Positions 1 through 47,811 of a stretch of 47,811 bases of DNA are shown one piece after another; the stretch's first letter is position 1; the number at the start of each line of letters is the position of its first letter. The notes below the pieces were generated by a model. It ran no database searches, was not told where the DNA came from, and worked only from the letters and a program-made list of their open reading frames with translations. The stretch spans positions 1 to 47,811 of the IMG/VR virus record IMGVR_UViG_3300035670_000345; one strand, 5' to 3'. The position numbers and the translations under genes are program-made. Origin of the DNA: a virus.

Positions 1-1352
1 TAGATAAATCCAGCGGATGCTGTCATCAATAGAGGACCAACGCCGTTTGCTACGAGACCACGGTTGCCGAAGTTGACGTTACAGTTACCCATCGAGGCAG
101 TACCGCCAGATTCAGCAATAAATCCGTCATCGCAGTTAATCGCGTAAATAGAAACGAGCTGGGCATAGCCCATGTTCTTAATAACAACAGCATCACCACC
201 CTGATTAAACTGCGTAAACTGCGCAGACACCATTGAACGAAGACCTGCGGCTTTATAGCCGTCCATTTCCATACCAGATCCGCAAACATAGTATACAGAC
301 CAAGATACACGAGGCTGAATATCTATGCGCTGATTCTTTTCTACTTGCACAACAAGTTGACCAGTAGATGGATTGTATGAAGTAACAGTACCGACCATGA
401 AGTTAAATGGATCGTGAATAATACGAACCCATCTACCTGTTGCGATAGTTAGACCTGTATCAATTGTTAGTGTTTTAGTTCCATTAGAAATAGATAATGA
501 AGATCCGCTGGCAGCAATAAGCGCATCAGATACAACAGAAGCCAAGTTGTAAAGATATGGAGATGCAGTAATGTGCGCGCTATATCTTGTTCCTGGCGAT
601 GGAAATGATGGAATAGGAATGTCAATCAAATATGTTGATGTATTATCTGGTGGTGTTGACCACGCAGAATTAACAGTCGCCATTTTTGATTCAGTGTTAT
701 ATGTTAAAATCGTTCTTACATCGCCATTCGCAGTACCACCAGTAATAGTGATTCTCATTTCACGATAATAATCTTCTAGACCTGGACCCTGTATGCAATT
801 AGCTGAATCTAAAACGATAGTATCATTTGATGTTCCAGAACTTGTAGCCGTTCCAATTTCTAAATTACCAGGAAATGCTACGCAAAATGATGGTTTAAAG
901 TGTCCGCGAAATGCTAATCCAGTAATATAGCAACCTGTCGAAACCCAAAAAACGTCTTTAGTAGTATTTTTAGGAATAATAGAAGTGATACGCTGGTCAA
1001 TGCCGTGAATAGTAGTTCTTTGTGGAAGTGGCATTGGATTGTCTTCCAAAAACATACCAGGACCAATGTCGATAGTAGTATTTGGTGAAGCAGCATTCAA
1101 TGCAGCTTTAACTGTACGTTTTGCCTGGGCTTCATCAGTACCAGCGTTATTATCGTCGCCGTTAATACGAACATAAATTGTAGTATTTGATGCAACAGCG
1201 CCTGAGATATTACGCACAACACCATCGGACATTTTGGTGAAGATAGCGCCATCGGCATAGTTAATCGCAAGTTCACCGAATTCTAGCTGGGCGGCTAGAG
1301 GAACTTCGCCTGTTACCCCAGATCGTTTTAATAAGACTCTATCATCAGACAT
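1..1352 (-). CDS. Beta-helix tail/virion protein, 3' end cut by window edge
   Basis: The frame is open from the ATG at 1352 to the left edge, about 450 codons, with no stop, so the C-terminus is missing. The N-terminus (MSDDRVLLKRSGVTG, then LEFGELAINYADG near residues 25-38) is a segment common at the start of phage tail fibres and spikes that attach to the baseplate. It is followed by INGDDNNAGTDEAQAK and then Gly/Asn/Thr-rich strands, resembling the pectate-lyase-like right-handed beta-helix of many phage tailspikes. It lies directly downstream of a collagen-like fibre gene and has its own late-promoter-like motif at 1378-1385. I infer a host-contacting tail protein. Whether it has enzymatic (depolymerase) activity cannot be judged without the missing end. 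Confidence 0.8.
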   Translation of the reverse strand, partial: MSDDRVLLKRSGVTGEVPLAAQLEFGELAINYADGAIFTKMSDGVVRNISGAVASNTTIYVRINGDDNNAGTDEAQAKRTVKAALNAASPNTTIDIGPGMFLEDNPMPLPQRTTIHGIDQRITSIIPKNTTKDVFWVSTGCYITGLAFRGHFKPSFCVAFPGNLEIGTATSSGTSNDTIVLDSANCIQGPGLEDYYREMRITITGGTANGDVRTILTYNTESKMATVNSAWSTPPDNTSTYLIDIPIPSFPSPGTRYSAHITASPYLYNLASVVSDALIAASGSSLSISNGTKTLTIDTGLTIATGRWVRIIHDPFNFMVGTVTSYNPSTGQLVVQVEKNQRIDIQPRVSWSVYYVCGSGMEMDGYKAAGLRSMVSAQFTQFNQGGDAVVIKNMGYAQLVSIYAINCDDGFIAESGGTASMGNCNVNFGNRGLVANGVGPLLMTASAGFI

Positions 1353-1377
1353 TCGTGTGTACCCTTGCTATTTTAAA

Positions 1378-1385
1378 TATTTAGG
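1378..1385 (-). promoter_or_regulatory. Late promoter (CCTAAATA) for the beta-helix protein
   Basis: On the minus strand CCTAAATA lies in the short gap after the stop of the collagen-like fibre gene. It matches the T4 late -10 element TATAAATA at six of eight positions. T4 spacing would put the transcript start near 1372, about 20 nt before the ATG at 1352, with an AAGGG ribosome site in between. The same NCTAAATA variant occurs in two other gaps of this window with nearly the same spacing. Confidence 0.5.
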
Positions 1386-1387
1386 TC

Positions 1388-2779
1388 TTAACCTTCTAGA
1401 CGCTTAACACGCTCGCTGAGTTCCTTAATTGCTTCTACAAGAATAGGAACTAGGCGGTCATAACTCAAACGAAGATATCCGTCTTCACCCTTAACAACCA
1501 AACTTTCATATAGTTTTTCGGCGTCTTGAGCAATAAGACCGACTTGAACTCGTTCGTCGTCACTTACGCCAATGTTTTTAGCCGTGTCATTCCACTTATA
1601 CTCAACACCGCGAAGTGACTCTACAAGTTTAACAGCATTTTCAACTTCTTGTACAACATCCTTCAATCTTTCGTCAGAAGTTGCAGAGAAGTCTGTAGCA
1701 GTTACAATGCCAGAGTTAGGAACAAAACTGAGTTTTGTCGAGCTGACTGTTACACCAGACAATGTACCACTGGTTGAGGTTGTAAGTAGTGGGTAGTGCG
1801 TTGAACTTGAAGACGTGTCGTCTGTAATTGATCCAGCAGTGCCGCTGGTCCCTTGAGCACCTTGAACAGATATACCTTGGATACCTTGCGCTCCCTGTAC
1901 ACTAGTTCCCTGAGCGCCTTGGACTGATGTGCCTTGCGATCCTTGAACACCTTGAGCACCCTGCGTTGTACCAGCAGTACCCTGAGCGCCTTGAACTGAT
2001 AATCCACTGGCGCCTTGCGGACCTTGAGTTCCTGCGCCACCAACAACGTCAAATGCAATATTAGCGTTACCAGCGATACCAGAAGTAACTGCGATAATAA
2101 CATTAGTTGTGTTAACGAAATTTAATCCAGCCTTAGAAATAGTTGATCCGCCATTTTGAGAAACGCGAACAGTATTTGCTGAAGCCTGACTTTCAACGAA
2201 TCCAGATAGTGCTAGTGAATATGCAGTACCGACTGCTGCGGCAGTTGCGACGTTTGATAGGCTAGTAGAGAATGTTGAGTTTTCAACATTAGCCATTGTA
2301 ATAATAGTTGATCTGCCAACTGCTGCGTTTGCTGATGCTTGCCAAACTTGAGAGGTGTTATTGAAAAACAACTCAGCATTGCCTGTACCTGTTCTACGAG
2401 AACGGATTGTAGCATTACCATCAGCAGAAGCATTAGCACGGAGAAGTAGTAAATTGGTGTCTAGTAATGTGTCGCCAACAATAGTTTGATTGCCGTTGAT
2501 TACCAAATTTCCAACAGAAGCATTAGCCAAAACAGTTAGATTTGATGTGGTTGTCATATTTCCAATTGAGATATTGGAATTTCCTTCAACAACCATGGCT
2601 GTGCCGCCATCGATCGGACCAAGATATAATACGCCATTAGCAACTCGAAGATCGCCTTCATCCTTCACATAATAAGAATTTCGAAGTTGATTGCGATCGT
2701 TTGCAACAGCATTGGTGGCTATGCGCCATTCGTCAAACGTATTTGTAATAGTAATAAGTGCAATGTTTGCGTTAGCCAT
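1388..2779 (-). CDS. Collagen-like tail fibre with C-terminal S74 self-processing chaperone
   Basis: The product has 463 residues. The ATG at 2779 is chosen because AGAGGA lies 4 nt upstream; a TTG at 2794 would extend it by five residues. The N-terminal half is Asn/Thr/Ala-rich beta structure. About residues 248-316 are collagen-like Gly-X-Gln repeats (QGAQGTSVQGAQG), irregular because SVQG units break the triplet period. The C-terminus from about residue 363 carries TSDERLK, the Ser...Lys signature of the peptidase S74 intramolecular chaperone, which assists fibre trimerisation and then cuts itself off before the Ser. It ends in a coiled-coil-like helix (VEAIKELSERVKRLEG). It is a smaller relative of the giant fibre at 23.7-33.6 kb. 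Its start overlaps the preceding 71-aa gene by 8 nt. It is probably a trimeric receptor-binding fibre; the receptor is unknown. Confidence 0.85.
   Translation of the reverse strand: MANANIALITITNTFDEWRIATNAVANDRNQLRNSYYVKDEGDLRVANGVLYLGPIDGGTAMVVEGNSNISIGNMTTTSNLTVLANASVGNLVINGNQTIVGDTLLDTNLLLLRANASADGNATIRSRRTGTGNAELFFNNTSQVWQASANAAVGRSTIITMANVENSTFSTSLSNVATAAAVGTAYSLALSGFVESQASANTVRVSQNGGSTISKAGLNFVNTTNVIIAVTSGIAGNANIAFDVVGGAGTQGPQGASGLSVQGAQGTAGTTQGAQGVQGSQGTSVQGAQGTSVQGAQGIQGISVQGAQGTSGTAGSITDDTSSSSTHYPLLTTSTSGTLSGVTVSSTKLSFVPNSGIVTATDFSATSDERLKDVVQEVENAVKLVESLRGVEYKWNDTAKNIGVSDDERVQVGLIAQDAEKLYESLVVKGEDGYLRLSYDRLVPILVEAIKELSERVKRLEG
1832..2040 (-). repeat. Collagen-like Gly-X-Gln coding repeat in the short fibre
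   Basis: This tract repeats short units encoding QGAQG and SVQGAQG. On the plus strand it reads as recurring ccttg(a/g) words. It is the short counterpart of the long collagen tracts in the giant fibre gene. The period is imperfect because of inserted SVQ units, so it is less regular than true collagen. Confidence 0.8.
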
Positions 2780-2987
2780 TTGATCCTCTATCAATTAAAG
2801 TCTGTATCATAGACTTAATGTCAGAAATTTCTTTTTTCAAGTTATTTATTTGTTTGTCTCGGCGGATATTTTCGTGATATTTTGCCAACTCAATTTCATA
2901 CTCGCGTTTTACACCGTGATCGCTACAAAGTACAGCCATGTTATCTAAATCACGGCTGTATTTTGTTCCATCGATTTTTAACCTCAT
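2772..2987 (-). CDS. Small coiled-coil protein between structural and fibre genes
   Basis: The product has 71 residues and starts with MRLKIDGTKYSRD. It contains Cys-Ser-Asp-His and a charged helical C-terminal half (NNLKKEISDIKSMIQTLIDR) with heptad-like hydrophobic spacing. The ATG overlaps the stop of the upstream 974-aa protein as ATGA, indicating translational coupling, and its end overlaps the next fibre gene by 8 nt. Small proteins starting with a similar DG(T/S)xYSRD pattern occur beside fibre genes in marine T4-like phages. The function is unknown; a fibre connector or assembly factor is a guess from position. Confidence 0.7.
   Translation of the reverse strand: MRLKIDGTKYSRDLDNMAVLCSDHGVKREYEIELAKYHENIRRDKQINNLKKEISDIKSMIQTLIDRGSNG
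2843..2850 (-). promoter_or_regulatory. Possible late promoter (AATAAATA) for the collagen-like fibre
   Basis: AATAAATA on the minus strand fits NATAAATA. It lies inside the 71-aa gene, about 64 nt upstream of the fibre start at 2779. T4 spacing predicts a transcript start near 2837. Because it is within coding AT-rich DNA (codons for Gln-Ile-Asn), a chance match is quite possible. Confidence 0.3.
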
Positions 2988-5908
2988 GAATAGAATCCAC
3001 CGTCAACGTCTGTTACGATTGGCGTTTCACCAGGAACAGCAATAACTTTTAGATTTTCAATCATAGGAACAACTGTCGGATCTTGAGCAGTCATACGAAG
3101 TTTGATTGCGAAATACTTAAATGAACCGCCGAGAGGATATGCTTTGTTTCCTTCGAAGTATTCAATTTGACCCTTGCTGATGTTGAATCTAAATTCTAGA
3201 GGAACCAATGTAAATTGATCCTTAGAAACATTATCTGCAACAACAGTCATTCTCTTCCACTTCTTAGCATCAAATGGATCCGAATCTAGAGCAGAAAGAA
3301 CCTTAAAGTAAACTCCAATTTCTGTACCAGCTGGTTTTATTGCATCCATCTTAACGATTAGATCGCCAGAGTCAAATCCATCTTCAAGCGTGACAACTTT
3401 CGTTTGATACTTGGATAGGATATTGCCGCCTGAAGCATCAGTTTCACCATTAATGACTGCTCTAGCATTTGAAGAGGCGCCATCTTCTGAAATTGTTAGT
3501 CTTGGCGTCGCGAAGTATCCAGAACCTGGATTAATAATATTGATTCCCTTCACTTGACCGTTAACGAGCATTGATGGTAAAACGTTACCAGTTGCAGTTG
3601 ACGATCCTACGTCAGGAGCACTAAATGTCACAACAATATTTGAGGCATTAAGATGCGCACCGCCATTCGTCACTGTAATTAGGTTATTAGCAATACCTGC
3701 ATTGTTAATAATATTTTGAATTGAGAACAAACTCATACGTTCTGTGTTTAGAATTGGCGCAACAGTATTATCTGTTGTTGCCATAGTGACGCGAACGTTT
3801 ACTGCAGTGGTATTTCCCTTTGGAATTAATCTTCTTCTCTTAGAAGCTGAACTTGAAATATCAGTATCTTTTCCGTACTTGTATATTTCCTTGTTGTTCA
3901 ACTTCACATATCCAATAGGATCTGTACCATCAGTGATTGGTGCTTTGATTTCATATGTAATACTTGTTGGAGGATATTGTAATTCTTCAGAGAAGATTTG
4001 CACTTCGTCCATCAAAATATTTGTAGAAGTTTCTTCGGTTGGTACAATGTTAAAGTAGTATGTTTGTGTTGGATTAAATGATGCTCTATTAACGCTAAAC
4101 ATCAAATCCTGATTTAAAATAGGATTCCAGTTTGAAGCATTTTGAGATTTAAATAGATTTCCAACGTTAGGTTGATCTGAAACTTTGCGCTCGTTACCGT
4201 TTTCGTCAGTGTAAGTATCGCCTAGTGTTGAAGTCCAAACCTCATAGTCAGGCGATTCTGTGATCAACTTAATTGCATATTCTGTTGATGGTAGAAGTGG
4301 AACTGGATCGCCGAATAAAAATCTCGTTCTAGCGTCAGTGTTTGCGAAGTTAGGAATATTAGGAGAAACCTTAATATTCATAGCATCATATGTTACTTCA
4401 GCAATAATATCATTTGAAGGCAATCCATTTTCTACCTTAGAAATAGCCAAAGTGAATGGTAGCAGTTCTTCTGCGTTAGTTGGCTTAGATTTAAAATACA
4501 AGTCAACAGAAGTTACTAAGATTCCATAAGATTGCTTAACTTCGTTGTTAACAATTTGATTTGATTTAGGCGTAAAGAATGTTTGCGCCATAAATTTACG
4601 ATCATTAATCTTTTGAGTTTCTTGTAGAACTTTTGGCGCAGCTTGATGCGTGCTAGGTGTTTGTTCGCGGAGAACCATGTTTCTTGCGTTCTCAGCAGTG
4701 CTTAATTTACCTAGAGCAGCATACTTAGCAATTGCTCTCATCTTATAGGTGTTGTTATCATAAGTTGCGGTGTCAGTGATAGTGAACACGCGCTCGCCAG
4801 TTAACCAACGTAGATTTGATTCTGATGGAATATGGAATATTCCAAACATAGAACCAACTTCGTTGACCTTATGCTTACCGATAGAATATACGCTATTAGA
4901 TGTTAGAACAGATGGTAGATCAGCGTCTACAATCGCTTCAGTCCAACCGTATGTTAAGTTTGATGCTACACTCACAACGTTTGCTTGGAATCCCATGCCT
5001 GTTCCAGACACGATGCTGATCGTGTTACCAACCATTGTAGATAATCCATCTCTTGCAACGTCATTGGTAGAAATTACAATTGATCTTAGATTATTTGTAT
5101 TGGCTGATGTTACAGAAGAAGATAATGCGGTGTAAGGATTTACGCCAGCAACAGTTGTTAAGACTGCATTATTATCTGAGTATGTAATAGTGTCGCCATT
5201 TCTAAATCGAGTATTAGCAAAAGTTGAAACGGCTAATTTATTTGTTAGATATGGAACTGTTAGATTCCAAATTCTAGCAGAACCTGGCACAACGCTAGAA
5301 ACGTTTAAACTACCAAGAATAGGTTCGATAACAAGATAGCCAGTGGAATTATTTACATATCTCCACTTTTTAACTTTACCCAAGAATGTAAATGTTGGGG
5401 CTGCTTGTCCTGTATATTGGACAAAGTCGAATGGATTATTTCCAGCTGTTTGATAAATTAGATCGTCTTTCTTGAAGTCGCCAGAGTTAATAAATCCACT
5501 TTGATTTGTGATATTTACAGTGATAAAATTATCATTAACGTAAATTAAATTGCTAGAATGCGTGTATGAAGTGCCTAGGACTTCTGCGTACGCATTCGAC
5601 GATGTATTAAACAAACCTTCATTAATTTTAACATTACTTAATGCTAAATTAGAAGCGACATTAATAACTGAGGCTCGTTGAGCGAAGTTATTTACAGAAA
5701 TTTCATCAAAGAAAATGTTAGCCTCATTATCAGGTCTCAATCCTTTTGCAGCAAAATTGATATCATTTTCGCGTACAAATGGTGTTACGCCAATAGAACT
5801 AGAGGTTCCTGCACCTTGATCTCTGAGCGCTCTGTTTGGCTCATAAGTTTCTTGAGCAATTCTATTTCTTCTTTGTCTCATTAAAAATATTGACGCTGCT
5901 AATCCCAT
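2984..5908 (-). CDS. Large virion structural protein (974 aa)
   Basis: The product has 974 residues. The ATG at 5908 is preferred, with AGAGGA 8 nt upstream and a TGATG overlap with the previous gene; a GTG at 5911 adds one residue. The N-terminus is short and hydrophobic, then basic (LAASIFLMRQRRNR). The rest is Asn/Ser/Thr/Val-rich beta structure. About residues 740-830 contain a GSGYFATPRLTIS module also found in the neighbouring gp6, gp7 and gp8. The C-terminus ends PIVTDVDGGFYS. By position, after gp8 and the DUF4815-type protein, it occupies the place of T4 gp10-gp12, but I see no direct T4 similarity. A peripheral baseplate or fibre-attachment role is inferred. Confidence 0.75.
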   Translation of the reverse strand: MGLAASIFLMRQRRNRIAQETYEPNRALRDQGAGTSSSIGVTPFVRENDINFAAKGLRPDNEANIFFDEISVNNFAQRASVINVASNLALSNVKINEGLFNTSSNAYAEVLGTSYTHSSNLIYVNDNFITVNITNQSGFINSGDFKKDDLIYQTAGNNPFDFVQYTGQAAPTFTFLGKVKKWRYVNNSTGYLVIEPILGSLNVSSVVPGSARIWNLTVPYLTNKLAVSTFANTRFRNGDTITYSDNNAVLTTVAGVNPYTALSSSVTSANTNNLRSIVISTNDVARDGLSTMVGNTISIVSGTGMGFQANVVSVASNLTYGWTEAIVDADLPSVLTSNSVYSIGKHKVNEVGSMFGIFHIPSESNLRWLTGERVFTITDTATYDNNTYKMRAIAKYAALGKLSTAENARNMVLREQTPSTHQAAPKVLQETQKINDRKFMAQTFFTPKSNQIVNNEVKQSYGILVTSVDLYFKSKPTNAEELLPFTLAISKVENGLPSNDIIAEVTYDAMNIKVSPNIPNFANTDARTRFLFGDPVPLLPSTEYAIKLITESPDYEVWTSTLGDTYTDENGNERKVSDQPNVGNLFKSQNASNWNPILNQDLMFSVNRASFNPTQTYYFNIVPTEETSTNILMDEVQIFSEELQYPPTSITYEIKAPITDGTDPIGYVKLNNKEIYKYGKDTDISSSASKRRRLIPKGNTTAVNVRVTMATTDNTVAPILNTERMSLFSIQNIINNAGIANNLITVTNGGAHLNASNIVVTFSAPDVGSSTATGNVLPSMLVNGQVKGINIINPGSGYFATPRLTISEDGASSNARAVINGETDASGGNILSKYQTKVVTLEDGFDSGDLIVKMDAIKPAGTEIGVYFKVLSALDSDPFDAKKWKRMTVVADNVSKDQFTLVPLEFRFNISKGQIEYFEGNKAYPLGGSFKYFAIKLRMTAQDPTVVPMIENLKVIAVPGETPIVTDVDGGFYS

Positions 5909-8900
5909 CACGGAGATCCTCTGTTAATGTTAGTGCTGCTTCGCTTTTCGATACCTAAAGAGCCAGCACTTGAAATGCTACTATTATCTAGCCATCCGCT
6001 TGTGAAGATATTAGGCAACGTATCAGTTGGTGGAGTTGTTGGAACAACCACTCCAGTCCATTCTGAGCCGAGATAATCACCCAAAGCAGTACCTTCAAAT
6101 GTTAGTGACTTGCGAATTAGATTTACTGGTTCATATTGTCCAGGTTCATTGTTAAACGCTGGAATCCATAAATCGCTGTCATCTACAATTCTTCTTCCTC
6201 CACCTAATATTGGTGGATTTCTGTAAATGTCATCAATGTAACCGCCGCCGCCAATGTTTCCGATAATACCAGCTCCAATACCTGATGTTGGTTCTGGCTG
6301 ATTAATTTCTCTATCGCGACCGTTGACGTCAGTAATTACTGGCTTAAACACTGTTGAGTAGAAGTAATCGCTCTCTGGTGTTAGAGTTACGAATCCTTCA
6401 AACTTACCAATAATACCAGTTTGAACTTGCTGGCTTGCATTAGCCGTTGCAAATCTTTGTTGAACTGCTGGAACCTCAGTATATCCAATTGATAAAAACT
6501 TATCATATGGTAGAACTGTAAATTCACCTGCAGGAGCTTGCTTTAATCTTAGATTCGTGACGTTCTTATAGCAAGTAAGTTTTCCATCTTGAATTGATGC
6601 AGCAAAATCTTTATTAGTATCAGCAATCGTTAAATCATTGAAGTCATCAACCAATGTGCCATAAATTGGCTTATTAATGGTTGGTGAAGTTGGAGATTTA
6701 GGTGGATTATTGATAATTTCTGCTTCAGCATCCTTCAACTTAATAAACTCTTCGACTACTTTTAGGCGTTGATCGATAGCAGAAATATCCTTCATCGTAT
6801 AACGACGATTATCGATATATTCTAGATTTACAGAATTTAGAGATGCTGTATAAGCAGGAATATTCAAACGGTAAATTGGCATTGCATCTTCATTGAGCGT
6901 TGGCTCAATAGGAGATAACGAAGGAACGCCTTCAATAACCTTAAATTCCTTGTCCTTTGTTAACACCAACAAATCTGTTCTTGGTAGATAGTATGAATAA
7001 TCGAGTTCTAGCGGATCCGTAGGACGTTGGAGATACACTTCAACGTTGCCGAACTTCTTATTAGGAGCAACCAAGAAAATGTTAGTGTTTGTTGACGTTG
7101 TATTAAATGGTTCATCAACAGTAACACATGGTCTGCTCGAAATATCCCATTGAGTGTAAACGCCGCTTCCTACTGCTACTGTAGCGTTAAGGTTCAACTC
7201 ACCTGTTGATGAGTTATATGAAACTACATCGCCTTCAATATAGTTAGAAGCAGAGTTAGCAACACGAACTAATTGTGAAACCTCAATATCTGCGCCTGTT
7301 GTAATAGTGAAGATCTTGGTTCCAACTGCGATATTATTGTTGCTTGTGCTAGTTCCCTTTGTTTGCTCAAAGTATACGTTAGCAATTGTTCTTTCTTCAT
7401 TGTTGACTCTAATTTTTGAACCAGATAGCAATGGAGGCGAAAGAACGTTGGCATACAATCTGTTAACATTAGCAGTTACTAATATTTTACCAGCAGCAAT
7501 ATTTACTGTTGGTGATAGTGTAACCGTCTTGAATGGATTTGTCGTTGTTCCTGGGTTACGGATTGGGCGAAGATCAATACAATCGCGCAAGTTATAAATT
7601 TCACCAGTTGCGCTCTTATAGATTGGAATTTGCTCAGCTTCGTATGTTGTTTGAGCATACGAGGCAGCTGATAGATATCCATAACCACTATGTTCGTAGT
7701 GATTGAAGAACACAGCTGTTTGTCCTGCTGGTGGTAGAGCACCTGGTTTCAATGTGATTGACGCATGGTCATAATAGTTATCTGTTTGACCGCTGTCCCA
7801 AGTGTATCTATCAGTAACATCGATAGCATTTGTAGTGTTAGGTGCGTGCGATAGAGAACCTGAATCATAAATCTTTTCAATTTTTACTACATCAGAAACA
7901 TGTAGCGATTGTGGCTCACCAGGAATTTTATTAATCACATTTGAAGAAGCAAACCAAACTACACCATTTGATAAATTGATGCTTACGTCATCTACTCCAA
8001 CAACTGCAGTTGCTGTTGCTGGGACATCGTATTGTGTAATTTCAGCATTCGCAGAACGTAATGTTTTAACACGCTTCGTATTTTCAATATCAGTTAGTTT
8101 TGTGGTTACAATAACATCAGCGTAGAATGTAGTATTGGCGCTGTTAGTGTTAATTGTAATCTGATATTCAGTTGATCGATATACGCTTCTGCCGTTAGCA
8201 GTCATGTCTAGAATAGTATTTGCGAACGCACCTTCAACTGGCATCACAATAATGTTTTCGTTAACATCTGCGTTAGATACAACGGCAGCATTAGTACCGA
8301 AATCAAAAGATCCTTCTTCTGGTGAAGAAAGACCGAAGCTGTATGAGCCATTAGCAGTAAATTGCGCGCGACGAATTAGTCTGCGATATAAACTTACGTT
8401 CTCGTCGCTTCCATAACGAACATAATAGTTCGGTAACAAGAAGAGATTTTTATTAAAGTTGCTATCTTCAATAATTGCGCTGTCTACAGCATCTTTACTT
8501 GCTCTAGCAACATTAGCTGAAATTCTAGGTGACGTAAATGTCGTGCTAGGTTTGATGAAAGATTCTGCTGAGGTTAGCGGAATGGCGATAGAAAACTCGT
8601 CGCCCTGTTCAATCGCTGAAGAGAAGTCTCTATTCAGCAATGCGAGTTTACTTGTTCCATTGTAACCTGTTACGATAGCAGATTCTCCAGCGGATGGTCC
8701 ACTTAAAATTGTTACAATAGAATCATTATATGCACCAGCAACTGTTGAGAAATGCGGTGGCAAATATATTTCGTTTAGATAGAGAGAATCTTGTCTTGCT
8801 GCACCGAGGATAGAATTAAATTCAATATCAGTTAGATAAACATAATAATTATTTGCTACTCCTGCTCTATCAATGTTTCTTAGTTTAGCAGTACCAATTT

Positions 8901-10107
8901 TAGTAGAAAAGTAATTATGAGTGTTGCCATTTAGTATTACGGCATTAGCAGAAACACAGTGAACATCAAGTTCTTCCATGTCTGCTGAGAAACCAATGCC
9001 GTCTCCGCTACCAGCATAATTTGTTAATTGAATTCTATTTCCATAATAAACAGACAAGTCATAGTTTAAACTGTCTTTATAAGTTCTGGCTCTATCACCT
9101 GTAATTCTTTGAGTTCCAACTGTTTCAAACTCAAACCCTTTTACATAGGCTTTGCCTGGCTCAACATTAATGATAAACGAGTCAGCATTACCAGATAACT
9201 GAGAGGTGTTAGAAGAAAGGTGAACGCGGAATGGCTTAACAACATAATCGCCTGATTCGTCGTATGTTCTGCGTGCTAATGTTTTTTCTAGTTCAGAGTA
9301 AATTGGATATGTTACTTGTTTTGTAACTACACCATTTTCAACGCGAAGAAGTTCAAAGAAACGTTCATCGTCTGTAGAATCAATTGATCTTTTTGCTAGA
9401 ACAAGGTTAAACTTGTATCTGTGAGCGCCTGGAGCCTGATAGTTGAAAGAATTTTGAGCAGGATCTAGTAGAGCTGTATCCTGGTTTTCAGTTATAATTC
9501 TTTCATCAATTTCCAATCCGATTCTATATGTTGGCTCAGTTCCGTATGGATCTAGAACAATAGTTTGCTGAGCCACTTTAACAAAGTAGCCTTCAACGTA
9601 AAACACGCCATCGTTAATGGTACATGTTGAACCAAGACCAGTGTGGTTTGTGGCTACAGTATTTGCTGAACTTGAGCCTGTAGTGATGGTCTCACTGGCT
9701 GCAAACTCGCTGCCCTTTAGATATTTGATCATAAGAGTGCGATCAGTAGAGCTTGTATAGGTTTGAGTTACACGTGCTCTAGTTTTTGGAACTTGGTTGT
9801 TATATACTGTTAGATTTAAAAACTCTTCAACATCGATGTCATTACCACCAAATTGTTTGTCTAATTTGAGGTAGGTAACTGAGGTATCGATTGTTAGATG
9901 TCCACCCGAAACTGGTGAGCCATCCTGAAACATATGATTTCCAAACTGCTTTAATTGGTTTTGAAGAATAGACTGAATTTGAGTCAATTCTCTCGCCTGG
10001 ACTGCGTAACCAGGACGGAAAAGAATTCTCATATAGTTGTTTTCTAGAGCTCCGTTCGCTGCTTCGAAGTCGTCCCAATATGGCTCGATGTTAAAATTTT
10101 GTGACAT
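5908..10107 (-). CDS. DUF4815-type baseplate-associated structural protein (1399 aa)
   Basis: The N-terminus has PYWDDFEAANG and FRPGYAVQARELTQIQSIL, the hallmark of the DUF4815 family of phage structural proteins found beside baseplate wedge genes in marine T4-like phages. The family motif continues with GNHMFQDGSPVSGG. The remaining 1300 residues are Asn/Thr/Val-rich beta structure with a proline-rich linker (NNPPKSPTSPTINKP near residue 1150) and a Gly-rich stretch near residue 1290. The start ATG follows an AAGGG site and lies 11 nt after the end of gp8. The end overlaps the next gene as TGATG. It sits where T4 has gp9/gp10, so I infer a peripheral baseplate or fibre-network protein. Confidence 0.85.
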   Translation of the reverse strand: MSQNFNIEPYWDDFEAANGALENNYMRILFRPGYAVQARELTQIQSILQNQLKQFGNHMFQDGSPVSGGHLTIDTSVTYLKLDKQFGGNDIDVEEFLNLTVYNNQVPKTRARVTQTYTSSTDRTLMIKYLKGSEFAASETITTGSSSANTVATNHTGLGSTCTINDGVFYVEGYFVKVAQQTIVLDPYGTEPTYRIGLEIDERIITENQDTALLDPAQNSFNYQAPGAHRYKFNLVLAKRSIDSTDDERFFELLRVENGVVTKQVTYPIYSELEKTLARRTYDESGDYVVKPFRVHLSSNTSQLSGNADSFIINVEPGKAYVKGFEFETVGTQRITGDRARTYKDSLNYDLSVYYGNRIQLTNYAGSGDGIGFSADMEELDVHCVSANAVILNGNTHNYFSTKIGTAKLRNIDRAGVANNYYVYLTDIEFNSILGAARQDSLYLNEIYLPPHFSTVAGAYNDSIVTILSGPSAGESAIVTGYNGTSKLALLNRDFSSAIEQGDEFSIAIPLTSAESFIKPSTTFTSPRISANVARASKDAVDSAIIEDSNFNKNLFLLPNYYVRYGSDENVSLYRRLIRRAQFTANGSYSFGLSSPEEGSFDFGTNAAVVSNADVNENIIVMPVEGAFANTILDMTANGRSVYRSTEYQITINTNSANTTFYADVIVTTKLTDIENTKRVKTLRSANAEITQYDVPATATAVVGVDDVSINLSNGVVWFASSNVINKIPGEPQSLHVSDVVKIEKIYDSGSLSHAPNTTNAIDVTDRYTWDSGQTDNYYDHASITLKPGALPPAGQTAVFFNHYEHSGYGYLSAASYAQTTYEAEQIPIYKSATGEIYNLRDCIDLRPIRNPGTTTNPFKTVTLSPTVNIAAGKILVTANVNRLYANVLSPPLLSGSKIRVNNEERTIANVYFEQTKGTSTSNNNIAVGTKIFTITTGADIEVSQLVRVANSASNYIEGDVVSYNSSTGELNLNATVAVGSGVYTQWDISSRPCVTVDEPFNTTSTNTNIFLVAPNKKFGNVEVYLQRPTDPLELDYSYYLPRTDLLVLTKDKEFKVIEGVPSLSPIEPTLNEDAMPIYRLNIPAYTASLNSVNLEYIDNRRYTMKDISAIDQRLKVVEEFIKLKDAEAEIINNPPKSPTSPTINKPIYGTLVDDFNDLTIADTNKDFAASIQDGKLTCYKNVTNLRLKQAPAGEFTVLPYDKFLSIGYTEVPAVQQRFATANASQQVQTGIIGKFEGFVTLTPESDYFYSTVFKPVITDVNGRDREINQPEPTSGIGAGIIGNIGGGGYIDDIYRNPPILGGGRRIVDDSDLWIPAFNNEPGQYEPVNLIRKSLTFEGTALGDYLGSEWTGVVVPTTPPTDTLPNIFTSGWLDNSSISSAGSLGIEKRSSTNINRGSP

Positions 10108-10118
10108 TTAAGATACCC

Positions 10119-11762
10119 TTAGAACTCAACTACTATTTTTACGGTTTCAGTTTGGTTTGGATTACGAGTAATTTTATCTCTATTTTCTATATAGAGAATA
10201 TCCCCTGACAAAATATTTATATCAGGCGAAATATAAGTAAAGACTTGGCTGTAATTTCCTGTATTATCTTTTTCGTACAAGTTTTCGCCATCGATAGATG
10301 TTATATCACCCTGTAAATCGTTCACATACAATGTATTTTCAATAGAATTAAAGTGAACCACTGTAGCAGAAAATACCGCATTTGAGAATGAATTGCCAGC
10401 ATAAACAATAGAATCAGGCGCAAATGGGGCGATTGATGGAGTGGCTACAGTGATTTTAGTATACATTGGATAAGTTGTGGTAAATCCAAACGTTCCATTT
10501 GAAAGTTTAGGATTTCTAACTAGAGCAATTTGGCGATAATCAGTCGTTCCATCAGAATAGGTTGGATATTGTTCGCTTACGTCCGATTGGAAGTCCACGC
10601 TAATCATCTGCTCTGAGGAACCGAGTTCTTCAACAGGATTAAATCCGTGACCAGTTGATGGGCTGATAACAGCTCTCAAACTACCATTTGATGTTCCTGG
10701 AAGTTTCAATGGATCCTCAATTTCTAACGTCATGTTGGTGTAATTAGCGCCGCCATCAACAATGTTAACTTCAGTAATTACACCATTTAAAATGTCCAAA
10801 GTAAACTGGGCGCCAGAACCATCACCAGAAACTGCTACAATAGGATAATTATTGGTCGTGTCGCCATTAAAGTATCCGTTACCACCGTTCACGATTTGGA
10901 CTATATCAATTCTACCGCCTTCAGCGCTGTTAACCACCGTCGGATCGGTAGTTACAGGCATATAACGATCAGTGAAGAATTTAGACTTTAGTCCGCTGGA
11001 GATAGTGTACAAATATTTCCACTTATATCCATCTGCGGTTTCAATGTATGGGTTTTCAGGTAACTGTCCACCGATAGTAATTTCTGGTTTTGATGTTGAA
11101 ATTGTTCCAGCTGTATTTCCGTTGGCTAAACACTTAAAGACTTGGTCTAAATTGTTACGAACATAGAATTTGTTATAAAATTCATATTGAGAAGTGTTAA
11201 CCAAATAAAGTGTATTTGCTGTATATGCAGATGTAAATGCCGAATTTACTTGAATAAAATCACCAGCTGCGTTGATGGCGACTACTTCTTTGATCTCTTC
11301 TCCAATCTTAATTAGATCATTAAGCCCAATTGATGGAGTAGTGAATGCTAGGTTTAGTAACACTACATTTGTTGTTGTGATAGTGTTTGCTAGAATATTT
11401 GATACGTTCACATTACCTGATGTAATTGCCGTATCGGCTTGTTTGATGTATAAATTAGCAGTTTGATCATAAGCAAAATAAACTTCACCAGATACCCAAT
11501 CTGTTCTAGGTACTACTGGTTGAATATCTGAACTCGAGATTTTCTTTAAGATAATGCCTTTCTTTCGTATATCATTTTTATATGCAATGGTGTCATATGG
11601 TTCGGCGACAAATGAATCATCTAAACTCTCAGAATTTGAAGTGTTAGCCCAACCGACTGAGCGTGCTAGCATGATGTACACATTAGCATATGCGCTTGCG
11701 ATTGAGTTCTTAAAACTGTCAGAATTTAATGCATTAAAACTTTTAGTGATTATCTTCTTCAT
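10119..11762 (-). CDS. gp8: Baseplate wedge subunit gp8
   Basis: The product has 547 residues against 334 in T4. It shares with T4 gp8 the N-terminal arrangement before VVPRTDWVSGEVYFAY (T4: VIPRRDWGDTRYP), the central ADGYKWKYLYTI (T4: GDGYVWEYLFEI), and the last residues GDILYIENRDKI...ETVKIVVEF (T4: GEMIYMENRPPI...EEINILFTF). gp8 is a peripheral wedge protein that bridges the gp6-gp7-gp25 core to the outer baseplate. The extra length comes partly from two inserted beta modules also present in other genes here: a GDFIQV module (about residues 110-195) and a GGNGY module (about residues 285-355). The ATG lies 3 nt after the gp7 stop. Confidence 0.88.
   Translation of the reverse strand: MKKIITKSFNALNSDSFKNSIASAYANVYIMLARSVGWANTSNSESLDDSFVAEPYDTIAYKNDIRKKGIILKKISSSDIQPVVPRTDWVSGEVYFAYDQTANLYIKQADTAITSGNVNVSNILANTITTTNVVLLNLAFTTPSIGLNDLIKIGEEIKEVVAINAAGDFIQVNSAFTSAYTANTLYLVNTSQYEFYNKFYVRNNLDQVFKCLANGNTAGTISTSKPEITIGGQLPENPYIETADGYKWKYLYTISSGLKSKFFTDRYMPVTTDPTVVNSAEGGRIDIVQIVNGGNGYFNGDTTNNYPIVAVSGDGSGAQFTLDILNGVITEVNIVDGGANYTNMTLEIEDPLKLPGTSNGSLRAVISPSTGHGFNPVEELGSSEQMISVDFQSDVSEQYPTYSDGTTDYRQIALVRNPKLSNGTFGFTTTYPMYTKITVATPSIAPFAPDSIVYAGNSFSNAVFSATVVHFNSIENTLYVNDLQGDITSIDGENLYEKDNTGNYSQVFTYISPDINILSGDILYIENRDKITRNPNQTETVKIVVEF
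10214..10221 (-). promoter_or_regulatory. Late promoter (TATAAATA) inside the 3' end of gp8
   Basis: A perfect T4 late -10 octamer lies on the minus strand, flanked by CCTGA and TCAGG as a 5-bp inverted repeat. T4 spacing puts the start near 10208, about 100 nt upstream of the DUF4815-type gene, giving it its own transcript apart from read-through. It lies within coding sequence, so this is a candidate only. Confidence 0.4.
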
Positions 11763-11765
11763 CTT

Positions 11766-14700
11766 TTAACCATTAGGCGTATTAGCCTTGATAATTTTGT
11801 ATGGAACAGATATAAAATTGTGGTTGACTCTGTACTGAACGTTGGCATTTATCAAATTATTAGAGTTATTAAACACAATAACGTTACTTGTATTGCTTAC
11901 GCCAGTGGAAGGATCTAATGTTTTTACTGTTGCTATTCCAGGCATATACAGCGTTGCTCCATTTCTAATGCTGTAGTGAACTGGGAATACGTTACCAAAA
12001 ACAACTGCGTTTTTATTATTTGCTTGTAAACGAATAAAACCGTCGCCGAGTCTTTCGATTGGACTTTCGATTATCAGTGTATCGTTTACTGCATTAACGT
12101 CAGTAATAATTTTTGTAAACTCATAAAATACAGCAGAGTTACCGCTATTTATTACGATAAGATCGCCCACATTAGCTGTGTTTGCGAAGTCGGAGTTATT
12201 GCCATATACAATAGTGGAGTTGAATGCTGCGTTACAGGTTGTGTGCTGAGCGGTGTTTGAGTAATGTACGTTAGAAGACGTTGTAACAGATTCATCGATT
12301 TCATTCCTTAATAGGTATTTTGACCAAAGTTGCATACCTGCTGGGTGCGCGACTCGATCAATAGTTTCTTTATAATCGTTTAATGATTTTTCAGACTGGA
12401 TTTCATATGAGAAATTATGATAGTACTCGCCGTCTTGAATTCGTTTGTCAGAACTTAAATGTCCATCCGTGTTCAAATAGAACCCATTATATTTAATGAG
12501 ACCATTTAAGAACTCAGCATTTGCTTTAGCCAATCCATCGCCATAGAAATATGGATATGGGCGTTCTACTGCAGGGTTAATACCCTTAAAGGAAATTGTT
12601 GCGTTTTGTGACACAATATTAACAGTAACATTTTGTGAGGAAGTATTAATGTATACTGGTTGACCAACGTTCATTGTTCCGCTGTAGTTAAACACTCTGA
12701 TAATAGCACTATTGCTACCAGTTAGTTTGTAGATTTCATCAATTGTAGCGGTAAATGTTGCTTCTGCGTTATTATTTGCGCCTTGCCATAAGGAAGTGCC
12801 AGAACTAATTGTCGCCACAATTCCTGGGTCGGAGTAGATATTATCTGAATAAATGTCTGCGACTTTAATTGAAACTTCAGGTGTAGCGACGTAATCATAT
12901 CCACGATTGATAATATTAAATGATTGAATTGCTCCAAGAGCAGTTACTTCAGTAGCAAGAGTTTCGCCATCACTTAATCCTGTGACTCGGAATGTTGCAC
13001 CTGTGCCATTTGATAAACCACCACTGGTATTTTTAACAACGATGGTAGGATTACCATAATATCCTTCGCCTCTATCAATCAATGCTAAATCTACAATTTT
13101 ACCACCCAGTACAGTGATTGCTGCTTTAGCGCCATATCCTGTGCCAACGATATCGAGCGTATCAGTTGCGTGATATCCAGAACCGCCATTTAATATTTCA
13201 ATAACTCCGATTCTACCAGAGTCTTTTACATTACCACGGAAATCTAAAAATAATCTATAATTTAAAATATTATTTGTTGTAATATTAGGTTCAAACGCTC
13301 TATCAACATATAATATTTTTGTCATATTTGGTAAACTGACATTGTTTACAATATAATCAGTTACTACAGCATAATGTTGATTTATGCCAGTATCTAAGAA
13401 CAATCTAGCCCCAGTGTAGAAGCCATTAGCAGTGCTATAAGAAGTGTTTGATTGATTTAGCTGTATTGATAAATTTGCTGGATTATAGAATGCGAATTGA
13501 CCAGCTGGGACTCGCAAAAACCCTGAGATCTCAGAATAATCTGTTTCAAATAAAGACTCAACTTCAAATGTTGGCTCTTCAGAAAAACCACCACCAGATC
13601 TGATCAAATCGATGTCTCTGATTTTGCCCATAATAAACGAATCAAACGTCATTGCGCGCCCAATTTCTGTCTGAGCGTTGGCATAAATTCTAAGTTTGCT
13701 CGTACCATCTGGAGCAATACCTAAAGCACTATCTAAAACAGCGATTTGATTTGCTCCATAGTATTGAGAAATTACTGCGGAGTTTGGTGTTGCACCAGCG
13801 CCAGTTCCCTCAACAATTTTTAACACAAAAGACTTGTAATAATTATCAACAGTTGACGCGACATAAGATGCCGTGTTCAAATTTACTGTTGTTGTGGTGT
13901 TACCAGCACCAATAGTAAGATTGATTCTATTACTTACGTTATCAAAGTCATAACCATCTTCATCGTTGAACAGAATATCTTTCTTATATCTGATAGCATC
14001 AGTATTAAACTTAAATGTGTCCGTGTTTGACGTTCCAGAAGAAGGCAACGTCAACATCGTAATTTCGCCACCCATTACTGCGTGATTTTGACACACATAG
14101 TATAATGTATCAGGAGCATTCATAGGAACATTAAATGTTATTTCTCCAACTGCTGCTCCACCATTAATAACGCCTTCTGTATACACATTACTTGCGTCGT
14201 ATGCCCCAGGAACTGTTTGAATCCAAAATGGATGTCCGCTGGCATTTACATTTAATGTGTATGTTAATCCGCGATAGAAATACAATGTTGGATCATTATT
14301 TCCGTTGATGACATAATCTGAAGTTCCGCTGTTGGTTACTTCATAGAAAGTTACAGTGTTTGAAATTGCGTTTGCAACTAGATTTTCGCCGTCTCTCCAG
14401 ATAGCAGTAATAATTGCGTTCGCGCCAGACCCAGAGGTTGACTGTATTTGTATAACTGAATTAGGATGATCTCTAAAATAGTAGCCAGTGTTTGATGTTA
14501 TTCTAACAAAATTTAGAGAACCAATTGTTACATTTGCTACTGTAGCAACAGCCTTCACAGCGTCAGGTGATTCATCATTTAGCCCACCGAAGAACACTAC
14601 AGGATCTCCGATAGAATAACGTTTGCCTGATTGTAACACGCCAGCTCTGTTTCTAGCAAGATTTACGTTTGAAATCAATGAAATAATCTTAGAAGAGAAC

Positions 14701-15605
14701 AAATATGTAATTTCATTTTCTTCATACTCAACTTCTAAACTTTCTCCAACGATAAGAGGTTTTCTTAGATTTGAAATATAAACTTCTACGATTTCACGAC
14801 CTGTTTCTTTGTCAACGGATTTAACTGCGCTTTCAATGATGCATGTTGCTCTTGATAGAGAGCCAACTCCCTGTCTTCTTTCAATTAAATTGAAGTCAAA
14901 ATTCTCATATTCGTTAGGAACTACTCTAAACAAATTTTGAGTATCATAAATTTGCGTTGTATTTGCGTTATTTGAAGTGTTGGCGAACGGTATATTTACA
15001 GTTAAAAAATCCCCAGCAGAATTAATCGAAACAACTTTTCTTTTTTCGCTACCAACTCTAATCATAGAATTAGCAGCAAGTGTTGTTGATGCTAGGTTAA
15101 TTCCGTTTGCGTTAACAGTGTTTGCTGTAGAAACAAACACATTAACTGATCCACCAGGAATTAGAGAAAGTGTATCTGATATTGCTAAACGTAGTGCTTG
15201 AGGCAGTTTCCATTTACCATCTGAGGCTCTAAGAATATCTTCTTTTGGAAAATACACATCAATTTCTTGACCATATAGAACACGGAAAAGAAATTTAAAG
15301 GAATCTGGTGTACCCTTTTTAGTATAAAAGTCTCTAGCAGATTTAATTAATTTTTCAGTAGAAAGTTCAGATTCTTCTGGAAAATTAGGAATAATTTTGC
15401 TTTTAAAATATGTAACCAAATCTGATCTGGTTTTATCTACATCAAAATAATCGTATAGTCTTTTATTTTCGTACAGAGTTTTTTCACTCTGTTCCATATA
15501 TTCGTAATACTTTTTGAGAAGTAATACAAAATTAGGATGATCTGCTCTGACGAAATCAGGTAACTGTGCGTCGACTATAGCTGAAATGTAATTATTTGCA
15601 AACAT
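11766..15605 (-). CDS. gp7: Baseplate wedge subunit gp7 with cupredoxin-like insertion
   Basis: The product has 1279 residues against 1032 in T4. Its N-terminal 140 residues match the C-terminal half of T4 gp7: DHPNFVLLLKKYYEYME, then ARDFYTKKGTPDSFKFLFRV and LYGQEIDVYFPKED (T4: YDFYSTKGIEASYKFLFKV, LYNEEVEIEIESG). Near residue 1095, VAHPAGMQLWSKYLL matches T4 VHPVGFGFIAITLL. gp7 joins two gp6 chains and gp25 in each wedge. Inserted between these regions are several beta modules, including a cupredoxin-like domain at about residues 412-522 with H, C, H and M ligands, and a GSGYHATDTLDI module. The ATG overlaps the gp6 stop as TAATG. The family and position are clear; the insertions are unusual. 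Confidence 0.85.
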   Translation of the reverse strand: MFANNYISAIVDAQLPDFVRADHPNFVLLLKKYYEYMEQSEKTLYENKRLYDYFDVDKTRSDLVTYFKSKIIPNFPEESELSTEKLIKSARDFYTKKGTPDSFKFLFRVLYGQEIDVYFPKEDILRASDGKWKLPQALRLAISDTLSLIPGGSVNVFVSTANTVNANGINLASTTLAANSMIRVGSEKRKVVSINSAGDFLTVNIPFANTSNNANTTQIYDTQNLFRVVPNEYENFDFNLIERRQGVGSLSRATCIIESAVKSVDKETGREIVEVYISNLRKPLIVGESLEVEYEENEITYLFSSKIISLISNVNLARNRAGVLQSGKRYSIGDPVVFFGGLNDESPDAVKAVATVANVTIGSLNFVRITSNTGYYFRDHPNSVIQIQSTSGSGANAIITAIWRDGENLVANAISNTVTFYEVTNSGTSDYVINGNNDPTLYFYRGLTYTLNVNASGHPFWIQTVPGAYDASNVYTEGVINGGAAVGEITFNVPMNAPDTLYYVCQNHAVMGGEITMLTLPSSGTSNTDTFKFNTDAIRYKKDILFNDEDGYDFDNVSNRINLTIGAGNTTTTVNLNTASYVASTVDNYYKSFVLKIVEGTGAGATPNSAVISQYYGANQIAVLDSALGIAPDGTSKLRIYANAQTEIGRAMTFDSFIMGKIRDIDLIRSGGGFSEEPTFEVESLFETDYSEISGFLRVPAGQFAFYNPANLSIQLNQSNTSYSTANGFYTGARLFLDTGINQHYAVVTDYIVNNVSLPNMTKILYVDRAFEPNITTNNILNYRLFLDFRGNVKDSGRIGVIEILNGGSGYHATDTLDIVGTGYGAKAAITVLGGKIVDLALIDRGEGYYGNPTIVVKNTSGGLSNGTGATFRVTGLSDGETLATEVTALGAIQSFNIINRGYDYVATPEVSIKVADIYSDNIYSDPGIVATISSGTSLWQGANNNAEATFTATIDEIYKLTGSNSAIIRVFNYSGTMNVGQPVYINTSSQNVTVNIVSQNATISFKGINPAVERPYPYFYGDGLAKANAEFLNGLIKYNGFYLNTDGHLSSDKRIQDGEYYHNFSYEIQSEKSLNDYKETIDRVAHPAGMQLWSKYLLRNEIDESVTTSSNVHYSNTAQHTTCNAAFNSTIVYGNNSDFANTANVGDLIVINSGNSAVFYEFTKIITDVNAVNDTLIIESPIERLGDGFIRLQANNKNAVVFGNVFPVHYSIRNGATLYMPGIATVKTLDPSTGVSNTSNVIVFNNSNNLINANVQYRVNHNFISVPYKIIKANTPNG
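14040..14370 (-). other. Cupredoxin-like domain segment within gp7
   Basis: About residues 412-522 of gp7 read as a compact beta domain with SGHPFWI followed about 50 residues later by LYYVCQNHAVMGGEI. This is the His...Cys-x2-His-x3-Met pattern of type 1 copper proteins such as plastocyanin, with all four ligands present. A similar YxCxxHxxMGG ending occurs in cupredoxin-like domains of secreted bacterial proteins. Metal binding is inferred from motif order only. Confidence 0.55.
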
Positions 15606-17674
15606 TATTCAACTGAATTAATTGTTATATTGATAGATGCTGTATCTTCGTCGTCAATAGTTATAATACGTTGACGAGCAGATTCAAAGTTGTTTGAAAA
15701 TGGTTTAGCCGTAATTTTTAAAACCTTACTGTCATCTTGAACATCAATAGGACTAAAATTATTTAGAACAATTTTACCTAACTGATAATCTATAGAACCA
15801 GCATTTGTGTCGAGTGTTCGTTTAATGTTATTATTGTCAAAGAAATAACTTCTTAGAGCGCCATACCTGCTTTGAACTGCGACATTAAAGATTGCAGTTG
15901 TATCTAACTCGCCATCATAGTACAAATATGCTGTAGCGGCTGAGTAATTTACACCAGGATTTTCTACTAGAACAGATGTAATCTTACCATTTACAATGAT
16001 AGGTCTTGCTGTAGCGCCAACTCCATCACCAACAATTTCAATAGATGGTGTTCTTTCATAAACATTAGGCGCAGCAGCAACTGAAATTCCTTCAATACCA
16101 GAAGAAGATCCTGGCGTTTCTTCTAAGAAGCAAGTTCTTATAACACCATTATCGTCAAGTTGAGTATATCCTGGTGAAGAGAAAATCTTATATTTTGTAT
16201 CTTCGCGCGCGAGAGAAGTACCATATTCAATGGTATAATTTTTACCAGTGTTTAGCGTAGGTAATATTCTCTTTTGAATAGTGCATGTAGCATCACTGTA
16301 ACTAATTGAAATTTCTGAGTCGTCAATTGCACGAAGCATCTTAGACAACTTAAACTTGCTGTTAAAATTATTTAAGTTGGAGTTTCTATAATTTAAAATT
16401 GCATTTCTAGTTAGTGTTTTAATAGTGTCAGCTGATCGAGTCGTTTTGGTTGGATCATAAAACACATCAGCAAAAATGTTAATAAAGTTATAATCAACAT
16501 CAACAAACTCAGGAGTTACTGTAACAACAGACACTGGTTTGATAACGTCATTAATAACTCTACTCTTCTCAGATTCGGTTACAACATAACCCTCTGTTGG
16601 TTTAGCAGCTATGAACACTTTACCGTAGATAGGTGGATCATTTTCTTCACCACCCCAAACATTAATAGCAGAAAAGTATGGGTAACGAGTGTTTATGATG
16701 GCAATTAAGTCATCTTTCGTGACTCCGCGTCCATTAGAAAGATATGCTTTTGGAGCAATAAAACGAATCGCATCAATAGTTTCTTGACCCGATCCACCAG
16801 CAGCTGCTGAGATAGGATAGATAATGTGATCTGAAATTCCATCAACGCTATCGATTAATGAGAATGAGTTTGCTTTATTAGCAACAGGACCGTCTGTTTT
16901 CAAATATGTAACGATAACGATATTACCATTTACAAGTTTTTTACCTATAACGTCGTCACCAAAATAGATAGAGTATTTTCCGTTTTGCGATTCGTCAAGA
17001 TAATAAACTTTTGACGTTGATGTTACAGCAGTTGAATCTGTTGCGAGTGTATAACGTTCGCTCTTTAAACTGGTTGATGATTCCTGAACAATGACATCTA
17101 ATGTGCTAGTATCAACTCCAATATCTGGTAGTTCAAATTTTTGTCCAGGATTTGTAGAAACGTCTAATGTGAAGGTATATGACAGTGGCTGACCTTGATA
17201 AAGATATAGGTCATGAAAACAAAAACGTCCGCAAGTTGGATCATATTCACCAACCGCACCATTTGTGTTTACAAATCCATATGAAACTGAGTCAATAGGT
17301 CCAGACTGGAATCTTGTAAATTTAGGAAGAGTCACATAGGTTCTTGTGTCGCCATCAGCACGGTTCAATTGTAGGTCTACTGTTGCTCTTGCTGCTTTGG
17401 CTGATATTGGTGTATATCCCAACATTTTAGCGTGTGACACAACTGAGTCTCTCAAAATGGCTGTGTCCAAAAACATTTCGTTAGCGACCATATTATTGTA
17501 GAAAGCCATATAGTGTGTATTATAGGCTAGAATGTCCAACAGAACACTCATACCTGAGGCTTCAAAGTCGAAGTCGCTAAACTCTGATTGATCTCTGAGG
17601 AAGTTCTTTAAATTATTCTTGATTTGTGTAAAATCAAGTTCAGAAATCTTTAGTTTTTGGTCTACATTTGCCAT
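15605..17674 (-). CDS. gp6: Baseplate wedge subunit gp6
   Basis: The product has 689 residues against 660 in T4. The N-terminus follows T4 gp6 closely: FTQIKNNLKNFLRDQSEF then DFEASGMSVLLDILAYNTHY (T4: FAEIKQNLIEWLNGQNEF, DFEGSRLNVLCDLLAYNTLY), and later LRDSVVSHAKMLGYTP. gp6 forms the ring that holds the wedges together around the hub. About residues 530-600 hold a DGVGATARPIIVNGKITSV module related to inserts in gp7 and gp8. The start ATG overlaps the gp25 stop as TAATG and the end overlaps gp7 the same way, so gp25-gp6-gp7 are translationally coupled, in the T4-like wedge order. Confidence 0.93.
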   Translation of the reverse strand: MANVDQKLKISELDFTQIKNNLKNFLRDQSEFSDFDFEASGMSVLLDILAYNTHYMAFYNNMVANEMFLDTAILRDSVVSHAKMLGYTPISAKAARATVDLQLNRADGDTRTYVTLPKFTRFQSGPIDSVSYGFVNTNGAVGEYDPTCGRFCFHDLYLYQGQPLSYTFTLDVSTNPGQKFELPDIGVDTSTLDVIVQESSTSLKSERYTLATDSTAVTSTSKVYYLDESQNGKYSIYFGDDVIGKKLVNGNIVIVTYLKTDGPVANKANSFSLIDSVDGISDHIIYPISAAAGGSGQETIDAIRFIAPKAYLSNGRGVTKDDLIAIINTRYPYFSAINVWGGEENDPPIYGKVFIAAKPTEGYVVTESEKSRVINDVIKPVSVVTVTPEFVDVDYNFINIFADVFYDPTKTTRSADTIKTLTRNAILNYRNSNLNNFNSKFKLSKMLRAIDDSEISISYSDATCTIQKRILPTLNTGKNYTIEYGTSLAREDTKYKIFSSPGYTQLDDNGVIRTCFLEETPGSSSGIEGISVAAAPNVYERTPSIEIVGDGVGATARPIIVNGKITSVLVENPGVNYSAATAYLYYDGELDTTAIFNVAVQSRYGALRSYFFDNNNIKRTLDTNAGSIDYQLGKIVLNNFSPIDVQDDSKVLKITAKPFSNNFESARQRIITIDDEDTASINITINSVE

Positions 17675-18066
17675 TATTGAATCTTCTCTAAGAATAGATT
17701 AATTATTTGTGGGCTCTCAACATTGTTAATATAAAACCTTATTGCGACGGAGTAACCATTCCCCTCATTGTCTGCCTGGACTCTTACAGCGTCCAAGGTG
17801 ACGCGAGGTTCAAATGTCTTAATGGTTTCCTCAATCTCAGTTTGTAGAAGATTCGCGACGATAAATGACACGTTTTCAAATAAAAGCCCACGAACTCTCG
17901 AGCCGAAAAGAGGCTGAAATGGCTTTTCATAACGGTTTGTTAGTATTAAATTACGAAGTGCAGTTGTAATTGCTGCGTCGCCTGTGCGCTTTACCACATC
18001 TTTAGTGACTGGATGGGCTCTAAAATTCAGATCCAGGTCTTTATATGTGCGAACTTCTAATCCCAT
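17674..18066 (-). CDS. gp25: Baseplate wedge subunit gp25
   Basis: The product has 130 residues against 132 in T4. It has the gp25/GPW fold signature: RTGDAAITTALRNLILTN, then RYEKPFQPLFGSRVRGLLFE and the conserved Glu-Pro-Arg of FEPRVTLDAVRV. gp25 binds the gp6-gp7 core of each wedge and, as in other contractile injection machines, helps start sheath assembly. The ATG is 29 nt after the preceding gene, with a late-promoter-like GCTAAATA overlapping that gene's stop. The ribosome site (AGAGAAACCTAA) is weak. Confidence 0.93.
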   Translation of the reverse strand: MGLEVRTYKDLDLNFRAHPVTKDVVKRTGDAAITTALRNLILTNRYEKPFQPLFGSRVRGLLFENVSFIVANLLQTEIEETIKTFEPRVTLDAVRVQADNEGNGYSVAIRFYINNVESPQIINLFLEKIQ

Positions 18067-18092
18067 TTAGGTTTCTCTGTATTATTCTTGTA

Positions 18093-18100
18093 TATTTAGC
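18093..18100 (-). promoter_or_regulatory. Late promoter (GCTAAATA) for the gp25-gp6-gp7-gp8 operon
   Basis: GCTAAATATAC on the minus strand overlaps the TGC-TAA end of the preceding structural gene. T4 spacing predicts a transcript start near 18087, giving a leader of about 20 nt before the gp25 ATG at 18066. The layout (motif on the stop codon, short leader) repeats upstream of the YTW-type gene at 22.83 kb. Confidence 0.5.
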
Positions 18101-20036
18101 AAGGTTCTTCGCAAGGATCTTTCGTTCTTGGTGGCTGAATCTGCTCTGGATCGCCGTCAATTTCGATATCTGCCAATCCACCTGCATCCTGTTCCCTCTC
18201 AGGTATAAATGCTGCGTCGTCTGGATCTACAAATACGGCTGGATTGGTATTAGCCAGCGCTGGACCAGCAACATTTGGAGTTGGGATATTGACGTTTCTG
18301 TATTCCTCATCCGCTGCGTCTAAAATATCGATCAAATCGCTCTCAGTTGCAGAACATCCTTGACGTAATGGGTTAGGACTCAAAACCAACTGTAAGTATT
18401 CATCTGAACTTTCATCAGAAGTGGCTGGGTCATCGCTCTTCTTTTTCTTAGAACAGCTGGCTTTGAATAGTCTTAATAGACCATTAATAAGTCCCTTGAT
18501 GGCATTAATTGCCGCCAAATCTTCGCGAACAATATCAATTAAATTATCGCGCAAAGATTCTATCTCTAAAATTTTCTCGTTTAAGAGATCTAAAATTTCA
18601 TTATCTGTCAACTCTTTAATGACGTCATCTTGCAGCTGGTCGAGTAAATCCTGAACAACGCGAGTTACTGCGTTAATTCTTTCTCTTTCTGCTGGACTAA
18701 TAGATTTAGCGACGTGAATAGGTTTATAAGCCTCTATGGTAGCATAAGTACCATCAGCCTTCATATAGCGAGTTGTCAGTCCATCAATAAATCCTGGACC
18801 AAAAGAACTGGTAAAGATATCAACAGTGTCAAATGTGTCTAAAATATCCTCAGGACCATTCGAATCTGAGATTCTAGCAACAGGTTTTTCGTCGACAATC
18901 TTACTAATTACTTGATTTTCCAATAAACGAAGAGGTTCATCAACTATAATCTTTTCGTTTGTAAGACTGATAACATAATACTCTTTGTTATCATAGAAAA
19001 TTTTATCTCCAGCTGCGAGATAATTTAAGAACAATGCGCCCACACTTGTTATGGTATCATCCAAGCATAAACTGTTTGCGTGTTGATAATTTTGAAGTTT
19101 AATTGTAACATCAGTTCCGCTCTCAATAGCAACAGTATTAATTAAAATTCTATTTTCTTTATTCAATACAACATTAGAATTACCGTTTCTAAATGGACGA
19201 TACACCGTCATGTAATCGCCGAGCGCATTAATAGTATTAATTTTTCTAACTTCGCTATTAATTGTAACGTACATGTTCTCAGACATTTTTAAATCTGAGC
19301 CAGTAGCCATAGCAATATTTGCTAGATTAAAGGTACTTAAATTTGTAGTGTAAACAATGACTGAGTTAGCATTAATTCTAACATTACCACCAGCGCTGTC
19401 ATAAAGTTTACCAGAAACGATATAATCGGTGTTAGCAAGCCTTAACGTGTCACCGACATTGCACGTTGGGTAAACGGTATGGAATAAATTAGGTAACACA
19501 ACATTAGATCCGAGCGTCGCATCGCCGATTCCAATTGACTGGTATCCTGGAATTCTTTCTAATGTAATGATCTTATCTTCAAGTAAAACACCAGAAATTT
19601 CATTGGTATGCCCTTTATATCCTTGAACTGCATCGTATAAAGAGTTATTTCCAATGTCTGCCCATTGACGGATGCTTTGACCAAGTATCTGCGTATTTGC
19701 TGCGTAGGCTTCAACTGTACCGATTCTATCTAAAAGTTTTTGTCTGGCGACCGCAATGTCACCATCTTTACCAAACAATCCAGGTAGAGCTTCTTGTAAT
19801 TTGGCGAATCCGTCTTTAGAAATATCATCTAGTTTCGTTTCAACTTTATCAATGACTTCGCGAACTTTGTTCTCAAATTCAGCCTTTAAAGCGTTAAGCG
19901 CATCTTTACCATCTTGAATGGCTTCTTTTATTTTTTTAATTAAATCCTGTAATTGTTTTGGAGGAAATCCACCAATTTTAGCAAACGGAATAGGTGCTCC
20001 TGTGAATGTGATCGCAAGCACCTGTAGAAGCGGCAA
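18096..20036 (-). CDS. Virion structural protein of unknown function, start uncertain
   Basis: The frame gives 646 residues from a TTG at 20036, the only conventional start in the 5' part, but that TTG has no well-placed ribosome site. The open frame continues upstream to a TAA at 20130-20132 and would encode a hydrophobic helix (about 20100-20010) rich in Ile/Leu, so the true protein may be about 30 residues longer. Next come the conserved-looking TGAPIPFAKIGGFPPKQL and a long helical segment (DLIKKIKEAI...KLDDISKDGF), then beta-rich modules including one with NALGDYMTVYRPF, also found in gp7 and gp8. The C-terminus is acidic, proline-rich and ends with two Cys (DPCEEPC). It sits just upstream of gp25, so a baseplate-associated role is inferred. 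Confidence 0.75.
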   Translation of the reverse strand: MPLLQVLAITFTGAPIPFAKIGGFPPKQLQDLIKKIKEAIQDGKDALNALKAEFENKVREVIDKVETKLDDISKDGFAKLQEALPGLFGKDGDIAVARQKLLDRIGTVEAYAANTQILGQSIRQWADIGNNSLYDAVQGYKGHTNEISGVLLEDKIITLERIPGYQSIGIGDATLGSNVVLPNLFHTVYPTCNVGDTLRLANTDYIVSGKLYDSAGGNVRINANSVIVYTTNLSTFNLANIAMATGSDLKMSENMYVTINSEVRKINTINALGDYMTVYRPFRNGNSNVVLNKENRILINTVAIESGTDVTIKLQNYQHANSLCLDDTITSVGALFLNYLAAGDKIFYDNKEYYVISLTNEKIIVDEPLRLLENQVISKIVDEKPVARISDSNGPEDILDTFDTVDIFTSSFGPGFIDGLTTRYMKADGTYATIEAYKPIHVAKSISPAERERINAVTRVVQDLLDQLQDDVIKELTDNEILDLLNEKILEIESLRDNLIDIVREDLAAINAIKGLINGLLRLFKASCSKKKKSDDPATSDESSDEYLQLVLSPNPLRQGCSATESDLIDILDAADEEYRNVNIPTPNVAGPALANTNPAVFVDPDDAAFIPEREQDAGGLADIEIDGDPEQIQPPRTKDPCEEPC

Positions 20037-20080
20037 ACCACCAATCAGGCAAAGAATCAGTTTAATGATTTTACTTAAAC

Positions 20081-20230
20081 TTATGAAAGCGGCGTACTCC
20101 TCTGCCGTTGAGTGAGTGGGTAGTTGTTCTTAGATAAAATCTTTATTTCTCTATCTGTGAGAGGTTGATTGTTGTTAAGTTTTTTAACAGCAACCCAGTA
20201 ATCTTGTACTTCTCGTGGACAACAGCACAT
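20081..20230 (-). CDS. Micro-ORF, 49 aa, upstream of and overlapping the 646-codon gene
   Basis: ATG at 20230, TAA at 20081-20083. The product starts with MCCCPREVQDYWVAV and is Asn/Lys/Gln-rich; it ends QRQRSTPLS. It fills the gap between the cupin gene (ends 20234) and the structural gene. It lies 4 nt after an AATAAATA octamer and has no evident Shine-Dalgarno sequence. Its last 17 codons overlap the upstream extension of the structural gene, one frame apart (-1). No family is recognised. It could be an independent small protein or the 5' part of a frameshifted product. Confidence 0.55.
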   Translation of the reverse strand: MCCCPREVQDYWVAVKKLNNNQPLTDREIKILSKNNYPLTQRQRSTPLS

Positions 20231-20233
20231 TCT

Positions 20234-20923
20234 TTATTTATTACTCAAAATTTTATCGTATAATTTGGTGTTTTGTTGCTGGTTTTTCTTAATTTCAGAA
20301 AAGTCTGTTGGCGCCTCAATGTTGAGTTTTTGAAGAGCCTTTCTTCTTCTGTTTAAAAATTGATCAAACTTTTCTGAGCCGTTAAACCATCTTAATGCTT
20401 TCCAAGAATTTTCCTTTCCGTCTTCATTAAATTGACTGAAAAATTCTGAGTATTCAACCTGAACTCCGTCAGCCATACAGCGTTTATATGGCGAGCAGCG
20501 TTCACATAAATCTTCGCATTTTTGAAGTTTGACGTTCCAAGGTTTTTGTCTGAATCCGTGACAGAAAATAGACCAACTGCCTGGAATACATTCTTTTAAT
20601 CTATGCACATCTTCTGGAGATCGTATGATAATATCTCCAGCCTTACGAACATAATCAATCCCATTATAGGTTTCTGTATAGCCACCCTTTAATATGACAG
20701 TGATATTGGTCCAAGGGTGAGTATGTTCGTAACCACCATCTGGATTTTCTTTAGATGGGAAATAGTGAATCCATATATTTGGAAACCTTCCTAATCCAAC
20801 CTTTTCAGCCTCATCTTTTTCATAATAAAACAAGTAATATCGATGCCCTATTTCATTGCCATAAAAGTCTACTAATACCTTTTTACGACCAATCTTTTCT
20901 AAAAAACGAAGAAGCCATTTCAT
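20234..20923 (-). CDS. Cupin-fold protein with downstream Cys cluster
   Basis: The product has 229 residues. The central part fits a cupin barrel: GGYEHTHPWTNITVILKGGY contains His67-x-His69 and is followed by Glu84; motif 2 is AGDIIIRSPEDVHRL with His107. These would form a metal site. Immediately after the barrel come Cys136, Cys140, Cys143 and Cys149 (CEDLCERCSPYKRC), which contains the CxxxCxxC spacing of radical-SAM 4Fe-4S sites. No SAM-enzyme barrel is present, so a structural zinc or an iron-sulfur site are both possible. The C-terminus is a charged helix. The ATG overlaps the preceding gene as ATGA. Substrate and role are unknown; it lies in the accessory cluster between structural genes, so it may be made late. 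Confidence 0.7.
   Translation of the reverse strand: MKWLLRFLEKIGRKKVLVDFYGNEIGHRYYLFYYEKDEAEKVGLGRFPNIWIHYFPSKENPDGGYEHTHPWTNITVILKGGYTETYNGIDYVRKAGDIIIRSPEDVHRLKECIPGSWSIFCHGFRQKPWNVKLQKCEDLCERCSPYKRCMADGVQVEYSEFFSQFNEDGKENSWKALRWFNGSEKFDQFLNRRRKALQKLNIEAPTDFSEIKKNQQQNTKLYDKILSNK
20235..20242 (-). promoter_or_regulatory. Late promoter (AATAAATA) overlapping the cupin stop codon
   Basis: The minus strand reads AGT-AAT-AAA-TAA-AGA-ATG, so the octamer AATAAATA covers the last codons and stop of the cupin gene. T4 spacing puts the transcript start at about 20229, on the ATG of the 49-aa micro-ORF at 20230. The 4-nt distance between octamer and ATG is the same as at gp4 (38321-38335). Confidence 0.45.
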
Positions 20924-21615
20924 TTGATGTACCTAAAGATTTTCACGCGAGAATCGTTTTGATTAGTAACTTGTAAAGACGAATTAACTTGTTTATACAT
21001 CTTTAACGGTTTTAATTCTTTATCGTTTGAATATAGCGATTTAGAAAAAATTAGAAAACACTTTTCGCAATCTGGTCGCGTTATCGTGATTGTTTCATTT
21101 GGCTCTATGGTTCTATTATTAAATGTATAATTAGAATATGTACCATTTAGACGAGTAACACATAACATTGCCGCATCTTCAGAGTTTAAGATTAACTTTG
21201 CCTTTGGTGCTGCAATTTGCCAATTTAAATGATTATTAATCCAACTTTCAGAAACCCAGTTCGTGCTAATGTCAGCATAAAGTTTGTTTTCTGTTATATT
21301 TTTCGTAAAGGTATAATTGCTAAAGTTTGGCGCAATCTGGTTTAGATAAGCATCAATGTCAGATTCACTGATTTGATTTGATTCCCATTCCCACTCAACT
21401 CGAACATTGCCATTTAAAAACACATGACCGTTAAAGCAATTTACAACGTTTGATAGCGTAGGGTGATTGTTTAATGCATTTAATGTGTGGTGAGCATTTT
21501 CTAACTCAGTTCTTTTGATATATAAACCAAGATTATTTGGTGGAAAATAAGATACGAGTAATTCTTGATCGTATAATCCGATTATTGTGGGAGCGATGTT
21601 ACTTTCAAATGCCAT
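20920..21615 (-). CDS. Hypothetical protein (231 aa)
   Basis: No family is recognised. The product has 231 residues and looks soluble, with many Asn and aromatic residues (VEWEWES, NWVSESWINNHLNW) and no signal peptide or membrane helix. The first half has helix-forming segments (RTELENAHHTLNALNNH); the second half looks beta-rich, with a Cys-x2-Cys-like RPDCEKCF near residue 185. The ATG overlaps the preceding 40-aa ORF as TAATG and the end overlaps the cupin gene by 4 nt. Its place in a chain of overlapping small genes suggests a virion accessory or assembly protein, but nothing in the sequence proves it. Confidence 0.7.
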   Translation of the reverse strand: MAFESNIAPTIIGLYDQELLVSYFPPNNLGLYIKRTELENAHHTLNALNNHPTLSNVVNCFNGHVFLNGNVRVEWEWESNQISESDIDAYLNQIAPNFSNYTFTKNITENKLYADISTNWVSESWINNHLNWQIAAPKAKLILNSEDAAMLCVTRLNGTYSNYTFNNRTIEPNETITITRPDCEKCFLIFSKSLYSNDKELKPLKMYKQVNSSLQVTNQNDSRVKIFRYIK

Positions 21616-21737
21616 TATAATTCTTCAGCTTCCGTTTCAGGTTCAGTATTTTCGCGTAACACGTATTCTTTAATGTGTTCAGGAATTACGCTTTCGTCTT
21701 GATTTTCCCATGTAAGAATTTCTTTATCGTCAGGCAT
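21615..21737 (-). CDS. Acidic micro-ORF (40 aa)
   Basis: ATG at 21737 and TAA at 21615-21617 give MPDDKEILTWENQDES and an acidic tail ending ETEAEEL. Its start overlaps the end of the preceding gene by 8 nt (ATGCCTGA), and its stop overlaps the next start as TAATG. This fits the coupled packing of the cluster and fills what would otherwise be a 114-nt gap. About one residue in three is Glu or Asp. No family is recognised. Confidence 0.6.
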   Translation of the reverse strand: MPDDKEILTWENQDESVIPEHIKEYVLRENTEPETEAEEL

Positions 21738-22230
21738 AGAATTTAATTCCAGCAGCATCTTCACCAGCACCATTCAAAGCAGTGCCGATGTAGTTCCAAG
21801 TGAAGTAATAGTTTTGGCGATTTGTTATGCCAGCATTTACATTACCATATGCCATTCTTTCAACATCAAATCCTTGCCAACCACCGACTGGATTAAATGC
21901 ACCTAGCGCATTGGTGATTTGAGTTTGCGCTGAACCGAATACAAACAATTCAGAAAATATACCGTTACAATAAACACCACCTGAGATGGTATAATCGTTT
22001 AGCGCACCAAAAACGTTATAAGAATATCCGTACTGAGTGCCGAATTTACTGGTGTATGTTCGATCGCTTACAGTGACGCCCCATGCTTTTCGAAGCTGAG
22101 CCATGTCTCTTTGGCCACCATAGCCTAAGCGATCGCTGGGATCAGTTATTGGGCAATATGTGCCAGCTCCTCTTTGCATAATCTCAACATTACAGTCAGA
22201 AAGAGCAATTTGACCTGTCGGAGTTGCCAT
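21730..22230 (-). CDS. Small virion-type protein (166 aa)
   Basis: The N-terminus MATPTGQIALSDCNVEI resembles the start of many phage neck and tail proteins that begin MATPxGxIxxxDxNVE. The rest is Gly/Asn/Tyr-rich (FGTQYGYSYNVFGALNDY), typical of beta-structured virion proteins, and ends GAGEDAAGIKFYA. It starts with a TGATG overlap on the preceding gene. Function is unknown; a tail or fibre accessory protein is inferred from composition and from neighbours between two fibre loci. Confidence 0.65.
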   Translation of the reverse strand: MATPTGQIALSDCNVEIMQRGAGTYCPITDPSDRLGYGGQRDMAQLRKAWGVTVSDRTYTSKFGTQYGYSYNVFGALNDYTISGGVYCNGIFSELFVFGSAQTQITNALGAFNPVGGWQGFDVERMAYGNVNAGITNRQNYYFTWNYIGTALNGAGEDAAGIKFYA

Positions 22231-22556
22231 CAGTTGCTATTCCATGGCATCTCAAATGTTCTGGCGTCTGGCGCGTTAGCGATCCGATTTAGTTCTTCGT
22301 CTAATCCTTTTTTAATTGCCCAGTGATTTAGTTGATTGTCAATCCAGGATTTTACTTGTTCTTCTGTGAGACTCTCAAATTGAGTAAAGTTGTCAGAATC
22401 AGGGGCAGATACTGGAACGAAACCGTAATGTGTGGCTTCGTTTACACCGTTATTCGCAGTGTATCTCCATGTTACTGTTTTGATGACCTTTGAAAGTGAG
22501 TTTTCCTCGGTTTTAAAATCTAACCGATGAATACCCCAAGTGTATGTCGTAGCCAT
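22230..22556 (-). CDS. YTW-type small phage protein, copy 1 (108 aa)
   Basis: The start is set at the ATG 22556, with AGAGG 6 nt upstream; a GTG at 22562 would add two residues. The sequence pattern is TYTWGI near the N-terminus, VIKTVTWRYTA, then FTQFESLTEEQVKSWIDNQL. The same order (YTW, W-x-VTG, NLTEEVVLGWI) occurs in the protein at 22831-23271, so the two are distant paralogues. The pattern resembles a small conserved phage family (I believe DUF7936; this needs checking). Its ribosome site lies in the right arm of a hairpin, and a late-promoter octamer lies over the left arm, suggesting stage-specific translation. Function is unknown. Confidence 0.75.
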   Translation of the reverse strand: MATTYTWGIHRLDFKTEENSLSKVIKTVTWRYTANNGVNEATHYGFVPVSAPDSDNFTQFESLTEEQVKSWIDNQLNHWAIKKGLDEELNRIANAPDARTFEMPWNSN

Positions 22557-22560
22557 GAAC

Positions 22561-22585
22561 ACCTCTGAACAGAACGCTCAGAGGT
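22561..22585 (-). promoter_or_regulatory. Hairpin sequestering the ribosome site of the 108-aa gene
   Basis: On the minus strand ACCTCTGA (22585-22578), a 9-nt loop and TCAGAGGT (22568-22561) form an 8-bp perfect stem. The right arm contains the AGAGG ribosome site, and the ATG follows 4 nt after the stem. There is no T-tract, so it is not a typical terminator. Read-through RNA should fold and block initiation. RNA starting at the overlapping late promoter would lack nearly all of the left arm. Confidence 0.65.
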
Positions 22586-22592
22586 ATTTATT
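22585..22592 (-). promoter_or_regulatory. Late promoter (AATAAATA) over the hairpin left arm
   Basis: AATAAATA on the minus strand fits NATAAATA and overlaps the tandem TAA-TAA stops of the 70-aa gene. With T4 spacing the RNA would start at about 22579, two nucleotides before the end of the left stem arm. Late RNA would therefore expose the AGAGG site. This is the architecture known for T4 lysozyme gene e and soc. Confidence 0.5.
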
Positions 22593-22803
22593 ATTGCTTG
22601 CTGTAAAAAGCTGGCGGTGGCGATTGGAAACCGTCAGGCTGTTGTTGCTGCTGCTGAGTTTGAGACTGAGCCTGCATCACGACTTTACGAAGAACATCAT
22701 CCGAAATTCTATGTGGTAGTTCTCTAAGAGCACTAATAACGATATTCGTGTCGTTTAGATTCAATTCAAGATTAATCTTCATTTCAACTTGGTTGTTATC
22801 CAT
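22591..22803 (-). CDS. Small Gln-rich conserved phage protein (70 aa)
   Basis: The product starts MDNNQVEMKINLELNLND and continues VISALRELPHRISDDVLRKVVMQ, a short beta-then-helix unit of a kind common in T4-like marine phages. The tail is glutamine-rich (QSQTQQQQQQPDGF) then proline-rich. The ATG is preceded by GAGGA at a good distance. It ends with two TAA stops in a row, the second inside a late-promoter octamer. Function is unknown. Confidence 0.7.
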   Translation of the reverse strand: MDNNQVEMKINLELNLNDTNIVISALRELPHRISDDVLRKVVMQAQSQTQQQQQQPDGFQSPPPAFYSKQ

Positions 22804-22830
22804 ATCAATTTTCCTCAGTGTTAATAATTA

Positions 22831-23271
22831 TCAAAGATCTTCGAGCGATACTTCTTGAGCTGGAGCAGCTGCTGCAGCTGCAGCGCCTGTTGCGGCAGCA
22901 ATAGCCATAGCATTAGCAGAAACTGGAGTGGTTGGATCCCATGGCAAGTAGTCTGCGTCGAGAACAGGATTCTTCTTCTCATTGATTTGCTTCATGATAA
23001 CTTCATGAACATGAGAAGCATATCCACCAACAACAATTCCTTTAATCCAACCAAGAACAACTTCTTCAGTTAGATTGTTCCAGTCAATAAAATTGTCTGG
23101 ATCAACTTCAGATGCTTTAAATGGTGTAGCGCCATGAAACGTGCCGCTATTTCCATCTTCATCAGTTCCAGTAACATCCCAGCGAGTGCCAACAACAACG
23201 TCCGTTAAATTGGCAGAAGGAACGTTCGTCTTCTTCAATCCTGTAATTTTCCAAGTATATGTAAGAGCCAT
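22831..23271 (-). CDS. YTW-type small phage protein, copy 2 (146 aa)
   Basis: The N-terminal 100 residues have the same layout as the 108-aa protein at 22230-22556: ALTYTWKI, TRWDVTGTDEDG, then WNNLTEEVVLGWI. It differs by a C-terminal extension rich in alanine (MAIAAATGAAAAAAAP) and ending VSLEDL, which looks like a flexible tail. The ATG follows AGAGGA by 8 nt, and the late-promoter-like ACTAAATA at 23301-23308 gives a leader of about 24 nt. It was probably duplicated with its neighbour. Function is unknown; a small virion or assembly protein is inferred. Confidence 0.75.
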   Translation of the reverse strand: MALTYTWKITGLKKTNVPSANLTDVVVGTRWDVTGTDEDGNSGTFHGATPFKASEVDPDNFIDWNNLTEEVVLGWIKGIVVGGYASHVHEVIMKQINEKKNPVLDADYLPWDPTTPVSANAMAIAAATGAAAAAAAPAQEVSLEDL

Positions 23272-23300
23272 TTCTAAAATCCTCTGGGGTTTCTGTTATA

Positions 23301-23308
23301 TATTTAGT
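23301..23308 (-). promoter_or_regulatory. Late promoter (ACTAAATA) for the 146-aa YTW-type gene
   Basis: On the minus strand GAC-TAA-ATA-TAT overlaps the stop codon of the 133-aa gene. A T4-spaced start near 23295 leaves a leader of about 24 nt carrying the AGAGGA ribosome site. Spacing and sequence match the motif before gp25. Confidence 0.5.
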
Positions 23309-23705
23309 CAGCAACTGCGCCGTCGTAATAGTCTGTTAGCGTCATTAAGTGATCGTATGCCTGTTCAACAACACTCTTGGTTGAACTCATATCAATCCCA
23401 AAATTCATCAGCGGTTCCGTCGTTATCTCGCCTTGAAATAACGCAGGAGCATCAGTGGGGTATGCCGCAAGAACTGCGATAGGAGTTTTACCTGCTTCTC
23501 TTGCTGCTTTTGATGCGTAAATTGATACCGCAATTTTACCATAATATCCTGCTTTCCAAAGGAATTCTGGAGCATTTTCTGGTCTTGCGCCAGCAGGATC
23601 TTGATCGTCTACTGCTCGCTTAAAAGTATCAATTTTATGAATAATGTGGTACGCATTAGGAGCTTCTAACCCACTTTTCAAAGTATATGATTTAATTAGT
23701 GCCAT
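23304..23705 (-). CDS. Hypothetical protein downstream of giant fibre (133 aa)
   Basis: The product starts MALIKSYTLKSGLEAPNAYH and has a compact mixed sequence (YYGKIAVSIYASKAAREAGK) and an acidic end (YYDGAVAD). There is no signal peptide or membrane helix. The ATG overlaps the 3' end of the giant fibre gene by 14 nt and has AGGAG upstream, so the two are probably co-translated. Genes immediately after large fibres often encode fibre tip adhesins or assembly chaperones, but no family is recognised here. Confidence 0.7.
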   Translation of the reverse strand: MALIKSYTLKSGLEAPNAYHIIHKIDTFKRAVDDQDPAGARPENAPEFLWKAGYYGKIAVSIYASKAAREAGKTPIAVLAAYPTDAPALFQGEITTEPLMNFGIDMSSTKSVVEQAYDHLMTLTDYYDGAVAD

Positions 23706-26700
23706 TACGATTTCTCTCCTTTTGTAATTCCTCTTTCAATTCATCAATCTGATCTTTCAAATCTTTGATTGCTTGAATTAAGAATGGGGTGATCTTGTCA
23801 TAATTAATTGTCAAATAATCTTTAAGTTCTTCAGTGCCATCTATCTTGGCTTTATTGGCAGTTTTATTTATCACGACTGCATCAGGAAGAACCTCTTGAG
23901 TTTCCTGAGCGATGATAGAAACTTCTTCCTTACCACCAATGATACATCCACCTGTTACTTGCTCTGCTGCCTTTTTCCAATTAAATCGGCTTGGAACAAG
24001 GCGAGTAATAATATCAAGTCCTTCACCCTTCTCAAGTGGTTTGATATTTTCTTTGAGGCGACGATCTGACCAATAAGCGACAACGTTTCCTGGAGAATAT
24101 AGAGTACCACCAGAAACATAGAATCTCCAACCACCACCAACGTTTCTATGGAAACCGTAGGTGTCGTCGTTCATCATCAATGTTGTGTTACCATCAAACT
24201 CAATTCCGCGCCAACCGTTTCTAGATCCGTCTATTCTCCATGAACCGTAAGATCCATTATTTGGATAGAAGTGAGCGCTGTTAATTCCGGAATACAAACC
24301 ATGATAACCAGTTAAGTTTTGCCAAGTATACCAGAAGGAATAACTGCTCGAGCCATTTAACTGGATGAGCAAGCTGCTCATATCATAGTCAGAATAAATT
24401 CTTAGACCTTCATAACTTGGTCCATTTGCACCCATCTTAATACCAGTATGGAATGCAATTCTCACGTCAGGATATGGATAACTCCAACCACCACCTTCGC
24501 GATAGAAGCGATAAGCAGTTGATTGATCGTTTGAGAATGCAACTCCGAATGGGTGGTCTACAGAAACATCATAGTTGTTTCTGAGATAGAATGTTCCAAT
24601 ACCCCACATACGCGACCAGTCATTAAAGTCGCCATAATAGCTGGTATCGTGATCATAAAATCTCCAAGATCTCACATCACCAGAGAAATAATTATAACCA
24701 TAGTTCCAACGTGTATAAGAACCATCCCAATACCACAACCAGTTTCCGCGCGAGTTATCATGGAGACCAAAGTTGTCTCCAACTGTTGTCATCAAAGTCC
24801 ATCTTGAACCTGCACCATAACCATACCAACCATTACGTCCGCCAGCATAAGTAGCAATGTGACCATAAGGATTGCCTTCGCATTCTGGCGACCAAATTCC
24901 GCGACCATATGATTGGAAGTATAATCCAGTACATCCTTGTGGGCGGAACCAACTATTAGCATAACATTCGCGGAATTGAGTATCGCCTTGACCGCTACCA
25001 AAATAATAGCCAGTGTTGTCGCGATCATAATAAATGTATGCGCGGAAGTCGTTGCCGAATGTTACACGATACAACTCCATGTTGGCATTGCCGTATTCAA
25101 TACGAATCTGCCAGTTACCAGAGCTGTTAAGCATACCGAAGCCAGAACCATCATAGTATCCACAATAACCACGAAGATCGCTTTCGTAGTTGTTGTACAT
25201 GAGGATACCACCATAACCATACCCACCACCAGCAGATCTCCAATATCCATTAGTTGTATACCAGTGCATACCAGTTGAATTGCTATACAATCCACGACCA
25301 GAAGTGTAGTTACGATGCCAACCGTCAGTATATGATTCGTTGGTGTGAATGACGTTAAGTCTTGATGTACCATTAGGATCACAATAATAATTTGGATCAT
25401 TGGCGTCATAATAAATTGTTGCATATACAGAACTTGCATATTCGTTCTGTCCATACATCATAATTTTTTGCCAACCACCAAAAGTTGACCAGGTTTGTCT
25501 GAACCACAATCCTGAAATTGGACCACCAACCATCTGCCAACCATAGCGAGCTGAACCGTTCGTATAGTGATATGACTGAACGCCTACCCAGTGCGAAGTT
25601 CCTGAAGGTTGGTTGGCTGGGTTACTCCAAGAATCAATAAATCCTGAACCCCAGTCAGCAACTGTGTTCATATTCACAGTGCCCCAACCGAAAGATCCAG
25701 TCCAGTAATCACGATCGGTTGTAATGTTTGGACGTTGACTGTAATACTGTGCGCTAGATCTATCTTGACCTGCTAAACCAATCTGAGCCTTCGAGCGAGT
25801 CGTTAGACCCTGCCAGTTTGTTAAACTGTTGAAGTCGCCATAATATGTTGGATCATTACGATCTTTGAATATTGTTGCTTGAATTTCATTTTCAACATAA
25901 ACAATATTACCAGCATACCAGTTCAAATACGTGTGATAACCGCCACGACGAGGATCGAGGTGGAGATTACCATTTGTGGTCATCACCTGCGCCCAGTCAC
26001 CTGCGTCGCCGTTGCCGCCGAAGCGAATATAGGTTCCCCAAGTAGCATTAGGACCGTGAGTCCAGGCACCACGAATACGACCAGCATCAAGACCTGCATT
26101 ATCGCCATTGAAATAATATGATGTATCTACGTCATAGAATATTGGTGCGCGAGCTGAAAATGCAGCCTGAACGAAGTCTCCAGATTTACCGATGTGGAAT
26201 ATTTCTGTTCCAAGATCTTCAGTATCATAGAAACGAATGCCGCCATAACTTGGCTGAGCACCCATACGAATGCCAGTGTGCCAGCGAAGGTCTAGTTTGT
26301 TATAGGCGCCACTACCAGCATAATTTTCTATATTTGTTCCGATGTAATAATTGTTTTGCGCGTCAGTGTTTCCGCCACCGAACATGAGGCGAACACCAGT
26401 AGAGGTGTTAAAGGCATTCCAAGCTGGTCCAGCGCCACCGATAGTGACAAGTCTTTGATCGCTTGGATTAATATTAACAGCCCATGAGCCACCACTATGT
26501 AATAGACCGAAGCCATTACCATCAAAGTAAACATATCCTTGGTTTGATGCACTTCTATTTTGATAAATCCAACCATTATCAGAACGAGTGTAGATATATG
26601 TTGAGTTTTGACTATAAATTCTTGTATCGTATGATTCCCAATAAACACCAACACTTCCTTGTGCTCTAAACCAGTTATCAGCATAGACGCGATGTAATTG

Positions 26701-29700
26701 TGTGCTTTCAGGTGGATTTACATAATACCCTGTGCTATCAATATCGTAGAAAATTGTACCATAAATTTCACCGCCACCATGCACTCTATAGCGCCATGAA
26801 CTTCCATTGTAAAGAGCGTATCCATAACTTGCTCCACCAGTAACATCAACGCGAATACCATAATCAAATCCAGATTTATCAATATAAACGCCCCAGTCGG
26901 AGTTACTGCGGTCAGAAACCATAACAACAGCATCAGTGCTGCCGATAGAGTATGGATTGCTTGAGCGATAGAATATTGCCGTTCCGTTATCTTGCCCACC
27001 AACTACCAATGAGCGCATGTTGCTAGTTGAATCAGGATCTATGTAAAATCCTGTTGCGGCACGAGCATAGAATGTGTATCCGTAGATATCACGACCAGCA
27101 TACATGTCATTATTGGTCAAATCCCAATAGGCTGGCCAATTGCCATTTCCTGTAGTTGCCCAAGATTCAGAATCATTTGCGCCACGAAGAATATAGAACA
27201 GATTGCTATTTGTATGCAACATAGCACTGTTGTGGTCTGTATCACGGAAATATATTGTTGGCGAGCTGCCTCTCAGAACAAATGTGCCTCCTGACCAACG
27301 AACATTAGTGTCGTCATAGTCGTAGAATACAGGTGAACGAGCAGACCCATAGATTTCAGTATATGGTCCTGGATAAGAAGCCATAGCAGACTGACTTCCA
27401 TTAATGTTGGTGATAAATGTTCCACCTGAATTCTGCCAAAGTTCTGCACCATTTCCGCTATTATAAGCGCCATAAAATTTAATGAGTGGTGCAGTGTCAG
27501 CTCTAACTCTTAGTTGGCGATAATTTGTTGGGTGATATACATCTAGCGCATAAGTGCTGTTGTCAACAATAGTTCCTGTTCTACCGATAATTGTTCTGTT
27601 GCCTTGCTGAGAAACTTTAATAACCTTCCAGCCAGAAATTAAACATGCTCTTGTTCCACTTACTTGTGTGTAATTGAAAAGAGCTTGCGGAGTCCAATAT
27701 TTTGTGCCAGTTCTAAATTGACCTGTAGCAGCACCAAATCCAGTAATATAACCAGAAACTTTGATCCATGAAGTGGTGGTTGTGCTATTAGACATTACCC
27801 AATAGCCGAACGAACCAGGATTTCCTCCTAAAGAACCGAACGATTCATTAAAATCAATAGAACCCATGTAATGGCGCTGAGAACCGTCAAAGGATCTAAT
27901 CCAGCATTCCATGTAGAAAATATCGTCGCTCTCAACAGCGATATATGGGAAACCAGATCCGTACACACCACCAACGTTTATTGCACCATCAATATAAATT
28001 GCATAACCGCCAGGAGCAGTAGCGTCAGTGGTCCAAGATACAGCAGAACTATTAAAGTACGCTTGAAGTTGATCGTTGGTCCATGATGTATCAATTTCAA
28101 ATACTGTTTCACCACCAGCATAATGTCCGACAGGGAACTGAGATGTATTGATTCGAGCTTGGTCTAGAACCAATCGATCAAGTCTGCTGTATTCTTCTGG
28201 ATTAATATAATATCCAGTGTTATCACGATCATAGAATATTCTTGCTTGTAGTCCTTCGCGAACGAGAGTATTACCGTCACCACGAATGATCATATTCCAA
28301 TCGCCAGCGAGACCACCATCGCGGAAGGAAATATCTTCACCACCAGATGTTGCGATAATTAAATGCGCATCATCTGTATCGGTAGATTGCATGTATCCTC
28401 TTAGATTACCTGCTGCGGTGTAGAAACGAAGTTCGTTTCCGCTTCTCAAACTCCATGTTCCGTATAGATCAGCACCTGATAGTGTTGATGTTCCTGCTGG
28501 GTCAATAATATATGTGTTATTGTTTGTATCAATTAATCGAGGCGCATAAATGTCACCGCTAGAAATAAAGTTGCTAGCAACGTTTACACTGAATAGTTGT
28601 GAAGTGCCATTCGCATTTAGATAATAACCTGTATCATCAGAATCATAGAATATTGGTGCTCTAAAGTCACCAGTTGTTCTGATGGTTCCACCATTATCGA
28701 AGTTATCGCCAAATACAATACGTTTCCAAGCACCCCATGAAGTGCTTGTTCCATAACGCATCCAAAGTCTAGCGTTATCAGTGTATGCTAATTCAACTGC
28801 GCCACCACCTGACCAGTCAGTGGTGCTACCATATTTTCTCCAAAACATAACACCATTATAGGTGCCGCCATCGCTCAATCCATTAGTAGTGTTAGTTTTA
28901 AAGTCCCAACGAATACCTGAATTGTATGATTGTGGATCTGTAGCAGCTGCTCTAGTGTCATATGACGCAATCAAATATAATGTTGAAACATTATTCGCAT
29001 CAACATAGTGAGCAGTATTATTGCTATCGTAGAAAATTGGAGATCTGAAACTATATGCAGAATAGACATATAGATCGTCGCCATAAACATCAAACAATCC
29101 CATTTCTGCCATTGCGCTTGAGCCAGCGCCATGGCGACCAATTCTAAAGTCAGCGCCGCTAGTGTTATTATTGTTTGAGTCTAAATTGATGAACACTGAA
29201 CCATAACTATTAATGCGAACATCATCAGCAGCTGTTCCTGCGTTATCTCTTGATGTTATGGAATGATTCGTATTATCATCACCATATAGAGTAATATAAT
29301 CGCCAAGACCAGTTAGATTAAATCTGCTAGAAGTCACTGATGACATAACAGAATTACTTGCTGGATTTACAAAGAATGCAGCATTATTTCTGTCGTATAG
29401 AATATTTCCATATCCATCGCCGAAATAGAATGTTCCATAAATTTCGGCTTCAGTAGTGTTAGATCTAAATGCCCAGCCAGCGGCACTGTTTAACAATCCA
29501 AAATTAGTTTCTGGTGTTGTATTATCCCAATACAAATAACCTTTAGCAGCCTGAGCAGTATCTGTAAATAGAATACCGTTATTGGCACGAATTCTTAGAT
29601 ATTGATTATCAGCAGCAAGAATTCGTTGACCATAGGTTTCCCAAATAATACCATTGGCGTTTGAAACGCGGAAGTGTCCGCCATTCGCATAAATGTCGCC

Positions 29701-32700
29701 TTTAGCGTGAAGTCTGTAAAGAGGATCATCAGCGCTAAAGTCGCCAATACCTATACGATTATAGGCGATAGAAATTCCGTCAGTTGGTCTAGATGGATTT
29801 GCTACACTACCATCATATCCTGTAGCAATAAAGATTGTTGAATCTGTATCTTTTGAATAGATGTAGAATTCAGCTTCGCCGTCACTGTGTTTACGAATAC
29901 CAGAAGATGTTGCAGAATCGCTACCGAAAGTGATATGACCTTCGGTGCCGCTTTCATGCATATTCAATGTGCCAGTCATCGTATCGCCAGTAACATTTAC
30001 ATAGCGATTATCTAGATCAGCAACACTATTTCCACCTAGGAATTGAGCATTTAAATTTGTGACTACTGTGTTAGAAACAACAATCAATGGTGCTGTTCCA
30101 ACAGCCACATTAGAAATTAATCTTGAGGCAGTAACGTTTGTTCCAAACTGACCTGTTCCTGTAATCGTTAGCGATGCGCCATTTACAGAACCAGTTACAG
30201 TGACTGAATTTCCGCTAAACTGATTTGCTAGTAAACTTGCTTGAGCATTACGAATCGCAACAGTGCTTGCATCAGCAGTAGCTGAGGTTGTATAACCATC
30301 TAGCAAGTCAGCGTTTAGATTTGCAACAACAGTATTTGAAACAACTTGAAGTGGTGCTGTTCCTGTTGCGACTGTTGAAATTAATTGCTGACTTGCTCTG
30401 ATTGAACCAACAGCATCAATCTTCGTTCCTGGTGTTAGTGTTCCAATACCAACATTACCATCGCCACGGAAAATTACTTTATCACCAGCAACACCGTTTT
30501 CAGTTAGACTGAAAATGAAACTTGAAGTTGCTTCGTTGTTGACACCAAGTGAACCATCATTTTCAGTTACAACCTTGATGCGACCTTCATTGGTTAAGTT
30601 ATTGCTATCTTGATTTTTAAAGACGATAGCAGAACCACCGATGCCAGTGAAGTCAGCGCGATTGGTTTCAATCTTAAGAATATCAGCGACGTTAGTTGAT
30701 GCTATATTATTTTCAAAAATATGAAGTCGAGTGTTAGGATTTGCTGTGCCGACACCAACTGTGCCACCACTATTAACAAGAATAGAGTTGCCGATTGTGT
30801 TAGCGCCAGTAAATTTAGCAACATTGTCAGTTGTTCCTTGCGCCGTTAATCCCTCTGGACCTTGTAGTCCTTGAATACCTTGAGCACCTTGTGTACCTGT
30901 TTCACCCTGTACACCTTGAGCACCGAATCCTTGAGAACCTTGTACACCATTTGAACCTTGAATGCCTTGCGCGCCCTGTGCACCAAAACCTTGAGTTCCT
31001 TGACTTCCTTGAGCGCCACCAGCACCTTGAACGCCTTGAGGACCTATTGTACCCTGATTACCGTTTGTTCCCGCTAGACCTTGGCTACCAATTGCACCTT
31101 GAACGCCTTGTCGACCTTGAATACCTTGAGATCCTTGTGTTCCTGCGCCTTGAGCACCGATTGATCCTTGAACTCCGTCTTCACCTTGTACACCTTGAGA
31201 ACCGACAGCACCTTGGAATCCGATACCAGCGATACCTTGTGTACCAACATCGCCTTGAACGCCTTGGGATCCTACTTCACCCTGTGAACCTTGCAATCCA
31301 AAAGAACCCTGTACACCATCAGAACCTTGAACACCGCCAGTTCCTTGTGTTCCAGTTTCACCTTGAATGCCTTGTGCACCATCAGTACCTTGTGTACCAT
31401 ACGTTCCTTGTGTGCCCTGTGTGCCTTGTGAACCGCCTACACCTTGAATGCCTTGAGTACCTTGAGTTCCTGTCTCACCCTGAGTGCCTTGCGTACCATA
31501 GACACCTTGAATACCTTGAGTGCCTTGTGGACCTTGCGAACCAAGAGTACCGTCAACACCTTGCGTACCCTGCGTGCCTTGAACACCTTGAGTTCCCTGT
31601 GTTCCTAATTCACCCTGCGTTCCTTGAGTACCTGTAGTTCCCTGTACACCTTGAGTTCCTTGAGCACCGAATACACCCTGTGTTCCTTGTGTTCCTTGCG
31701 TACCTGTAGATCCTTGTAATCCTGTGTCGCCTTTGTCACCCGTTCTTACGAAGGTGATAACAACGTTTGTGTTATCAGGCAGACCAGAAATACCATTCAA
31801 GTATGCAGTCGGAACAGAGAAGTAATTATTTTGATAAGCATTAAATCCATTAATATTGAAGAACGCAAACTCTAGTGTTACGTTTGCAGTATTCGCGACT
31901 TTAAATGTACCCTTGATTGTAGAGGTCGAGTCGTCGATGGTTTCCAAATAATTCGCAACGTTGATGTTTGCGCTATCAAGTTGAGAAATATAAAGTCTTG
32001 TGACGCTTGGCCAGTTAGTATTATCAAATCTTAGATAACCACTTCCTGGGTTAGTGTTTGCTGTGTCTGTTGTATAGACGTAATCAAAAGAAGCACCACC
32101 GAACTCACCCTGCTCACCAACGATACCTTGTGTACCCTGAGAACCTATTGTTCCTTGCGAACCCTGAGTTCCTTGTGTTCCCTGTGTGCCTTGAGTTCCT
32201 ATTTCACCTTGAACGCCTTGTGTTCCTTGAGCACCAACTTCACCTTGAGTTCCTTGAGTACCTGTAGTTCCTTGTACACCTTGTGTTCCAAATTCACCCT
32301 GAATACCTTGCGTGCCTTGAGTTCCTGTCTCACCTTGAACTCCTTGTACACCGATTTCACCCTGTACACCTTGAGAACCTTGAGTACCACCTAAACCTTG
32401 TGCGCCATTTTCGCCCTGCACACCTTGTGCACCAACTTCTCCTTGTACACCCTGTGATCCTTGTATACCGTCGATACCTTGAGCACCAACTTCACCCTGA
32501 ACTCCCTGTGCGCCAACCTCACCTTGGACGCCTTGTGATCCTTGTACACCGTCAAGACCTTGCGCACCAAAGTCACCTTGAATACCTGTTGTACCTTGAG
32601 TTCCTTGTGGTCCTGTTTGACCTTGTACGCCATCGGCACCTTGAACGCCGAAGTCGCCTTGAATACCTTGTTCGCCCTGTACACCTTGAGGACCTTCGCT

Positions 32701-33558
32701 ACCCTGAAGACCCTGATCGCCTTCTGCGCCTTGAACGCCTGTTAAACCTTGAGCACCGAAAACACCTTGCGCGCCCACTTCACCTTGCAAGCCGAGAGAA
32801 CCTTGCGTTCCTTGAACACCAGTTTCGCCCTGTGCTCCCTGATCACCCTGAATACCCTGAATGCCTTGTGATCCAACTTCGCCTTGTGTTCCTTGAGTTC
32901 CTTGTATACCGTCAACACCCTGTACACCTTGAGTACCGACGCCAATAGCACCTTGTGGACCCTGTGGACCATTATCAGAACCTTGTGCACCTTGACTACC
33001 TTGTGAGCCGTCACCGCCAGGACCGCCACCGCCACCTATTGCGGTGATGAACACATTCGTCATTCCAGTAGTGTTATTTGAAACTGTAACTCTAACTGTA
33101 GATGTATTTACAAAGTTTAATTGGCTAGTGAGTTTTAGAGAACCATTATTCGAAGAAGTCCAAATAGAAGTTCCAGTTCCTGTAGAACCTTGCACACCTT
33201 GAGGACCAGCAATTGATGAACCAGCTGGACCCGTTGGACCAGATTGACCCTGAATACCTGATGTTCCCTGAGCACCTTGAATTTGTTCTGTGCTGTTTAC
33301 ATAAACAATATTGTTTCCAGTAGTCGGGACGACATATTCTTCTGTTAAAGAATCTCCATCATCGATTTCAGTTCTATTTGCAGGTGAATCACCTGTTTGA
33401 GGAATATCTGAGGTGAGCGATTCTACATTTTGAGATTGAAGATATTGTTCATATTGCGTAATGACAGAAACTGCTTCTGTATTGGCATTAGCAAGATCTA
33501 ACAGTTTTTCTTCTGACGGAATATCGTCACAACATGTATTTGATGTATTCGCTACCAT
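23692..33558 (-). CDS. Giant collagen-like tail fibre with S74 chaperone (3288 aa)
   Basis: One uninterrupted frame of 3288 residues. Parts in order: an N-terminal region (residues 1-90) with a CC pair and many Glu/Asp; a short Gly-X-Gln tract (about 94-128); a beta linker; long collagen-like tracts at about 172-489 and 605-909, separated by a 115-residue beta domain; a region with VGIGTLTPGTK and NLNADLLDGY motifs typical of fibre shafts; at least 13 FYDxDNTGYYxxP repeats (about 1380-2980); and a C-terminal peptidase S74 chaperone starting WSDRRLKENIKPLEKG (Ser near 3160), ending in a coiled coil. S74 domains assist trimerisation and then release themselves. The ATG at 33558 is close behind gp5. 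It is probably the long host-recognition fibre. The uninterrupted frame argues that it is functional. Confidence 0.9.
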   Translation of the reverse strand: MVANTSNTCCDDIPSEEKLLDLANANTEAVSVITQYEQYLQSQNVESLTSDIPQTGDSPANRTEIDDGDSLTEEYVVPTTGNNIVYVNSTEQIQGAQGTSGIQGQSGPTGPAGSSIAGPQGVQGSTGTGTSIWTSSNNGSLKLTSQLNFVNTSTVRVTVSNNTTGMTNVFITAIGGGGGPGGDGSQGSQGAQGSDNGPQGPQGAIGVGTQGVQGVDGIQGTQGTQGEVGSQGIQGIQGDQGAQGETGVQGTQGSLGLQGEVGAQGVFGAQGLTGVQGAEGDQGLQGSEGPQGVQGEQGIQGDFGVQGADGVQGQTGPQGTQGTTGIQGDFGAQGLDGVQGSQGVQGEVGAQGVQGEVGAQGIDGIQGSQGVQGEVGAQGVQGENGAQGLGGTQGSQGVQGEIGVQGVQGETGTQGTQGIQGEFGTQGVQGTTGTQGTQGEVGAQGTQGVQGEIGTQGTQGTQGTQGSQGTIGSQGTQGIVGEQGEFGGASFDYVYTTDTANTNPGSGYLRFDNTNWPSVTRLYISQLDSANINVANYLETIDDSTSTIKGTFKVANTANVTLEFAFFNINGFNAYQNNYFSVPTAYLNGISGLPDNTNVVITFVRTGDKGDTGLQGSTGTQGTQGTQGVFGAQGTQGVQGTTGTQGTQGELGTQGTQGVQGTQGTQGVDGTLGSQGPQGTQGIQGVYGTQGTQGETGTQGTQGIQGVGGSQGTQGTQGTYGTQGTDGAQGIQGETGTQGTGGVQGSDGVQGSFGLQGSQGEVGSQGVQGDVGTQGIAGIGFQGAVGSQGVQGEDGVQGSIGAQGAGTQGSQGIQGRQGVQGAIGSQGLAGTNGNQGTIGPQGVQGAGGAQGSQGTQGFGAQGAQGIQGSNGVQGSQGFGAQGVQGETGTQGAQGIQGLQGPEGLTAQGTTDNVAKFTGANTIGNSILVNSGGTVGVGTANPNTRLHIFENNIASTNVADILKIETNRADFTGIGGSAIVFKNQDSNNLTNEGRIKVVTENDGSLGVNNEATSSFIFSLTENGVAGDKVIFRGDGNVGIGTLTPGTKIDAVGSIRASQQLISTVATGTAPLQVVSNTVVANLNADLLDGYTTSATADASTVAIRNAQASLLANQFSGNSVTVTGSVNGASLTITGTGQFGTNVTASRLISNVAVGTAPLIVVSNTVVTNLNAQFLGGNSVADLDNRYVNVTGDTMTGTLNMHESGTEGHITFGSDSATSSGIRKHSDGEAEFYIYSKDTDSTIFIATGYDGSVANPSRPTDGISIAYNRIGIGDFSADDPLYRLHAKGDIYANGGHFRVSNANGIIWETYGQRILAADNQYLRIRANNGILFTDTAQAAKGYLYWDNTTPETNFGLLNSAAGWAFRSNTTEAEIYGTFYFGDGYGNILYDRNNAAFFVNPASNSVMSSVTSSRFNLTGLGDYITLYGDDNTNHSITSRDNAGTAADDVRINSYGSVFINLDSNNNNTSGADFRIGRHGAGSSAMAEMGLFDVYGDDLYVYSAYSFRSPIFYDSNNTAHYVDANNVSTLYLIASYDTRAAATDPQSYNSGIRWDFKTNTTNGLSDGGTYNGVMFWRKYGSTTDWSGGGAVELAYTDNARLWMRYGTSTSWGAWKRIVFGDNFDNGGTIRTTGDFRAPIFYDSDDTGYYLNANGTSQLFSVNVASNFISSGDIYAPRLIDTNNNTYIIDPAGTSTLSGADLYGTWSLRSGNELRFYTAAGNLRGYMQSTDTDDAHLIIATSGGEDISFRDGGLAGDWNMIIRGDGNTLVREGLQARIFYDRDNTGYYINPEEYSRLDRLVLDQARINTSQFPVGHYAGGETVFEIDTSWTNDQLQAYFNSSAVSWTTDATAPGGYAIYIDGAINVGGVYGSGFPYIAVESDDIFYMECWIRSFDGSQRHYMGSIDFNESFGSLGGNPGSFGYWVMSNSTTTTSWIKVSGYITGFGAATGQFRTGTKYWTPQALFNYTQVSGTRACLISGWKVIKVSQQGNRTIIGRTGTIVDNSTYALDVYHPTNYRQLRVRADTAPLIKFYGAYNSGNGAELWQNSGGTFITNINGSQSAMASYPGPYTEIYGSARSPVFYDYDDTNVRWSGGTFVLRGSSPTIYFRDTDHNSAMLHTNSNLFYILRGANDSESWATTGNGNWPAYWDLTNNDMYAGRDIYGYTFYARAATGFYIDPDSTSNMRSLVVGGQDNGTAIFYRSSNPYSIGSTDAVVMVSDRSNSDWGVYIDKSGFDYGIRVDVTGGASYGYALYNGSSWRYRVHGGGEIYGTIFYDIDSTGYYVNPPESTQLHRVYADNWFRAQGSVGVYWESYDTRIYSQNSTYIYTRSDNGWIYQNRSASNQGYVYFDGNGFGLLHSGGSWAVNINPSDQRLVTIGGAGPAWNAFNTSTGVRLMFGGGNTDAQNNYYIGTNIENYAGSGAYNKLDLRWHTGIRMGAQPSYGGIRFYDTEDLGTEIFHIGKSGDFVQAAFSARAPIFYDVDTSYYFNGDNAGLDAGRIRGAWTHGPNATWGTYIRFGGNGDAGDWAQVMTTNGNLHLDPRRGGYHTYLNWYAGNIVYVENEIQATIFKDRNDPTYYGDFNSLTNWQGLTTRSKAQIGLAGQDRSSAQYYSQRPNITTDRDYWTGSFGWGTVNMNTVADWGSGFIDSWSNPANQPSGTSHWVGVQSYHYTNGSARYGWQMVGGPISGLWFRQTWSTFGGWQKIMMYGQNEYASSVYATIYYDANDPNYYCDPNGTSRLNVIHTNESYTDGWHRNYTSGRGLYSNSTGMHWYTTNGYWRSAGGGYGYGGILMYNNYESDLRGYCGYYDGSGFGMLNSSGNWQIRIEYGNANMELYRVTFGNDFRAYIYYDRDNTGYYFGSGQGDTQFRECYANSWFRPQGCTGLYFQSYGRGIWSPECEGNPYGHIATYAGGRNGWYGYGAGSRWTLMTTVGDNFGLHDNSRGNWLWYWDGSYTRWNYGYNYFSGDVRSWRFYDHDTSYYGDFNDWSRMWGIGTFYLRNNYDVSVDHPFGVAFSNDQSTAYRFYREGGGWSYPYPDVRIAFHTGIKMGANGPSYEGLRIYSDYDMSSLLIQLNGSSSYSFWYTWQNLTGYHGLYSGINSAHFYPNNGSYGSWRIDGSRNGWRGIEFDGNTTLMMNDDTYGFHRNVGGGWRFYVSGGTLYSPGNVVAYWSDRRLKENIKPLEKGEGLDIITRLVPSRFNWKKAAEQVTGGCIIGGKEEVSIIAQETQEVLPDAVVINKTANKAKIDGTEELKDYLTINYDKITPFLIQAIKDLKDQIDELKEELQKERNRNGTN
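23865..23872 (-). promoter_or_regulatory. Possible late promoter (GATAAATA) in the giant fibre 3' end
   Basis: GATAAATA on the minus strand fits NATAAATA and lies about 160 nt upstream of the 133-aa gene. It could supply the small-gene cluster independently of the 10-kb fibre transcript. It is within coding DNA, so a chance match is likely enough to keep confidence low. Confidence 0.25.
24612..29412 (-). repeat. FYD-x-DNTGYY shaft repeats in the giant fibre
   Basis: At least 13 degenerate protein repeats, each starting with (A/S)xIFYD, then D/N-rich, TGYY or a variant, and often NPxxxS. Examples are ARIFYDRDNTGYYINP, APIFYDSDDTGYYLNA and GTIFYDIDSTGYYVNP. They are spaced from about 60 to over 200 residues apart with Trp/Tyr/Gly-rich beta sequence between. 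The last third contains unusually many Trp, Tyr and Gly. They probably mark successive shaft or knob domains of a trimeric fibre. Confidence 0.75.
30832..31743 (-). repeat. Collagen-like Gly-X-Gln tract 2 of the giant fibre
   Basis: About 300 residues of Gly-X-Y triplets dominated by GTQ, GVQ, GIQ and GAQ, with sparse proline. The nucleotide sequence is a degenerate repeat of nine-base and longer words that vary at third codon positions. It creates long spurious open frames on the opposite strand. Confidence 0.9.
32092..33043 (-). repeat. Collagen-like Gly-X-Gln tract 1 of the giant fibre
   Basis: About 315 residues of Gly-X-Y triplets (for example GEVGAQGVQGEIG and GDFGAQGLDGVQG). Acidic Glu/Asp at the second position are more frequent than in tract 2. 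It begins with a Gly-rich hinge (GGGGGPGGDG) at about residue 172 and ends in GEQGEFGG before a non-collagen domain. Confidence 0.9.
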
Positions 33559-33565
33559 TTAATTC

Positions 33566-35056
33566 TTAACTTTCCGCTTTGATTCTTTGTTGTTCTAAGA
33601 AGCCCATTCCGTCAGTCTTTTCTTTAGCAAAAGAAGGTCGCGTAGGCTTGATAACAGGTACTGGCGCTTTATATCTACTTGCAACAGTTGCATTCGCAGG
33701 AACTGCTGGATCATTAGATGTTGGCGGAACAATATTTGTTACAATGCTATTTAACGTTGTTAGCAAAGTGCTGACATAAAAATTCGGTCCAAATACTTTA
33801 ACACCACCCAAAATGTCATCTCCTCCTTCTGGAAGTTCAATTCCAGTTTTTTCACGAATAAGTTCGCGAATAGCAGCGGAAATTGGATTAGGTATACCAG
33901 CAATAGATGTTAAACCACCAGATGAGTGTAGCGCTCCAGCTCCACCATAAGTTGCAAGAACACCTTCTGATCTCATATCAAGTTTACCAGCGCCATAAAC
34001 TTTAGTTCTGCCTTGACCAAATAGATGCAAGTCTTTGTCGGCTGAAATTTTAATATTATATCCTTTCATATTAATATCGCCAGCCGACTCAAAATCGATA
34101 CCGTCGCACTGAATTACAAGTTTACCATTAACTTTTAGGAACATATCAGACTGAACAGTCTCATCGCGAGCACCATTAATATATGTTTTCTGATTGCCCA
34201 TTACAATGTCATACTTATTATTAAATGTTTTTTGTTTTACTGAACCTGATGGCAAAAATTCTAATGTAGATCCAGTTCTGTGAGACAACTGAACACGCTC
34301 AAATTCTGGTGTATCATCCATCTCAAAGGCATGTCCTGATTCCGTTTCAGTTACATTGTTAAATGGGTATTTCGCGTTGAATGACGGAAATGGTTCATTC
34401 CAAACAGTTTGAGCACGTTTACTTCGTGTAGATCTACCTTTATCTTCTCTAGCACTTTTAATATTTACAACACGATTTTTACGTTGAAAATCTATTGTTG
34501 TTCCTGTAATAGAAGCAGAACGAACACCTAAACTAGTTCCCGTTGTTGCGCTTTCAATTCTTTCTGGTCGCGCTAGTCTACTTACTGTTGGTTCATTTAA
34601 AATACTAGGATATCTTCTGGCATAATCGCTACGAACAGAAGCGCCAGTACCATCATTTTTTAATTCAGATGCTCTAACTTTTCTTGGGAAAACAGGATTG
34701 ACGCTTGCTGCTTTTTCGCCAGCATCATATGGATCAAAGAACCCCTGCGTTGATCCGCGGATTTCTTCAGGGATACCTGGGACTGTTCCCATCAAGATTG
34801 GATATTTGCCTTCCTTTCCATCAGCAAAGAAACCAAATACCATGGTTCCTTCTGTTGGTGGCTGTGTAGATTTACTACCAAAAGGAACAATTGGGTGAGC
34901 CCATGGTAAATCTTCAATTGCTATGGAGGCGCGATCGCTGTTATGCCAACCAAAACAACGAACTTTACATCTGCCGAGATTGAGCGGATCAAAGCGATCT
35001 TCAACCACTCCAAACCACCAAACGAATTCACCTATGCCTAAAAAATCTGGTTGCAT
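33566..35056 (-). CDS. gp5: Baseplate hub / tail needle protein gp5, without lysozyme domain
   Basis: The product has 496 residues from the ATG at 35056, with GAGGG 7 nt upstream; a GTG at 35059 would add one residue. The N-terminal OB-fold segment matches T4 gp5: WWFGVVEDRFDPLNLGRCKVR (T4: WFVGVVEDRMDPLKLGRVRVR), then EDLPWAHPIVP and GTMVFGFFADG. T4 gp5 next has a phage lysozyme domain; here about residues 110-240 are a basic, low-complexity linker without it. A beta-helix needle region follows (HRTGSTLEFLPSGSVKQKTF, then alternating strands to about residue 370), as in gp5C and VgrG. The C-terminus is proline-rich. It follows the gp27 gene as in hub operons. It is the trimeric membrane-piercing spike. 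Confidence 0.9.
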   Translation of the reverse strand: MQPDFLGIGEFVWWFGVVEDRFDPLNLGRCKVRCFGWHNSDRASIAIEDLPWAHPIVPFGSKSTQPPTEGTMVFGFFADGKEGKYPILMGTVPGIPEEIRGSTQGFFDPYDAGEKAASVNPVFPRKVRASELKNDGTGASVRSDYARRYPSILNEPTVSRLARPERIESATTGTSLGVRSASITGTTIDFQRKNRVVNIKSAREDKGRSTRSKRAQTVWNEPFPSFNAKYPFNNVTETESGHAFEMDDTPEFERVQLSHRTGSTLEFLPSGSVKQKTFNNKYDIVMGNQKTYINGARDETVQSDMFLKVNGKLVIQCDGIDFESAGDINMKGYNIKISADKDLHLFGQGRTKVYGAGKLDMRSEGVLATYGGAGALHSSGGLTSIAGIPNPISAAIRELIREKTGIELPEGGDDILGGVKVFGPNFYVSTLLTTLNSIVTNIVPPTSNDPAVPANATVASRYKAPVPVIKPTRPSFAKEKTDGMGFLEQQRIKAES

Positions 35057-35058
35057 CA

Positions 35059-36414
35059 CTATGCCCTCAATGCAGCAGAATAATCTTTACTATCAGTTGA
35101 AACTTCATATTGTGATGTAACAGAGTTTTTACACAATTCTATAACAGTTTGCAATCCTTCTCTAGGAATAAATGTGTGTCTAACTTTGGTGATGAGATAC
35201 TTCCCTGAATAAAATGGGTCTAATAAACGTTCATTTGGTTCTTCTGGTACAAATGCAGGCATATTAAAGTTTACGCTGTATCCTATAGTGTACGCAGGAT
35301 TTCCTGGAACAACGCACTTTACGCTTGTATTGAATAGCGCATTTAATTGCATTTTTCTTTGCATTAATACTTCTTCAATATTTGTATTATTTTCTCTGTA
35401 TCCACGTTCAATCATATAAGGAACATTTGTTTGCCCAAAATTAGTCAAAGCATATTTAATATTGTTTTGATATTCTTCATATACTCGTTTGTTGTTTCTA
35501 TTTTTAGCGTCGCTAAAATTTAATGCTTTTTCTAATCTAACTTGTTCTGGGATTGCGTTAAATGCATTAATTCGTTTCTGGCTGTATTTTTGTCTAACCA
35601 AATCTAGCGTATACAGCGTTCCAGCAAACATAGGTTTTTCGGTATTCTTTAGCATATCAAATACACTATTGAACACAAAAGAATTAATATCTGTAATGTT
35701 TTTATATGCAGCCTCATCAGTAGAATTAGCAATTCTAGCAGTACTGTAATTTAAATCAACAGCAGCATCGCTACTAGCAAGAGATTCTATTGATTTAAAA
35801 TTAAATCCTTCTGAGTTTTCAAAAAACAAAAATGTTGATTTGTTTGGGCTATACGCATACTCTGATAGTTTATTAATTGCTTCAATAGGTTTGTACAATG
35901 TGAACAAGTAGTCTGTTCTACCATAAGATGGCTCAAAATTTTTGTTAATTAATTTACTGTTAGGAACTTTTAAATAATCTTTTAAAATGCCTATCACGTG
36001 ATCTGTGACAGATTTATTTTTCAATGACTTCGAAACATACTGTTGGTTCGAGAATATTAACTCCTCAGAACAAAAATGTAACACATATGTTTGCGCTTGA
36101 GTATTTTGTAAATGCTGACGATCAGTGACAGCATAAATTCTAAACATTTTGCTGTATGCTATTTCATCTTCGCCAGGTTTTTTAAATGAGATTTTGATAA
36201 ATTCTGTGCCATTAATCCCAAGCTGAGAGTACATATTAATGCCGTCTTTAATAACTATTCTTCCCGTAGTTACTGGCATCAAGATATCTTCAAAAATACT
36301 AAACGAATCATACATCAAACGAATATCTTGTCCGTTCGGAACGCTTGCTGAGAAAATTTTAATCTCATCAACATCAACGTCTCTACTGGTGAAGCTGGCG
36401 TCTAAATTAGCCAT
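35059..36414 (-). CDS. gp27: Baseplate hub subunit gp27
   Basis: The product has 451 residues against 391 in T4. It begins MANLDASFTSRDVDVDEIKI and has a gp27/VgrG-N-like course: GRIVIKDGINMYSQLGINGTEF, VLHFCSEELI, a long insert-rich centre, and a C-terminal beta barrel with SGKYLITKVRHTFIPREGLQTV, typical of hub proteins that form the trimeric socket for gp5. It lies between gp53 and gp5, overlaps gp53 by 8 nt and abuts gp5 (TAGTGATG). The start ATG is clear. The identification rests on the C-terminal hub motif and the neighbours; the N-terminus is too diverged for me to align. Confidence 0.8.
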   Translation of the reverse strand: MANLDASFTSRDVDVDEIKIFSASVPNGQDIRLMYDSFSIFEDILMPVTTGRIVIKDGINMYSQLGINGTEFIKISFKKPGEDEIAYSKMFRIYAVTDRQHLQNTQAQTYVLHFCSEELIFSNQQYVSKSLKNKSVTDHVIGILKDYLKVPNSKLINKNFEPSYGRTDYLFTLYKPIEAINKLSEYAYSPNKSTFLFFENSEGFNFKSIESLASSDAAVDLNYSTARIANSTDEAAYKNITDINSFVFNSVFDMLKNTEKPMFAGTLYTLDLVRQKYSQKRINAFNAIPEQVRLEKALNFSDAKNRNNKRVYEEYQNNIKYALTNFGQTNVPYMIERGYRENNTNIEEVLMQRKMQLNALFNTSVKCVVPGNPAYTIGYSVNFNMPAFVPEEPNERLLDPFYSGKYLITKVRHTFIPREGLQTVIELCKNSVTSQYEVSTDSKDYSAALRA

Positions 36415-37093
36415 TTAGTAATACACCAAGTTCATTTTTTAGAGGTTGTATGTATTCGCGTCGTAAGATTTTAATTTGTCTTTTTTTCTCATTTTCTTCG
36501 AATTCATAATCATATACAGAAACAGGTTTATATGTGCTTTTCTTTGTTAAGTATGCGGTTATTGCGCTGTTAGCGTTAGCATTGTTCGCTCTGAATACAA
36601 TAGGAAACGCATTTAACTCTGGGCTATTTTGTAACTTTGTTGTTAGAGTGTTTGATGTATAGTTATACTGCTCTAATGTTACAATGCTTGTATTTTTAGT
36701 GACTGTTGTTGGTCCATTGACCTCTATAAGAGTATCTTCAACTTCAAGTTCATAATGATGCGTTGTTGAAAATGCAAGTGAGATGTTATTAAACCCATAC
36801 TGTTTTAAAATTTTATTTTCAAGAGCAATAGTTGTAAGCGGAAAATCGAACAATGGATCCTTAAGATCATTGATCATACATATAATCCAGTGAAGAGTTG
36901 CATCGCCATATTCTTTAAAGGCAACAATTTCAGGCGTGTCTCCATCTTGCAATTGATACTTGTAAAACACAGAAGAATTTGTTGTAATATTAGAATTGAA
37001 ACGAACACGAGATAAGATGTTCGTTGCAAGTTTAGGAGTTTCATTGACAATGTCGAATGTGTAAAGTCGTTTTGGAAATCTAGAAAAATACAT
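36407..37093 (-). CDS. gp53: Baseplate wedge subunit gp53
   Basis: The product has 228 residues against 196 in T4. It begins MYFSRFPKRLYTFD. It shares with T4 gp53 the central KYQLQDGDTPEIVAFKEYGDATLHWIICMINDLKDP (first part YRLRTYYIKGSPRPEELANAIYG in T4) and, near the end, YDYEFEENEKKRQIKILRREYIQ, aligned with T4 YEAAVLENEKLRQIKIIAKS. gp53 clamps the wedges around the hub and also contacts gp25 and gp48. The start overlaps gp48 as TAATG and the end overlaps gp27 by 8 nt. A LysM-like clamp role is known for the family. Confidence 0.9.
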   Translation of the reverse strand: MYFSRFPKRLYTFDIVNETPKLATNILSRVRFNSNITTNSSVFYKYQLQDGDTPEIVAFKEYGDATLHWIICMINDLKDPLFDFPLTTIALENKILKQYGFNNISLAFSTTHHYELEVEDTLIEVNGPTTVTKNTSIVTLEQYNYTSNTLTTKLQNSPELNAFPIVFRANNANANSAITAYLTKKSTYKPVSVYDYEFEENEKKRQIKILRREYIQPLKNELGVLLNG

Positions 37094-38307
37094 TAGTATA
37101 GACCATCCTCTTGAACAAAATCTTGCCTGGTGAGAATAGATGCTTCTTGAAAAGTTAGTGAAAGTCTCACCTGGACTGGGGCACCATCAGCGAAAGTTGC
37201 AAATGTTCCAGCTGAAGTATAATCTACAGTAATATCTCTTAAAACACTTTTTTTTGTTTTAAATAAAAACGTATTTTGGTTTCGGGCTATTACACTGCCT
37301 GGATTGTGGAATTCAATTTCAAACTGGGCTGGTGGAATATAATATCTGCCCACTGTTCCTTTAGGAATTTCAGGATGAGAATATATTTTAAGTTGTTTAA
37401 TAATATTAGAAATTGCTTTGCTGTCTATAGAATTTTTAGCAGTTAAAATAAAATCGAATTGAAACTGTCGAAGTTGTGGATTGCTATAAATCATTTCCAA
37501 TTGAGGATTTACTGCTAATCCTGTTGTCCCGAAAAATATTCCTTTACTAGCATTGCTAATTCCAGGCAAGTTTCCTAGAATTCCTGCTGCTGCCTCCATA
37601 ATATAGGGATCTAATCCACCACCGCTCATCAAGTTGTTGCGTTTTGCTGCGATGGCTTGAGATAAGCCACCTATGACGCCAAACGCTTGTGTTAAACTGA
37701 GTTCTTCATAATTTTGAGTATATTGAGATGCTAGATTTTCTGGCATTGGTAAAGCCAAAGCAAACTCAACTTGTTGCATATTACGTTTTAGGCTAAAGTT
37801 TTTTAGTCTTTTTAGAGGTTGTCTAACTAGGTCGCCCTGCTCTAAACCTGCAACCTGCTCTATTTTACTTGCCGCTGTTGATCCAACAGCGGCTCCGACT
37901 ACAGCGCCGCCAGCGCCGCCAGCAGCATAGCCAGCTGCAGCTCCAGCTGCTGCTTCTGGCGACAAAAATGGTGTCACATTTCCAAATTCTTCTGCTGCTG
38001 AGACGCCAGACTGTACAATATCAGGGGAGTTTGGATCAGTGGAAGTTTCATCAACTCGACTACTATCGCCTTCAATTCTTCTAATCTCAAAAATTTTAAT
38101 TAGCGTATAAGGAATGTCTAAACTTTCAATAGCACTAGGAAACGAAATGTATTTTAGTGTTTCATTAGGTCTATTCGCTGAATCTGAGCCAAGTTCTTGT
38201 GGGTTACTAGTATTTTCTGTGGTAACGCTCGTATCAGGTTCAACGCCTTCGATTTCTGCGCCTTGATTTGGGTCCAAAGCTGATCCTATGCCTAAAGCGT
38301 CTGCCAT
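37093..38307 (-). CDS. gp48: Baseplate tail-tube cap gp48 with glycine-zipper insert
   Basis: The product has 404 residues against 364 in T4. The C-terminal half has the T4-like tube-cap layout: FGTTGLAVNPQLEMIYSNP, RQFQFDFILTAKN and, near the end, VQVRLSLTFQEASILTRQDF (T4 gp48 ends FTLEITMREIITLNRASLYTGTF). gp48 sits on top of the hub and, with gp54, primes tube polymerisation. About residues 117-147 are a hydrophobic Ala/Gly-rich stretch (GYAAGGAGGAVVGAAVG), a glycine-zipper pattern more usual in membrane-inserting segments. The N-terminal 110 residues are acidic and probably flexible. The ATG at 38307 is preceded by AGGA. It heads the minus-strand hub operon gp48-gp53-gp27-gp5. Confidence 0.82.
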   Translation of the reverse strand: MADALGIGSALDPNQGAEIEGVEPDTSVTTENTSNPQELGSDSANRPNETLKYISFPSAIESLDIPYTLIKIFEIRRIEGDSSRVDETSTDPNSPDIVQSGVSAAEEFGNVTPFLSPEAAAGAAAGYAAGGAGGAVVGAAVGSTAASKIEQVAGLEQGDLVRQPLKRLKNFSLKRNMQQVEFALALPMPENLASQYTQNYEELSLTQAFGVIGGLSQAIAAKRNNLMSGGGLDPYIMEAAAGILGNLPGISNASKGIFFGTTGLAVNPQLEMIYSNPQLRQFQFDFILTAKNSIDSKAISNIIKQLKIYSHPEIPKGTVGRYYIPPAQFEIEFHNPGSVIARNQNTFLFKTKKSVLRDITVDYTSAGTFATFADGAPVQVRLSLTFQEASILTRQDFVQEDGLY

Positions 38308-38320
38308 TGATTGTAATTCC

Positions 38321-38328
38321 TATAAATA
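38321..38328 (+). promoter_or_regulatory. Late promoter (TATAAATA), 4 nt before gp4 ATG
   Basis: A perfect T4 late octamer lies in the 25-bp gap between divergent gp48 and gp4. T4 spacing puts the transcript start on the gp4 ATG (38333-38335). No Shine-Dalgarno sequence is visible before gp4, so a leaderless late mRNA is possible. Confidence 0.55.
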
Positions 38329-38332
38329 ATTG

Positions 38333-38770
38333 ATGGCTTATTCTGGAAAATTTAGTCCGAAAAATCCCAATAAATATTTAGGTGACCCAACAAACATTTG
38401 GTATCGCAGTTTGTGGGAGCGCCGAGTAATGGTGCACCTAGACGATAATTCAAGTGTGGTTGAGTGGTCTAGCGAAGAAATCGTCATACCATATTTATCC
38501 CCAGTGGATAATCGTTGGCATCGATATTTTCCAGATTTCTTCGTCAGGATTAGAAATAAAATGGGGATGTTAGAGGGAATTATACTAGAAGTGAAGCCAA
38601 AAAGCCAAGCAGTTCCACCTAAAATCGGTAAAAAGATCACCAAGCGAGTTATAAATGAAGTTATGACTTATGGTGTAAATGAAGCAAAGTGGATAGCTGC
38701 CAAGGAATATTGTAAGACCAGAAATTGGACCTTTAAAGTAATCACAGAACAAGAACTATTTGGAAAGTAA
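38333..38770 (+). CDS. gp4: Head completion protein gp4
   Basis: The product has 145 residues against 150 in T4. The ATG at 38333 gives MAYSGKFSPKNPNKYLGDP and the family block WYRSLWERRVMVHLDDN, then EEIVIPYLSPVDNRWHRYFPDF and IILEVKPKSQ. The E...D...ExK spacing resembles TnsA-like endonuclease folds, which suits its known link to DNA ends at packaging. gp4 (also called gp50/65 in older maps) completes the filled head before tail joining. It is the first gene of a plus-strand run. A TTG at 38330 would add one residue. A late octamer lies 4 nt upstream. Confidence 0.9.
   Translation: MAYSGKFSPKNPNKYLGDPTNIWYRSLWERRVMVHLDDNSSVVEWSSEEIVIPYLSPVDNRWHRYFPDFFVRIRNKMGMLEGIILEVKPKSQAVPPKIGKKITKRVINEVMTYGVNEAKWIAAKEYCKTRNWTFKVITEQELFGK
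38375..38382 (-). promoter_or_regulatory. Late promoter candidate (CCTAAATA) for the gp48 operon
   Basis: On the minus strand CCTAAATA lies in the 5' part of gp4 and would start RNA near 38369, leaving a leader of about 62 nt before the gp48 ATG. The same site reads AATAAATA on the plus strand (38369-38376), so it is partly palindromic. A second minus-strand match (GATAAATA at 38492-38499) is further away. Confidence 0.4.
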
Positions 38771-39319
38771 ATGGCATCACTGATAGATAAATTAAATCGT
38801 GAAATGACAGCTGCTGGGATCAGACCCAGAACAGGTGCAGCCAGATCTTGGTTAGCATCAAAACTGTCAGATCTAAAGATACCAACAAACCGATCCAATG
38901 TTCTAAATGATCCTAAACGCATATCAGCCAAAACGTTTATTGGGAGAATGTACTTTTTCAGTTATGACGCAAAGTACAAAGAAACGTTACCTGTATGGGA
39001 TAAATTCCCGCTAGTCATTCCAATAGAAATTTACAGCGATGGCTTTTTAGGTTTGAACCTTCATTATCTAGACCCATACAGCAGACTAATATTACTGGAT
39101 AAACTGCAAGATTTTATTAATAACGATAAATATGATGATACAACTCGAATGAATCTTTCTTATGATTTATTGTCCAGTTCGAGAAGATATAAACTAATTG
39201 AAGGTTGCATAAAGCGATATCTTTCTAGTCACATACGGTCTTCTGTCGTTTACATAGAGCCTGATAATTGGGAAACGGCGATATTTTTACCAACTGCAAA
39301 AATGGTGTATAGAAAATAA
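38771..39319 (+). CDS. Conserved T4-like virion gene of unknown function (182 aa)
   Basis: ATG directly after the gp4 stop (TAAATG). The product begins MASLIDKLNREMTAAGIRPR and contains YFFSYDAKYKETLPVWDKFP followed by IPIEIYSDGFLGLNLHYL, a conserved-looking core I associate with T4-like marine phages without a firm name. A helical region (YSRLILLDKLQDF...) and a basic end (TAKMVYRK) follow. In T4, gp4 is beside gp2 (DNA end protector) and gp3, so one of these roles is possible by position, but I cannot align it with either. It overlaps the next gene as TAATG. Confidence 0.75.
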   Translation: MASLIDKLNREMTAAGIRPRTGAARSWLASKLSDLKIPTNRSNVLNDPKRISAKTFIGRMYFFSYDAKYKETLPVWDKFPLVIPIEIYSDGFLGLNLHYLDPYSRLILLDKLQDFINNDKYDDTTRMNLSYDLLSSSRRYKLIEGCIKRYLSSHIRSSVVYIEPDNWETAIFLPTAKMVYRK

Positions 39320-40023
39320 TGGTAGATAATTCACTTATATCAACCGATCTCGCTGAGATAACTGTTGACTCTGTTAGAGTACCTTCTTGGCGCTTTAATA
39401 TTGATGACATAAAGCGTTTAAACTTCCTCAAAGCATGCAGATTTGGTTTCTTTCTGCCTTCTGTTCCTAGGTGCTTTTCGGTAAACAATATAGTACTGCC
39501 TCCAAAAACAGTGCAGAATATGAGATTTTTGTGCGATTCAGTAGAGTTCCCAGGTAAAAGTTTAGAAACAGTTGAATACAAAATCGCAGGTAAAAACAGA
39601 GCGAAGATTCCATATCTACGAAGATATAATGAAATTAATCTTTCATTTTATCATGAAACAGAATTTCCAATGTACGATTTTTTCTCCGACTGGCTAGATT
39701 TAGCATCACCAAGAGATACTAGAAACTCGTACTATGACGATATCGTTGTGCCAAATTTAATTCTAATTCAATTTGACGCAGTCGCTGAAAATAGAATTGC
39801 TATTCGCAAGGGTATGAAGAAATACTTTACTGTCAGATGTAAAAATGCTTTCCCAACCAATGTAGCATCTATGCAAGGTAATTGGGCGGATGAAGGCTAT
39901 CACAAATTAAACGTTACATTTACCATAGAAGAATTTGAAGTTGTTGCAGGAGATCCACGTTCTAAGATTGGTAATTTTGCGTTAGAAGCTGATTCTGAAC
40001 AAACAGCACCAACAAAGGAATGA
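39319..40023 (+). CDS. gp54: Tail-tube-fold protein, probable gp54 tube initiator
   Basis: The product has 234 residues. After a 25-residue leader it shows a tail-tube-like beta barrel: FGFFLPSVPRCF, RFLCDSVEFPGKSLETVEYK, then YNEINLSFYHETEFPMYDFF, FTVRCKNAFPTNVASMQGNW and LNVTFTIEEFEV. This order (inner strands, W/D-rich loop, final strand ending in EEFEV) fits tail tube gp19 and the tube initiator gp54, which share the fold. Because it lies next to gp4, gp48 and gp26 hub genes and not beside a sheath gene, gp54 is preferred. T4 gp54 is longer (320 aa). The C-terminal 20 residues are acidic and flexible. Confidence 0.6.
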   Translation: MVDNSLISTDLAEITVDSVRVPSWRFNIDDIKRLNFLKACRFGFFLPSVPRCFSVNNIVLPPKTVQNMRFLCDSVEFPGKSLETVEYKIAGKNRAKIPYLRRYNEINLSFYHETEFPMYDFFSDWLDLASPRDTRNSYYDDIVVPNLILIQFDAVAENRIAIRKGMKKYFTVRCKNAFPTNVASMQGNWADEGYHKLNVTFTIEEFEVVAGDPRSKIGNFALEADSEQTAPTKE

Positions 40024-40037
40024 TTTAGAGGTTAGTT

Positions 40038-40793
40038 ATGCCATTACCAAAAATTGATTTGCCGTTATATGAATTGAAGATTTTATCTCAAAAGAAGCCT
40101 GTAAAGTTTAGACCATTTTTAGTAAAAGAAGAAAAACTTTTACTCATGGCTTTAGAGTCTGATGATGAAACTACAATAATGTCCACGATCAAGCAGGTTA
40201 TTAATAACTGTTTAGTCACGGAATTAGATATCGACTCATTGCCGATCTTTGATATTGAATACTTGTTCTTAAACATTAGAGCACGCTCTGTAGGTGAAAC
40301 TATTGAAACATTTTTCATTTGCCGCAATGCTACAGAATCTAAAGTAAACGAAGAAGGCGAAGAGGAGTTTATTGAGTGCGCTAATGCTATGAAGGTTTCA
40401 GTAAACCTTTTAGATATTAAGCCACCAAAGGCTGATGTTGATACTAAAATTAACTTGACTAATAAGATTGGAATGCAAATGAAGTTTCCAACTATAGCCA
40501 CATTTAAAACAGTACAGGCTGTAGCAAGTTCTGAAAATACTGAAAATATTTTTAATCTAATATATGATTGTTGTGAATATGTTTATGATTCTGATGGCAT
40601 GTATTATGCGAAAGAAACAACAAAAGAGGACTTTTATAACTTTCTTGAGTCGTTAACTCAAGAACAGTTTGACAGCATTGTTAGATTTTTTGAAGATCTC
40701 CCAACGCTAGAACATGACGTTGAACATAAATGCGAAAAATGTGGATTCGATCATAAACTCCACATGGAGGGTCTCAACGATTTTTTTACTTGA
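40038..40793 (+). CDS. gp26: Baseplate hub assembly protein gp26 (T4_baseplate family)
   Basis: The product has 251 residues against 208 in T4. It starts MPLPKIDLPLYELKILSQKK, then KFRPFLVKEEKLLLMALES and FDIEYLFLNIRARSVGETI, the typical course of the T4 baseplate protein family to which gp26 belongs. It has a Cys in FFICRN, a second near ECANAM, and a CEKCGFDH near the C-terminus, together resembling a zinc site. gp26 assists hub assembly with gp51 and gp28. AGAGG lies 6 nt before the ATG. The last codons overlap the next ORF. Confidence 0.85.
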   Translation: MPLPKIDLPLYELKILSQKKPVKFRPFLVKEEKLLLMALESDDETTIMSTIKQVINNCLVTELDIDSLPIFDIEYLFLNIRARSVGETIETFFICRNATESKVNEEGEEEFIECANAMKVSVNLLDIKPPKADVDTKINLTNKIGMQMKFPTIATFKTVQAVASSENTENIFNLIYDCCEYVYDSDGMYYAKETTKEDFYNFLESLTQEQFDSIVRFFEDLPTLEHDVEHKCEKCGFDHKLHMEGLNDFFT

Positions 40794-41029
40794 GCGTTCG
40801 TTATGCAAATTTGAGAAATTACTATAATAATATGTTTACGCTGGTACACCAGTACAAATATACATTGACTGAATTGGAAAACATGCTTCCTTGGGAACGA
40901 GATACTTATATCGGTATGGTTAATAATTGGGTTAAGGACGAAGAAGAAAGGATTAAGCAACAAAAAGAAAAGGCTACTCAAGATTTGAGAACCTTGATTA
41001 AAACCAAAAGTAGAACACCGAAAAGATGA
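40790..41029 (+). CDS. Small hub-operon protein with TTG start (79 aa)
   Basis: TTG at 40790 overlaps the gp26 stop (ACTTGA). The only ribosome-site candidate (GGAGGG) is about 20 nt upstream, so initiation probably depends on coupling. The product reads YYNNMFTLVHQYKYTLTELENMLPWERDTYI, then a charged helix (WVKDEEERIKQQKEK) and a basic tail. A short protein with an LPWERDxYxxML pattern follows gp26 in related phages and is sometimes annotated as a hub assembly factor (gp51-like). I judge that role plausible but not proven. The stop overlaps the tape-measure start as ATGA. Confidence 0.75.
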   Translation: MSVRYANLRNYYNNMFTLVHQYKYTLTELENMLPWERDTYIGMVNNWVKDEEERIKQQKEKATQDLRTLIKTKSRTPKR

Positions 41030-43380
41030 GCATACAGTCAATAGCAACTGAATTATATAATTTAAAGTCGAAGAAAAATACCACATTGTCTGCAGCATTC
41101 TCAATAATGTTGCGAGAAGAACTTGCTGCTCGTCTTTCAATATACAATCTAGTTAGAACTGTGACTAGATCTCCGCTTCTAGCAACTATCGCGCAATATA
41201 AGTTTGGAAAACTAACTCCTCTTCAAAAGCAGGAACAAGAAGAAGAGAGTAGAACGAAAAGAGCTGATTTAAAATTTAAACAGTTTACAGCAACTTCTAT
41301 TGCTAATTTGAATAGAAAGATTAATACGTTATCAGCCATCACTCAGAAAAATACGCAGCTGATTCAGTCGCTGTATGATCAAATTGGATCTTCCAGATTT
41401 GAACGTAAAACAAACGTAATGCGTAGTGCGCAAGCAATGCGAGTTCCAGGAAGATCTAAGACAGTTAAGGCTCAGATTGCGCAAATTCAACAAGATATTG
41501 CTGCATTAAGTAAGCAAAAGGTCTATACTCCTAAAAAAAGAATTTCCCCAACTAAATCCACAGAGCAGCAAAAAAAAGATAATTCTGATGCCTTGGGTGG
41601 AATATTAGGAAAACTATTACCAATCATAGCATCAAATCCTAGATTGTTGGCACTTATAGCAGGTGGTACAGCTGGCGCTATTTCATTGGGGTCTTTTGCG
41701 ATGCAAGCATATTCTATGGCTGCATTACCAGAAGTTGGTGGGAGATTTTTTGGTAGACTGAAGGGCGAACGAGGCACATACACTGATCCAATCACTGGTG
41801 AAACCAGAAAATATACTGACAGTGAAGAAGAAATGAGTCGATATATGGATATGGGTATTGGTGTTGTTGGCGCATATACGGCTGGTAGAGTTTTAACATC
41901 AGCAACATCAATGGCTGCTAAATTTTTTAAATCAAGAGCGCCAAAACCAATTGATCCTAATGAACTTGCAATAATGAAGTCAGCAGGTTTAAAGGGATCA
42001 GCCACAAGATATCCATCTTTAGCATCTTATCAAGTGCCTGGAGCATATTCGGTCTTCACTAAAGGTGGAGATATTAGATTCAAAGATGAAAAAACAGGAA
42101 GATTTATTTCAGACGCCGAAGCTCTAAAGAGAAGAGGCATAGATCCTGCAGAAAAAATTAAAACAGTTTCTCCTGGACTAGTTAAATTTTTAAAGTATGC
42201 TCAACCAATTTTGAAAAAGTTGCCTGCTGTAAGCGCAGCATATGGCGCATATTTGCTAACTCAAATAGGATCAAAGACAGTAGATTATGAAGAAGGTAAA
42301 TTGAGTCACGCTCAATTCAAAGAAGCAGTTGTTCCTATGTATGGCGATTTGATTGAAACCATGGGTGTATCAGCATTTACAACTATCCTTGGTGCACTTG
42401 GCGGCACGTTAGTTGGCGGACCTTTTGGTACAATTGCTGGTGCCGCCACAGGTTTCTTGGGTGGTGCTGCTTTTTCTATTGCTTCAATGTTTTTAGACGA
42501 TCCAAGTAACGGCAGATGGACTGACTGGGGCGCAGAAAAAATATTTGATCTTATTTACCACGATAAGAAAACTATTGATGTATCAAGTCCTGCTGCGAAG
42601 GCAGGACAAGCAGCTGCGCCAGGAACAGGACCAAGATCTGTTAGAAATAATAATCCAGGAAATTTAAGATATTCTCCTAATTTGGTAAAACCAGGTTATG
42701 TGTTAGAAAAAGCAGTTGGTGCTGACTCAGGTGGGTTTGCTATTTTTGCTACGCCTCAAGATGGACTAGAGGCTATGGAAAAGCAGGTTCGTTTAGATAC
42801 TCAAACTAGAGGAATGACTTTATCTCAGTTTGTAAACAAGTACGCACCACCAAATGAAAATGATACAAACAAATACACCAAGTTTGTTTCTGATAGAACT
42901 GGCTTAATGGCTAATGATCGTATTCCAGCATCAAAGATACCTGAAGTTATGAATGCTATGATTCTTATGGAAGGTGGTAGACCAGCAAGCCAATATTATG
43001 CTAGTGTTGGTGGAAGCGATCGAATGCTAGTTGCTTCTGCAACGCCAGCTCCTGAGCCAAGAAGAGCAAGAGGAGCAACAGTCGCTACCGCTGCTCCAGC
43101 GCCTGTAGTTCCTGAAATGCAAAGACAGGTGCAAGTCGTACAAACTAGAACTGTTGAACCACAAGCAACACAACAGCCAATGATTGGTGACGAGTTCTCA
43201 TCTAGAATTGATGATACGCAAGCAATGTCAGTTGCTGCGCTTGGAGCAAGTCAAGTGCTAGCAGGAACTATTCAAAAGATGCAAAGTTCAATTGTCGATC
43301 TAGCAACTCTAGCAAAGATGGACAAGGAAATTTATGTGGAGAATTTCGATTCTTCACTATCTAATTATCGGTTATCATAA
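41026..43380 (+). CDS. Tape-measure-like tail protein with lysozyme-like segment (784 aa)
   Basis: Layout: an Arg/Lys-rich helical N-terminal part (residues 1-185) with coiled-coil character; a hydrophobic stretch (about 188-235, LLALIAGGTAGAISLGSFAM); a charged middle; a second Gly-rich hydrophobic stretch (about 447-491, ILGALGGTLVGGPFGTIAG); then RNNNPGNLRYSPN and GGFAIFATPQDGLEAMEKQV (about 537-660), a segment typical of phage structural lysins with a lysozyme-like fold; and a Pro/Ala/Gln-rich tail. Two membrane-active stretches and long helices fit a tape measure that is ejected before DNA, as gp29 in T4, though no T4 similarity is visible. The start overlaps the 79-aa gene as ATGA. The gene ends tail-to-tail with gp32. 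Confidence 0.72.
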   Translation: MSIQSIATELYNLKSKKNTTLSAAFSIMLREELAARLSIYNLVRTVTRSPLLATIAQYKFGKLTPLQKQEQEEESRTKRADLKFKQFTATSIANLNRKINTLSAITQKNTQLIQSLYDQIGSSRFERKTNVMRSAQAMRVPGRSKTVKAQIAQIQQDIAALSKQKVYTPKKRISPTKSTEQQKKDNSDALGGILGKLLPIIASNPRLLALIAGGTAGAISLGSFAMQAYSMAALPEVGGRFFGRLKGERGTYTDPITGETRKYTDSEEEMSRYMDMGIGVVGAYTAGRVLTSATSMAAKFFKSRAPKPIDPNELAIMKSAGLKGSATRYPSLASYQVPGAYSVFTKGGDIRFKDEKTGRFISDAEALKRRGIDPAEKIKTVSPGLVKFLKYAQPILKKLPAVSAAYGAYLLTQIGSKTVDYEEGKLSHAQFKEAVVPMYGDLIETMGVSAFTTILGALGGTLVGGPFGTIAGAATGFLGGAAFSIASMFLDDPSNGRWTDWGAEKIFDLIYHDKKTIDVSSPAAKAGQAAAPGTGPRSVRNNNPGNLRYSPNLVKPGYVLEKAVGADSGGFAIFATPQDGLEAMEKQVRLDTQTRGMTLSQFVNKYAPPNENDTNKYTKFVSDRTGLMANDRIPASKIPEVMNAMILMEGGRPASQYYASVGGSDRMLVASATPAPEPRRARGATVATAAPAPVVPEMQRQVQVVQTRTVEPQATQQPMIGDEFSSRIDDTQAMSVAALGASQVLAGTIQKMQSSIVDLATLAKMDKEIYVENFDSSLSNYRLS

Positions 43381-43403
43381 AAAAAGGGGGACCGAAGTCC
43401 CCC
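43379..43403 (-). terminator. Strong Rho-independent terminator for gp32
   Basis: On the minus strand GGGGGAC-TTCG-GTCCCCC is followed by TTTTTTT. It has a perfect 7-bp GC stem closed by a UUCG tetraloop and a T-tract that runs into the stop codon of the plus-strand tape-measure gene. On the plus strand there is no T-tract, so termination is expected only for gp32 transcription. Confidence 0.92.
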
Positions 43404-43432
43404 TGAAAACATCATTTGTTTTCTAAACGAAA

Positions 43433-44329
43433 TTACTCTGCAGCCAACTTCTCGAAGAATGCCATATCGTCATCCTCGACGCTGACATCTTCAGCAGTGA
43501 CTTTCTTGGCAGGAGCAGAACGAACGACAGGAGCGGCTGCTTCCTCATCATCGATCTTAGAGGCAGTTGCACCAGCAGCACCACCTGCGCCAAGCACGCG
43601 ATCCAACTTTGCCTTCAACTCATCGTAAGTCTTGAAGTTCTCTTCCTTCAAGAAATCCTTGAGCGAGTGAGCAGACTTCCAAACCTTTTCGATTTGAGCG
43701 TCATCGCCATTGAACAAAGCAGCTGGTGCTTCGAACTCTGACTTGTCATAATTACGATAACCTTCATAGTTGCGGATCTTCAACTTGAAGTTAGCACCCT
43801 TCCAGAAATCAAAAGGATTCATTGGTGTTTCATCTTGAAACTCTGGCTCAAGCTGTGCTTTGATCTTTTCAAAGATCTTCTTACCATACTTGAACAAGAA
43901 TACCTTACCTTCGTTTTGCGGACGCTTCGGATCAGAGATCACAAGAACGTTGCTGATGTAAGAAAGTTTGCGCTTCTGCTTACGAGCAATTTCCTTGTTG
44001 GCTTCAATGCCGCTGTTCCAAAGCACAGTGTTGTACTCAGAAACAGGATCAGTCTTACCAAGTGTCGTGAGGCTGTTCTCAATGTACCAGCCACCTGGAC
44101 CTTGGAAACCGTGCGACCAGATTTGAACCCAAGGAAGACCATCTTCGCCATCTACTGCTGGTGTGTCGAGAAAACGAACGACTGCGTATCCGTTACCTGA
44201 AGCATCAACTTCAGGCGACCAGAAACGATCGTCAGCGTTTGACTTACCAGTGTTACCAGAGGAAGAGGCTTCAACTGCCTTCTTGAGTTTATCGAGGGAA
44301 GAACCCTTTTTAAGAGATGATAGTGACAT
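43433..44329 (-). CDS. gp32: Single-stranded DNA-binding protein gp32
   Basis: The product has 298 residues against 301 in T4. The OB-fold core aligns: GNGYAVVRFLDTP (T4: GNGQAVIRFLPSK), IWSHGFQGPGGWYIE (T4: LVNHGFKKNGKWYIE), SNVLVISDPKRPQNEGKVFLFKYGKKI (first part ANILVVKDPAAPENEGKVF in T4). The C-terminus is acidic (VSVEDDDMAFFEKL), as required for binding partner proteins. T4 uses His64, Cys77, Cys87 and Cys90 for zinc; here the His remains but all three Cys are absent. gp32 coats ssDNA in replication, recombination and repair. It has its own promoter inside gp59 and a strong terminator. Confidence 0.96.
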   Translation of the reverse strand: MSLSSLKKGSSLDKLKKAVEASSSGNTGKSNADDRFWSPEVDASGNGYAVVRFLDTPAVDGEDGLPWVQIWSHGFQGPGGWYIENSLTTLGKTDPVSEYNTVLWNSGIEANKEIARKQKRKLSYISNVLVISDPKRPQNEGKVFLFKYGKKIFEKIKAQLEPEFQDETPMNPFDFWKGANFKLKIRNYEGYRNYDKSEFEAPAALFNGDDAQIEKVWKSAHSLKDFLKEENFKTYDELKAKLDRVLGAGGAAGATASKIDDEEAAAPVVRSAPAKKVTAEDVSVEDDDMAFFEKLAAE

Positions 44330-44399
44330 ATTTGTATACTCCGTATTGCGATATATTAAATTGTATAAACGACTTGTCCACTTTCTTCATTACCATATT

Positions 44400-44428
44400 A
44401 TTATATATTACAATCGTCTTCAAGTAAA
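44400..44428 (-). promoter_or_regulatory. Sigma70-like promoter for gp32
   Basis: On the minus strand TTTACT (44428-44423), a 17-nt spacer and a perfect TATAAT (44405-44400) lie over the last codons of gp59. RNA would start near 44393, giving a leader of about 64 nt. The leader is AU-rich, with a GGAG ribosome site at the loop of a small ATAC-GGA-GTAT hairpin. gp32 of T4 represses its own translation by binding such a leader. Confidence 0.55.
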
Positions 44429-45009
44429 ACCTTTTTTGTAAGCAATTTATACTTGTCGACGTTCACATTCAAGAAGGCACCATACTTGCGCACCTTTCTT
44501 GATACTTTGGGATAGATGATGTCATCTGAAATCTTCTTGTCCCAAATCTTGATAAAGTTGAAGATGTTATTGAGAATGACCATTGTCTCAATCGTCACAT
44601 CTTTTTGGAGGAAAGCAACTAACAATTTTGGAAATTGTCCATCTTCAACTTTGAATAAATTGTTAAACTCTTTAGGATCTGGGCAAATTTTGCGAAGATC
44701 ATCTTCATAGATTCTACTCATGGAATCAGTTCGTCGTTTCCAATCCCTGTAAGTTTGCTCAGCTTCTTCTTCAAGTAAACTTTTGGTCCAATTATCATCG
44801 CTAGATACAAAATTAGCAACCAGAAATGGAACCATCTCATCGTCGCGATACTTCCGCGCAAGACGGTGGAATAGAAATTTGTCGCGACGTTTTTGAAACG
44901 CATCTATAGATACTCTTGTCTTGCCATCGTATTGAAAGAAGTTATATTTTTCTGCAGTAAAGTGTAACTTGATGGCTTGATACAAACCGTACAAATCATA
45001 TCCGTTCAC
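44401..45009 (-). CDS. gp59: Helicase loader gp59
   Basis: The product has 202 residues against 217 in T4 and uses a GTG start (45009); no in-frame ATG precedes it before an upstream stop. It shares YDLYGLYQAIKLHF (T4: VYKLYLMIKQHM), FQKRRDKFLFHRLARKYRDDE (first part YQKRRDKYFFQKLSEKYK in T4) and, further on, FLQKDVTIETMVILNNIFNFI (T4: LLQSNIISFETFILLDSFLNII). gp59 loads gp41 helicase on gp32-coated forks. Order gp32-gp59-gp33 is as in T4, with an extra small membrane protein inserted. Its 3' end carries the gp32 promoter. Confidence 0.92.
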   Translation of the reverse strand: MNGYDLYGLYQAIKLHFTAEKYNFFQYDGKTRVSIDAFQKRRDKFLFHRLARKYRDDEMVPFLVANFVSSDDNWTKSLLEEEAEQTYRDWKRRTDSMSRIYEDDLRKICPDPKEFNNLFKVEDGQFPKLLVAFLQKDVTIETMVILNNIFNFIKIWDKKISDDIIYPKVSRKVRKYGAFLNVNVDKYKLLTKKVLLEDDCNI

Positions 45010-45017
45010 AGTTATAG

Positions 45018-45260
45018 TTACCTTTTTTTAGACTTTTCTGCCTGTTCAACTATAGACATCATTTTCTTACGAGTTTCCTCATCAAACTCATATTCTTCTG
45101 ATTCCTTGTTATTAGTATACTTAACAATCTCGGCAGCATTATGTGTGCCTGTGAAAAGTGCTGGAAGTAGCAGCCACCATAATGAAGAGTTGGTGATGTA
45201 AATCATCAATCCAGTGAACGACCAAACAAATATATTCCAGATTAAATTTTGCCAACTCAT
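45018..45260 (-). CDS. Small membrane protein between gp59 and gp33 (80 aa)
   Basis: The product starts MSWQNLIWNIFVWSFTGLMI and has a hydrophobic N-terminal half with one or two membrane spans (IWNIFVWSFTGLMIYI and SLWWLLLPALFTG), and a charged cytosolic-looking C-terminal half (NNKESEEYEFDEETRKKM) with KKR end. The ATG overlaps the gp33 stop as ATGA and gp59 follows after 8 nt, so it is part of the operon. No T4 homologue is seen in this place. Function is unknown; membrane anchoring of a replication or transcription partner, or superinfection exclusion, are guesses. Confidence 0.75.
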   Translation of the reverse strand: MSWQNLIWNIFVWSFTGLMIYITNSSLWWLLLPALFTGTHNAAEIVKYTNNKESEEYEFDEETRKKMMSIVEQAEKSKKR

Positions 45261-45478
45261 AATGGCAACCTACTTCCTCTAGGCAAAAACCTTAACTCCA
45301 TGGCTTCACCTTCTATAATGCTTTTCAATGACTCATTGATCAAACTTGCAGCGACCTCAATCTCAAGATTGTTTCGTTCGCAATAAGTGGTGATTGCATC
45401 CATATGATCAATCTTTTCTGCAAGAGCCATGTTCATGATCATCATTGAAAAATTATTTTTCTCTTCTCGAGTTGCCAT
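45257..45478 (-). CDS. gp33: Late transcription accessory protein gp33
   Basis: The ATG at 45478 (MATREEKNNFS) gives 73 residues; an in-frame ATG at 45493 would add five and overlap the GMP reductase gene by 11 nt. The preferred start follows a GAGA. T4 gp33 has 112 residues; the aligned core is MMIMNMALAEKIDHMDAITT-YCERNNLEIEVAASLI (T4: FIIEKMVEEFGMSYLEATTA-FLEENSIPETQFAKFI) with a downstream SIIEGEAM. gp33 binds RNA polymerase and the sliding clamp to activate late promoters. T4 gp33 ends in a hydrophobic clamp-binding tail (LDFLL); here the end is SRLPL, which may serve that purpose. Short length and synteny with gp59 and gp32 fit the cyanophage type. Confidence 0.8.
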   Translation of the reverse strand: MATREEKNNFSMMIMNMALAEKIDHMDAITTYCERNNLEIEVAASLINESLKSIIEGEAMELRFLPRGSRLPL

Positions 45479-45482
45479 AGTA

Positions 45483-46505
45483 TTAGATCTCATACTTGTT
45501 CAAGGAATTGTTTAACTGCTGAGTCACACGAACAAACGTCGTTCGCTTACTCAACTCTCTCAATTCACTTGCTCCAACATAAGTACATGCTGAACGAAGT
45601 CCACCAAGGATCTCTCGAATGATTGGTGTCACTTCACCACGATATGGAATCTCAACGGTTTTACCTTCACTTGCTCGATACTCGGCAACACCACCATTAT
45701 GTAGATCCATTGCTGTATCAGAACTCATACCGTAGAATTGATTAGATCCAAACGGACTTGCTCCGCCTTCTCTGGTTCCAGCAAGCATACCACCTAACAT
45801 AACAAAGTCGGCTCCCGCAGCGAATGCTTTCACAACGTCTCCCGCGACTGTGCATCCCCCGTCAGCGATGATATGTCCTTTAAGACCATGCGCTGCATCT
45901 GCACACTCTATAACCGCACTCAACTGCGGGTAGCCGATACCTGTCATCTTGCGTGTAGTACAAACTGATCCAGGTCCAATCCCAACCTTCACAATATCAA
46001 CACCTGAGAGAATCAACTCTTCAGTCATCTCTGGTGTGACTACATTACCAGCCATCAATGTAACATACGGATAACGATCACGAAATCTCTGAATAAATTC
46101 TACGAAAGTTTGCGTGTATCCATTCGCTACGTCAATACAAACTCGCATATGTTTATTTGCCATGATGTTATAAACATTGTCAAATTTTACTAAATCGTTA
46201 TCTGTAATACCAAGAGAATAGATGGTACTATTCAGATTCATCTTGAACCGATCAATTAGATCATTCTCGGAAAAATGTTTGGTCAAGGCAACCATCAAAT
46301 CCATCTTAGCAAGTTGCAAGTCCATATCAAGAGTGCCAACTCCATCCATGTTTGCGGCAATAATTGGAACACCACGCCAAGTATTACCATATTTGAATTT
46401 AAATGATCGTTTCACAGAAACTTCTTTGCGCGAAGCAAGAGAAGATCGTTTAGGAAGAATCAGAACATCTTTATAATCTAACTTTACATCTTCAAGAATG
46501 CGCAT
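45483..46505 (-). CDS. guaC: GMP reductase
   Basis: The product has 340 residues against 347 for E. coli GuaC, which it follows along its entire length: [57 protein letters not shown] with the catalytic Cys182, [30 protein letters not shown], and [18 protein letters not shown]. There is no CBS insert, so it is GMP reductase rather than IMP dehydrogenase. It converts GMP to IMP and ammonia with NADPH. The key Cys and Thr are present, suggesting an active enzyme. It is not part of the T4 core and probably came from a bacterium. It lies between gp33 and a cell wall hydrolase. The ATG is 6 nt after the hydrolase stop. Confidence 0.95.
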
Positions 46506-46511
46506 AAAACC

Positions 46512-47153
46512 TCAATGATAAAAAATATGATTACCAATTTTACGAATTAGTTTCTTTCGCTCAGCCCAAGTCGGTTCAACATAATCCGCATGAAAGTACA
46601 TTGCAGTTCCAATTATACCGTATTCGTGTTTGAATATCAATATATTTTCGGCAATGTTAAGTGATTCTTGCCAAGCATCGCTTCTCTTATATGGATTCTT
46701 TTTACCTTCGCACACCCAAGAAAATTGACAGGTGCCTCTGGTGCGCTGATGGACAACGCCGCAAACTGTCTTTGGGAAGTCATCGCTTCTTACACGATTC
46801 ATTGTAACTTCAGCAACAGCAATCTTACCACGCTTTGGTTCACCTGCCGCTTCAAAGTAAATATTGCGCGCGAGGCACTCAACTTCTTTCAGCATTGCTT
46901 GCTTCTTTTCATATGAAAGATTTGCGAACTCTACTTTACGATTTAATGATTCGAGTTCTGATTGCAATAAAACATTGGCAGTTTGTTGCGCTTGTAATTT
47001 GTCTTCCAAGCCACCCTTAACCATCTTAACCATATTGTATGGTACATACATGGTGAAGAACACTAAACAAAATAAACCGCCAAATCTTAGTAACAAATTA
47101 TGATTACGATCAAAATAGTTTTCTATTTTATCTAATATTTCTACTGCATTCAT
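46512..47153 (-). CDS. SleB-type cell wall hydrolase with N-terminal membrane anchor
   Basis: The ATG at 47153 is chosen because GGAGG lies 7 nt upstream; longer readings from further upstream overlap the next gene and have poor starts. The product has 213 residues: a short charged N-terminus, one membrane span (about 22-40, FGGLFCLVFFTMYVPYN), a coiled-coil helix (50-90), and a SleB/hydrolase-2 domain with ECLARNIYFEAAGEPKRG (Glu101 in the place of the catalytic Glu), AVAEVTMNRV, CQFSW and a TAMYFHADYVEPTWA end. SleB enzymes cut peptidoglycan as lytic transglycosylases. An N-terminal anchor suggests export by the host Sec system (signal-arrest endolysin) or anchoring. No holin is seen in the window. 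Confidence 0.88.
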   Translation of the reverse strand: MNAVEILDKIENYFDRNHNLLLRFGGLFCLVFFTMYVPYNMVKMVKGGLEDKLQAQQTANVLLQSELESLNRKVEFANLSYEKKQAMLKEVECLARNIYFEAAGEPKRGKIAVAEVTMNRVRSDDFPKTVCGVVHQRTRGTCQFSWVCEGKKNPYKRSDAWQESLNIAENILIFKHEYGIIGTAMYFHADYVEPTWAERKKLIRKIGNHIFYH

Positions 47154-47193
47154 GTTGTTTCCTCCATTATTGCAGAACGCGGAAGGATATCCG

Positions 47194-47811
47194 CTACGGT
47201 CTATGCACCCAAATCTTTTGGATTTGTCGCTTGAAGTCATCATGCTTGCCACCCCAAAAATCGTACCAACGATCAGGAGCAACATGCACTAGTGTCTTCT
47301 TGGTTGCGCCAGTCAAGTGAAACATTAGAGACCATCGCCTCTCCATTGCGCAACCCTGATTCTTGGTGTTAGGCTCACGAAACCATTCGGCTGGAATTTT
47401 ATCCAACGCAGATTTCCTAGCACCAAAAACAGGACCGAAAATGCCTTCTGATGGCAAACTTGTTACAGGCATGCCATCTTCACACCAACTTTTTTGTTGG
47501 TCATTATCATAACCATAGGTAAAGTTGAATATCGGAACGACATCAACTTCATCCAACATCTTATCCATTTCAATTATAAAGTTAGGATTCGTTATGTAAA
47601 GTGAATCCTGCAGAAAAATATATTTCTCTGCTTCAAAATTACGATAGCCATGAACATATGCACCAGTATCCCAACAAGTATATTCTTTACGAACAAACTT
47701 AAAGTTTGGATGATATTGAAGAAACCACGGCGCAGCCATATTACAAAAATTACGATATTCTGCTGATTGAGAATTCGTATCTACAAATAATACTTCATGA
47801 CCATTTAAATC
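47194..47811 (-). CDS. Putative glycosyltransferase-like protein, 5' end cut by window edge
   Basis: The frame is open to the right edge (205 residues inside the window); an internal ATG at 47739 is unlikely to be the start because coding sequence (EVLFVDTNSQSAEYRNF) continues upstream. It reads TGAYVHGYRNFEAEKYIFLQDSLYITN, then GIFGPVFGARKSALDKIPAEW, and ends with DRWYDFWGGKHDDFKRQIQ. The LQDSL and following 'GPVFGARKSALDK' pattern resemble nucleotide-sugar-dependent glycosyltransferases of phages and bacteria, but no catalytic DxD is certain. It ends 40 nt before the hydrolase start. A role in DNA or surface glycosylation is a guess. Confidence 0.6.
   Translation of the reverse strand, partial: DLNGHEVLFVDTNSQSAEYRNFCNMAAPWFLQYHPNFKFVRKEYTCWDTGAYVHGYRNFEAEKYIFLQDSLYITNPNFIIEMDKMLDEVDVVPIFNFTYGYDNDQQKSWCEDGMPVTSLPSEGIFGPVFGARKSALDKIPAEWFREPNTKNQGCAMERRWSLMFHLTGATKKTLVHVAPDRWYDFWGGKHDDFKRQIQKIWVHRP

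Follow-up and report, generated by a model that had tools for sequence, protein, structure and literature searches.

Gene content of the locus

The stretch of DNA analysed here, called the window throughout, is the whole 47,811-nt IMG/VR record IMGVR_UViG_3300035670_000345, a 47.8-kb fragment. A DNA similarity search of the window against named phages gave no match. Judged by its tail and baseplate protein matches, its source is a T4-like marine myovirus: the tail-tube-cap protein matches T4-like phages, with Kyanoviridae phage HTVC008M as the best match, and other ORFs resemble T4-type tail and baseplate proteins. On the minus strand, a 3288-aa collagen-like fibre gene is followed by genes for proteins of 133, 146, 70, 108, 166, 52, 231 and 229 aa and then by more tail genes (Table 1). 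The minus-strand genes upstream of the 108-aa gene, which encode the baseplate hub, the 3288-aa fibre and the 133-aa and 146-aa proteins, probably are late virion genes. The 229-aa gene (20234-20923, minus strand) is an unusual enzyme-like neighbour amid the tail genes, as its product gives a cysteine dioxygenase/cupin-like profile match (phrog_4786, E 2.9e-15).

The 108-aa protein belongs to DUF7936 (PF25590; 69.4 bits against a curated cut-off of 27), relatives of which occur in cyanophages, pelagiphages and others, and its orthologs are 66% identical in relative L075 (contig 3300017788_000613) and 60% identical in relative L097 (3300042691_018062). Its AlphaFold model (pLDDT 88) comprises three strands and two helices, and a fold search of this model against the PDB returned nothing at E < 0.1. 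We therefore propose no function, and the initial annotation's description of the protein as uncharacterised holds, with a domain family now assigned and no solved relative found by fold. The conserved 70-aa gene of the window stands between two DUF7936 genes (146 aa and 108 aa) that share about 35% identity, possibly reflecting a duplication around this small gene. In another phage, L077, the 108-aa ortholog is located upstream of the 146-aa homolog instead.

Table 1. Features of the 108-aa gene leader and its neighbouring genes in the window.
Feature	Position	Strand	Basis or remark
166-aa gene, overlaps 108-aa gene stop; next gene in the unit of the 108-aa gene	21730-22230	-	Homologs at same place in L075 and L097
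108-aa DUF7936 protein gene, putatively under switch control (PF25590, phrog_7802)	22230-22556	-	Profile match and orthologs
Right arm GTTCAGAGGTGTT, holds ribosome site	22558-22570	-	RNAfold
Shine-Dalgarno GAGGTG, 3 nt before ATG	22560-22565	-	Sequence
Loop GTTCT	22571-22575	-	RNAfold; ATTCT in L075 and L097
Left (anti-Shine-Dalgarno) arm AATACCTCTGAGC	22576-22588	-	RNAfold; first nine bases upstream of predicted RNA start
Predicted late RNA 5' end, inside left arm	22579	-	T4 spacing, 6 nt past octamer
T4-type late promoter octamer AATAAATA (consensus NATAAATA)	22585-22592	-	Read directly; conserved in L075 and L097
70-aa gene, 3' end in octamer; candidate for translational coupling	22591-22803	-	Homologs directly after 146-aa gene in many phages
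146-aa DUF7936 paralog, start without hairpin	22831-23271	-	Profile match

Octamer and hairpin ahead of the 108-aa gene

The octamer lies on the minus strand exactly where the initial annotation had placed it, and its first two bases belong to the TAA stop codon (22593-22591) of the 70-aa gene. The same annotation described an 8-bp stem, ACCTCTGA/TCAGAGGT, whose right arm holds the ribosome site of the 108-aa gene. This stem is correct as the core of the hairpin but too short, since RNAfold gives 13 pairs (22588-22576 with 22570-22558, two of them G-U) between the strands AAUACCUCUGAGC and GUUCAGAGGUGUU, joined by the 5-nt loop GUUCU. The longer fold does bury the Shine-Dalgarno (SD) sequence, which lies within TCAGAGGTG ahead of the ATG at 22556. 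In the window, 1 nt separates the 3' base of the stem from the ATG, and the distance is similarly short in the relatives; at the other end of the stem, its base is 2 nt away from the octamer-overlapping 70-aa stop codon. No U-tract follows the stem in the window, where C-ATG comes after the stem and TGTTC after GAGG; a terminator scan of the window does not report this hairpin, and an Rfam search returned nothing.

The start region folds with an MFE of -28 over 91 nt (z = -3.1; 3 of 200 shuffles equally good), and the window contains a single copy of the stem pattern, which none of 100 shuffles produced. Ranked by stability, this fold comes first among those of the 37 ORF starts in the window. 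Across 618 starts, from related loci and the window together, a few are as stable, and among the top-ranked stable starts listed none other than the orthologs has an octamer leading into the stem. When the relatives were searched for permutations of the octamer followed by a stem and an ATG, ATAAATA yielded the 108-aa locus alone, with overlapping permutations re-reporting that same site.

Both L075 and L097 keep the octamer, the 13-bp stem, the stop codon, the spacing, the gene and the gene order, in the arrangement ...AAGCAGTAATAAATATCCCTGAGCATTCTGTTCGGGGATATT(T)CATG. Their arms differ from those of the window by six substitutions, and 13 of 13 pairs are preserved: two pairs change on both sides from the window to the relatives (22584-22562, C-G to U-A; 22582-22564, U-A to C-G) and two on a single side (22586-22560, U-G to U-A; 22580-22566, U-A to U-G). 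Simulated sets of six random transitions kept all pairs in 7.5% of cases and gave at least two double changes in 1.9%. Because both relatives share the changed bases, there is one contrast only, that of the window with the L075/L097 pair, and covariation by itself is suggestive. Loss of both octamer and stem in related phages, which the initial annotation had held to count against its reading, was not seen in the two relatives found, and compensatory stem changes, for which it had suggested comparing related phages, are present in this one contrast. A tblastn search for relatives with the 166-aa protein returned none.

More distantly related phages have a different gene after the 70-aa gene, without octamer or stem; L077 instead has a canonical intrinsic terminator, AAAACCCCATAGAAATATGGGGTTTTTT, at the junction after the 70-aa homolog (~1180-1230), in place of the octamer and hairpin. 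More distant DUF7936 genes in many cases have the octamer upstream, with the stem absent, so the hairpin is tied to the 108-aa gene junction in the window's lineage rather than to the protein family. L009 has an octamer and a stem within the end of a recombinase-like gene, which we set aside as a possible coincidence.

By itself the octamer is at chance level in the window (93 one-mismatch matches versus 98 expected from shuffled sequence), and its evidential value therefore lies in its combination with the hairpin. The consensus NATAAATA has been published as the motif of late promoters in T4-like cyanophages (PMC2984593). In related loci, 24% of ATAAATA occurrences are placed 8-60 nt upstream of an ORF start, which ranks this motif first among 21 permutations (median about 6%); most others fall below 11%, and TAAATAA, which overlaps ATAAATA, reaches 20%. 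A published attempt at predicting late promoters in pelagimyophages failed (PMC7029224), for which reason we only infer that ATAAATA behaves like a late promoter in the window's lineage. A gp55-type late sigma factor homolog is present in the relative L042/G001 (E 1.8e-59; gp6 68% identical), and further gp55 homologs occur in the DUF7936 phages G003 and G005 and in HTVC008M.

Two other octamers in the window deserve mention. An exact TATAAATA at 38321-38333 on the plus strand lies merely 4 nt ahead of the ATG of a gp4-like gene, where T4 spacing would set the RNA start within the start codon, making this octamer either not the promoter of the gp4-like gene or the source of an unusual message. 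At 20234-20242 on the minus strand, a second AATAAATA, this one lacking a hairpin, overlaps the 229-aa stop codon and precedes a small Cys-rich ORF (MCCC...).

Similar elements in uncultured viruses

We then scanned IMG/VR with the class pattern ATAAATACCTC-N6-24-GAGGTRTT-N0-8-ATG, and found at least 120 matching stretches (L112-L231) versus 4 for a single control pattern with the arm changed to CTCC, counts in which the matches include related contigs and ORFs were called mechanically. The matches listed comprise 72 distinct elements in 28 protein groups. Among them, the stem extends inward beyond the forced bases by a mean of 3.0 pairs, compared to 0.64 (maximum 1.08) in shuffles, and for 59 of 72 elements the closest ORF upstream shares their strand. 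Genes behind the listed elements encode T4-type lysozyme, RuvC-like and RusA-like resolvases, a head-tail adaptor, the terminase large subunit and SegE/I-TevI-like endonucleases.

A U-tract follows the stem in 46 of the 72 listed elements, as compared to 14 of 295 ordinary SD spacers, and the unforced bases of the spacer after the stem are 79% T among the matches listed. At least five T in the last 8 nt before the ATG were found in 49 of these 72 elements versus 3 of 48 starts with an octamer and no hairpin. To judge from these sequences, most class members among the matches listed resemble intrinsic terminators as well, unlike the window element and the lysozyme leaders of the T4-e-like type (GGAGGTATTATG). 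In the members with a U-tract, terminator, promoter and ribosome site appear to be one element. Palindromic versions in L218, L225 and G013:C1:21558-21592 carry the ATAAATA octamer at both hairpin bases, on opposite strands, with divergent genes in L218 and L225. In T4, a looser form of the class pattern matched gene e and no other gene, and it matched nothing in S-PM2, Syn9, P-SSM2, KVP40, RB49 or HTVC008M. A literature search did not find late promoters overlapping terminators described for T4-like phages, an absence that is weak evidence.

A candidate translation switch, its alternatives and known counterparts

Spacing as in T4 sets the predicted late RNA start such that, as the initial annotation calculated, two bases of the 8-bp left arm remain (four of the 13-bp arm). 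The computed cost of opening the SD is 14.4 kcal/mol in read-through RNA versus 4.2 kcal/mol in RNA starting at 22579, dropping sharply between RNA starts at 22585 and 22580, and the SD is unpaired with a probability of at most 0.02 in read-through RNA. In a second set-up, the corresponding costs are 14.7 versus 3.5 kcal/mol for the window, 13.9 versus 3.4 kcal/mol for T4 e and 13.9 versus 2.6 kcal/mol for L097.

We consider the 108-aa gene leader to be, with good probability, a translation switch of the T4 lysozyme e type that acts by promoter of origin. Read-through RNA from the upstream tail genes would carry the whole 13-bp hairpin, preventing ribosome loading on the 108-aa gene. A late RNA polymerase of the gp55 type would start at about 22579 and produce RNA without the outer nine left-arm bases, in which the GAGGUG site would be free and the 108-aa gene and the genes behind it translated. 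This reading draws on the sequence, the predicted fold, compensatory conservation, the energy difference, motif enrichment and a late sigma factor found in a relative, from which we infer where the RNA starts, that read-through RNA exists and how translation is affected. Counted against the switch are the lack of a gp55 match in the 47.8-kb window fragment, the right arm GGGGAT of L075 and L097, which is a poorer ribosome site, the smaller gap in opening cost for L075 (8.2 versus 3.4 kcal/mol in the second set-up), and weak pairing of the SD with the coding region that persists in late RNA.

The e-type mechanism of the initial annotation is supported, with a computed SD opening cost of about 14.5 kcal/mol in read-through RNA and about 4 kcal/mol in late RNA, like that of T4 e, and a motif that is late-promoter-like in the lineage. 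Its suggestion that early expression is deliberately suppressed is unsupported: as the upstream genes are tail genes, the read-through RNA is probably late, and a long late RNA is more likely than an early one to be what the hairpin would silence. The element it called stage-specific is credible as a switch but better termed promoter-of-origin-specific.

The main and serious rival is translational coupling to the 70-aa gene, which we nevertheless consider unlikely as the explanation and which could coexist with the e-type switch. A ribosome terminating at 22593-22591 would cover most of the left arm, open the stem and allow a start at 22556, with read-through RNA being translated in proportion to the 70-aa gene. 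The placement of the 70-aa stop, overlapping the octamer so near the stem base, fits this reading, and so does the 70-aa gene itself, a real and conserved gene whose place in the order never varies; among other phages, the gene that comes next often begins within a few nucleotides of the 70-aa stop, the usual coupled layout. However, coupling leaves the conserved late-promoter octamer unexplained, and the gene upstream of T4 e also ends near the stem, yet roughly 100-fold repression is reported there (PMC3014915).

Alternatively, the hairpin could be a terminator or attenuator of the upstream unit that ends read-through RNA before the ATG, with late RNA escaping for want of the left arm. Such a function is favoured by L077, which has an intrinsic terminator at this junction, and by the U-tract of most wider-class members listed. 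Since the window lacks a U-tract, with its hairpin passed over by the terminator scan, and L075 and L097 have merely TATTTC/TATTC, we regard termination at this locus as quite unlikely. Protection of the 3' end of a processed upstream mRNA, or an RNase processing site, would make SD sequestration incidental and would account for a stable stem directly past a stop codon; with a right arm that is itself the ribosome site, so close to the ATG, and an octamer whose position would deprive late RNA of the arm, like that of T4 e, this is improbable. A chance meeting of a conserved hairpin with an AT-rich octamer lacking promoter activity is very improbable, because even though octamer-like strings occur at chance level in the window and TAATAAATR also arises in relatives from a stop followed by a start, the octamer is kept together with the stem in both relatives, where no other occurrence of it has such a stem, and both the positional enrichment of the motif in the lineage and the class-wide excess in IMG/VR speak otherwise.

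Conservation at the sequence level supports a T4 lysozyme-type switch outside coliphages, on a gene of a structural module. Such a switch on the 108-aa gene would uncouple its output from long tail-operon read-through rather than delay its expression to late infection. The design is already known; ahead of the 108-aa gene it is conserved in two relatives, and many uncultured viruses have similar elements. The order of octamer, hairpin and ATG is a simple search pattern for such switches in uncultured phages and has given many more candidates, most of them terminator-like, and the class-level excess with this terminator-like majority is the more unexpected part. We tentatively propose, as a distinct possibility, that the window element is a member of a large class, for the most part unrecognised, found in environmental T4-like phages: in these elements the SD-pairing arm would be encoded by the 4-5 bases that separate the late octamer from the RNA start. 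Hairpins with a U-tract could then be self-exempting, stopping transcription and translation of upstream RNA and sparing RNA from their own promoter, and the class would recur on the kinds of function seen in T4 (lysozyme, Holliday-junction resolvase, homing endonuclease), also when the proteins come from other families (RuvC-like, RusA-like).

Among known systems, hairpins over the ribosome site that are relieved by a late promoter inside or adjoining them, a combination also predicted for the window, are described for T4 soc, gene 49, I-TevI, I-TevII, I-TevIII and segB and for Aeh1 mobE, genes for which early or middle transcripts are reported (PMC3014915, PMC2988022). The I-TevII leader (CCTCGTATAAATATGAATACGAGGTGAAACGATG) carries its octamer in the upper left arm and loop, whereas that of the window sits at the stem base. 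The late-promoter octamer reads TATAAATA in T4 and NATAAATA in cyanophages, compared to AATAAATA just upstream of the gene here. The L077 junction likewise has a hairpin just after the 70-aa gene but differs in having no octamer, a long U-tract and a different next gene. Elements of the IMG/VR class share the order of octamer, stem, SD and ATG with the window, which is an exact match to the pattern, and most differ from it by a terminator-like U-tract after the stem. The closest layout is that of the T4 e leader (McPheeters et al. 1986), which combines a late promoter with an SD-sequestering hairpin and for which it is established that folding represses the long RNA and that late RNA escapes (reviewed in PMC3014915). 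This leader, TATAAATACCTTCTATAAATACTTAGGAGGTATTATG, has the same layout as the window element, with an octamer (NATAAATACCT in T4 e) where the left arm has its outer base, an RNA start inside that arm, predicted in the case of the window, a right arm with AGGT and its spacer, and the same computed opening energies; it differs in having two octamers and in lying on transcripts made early, whereas the window element has one octamer, follows tail genes and precedes a DUF7936 gene.
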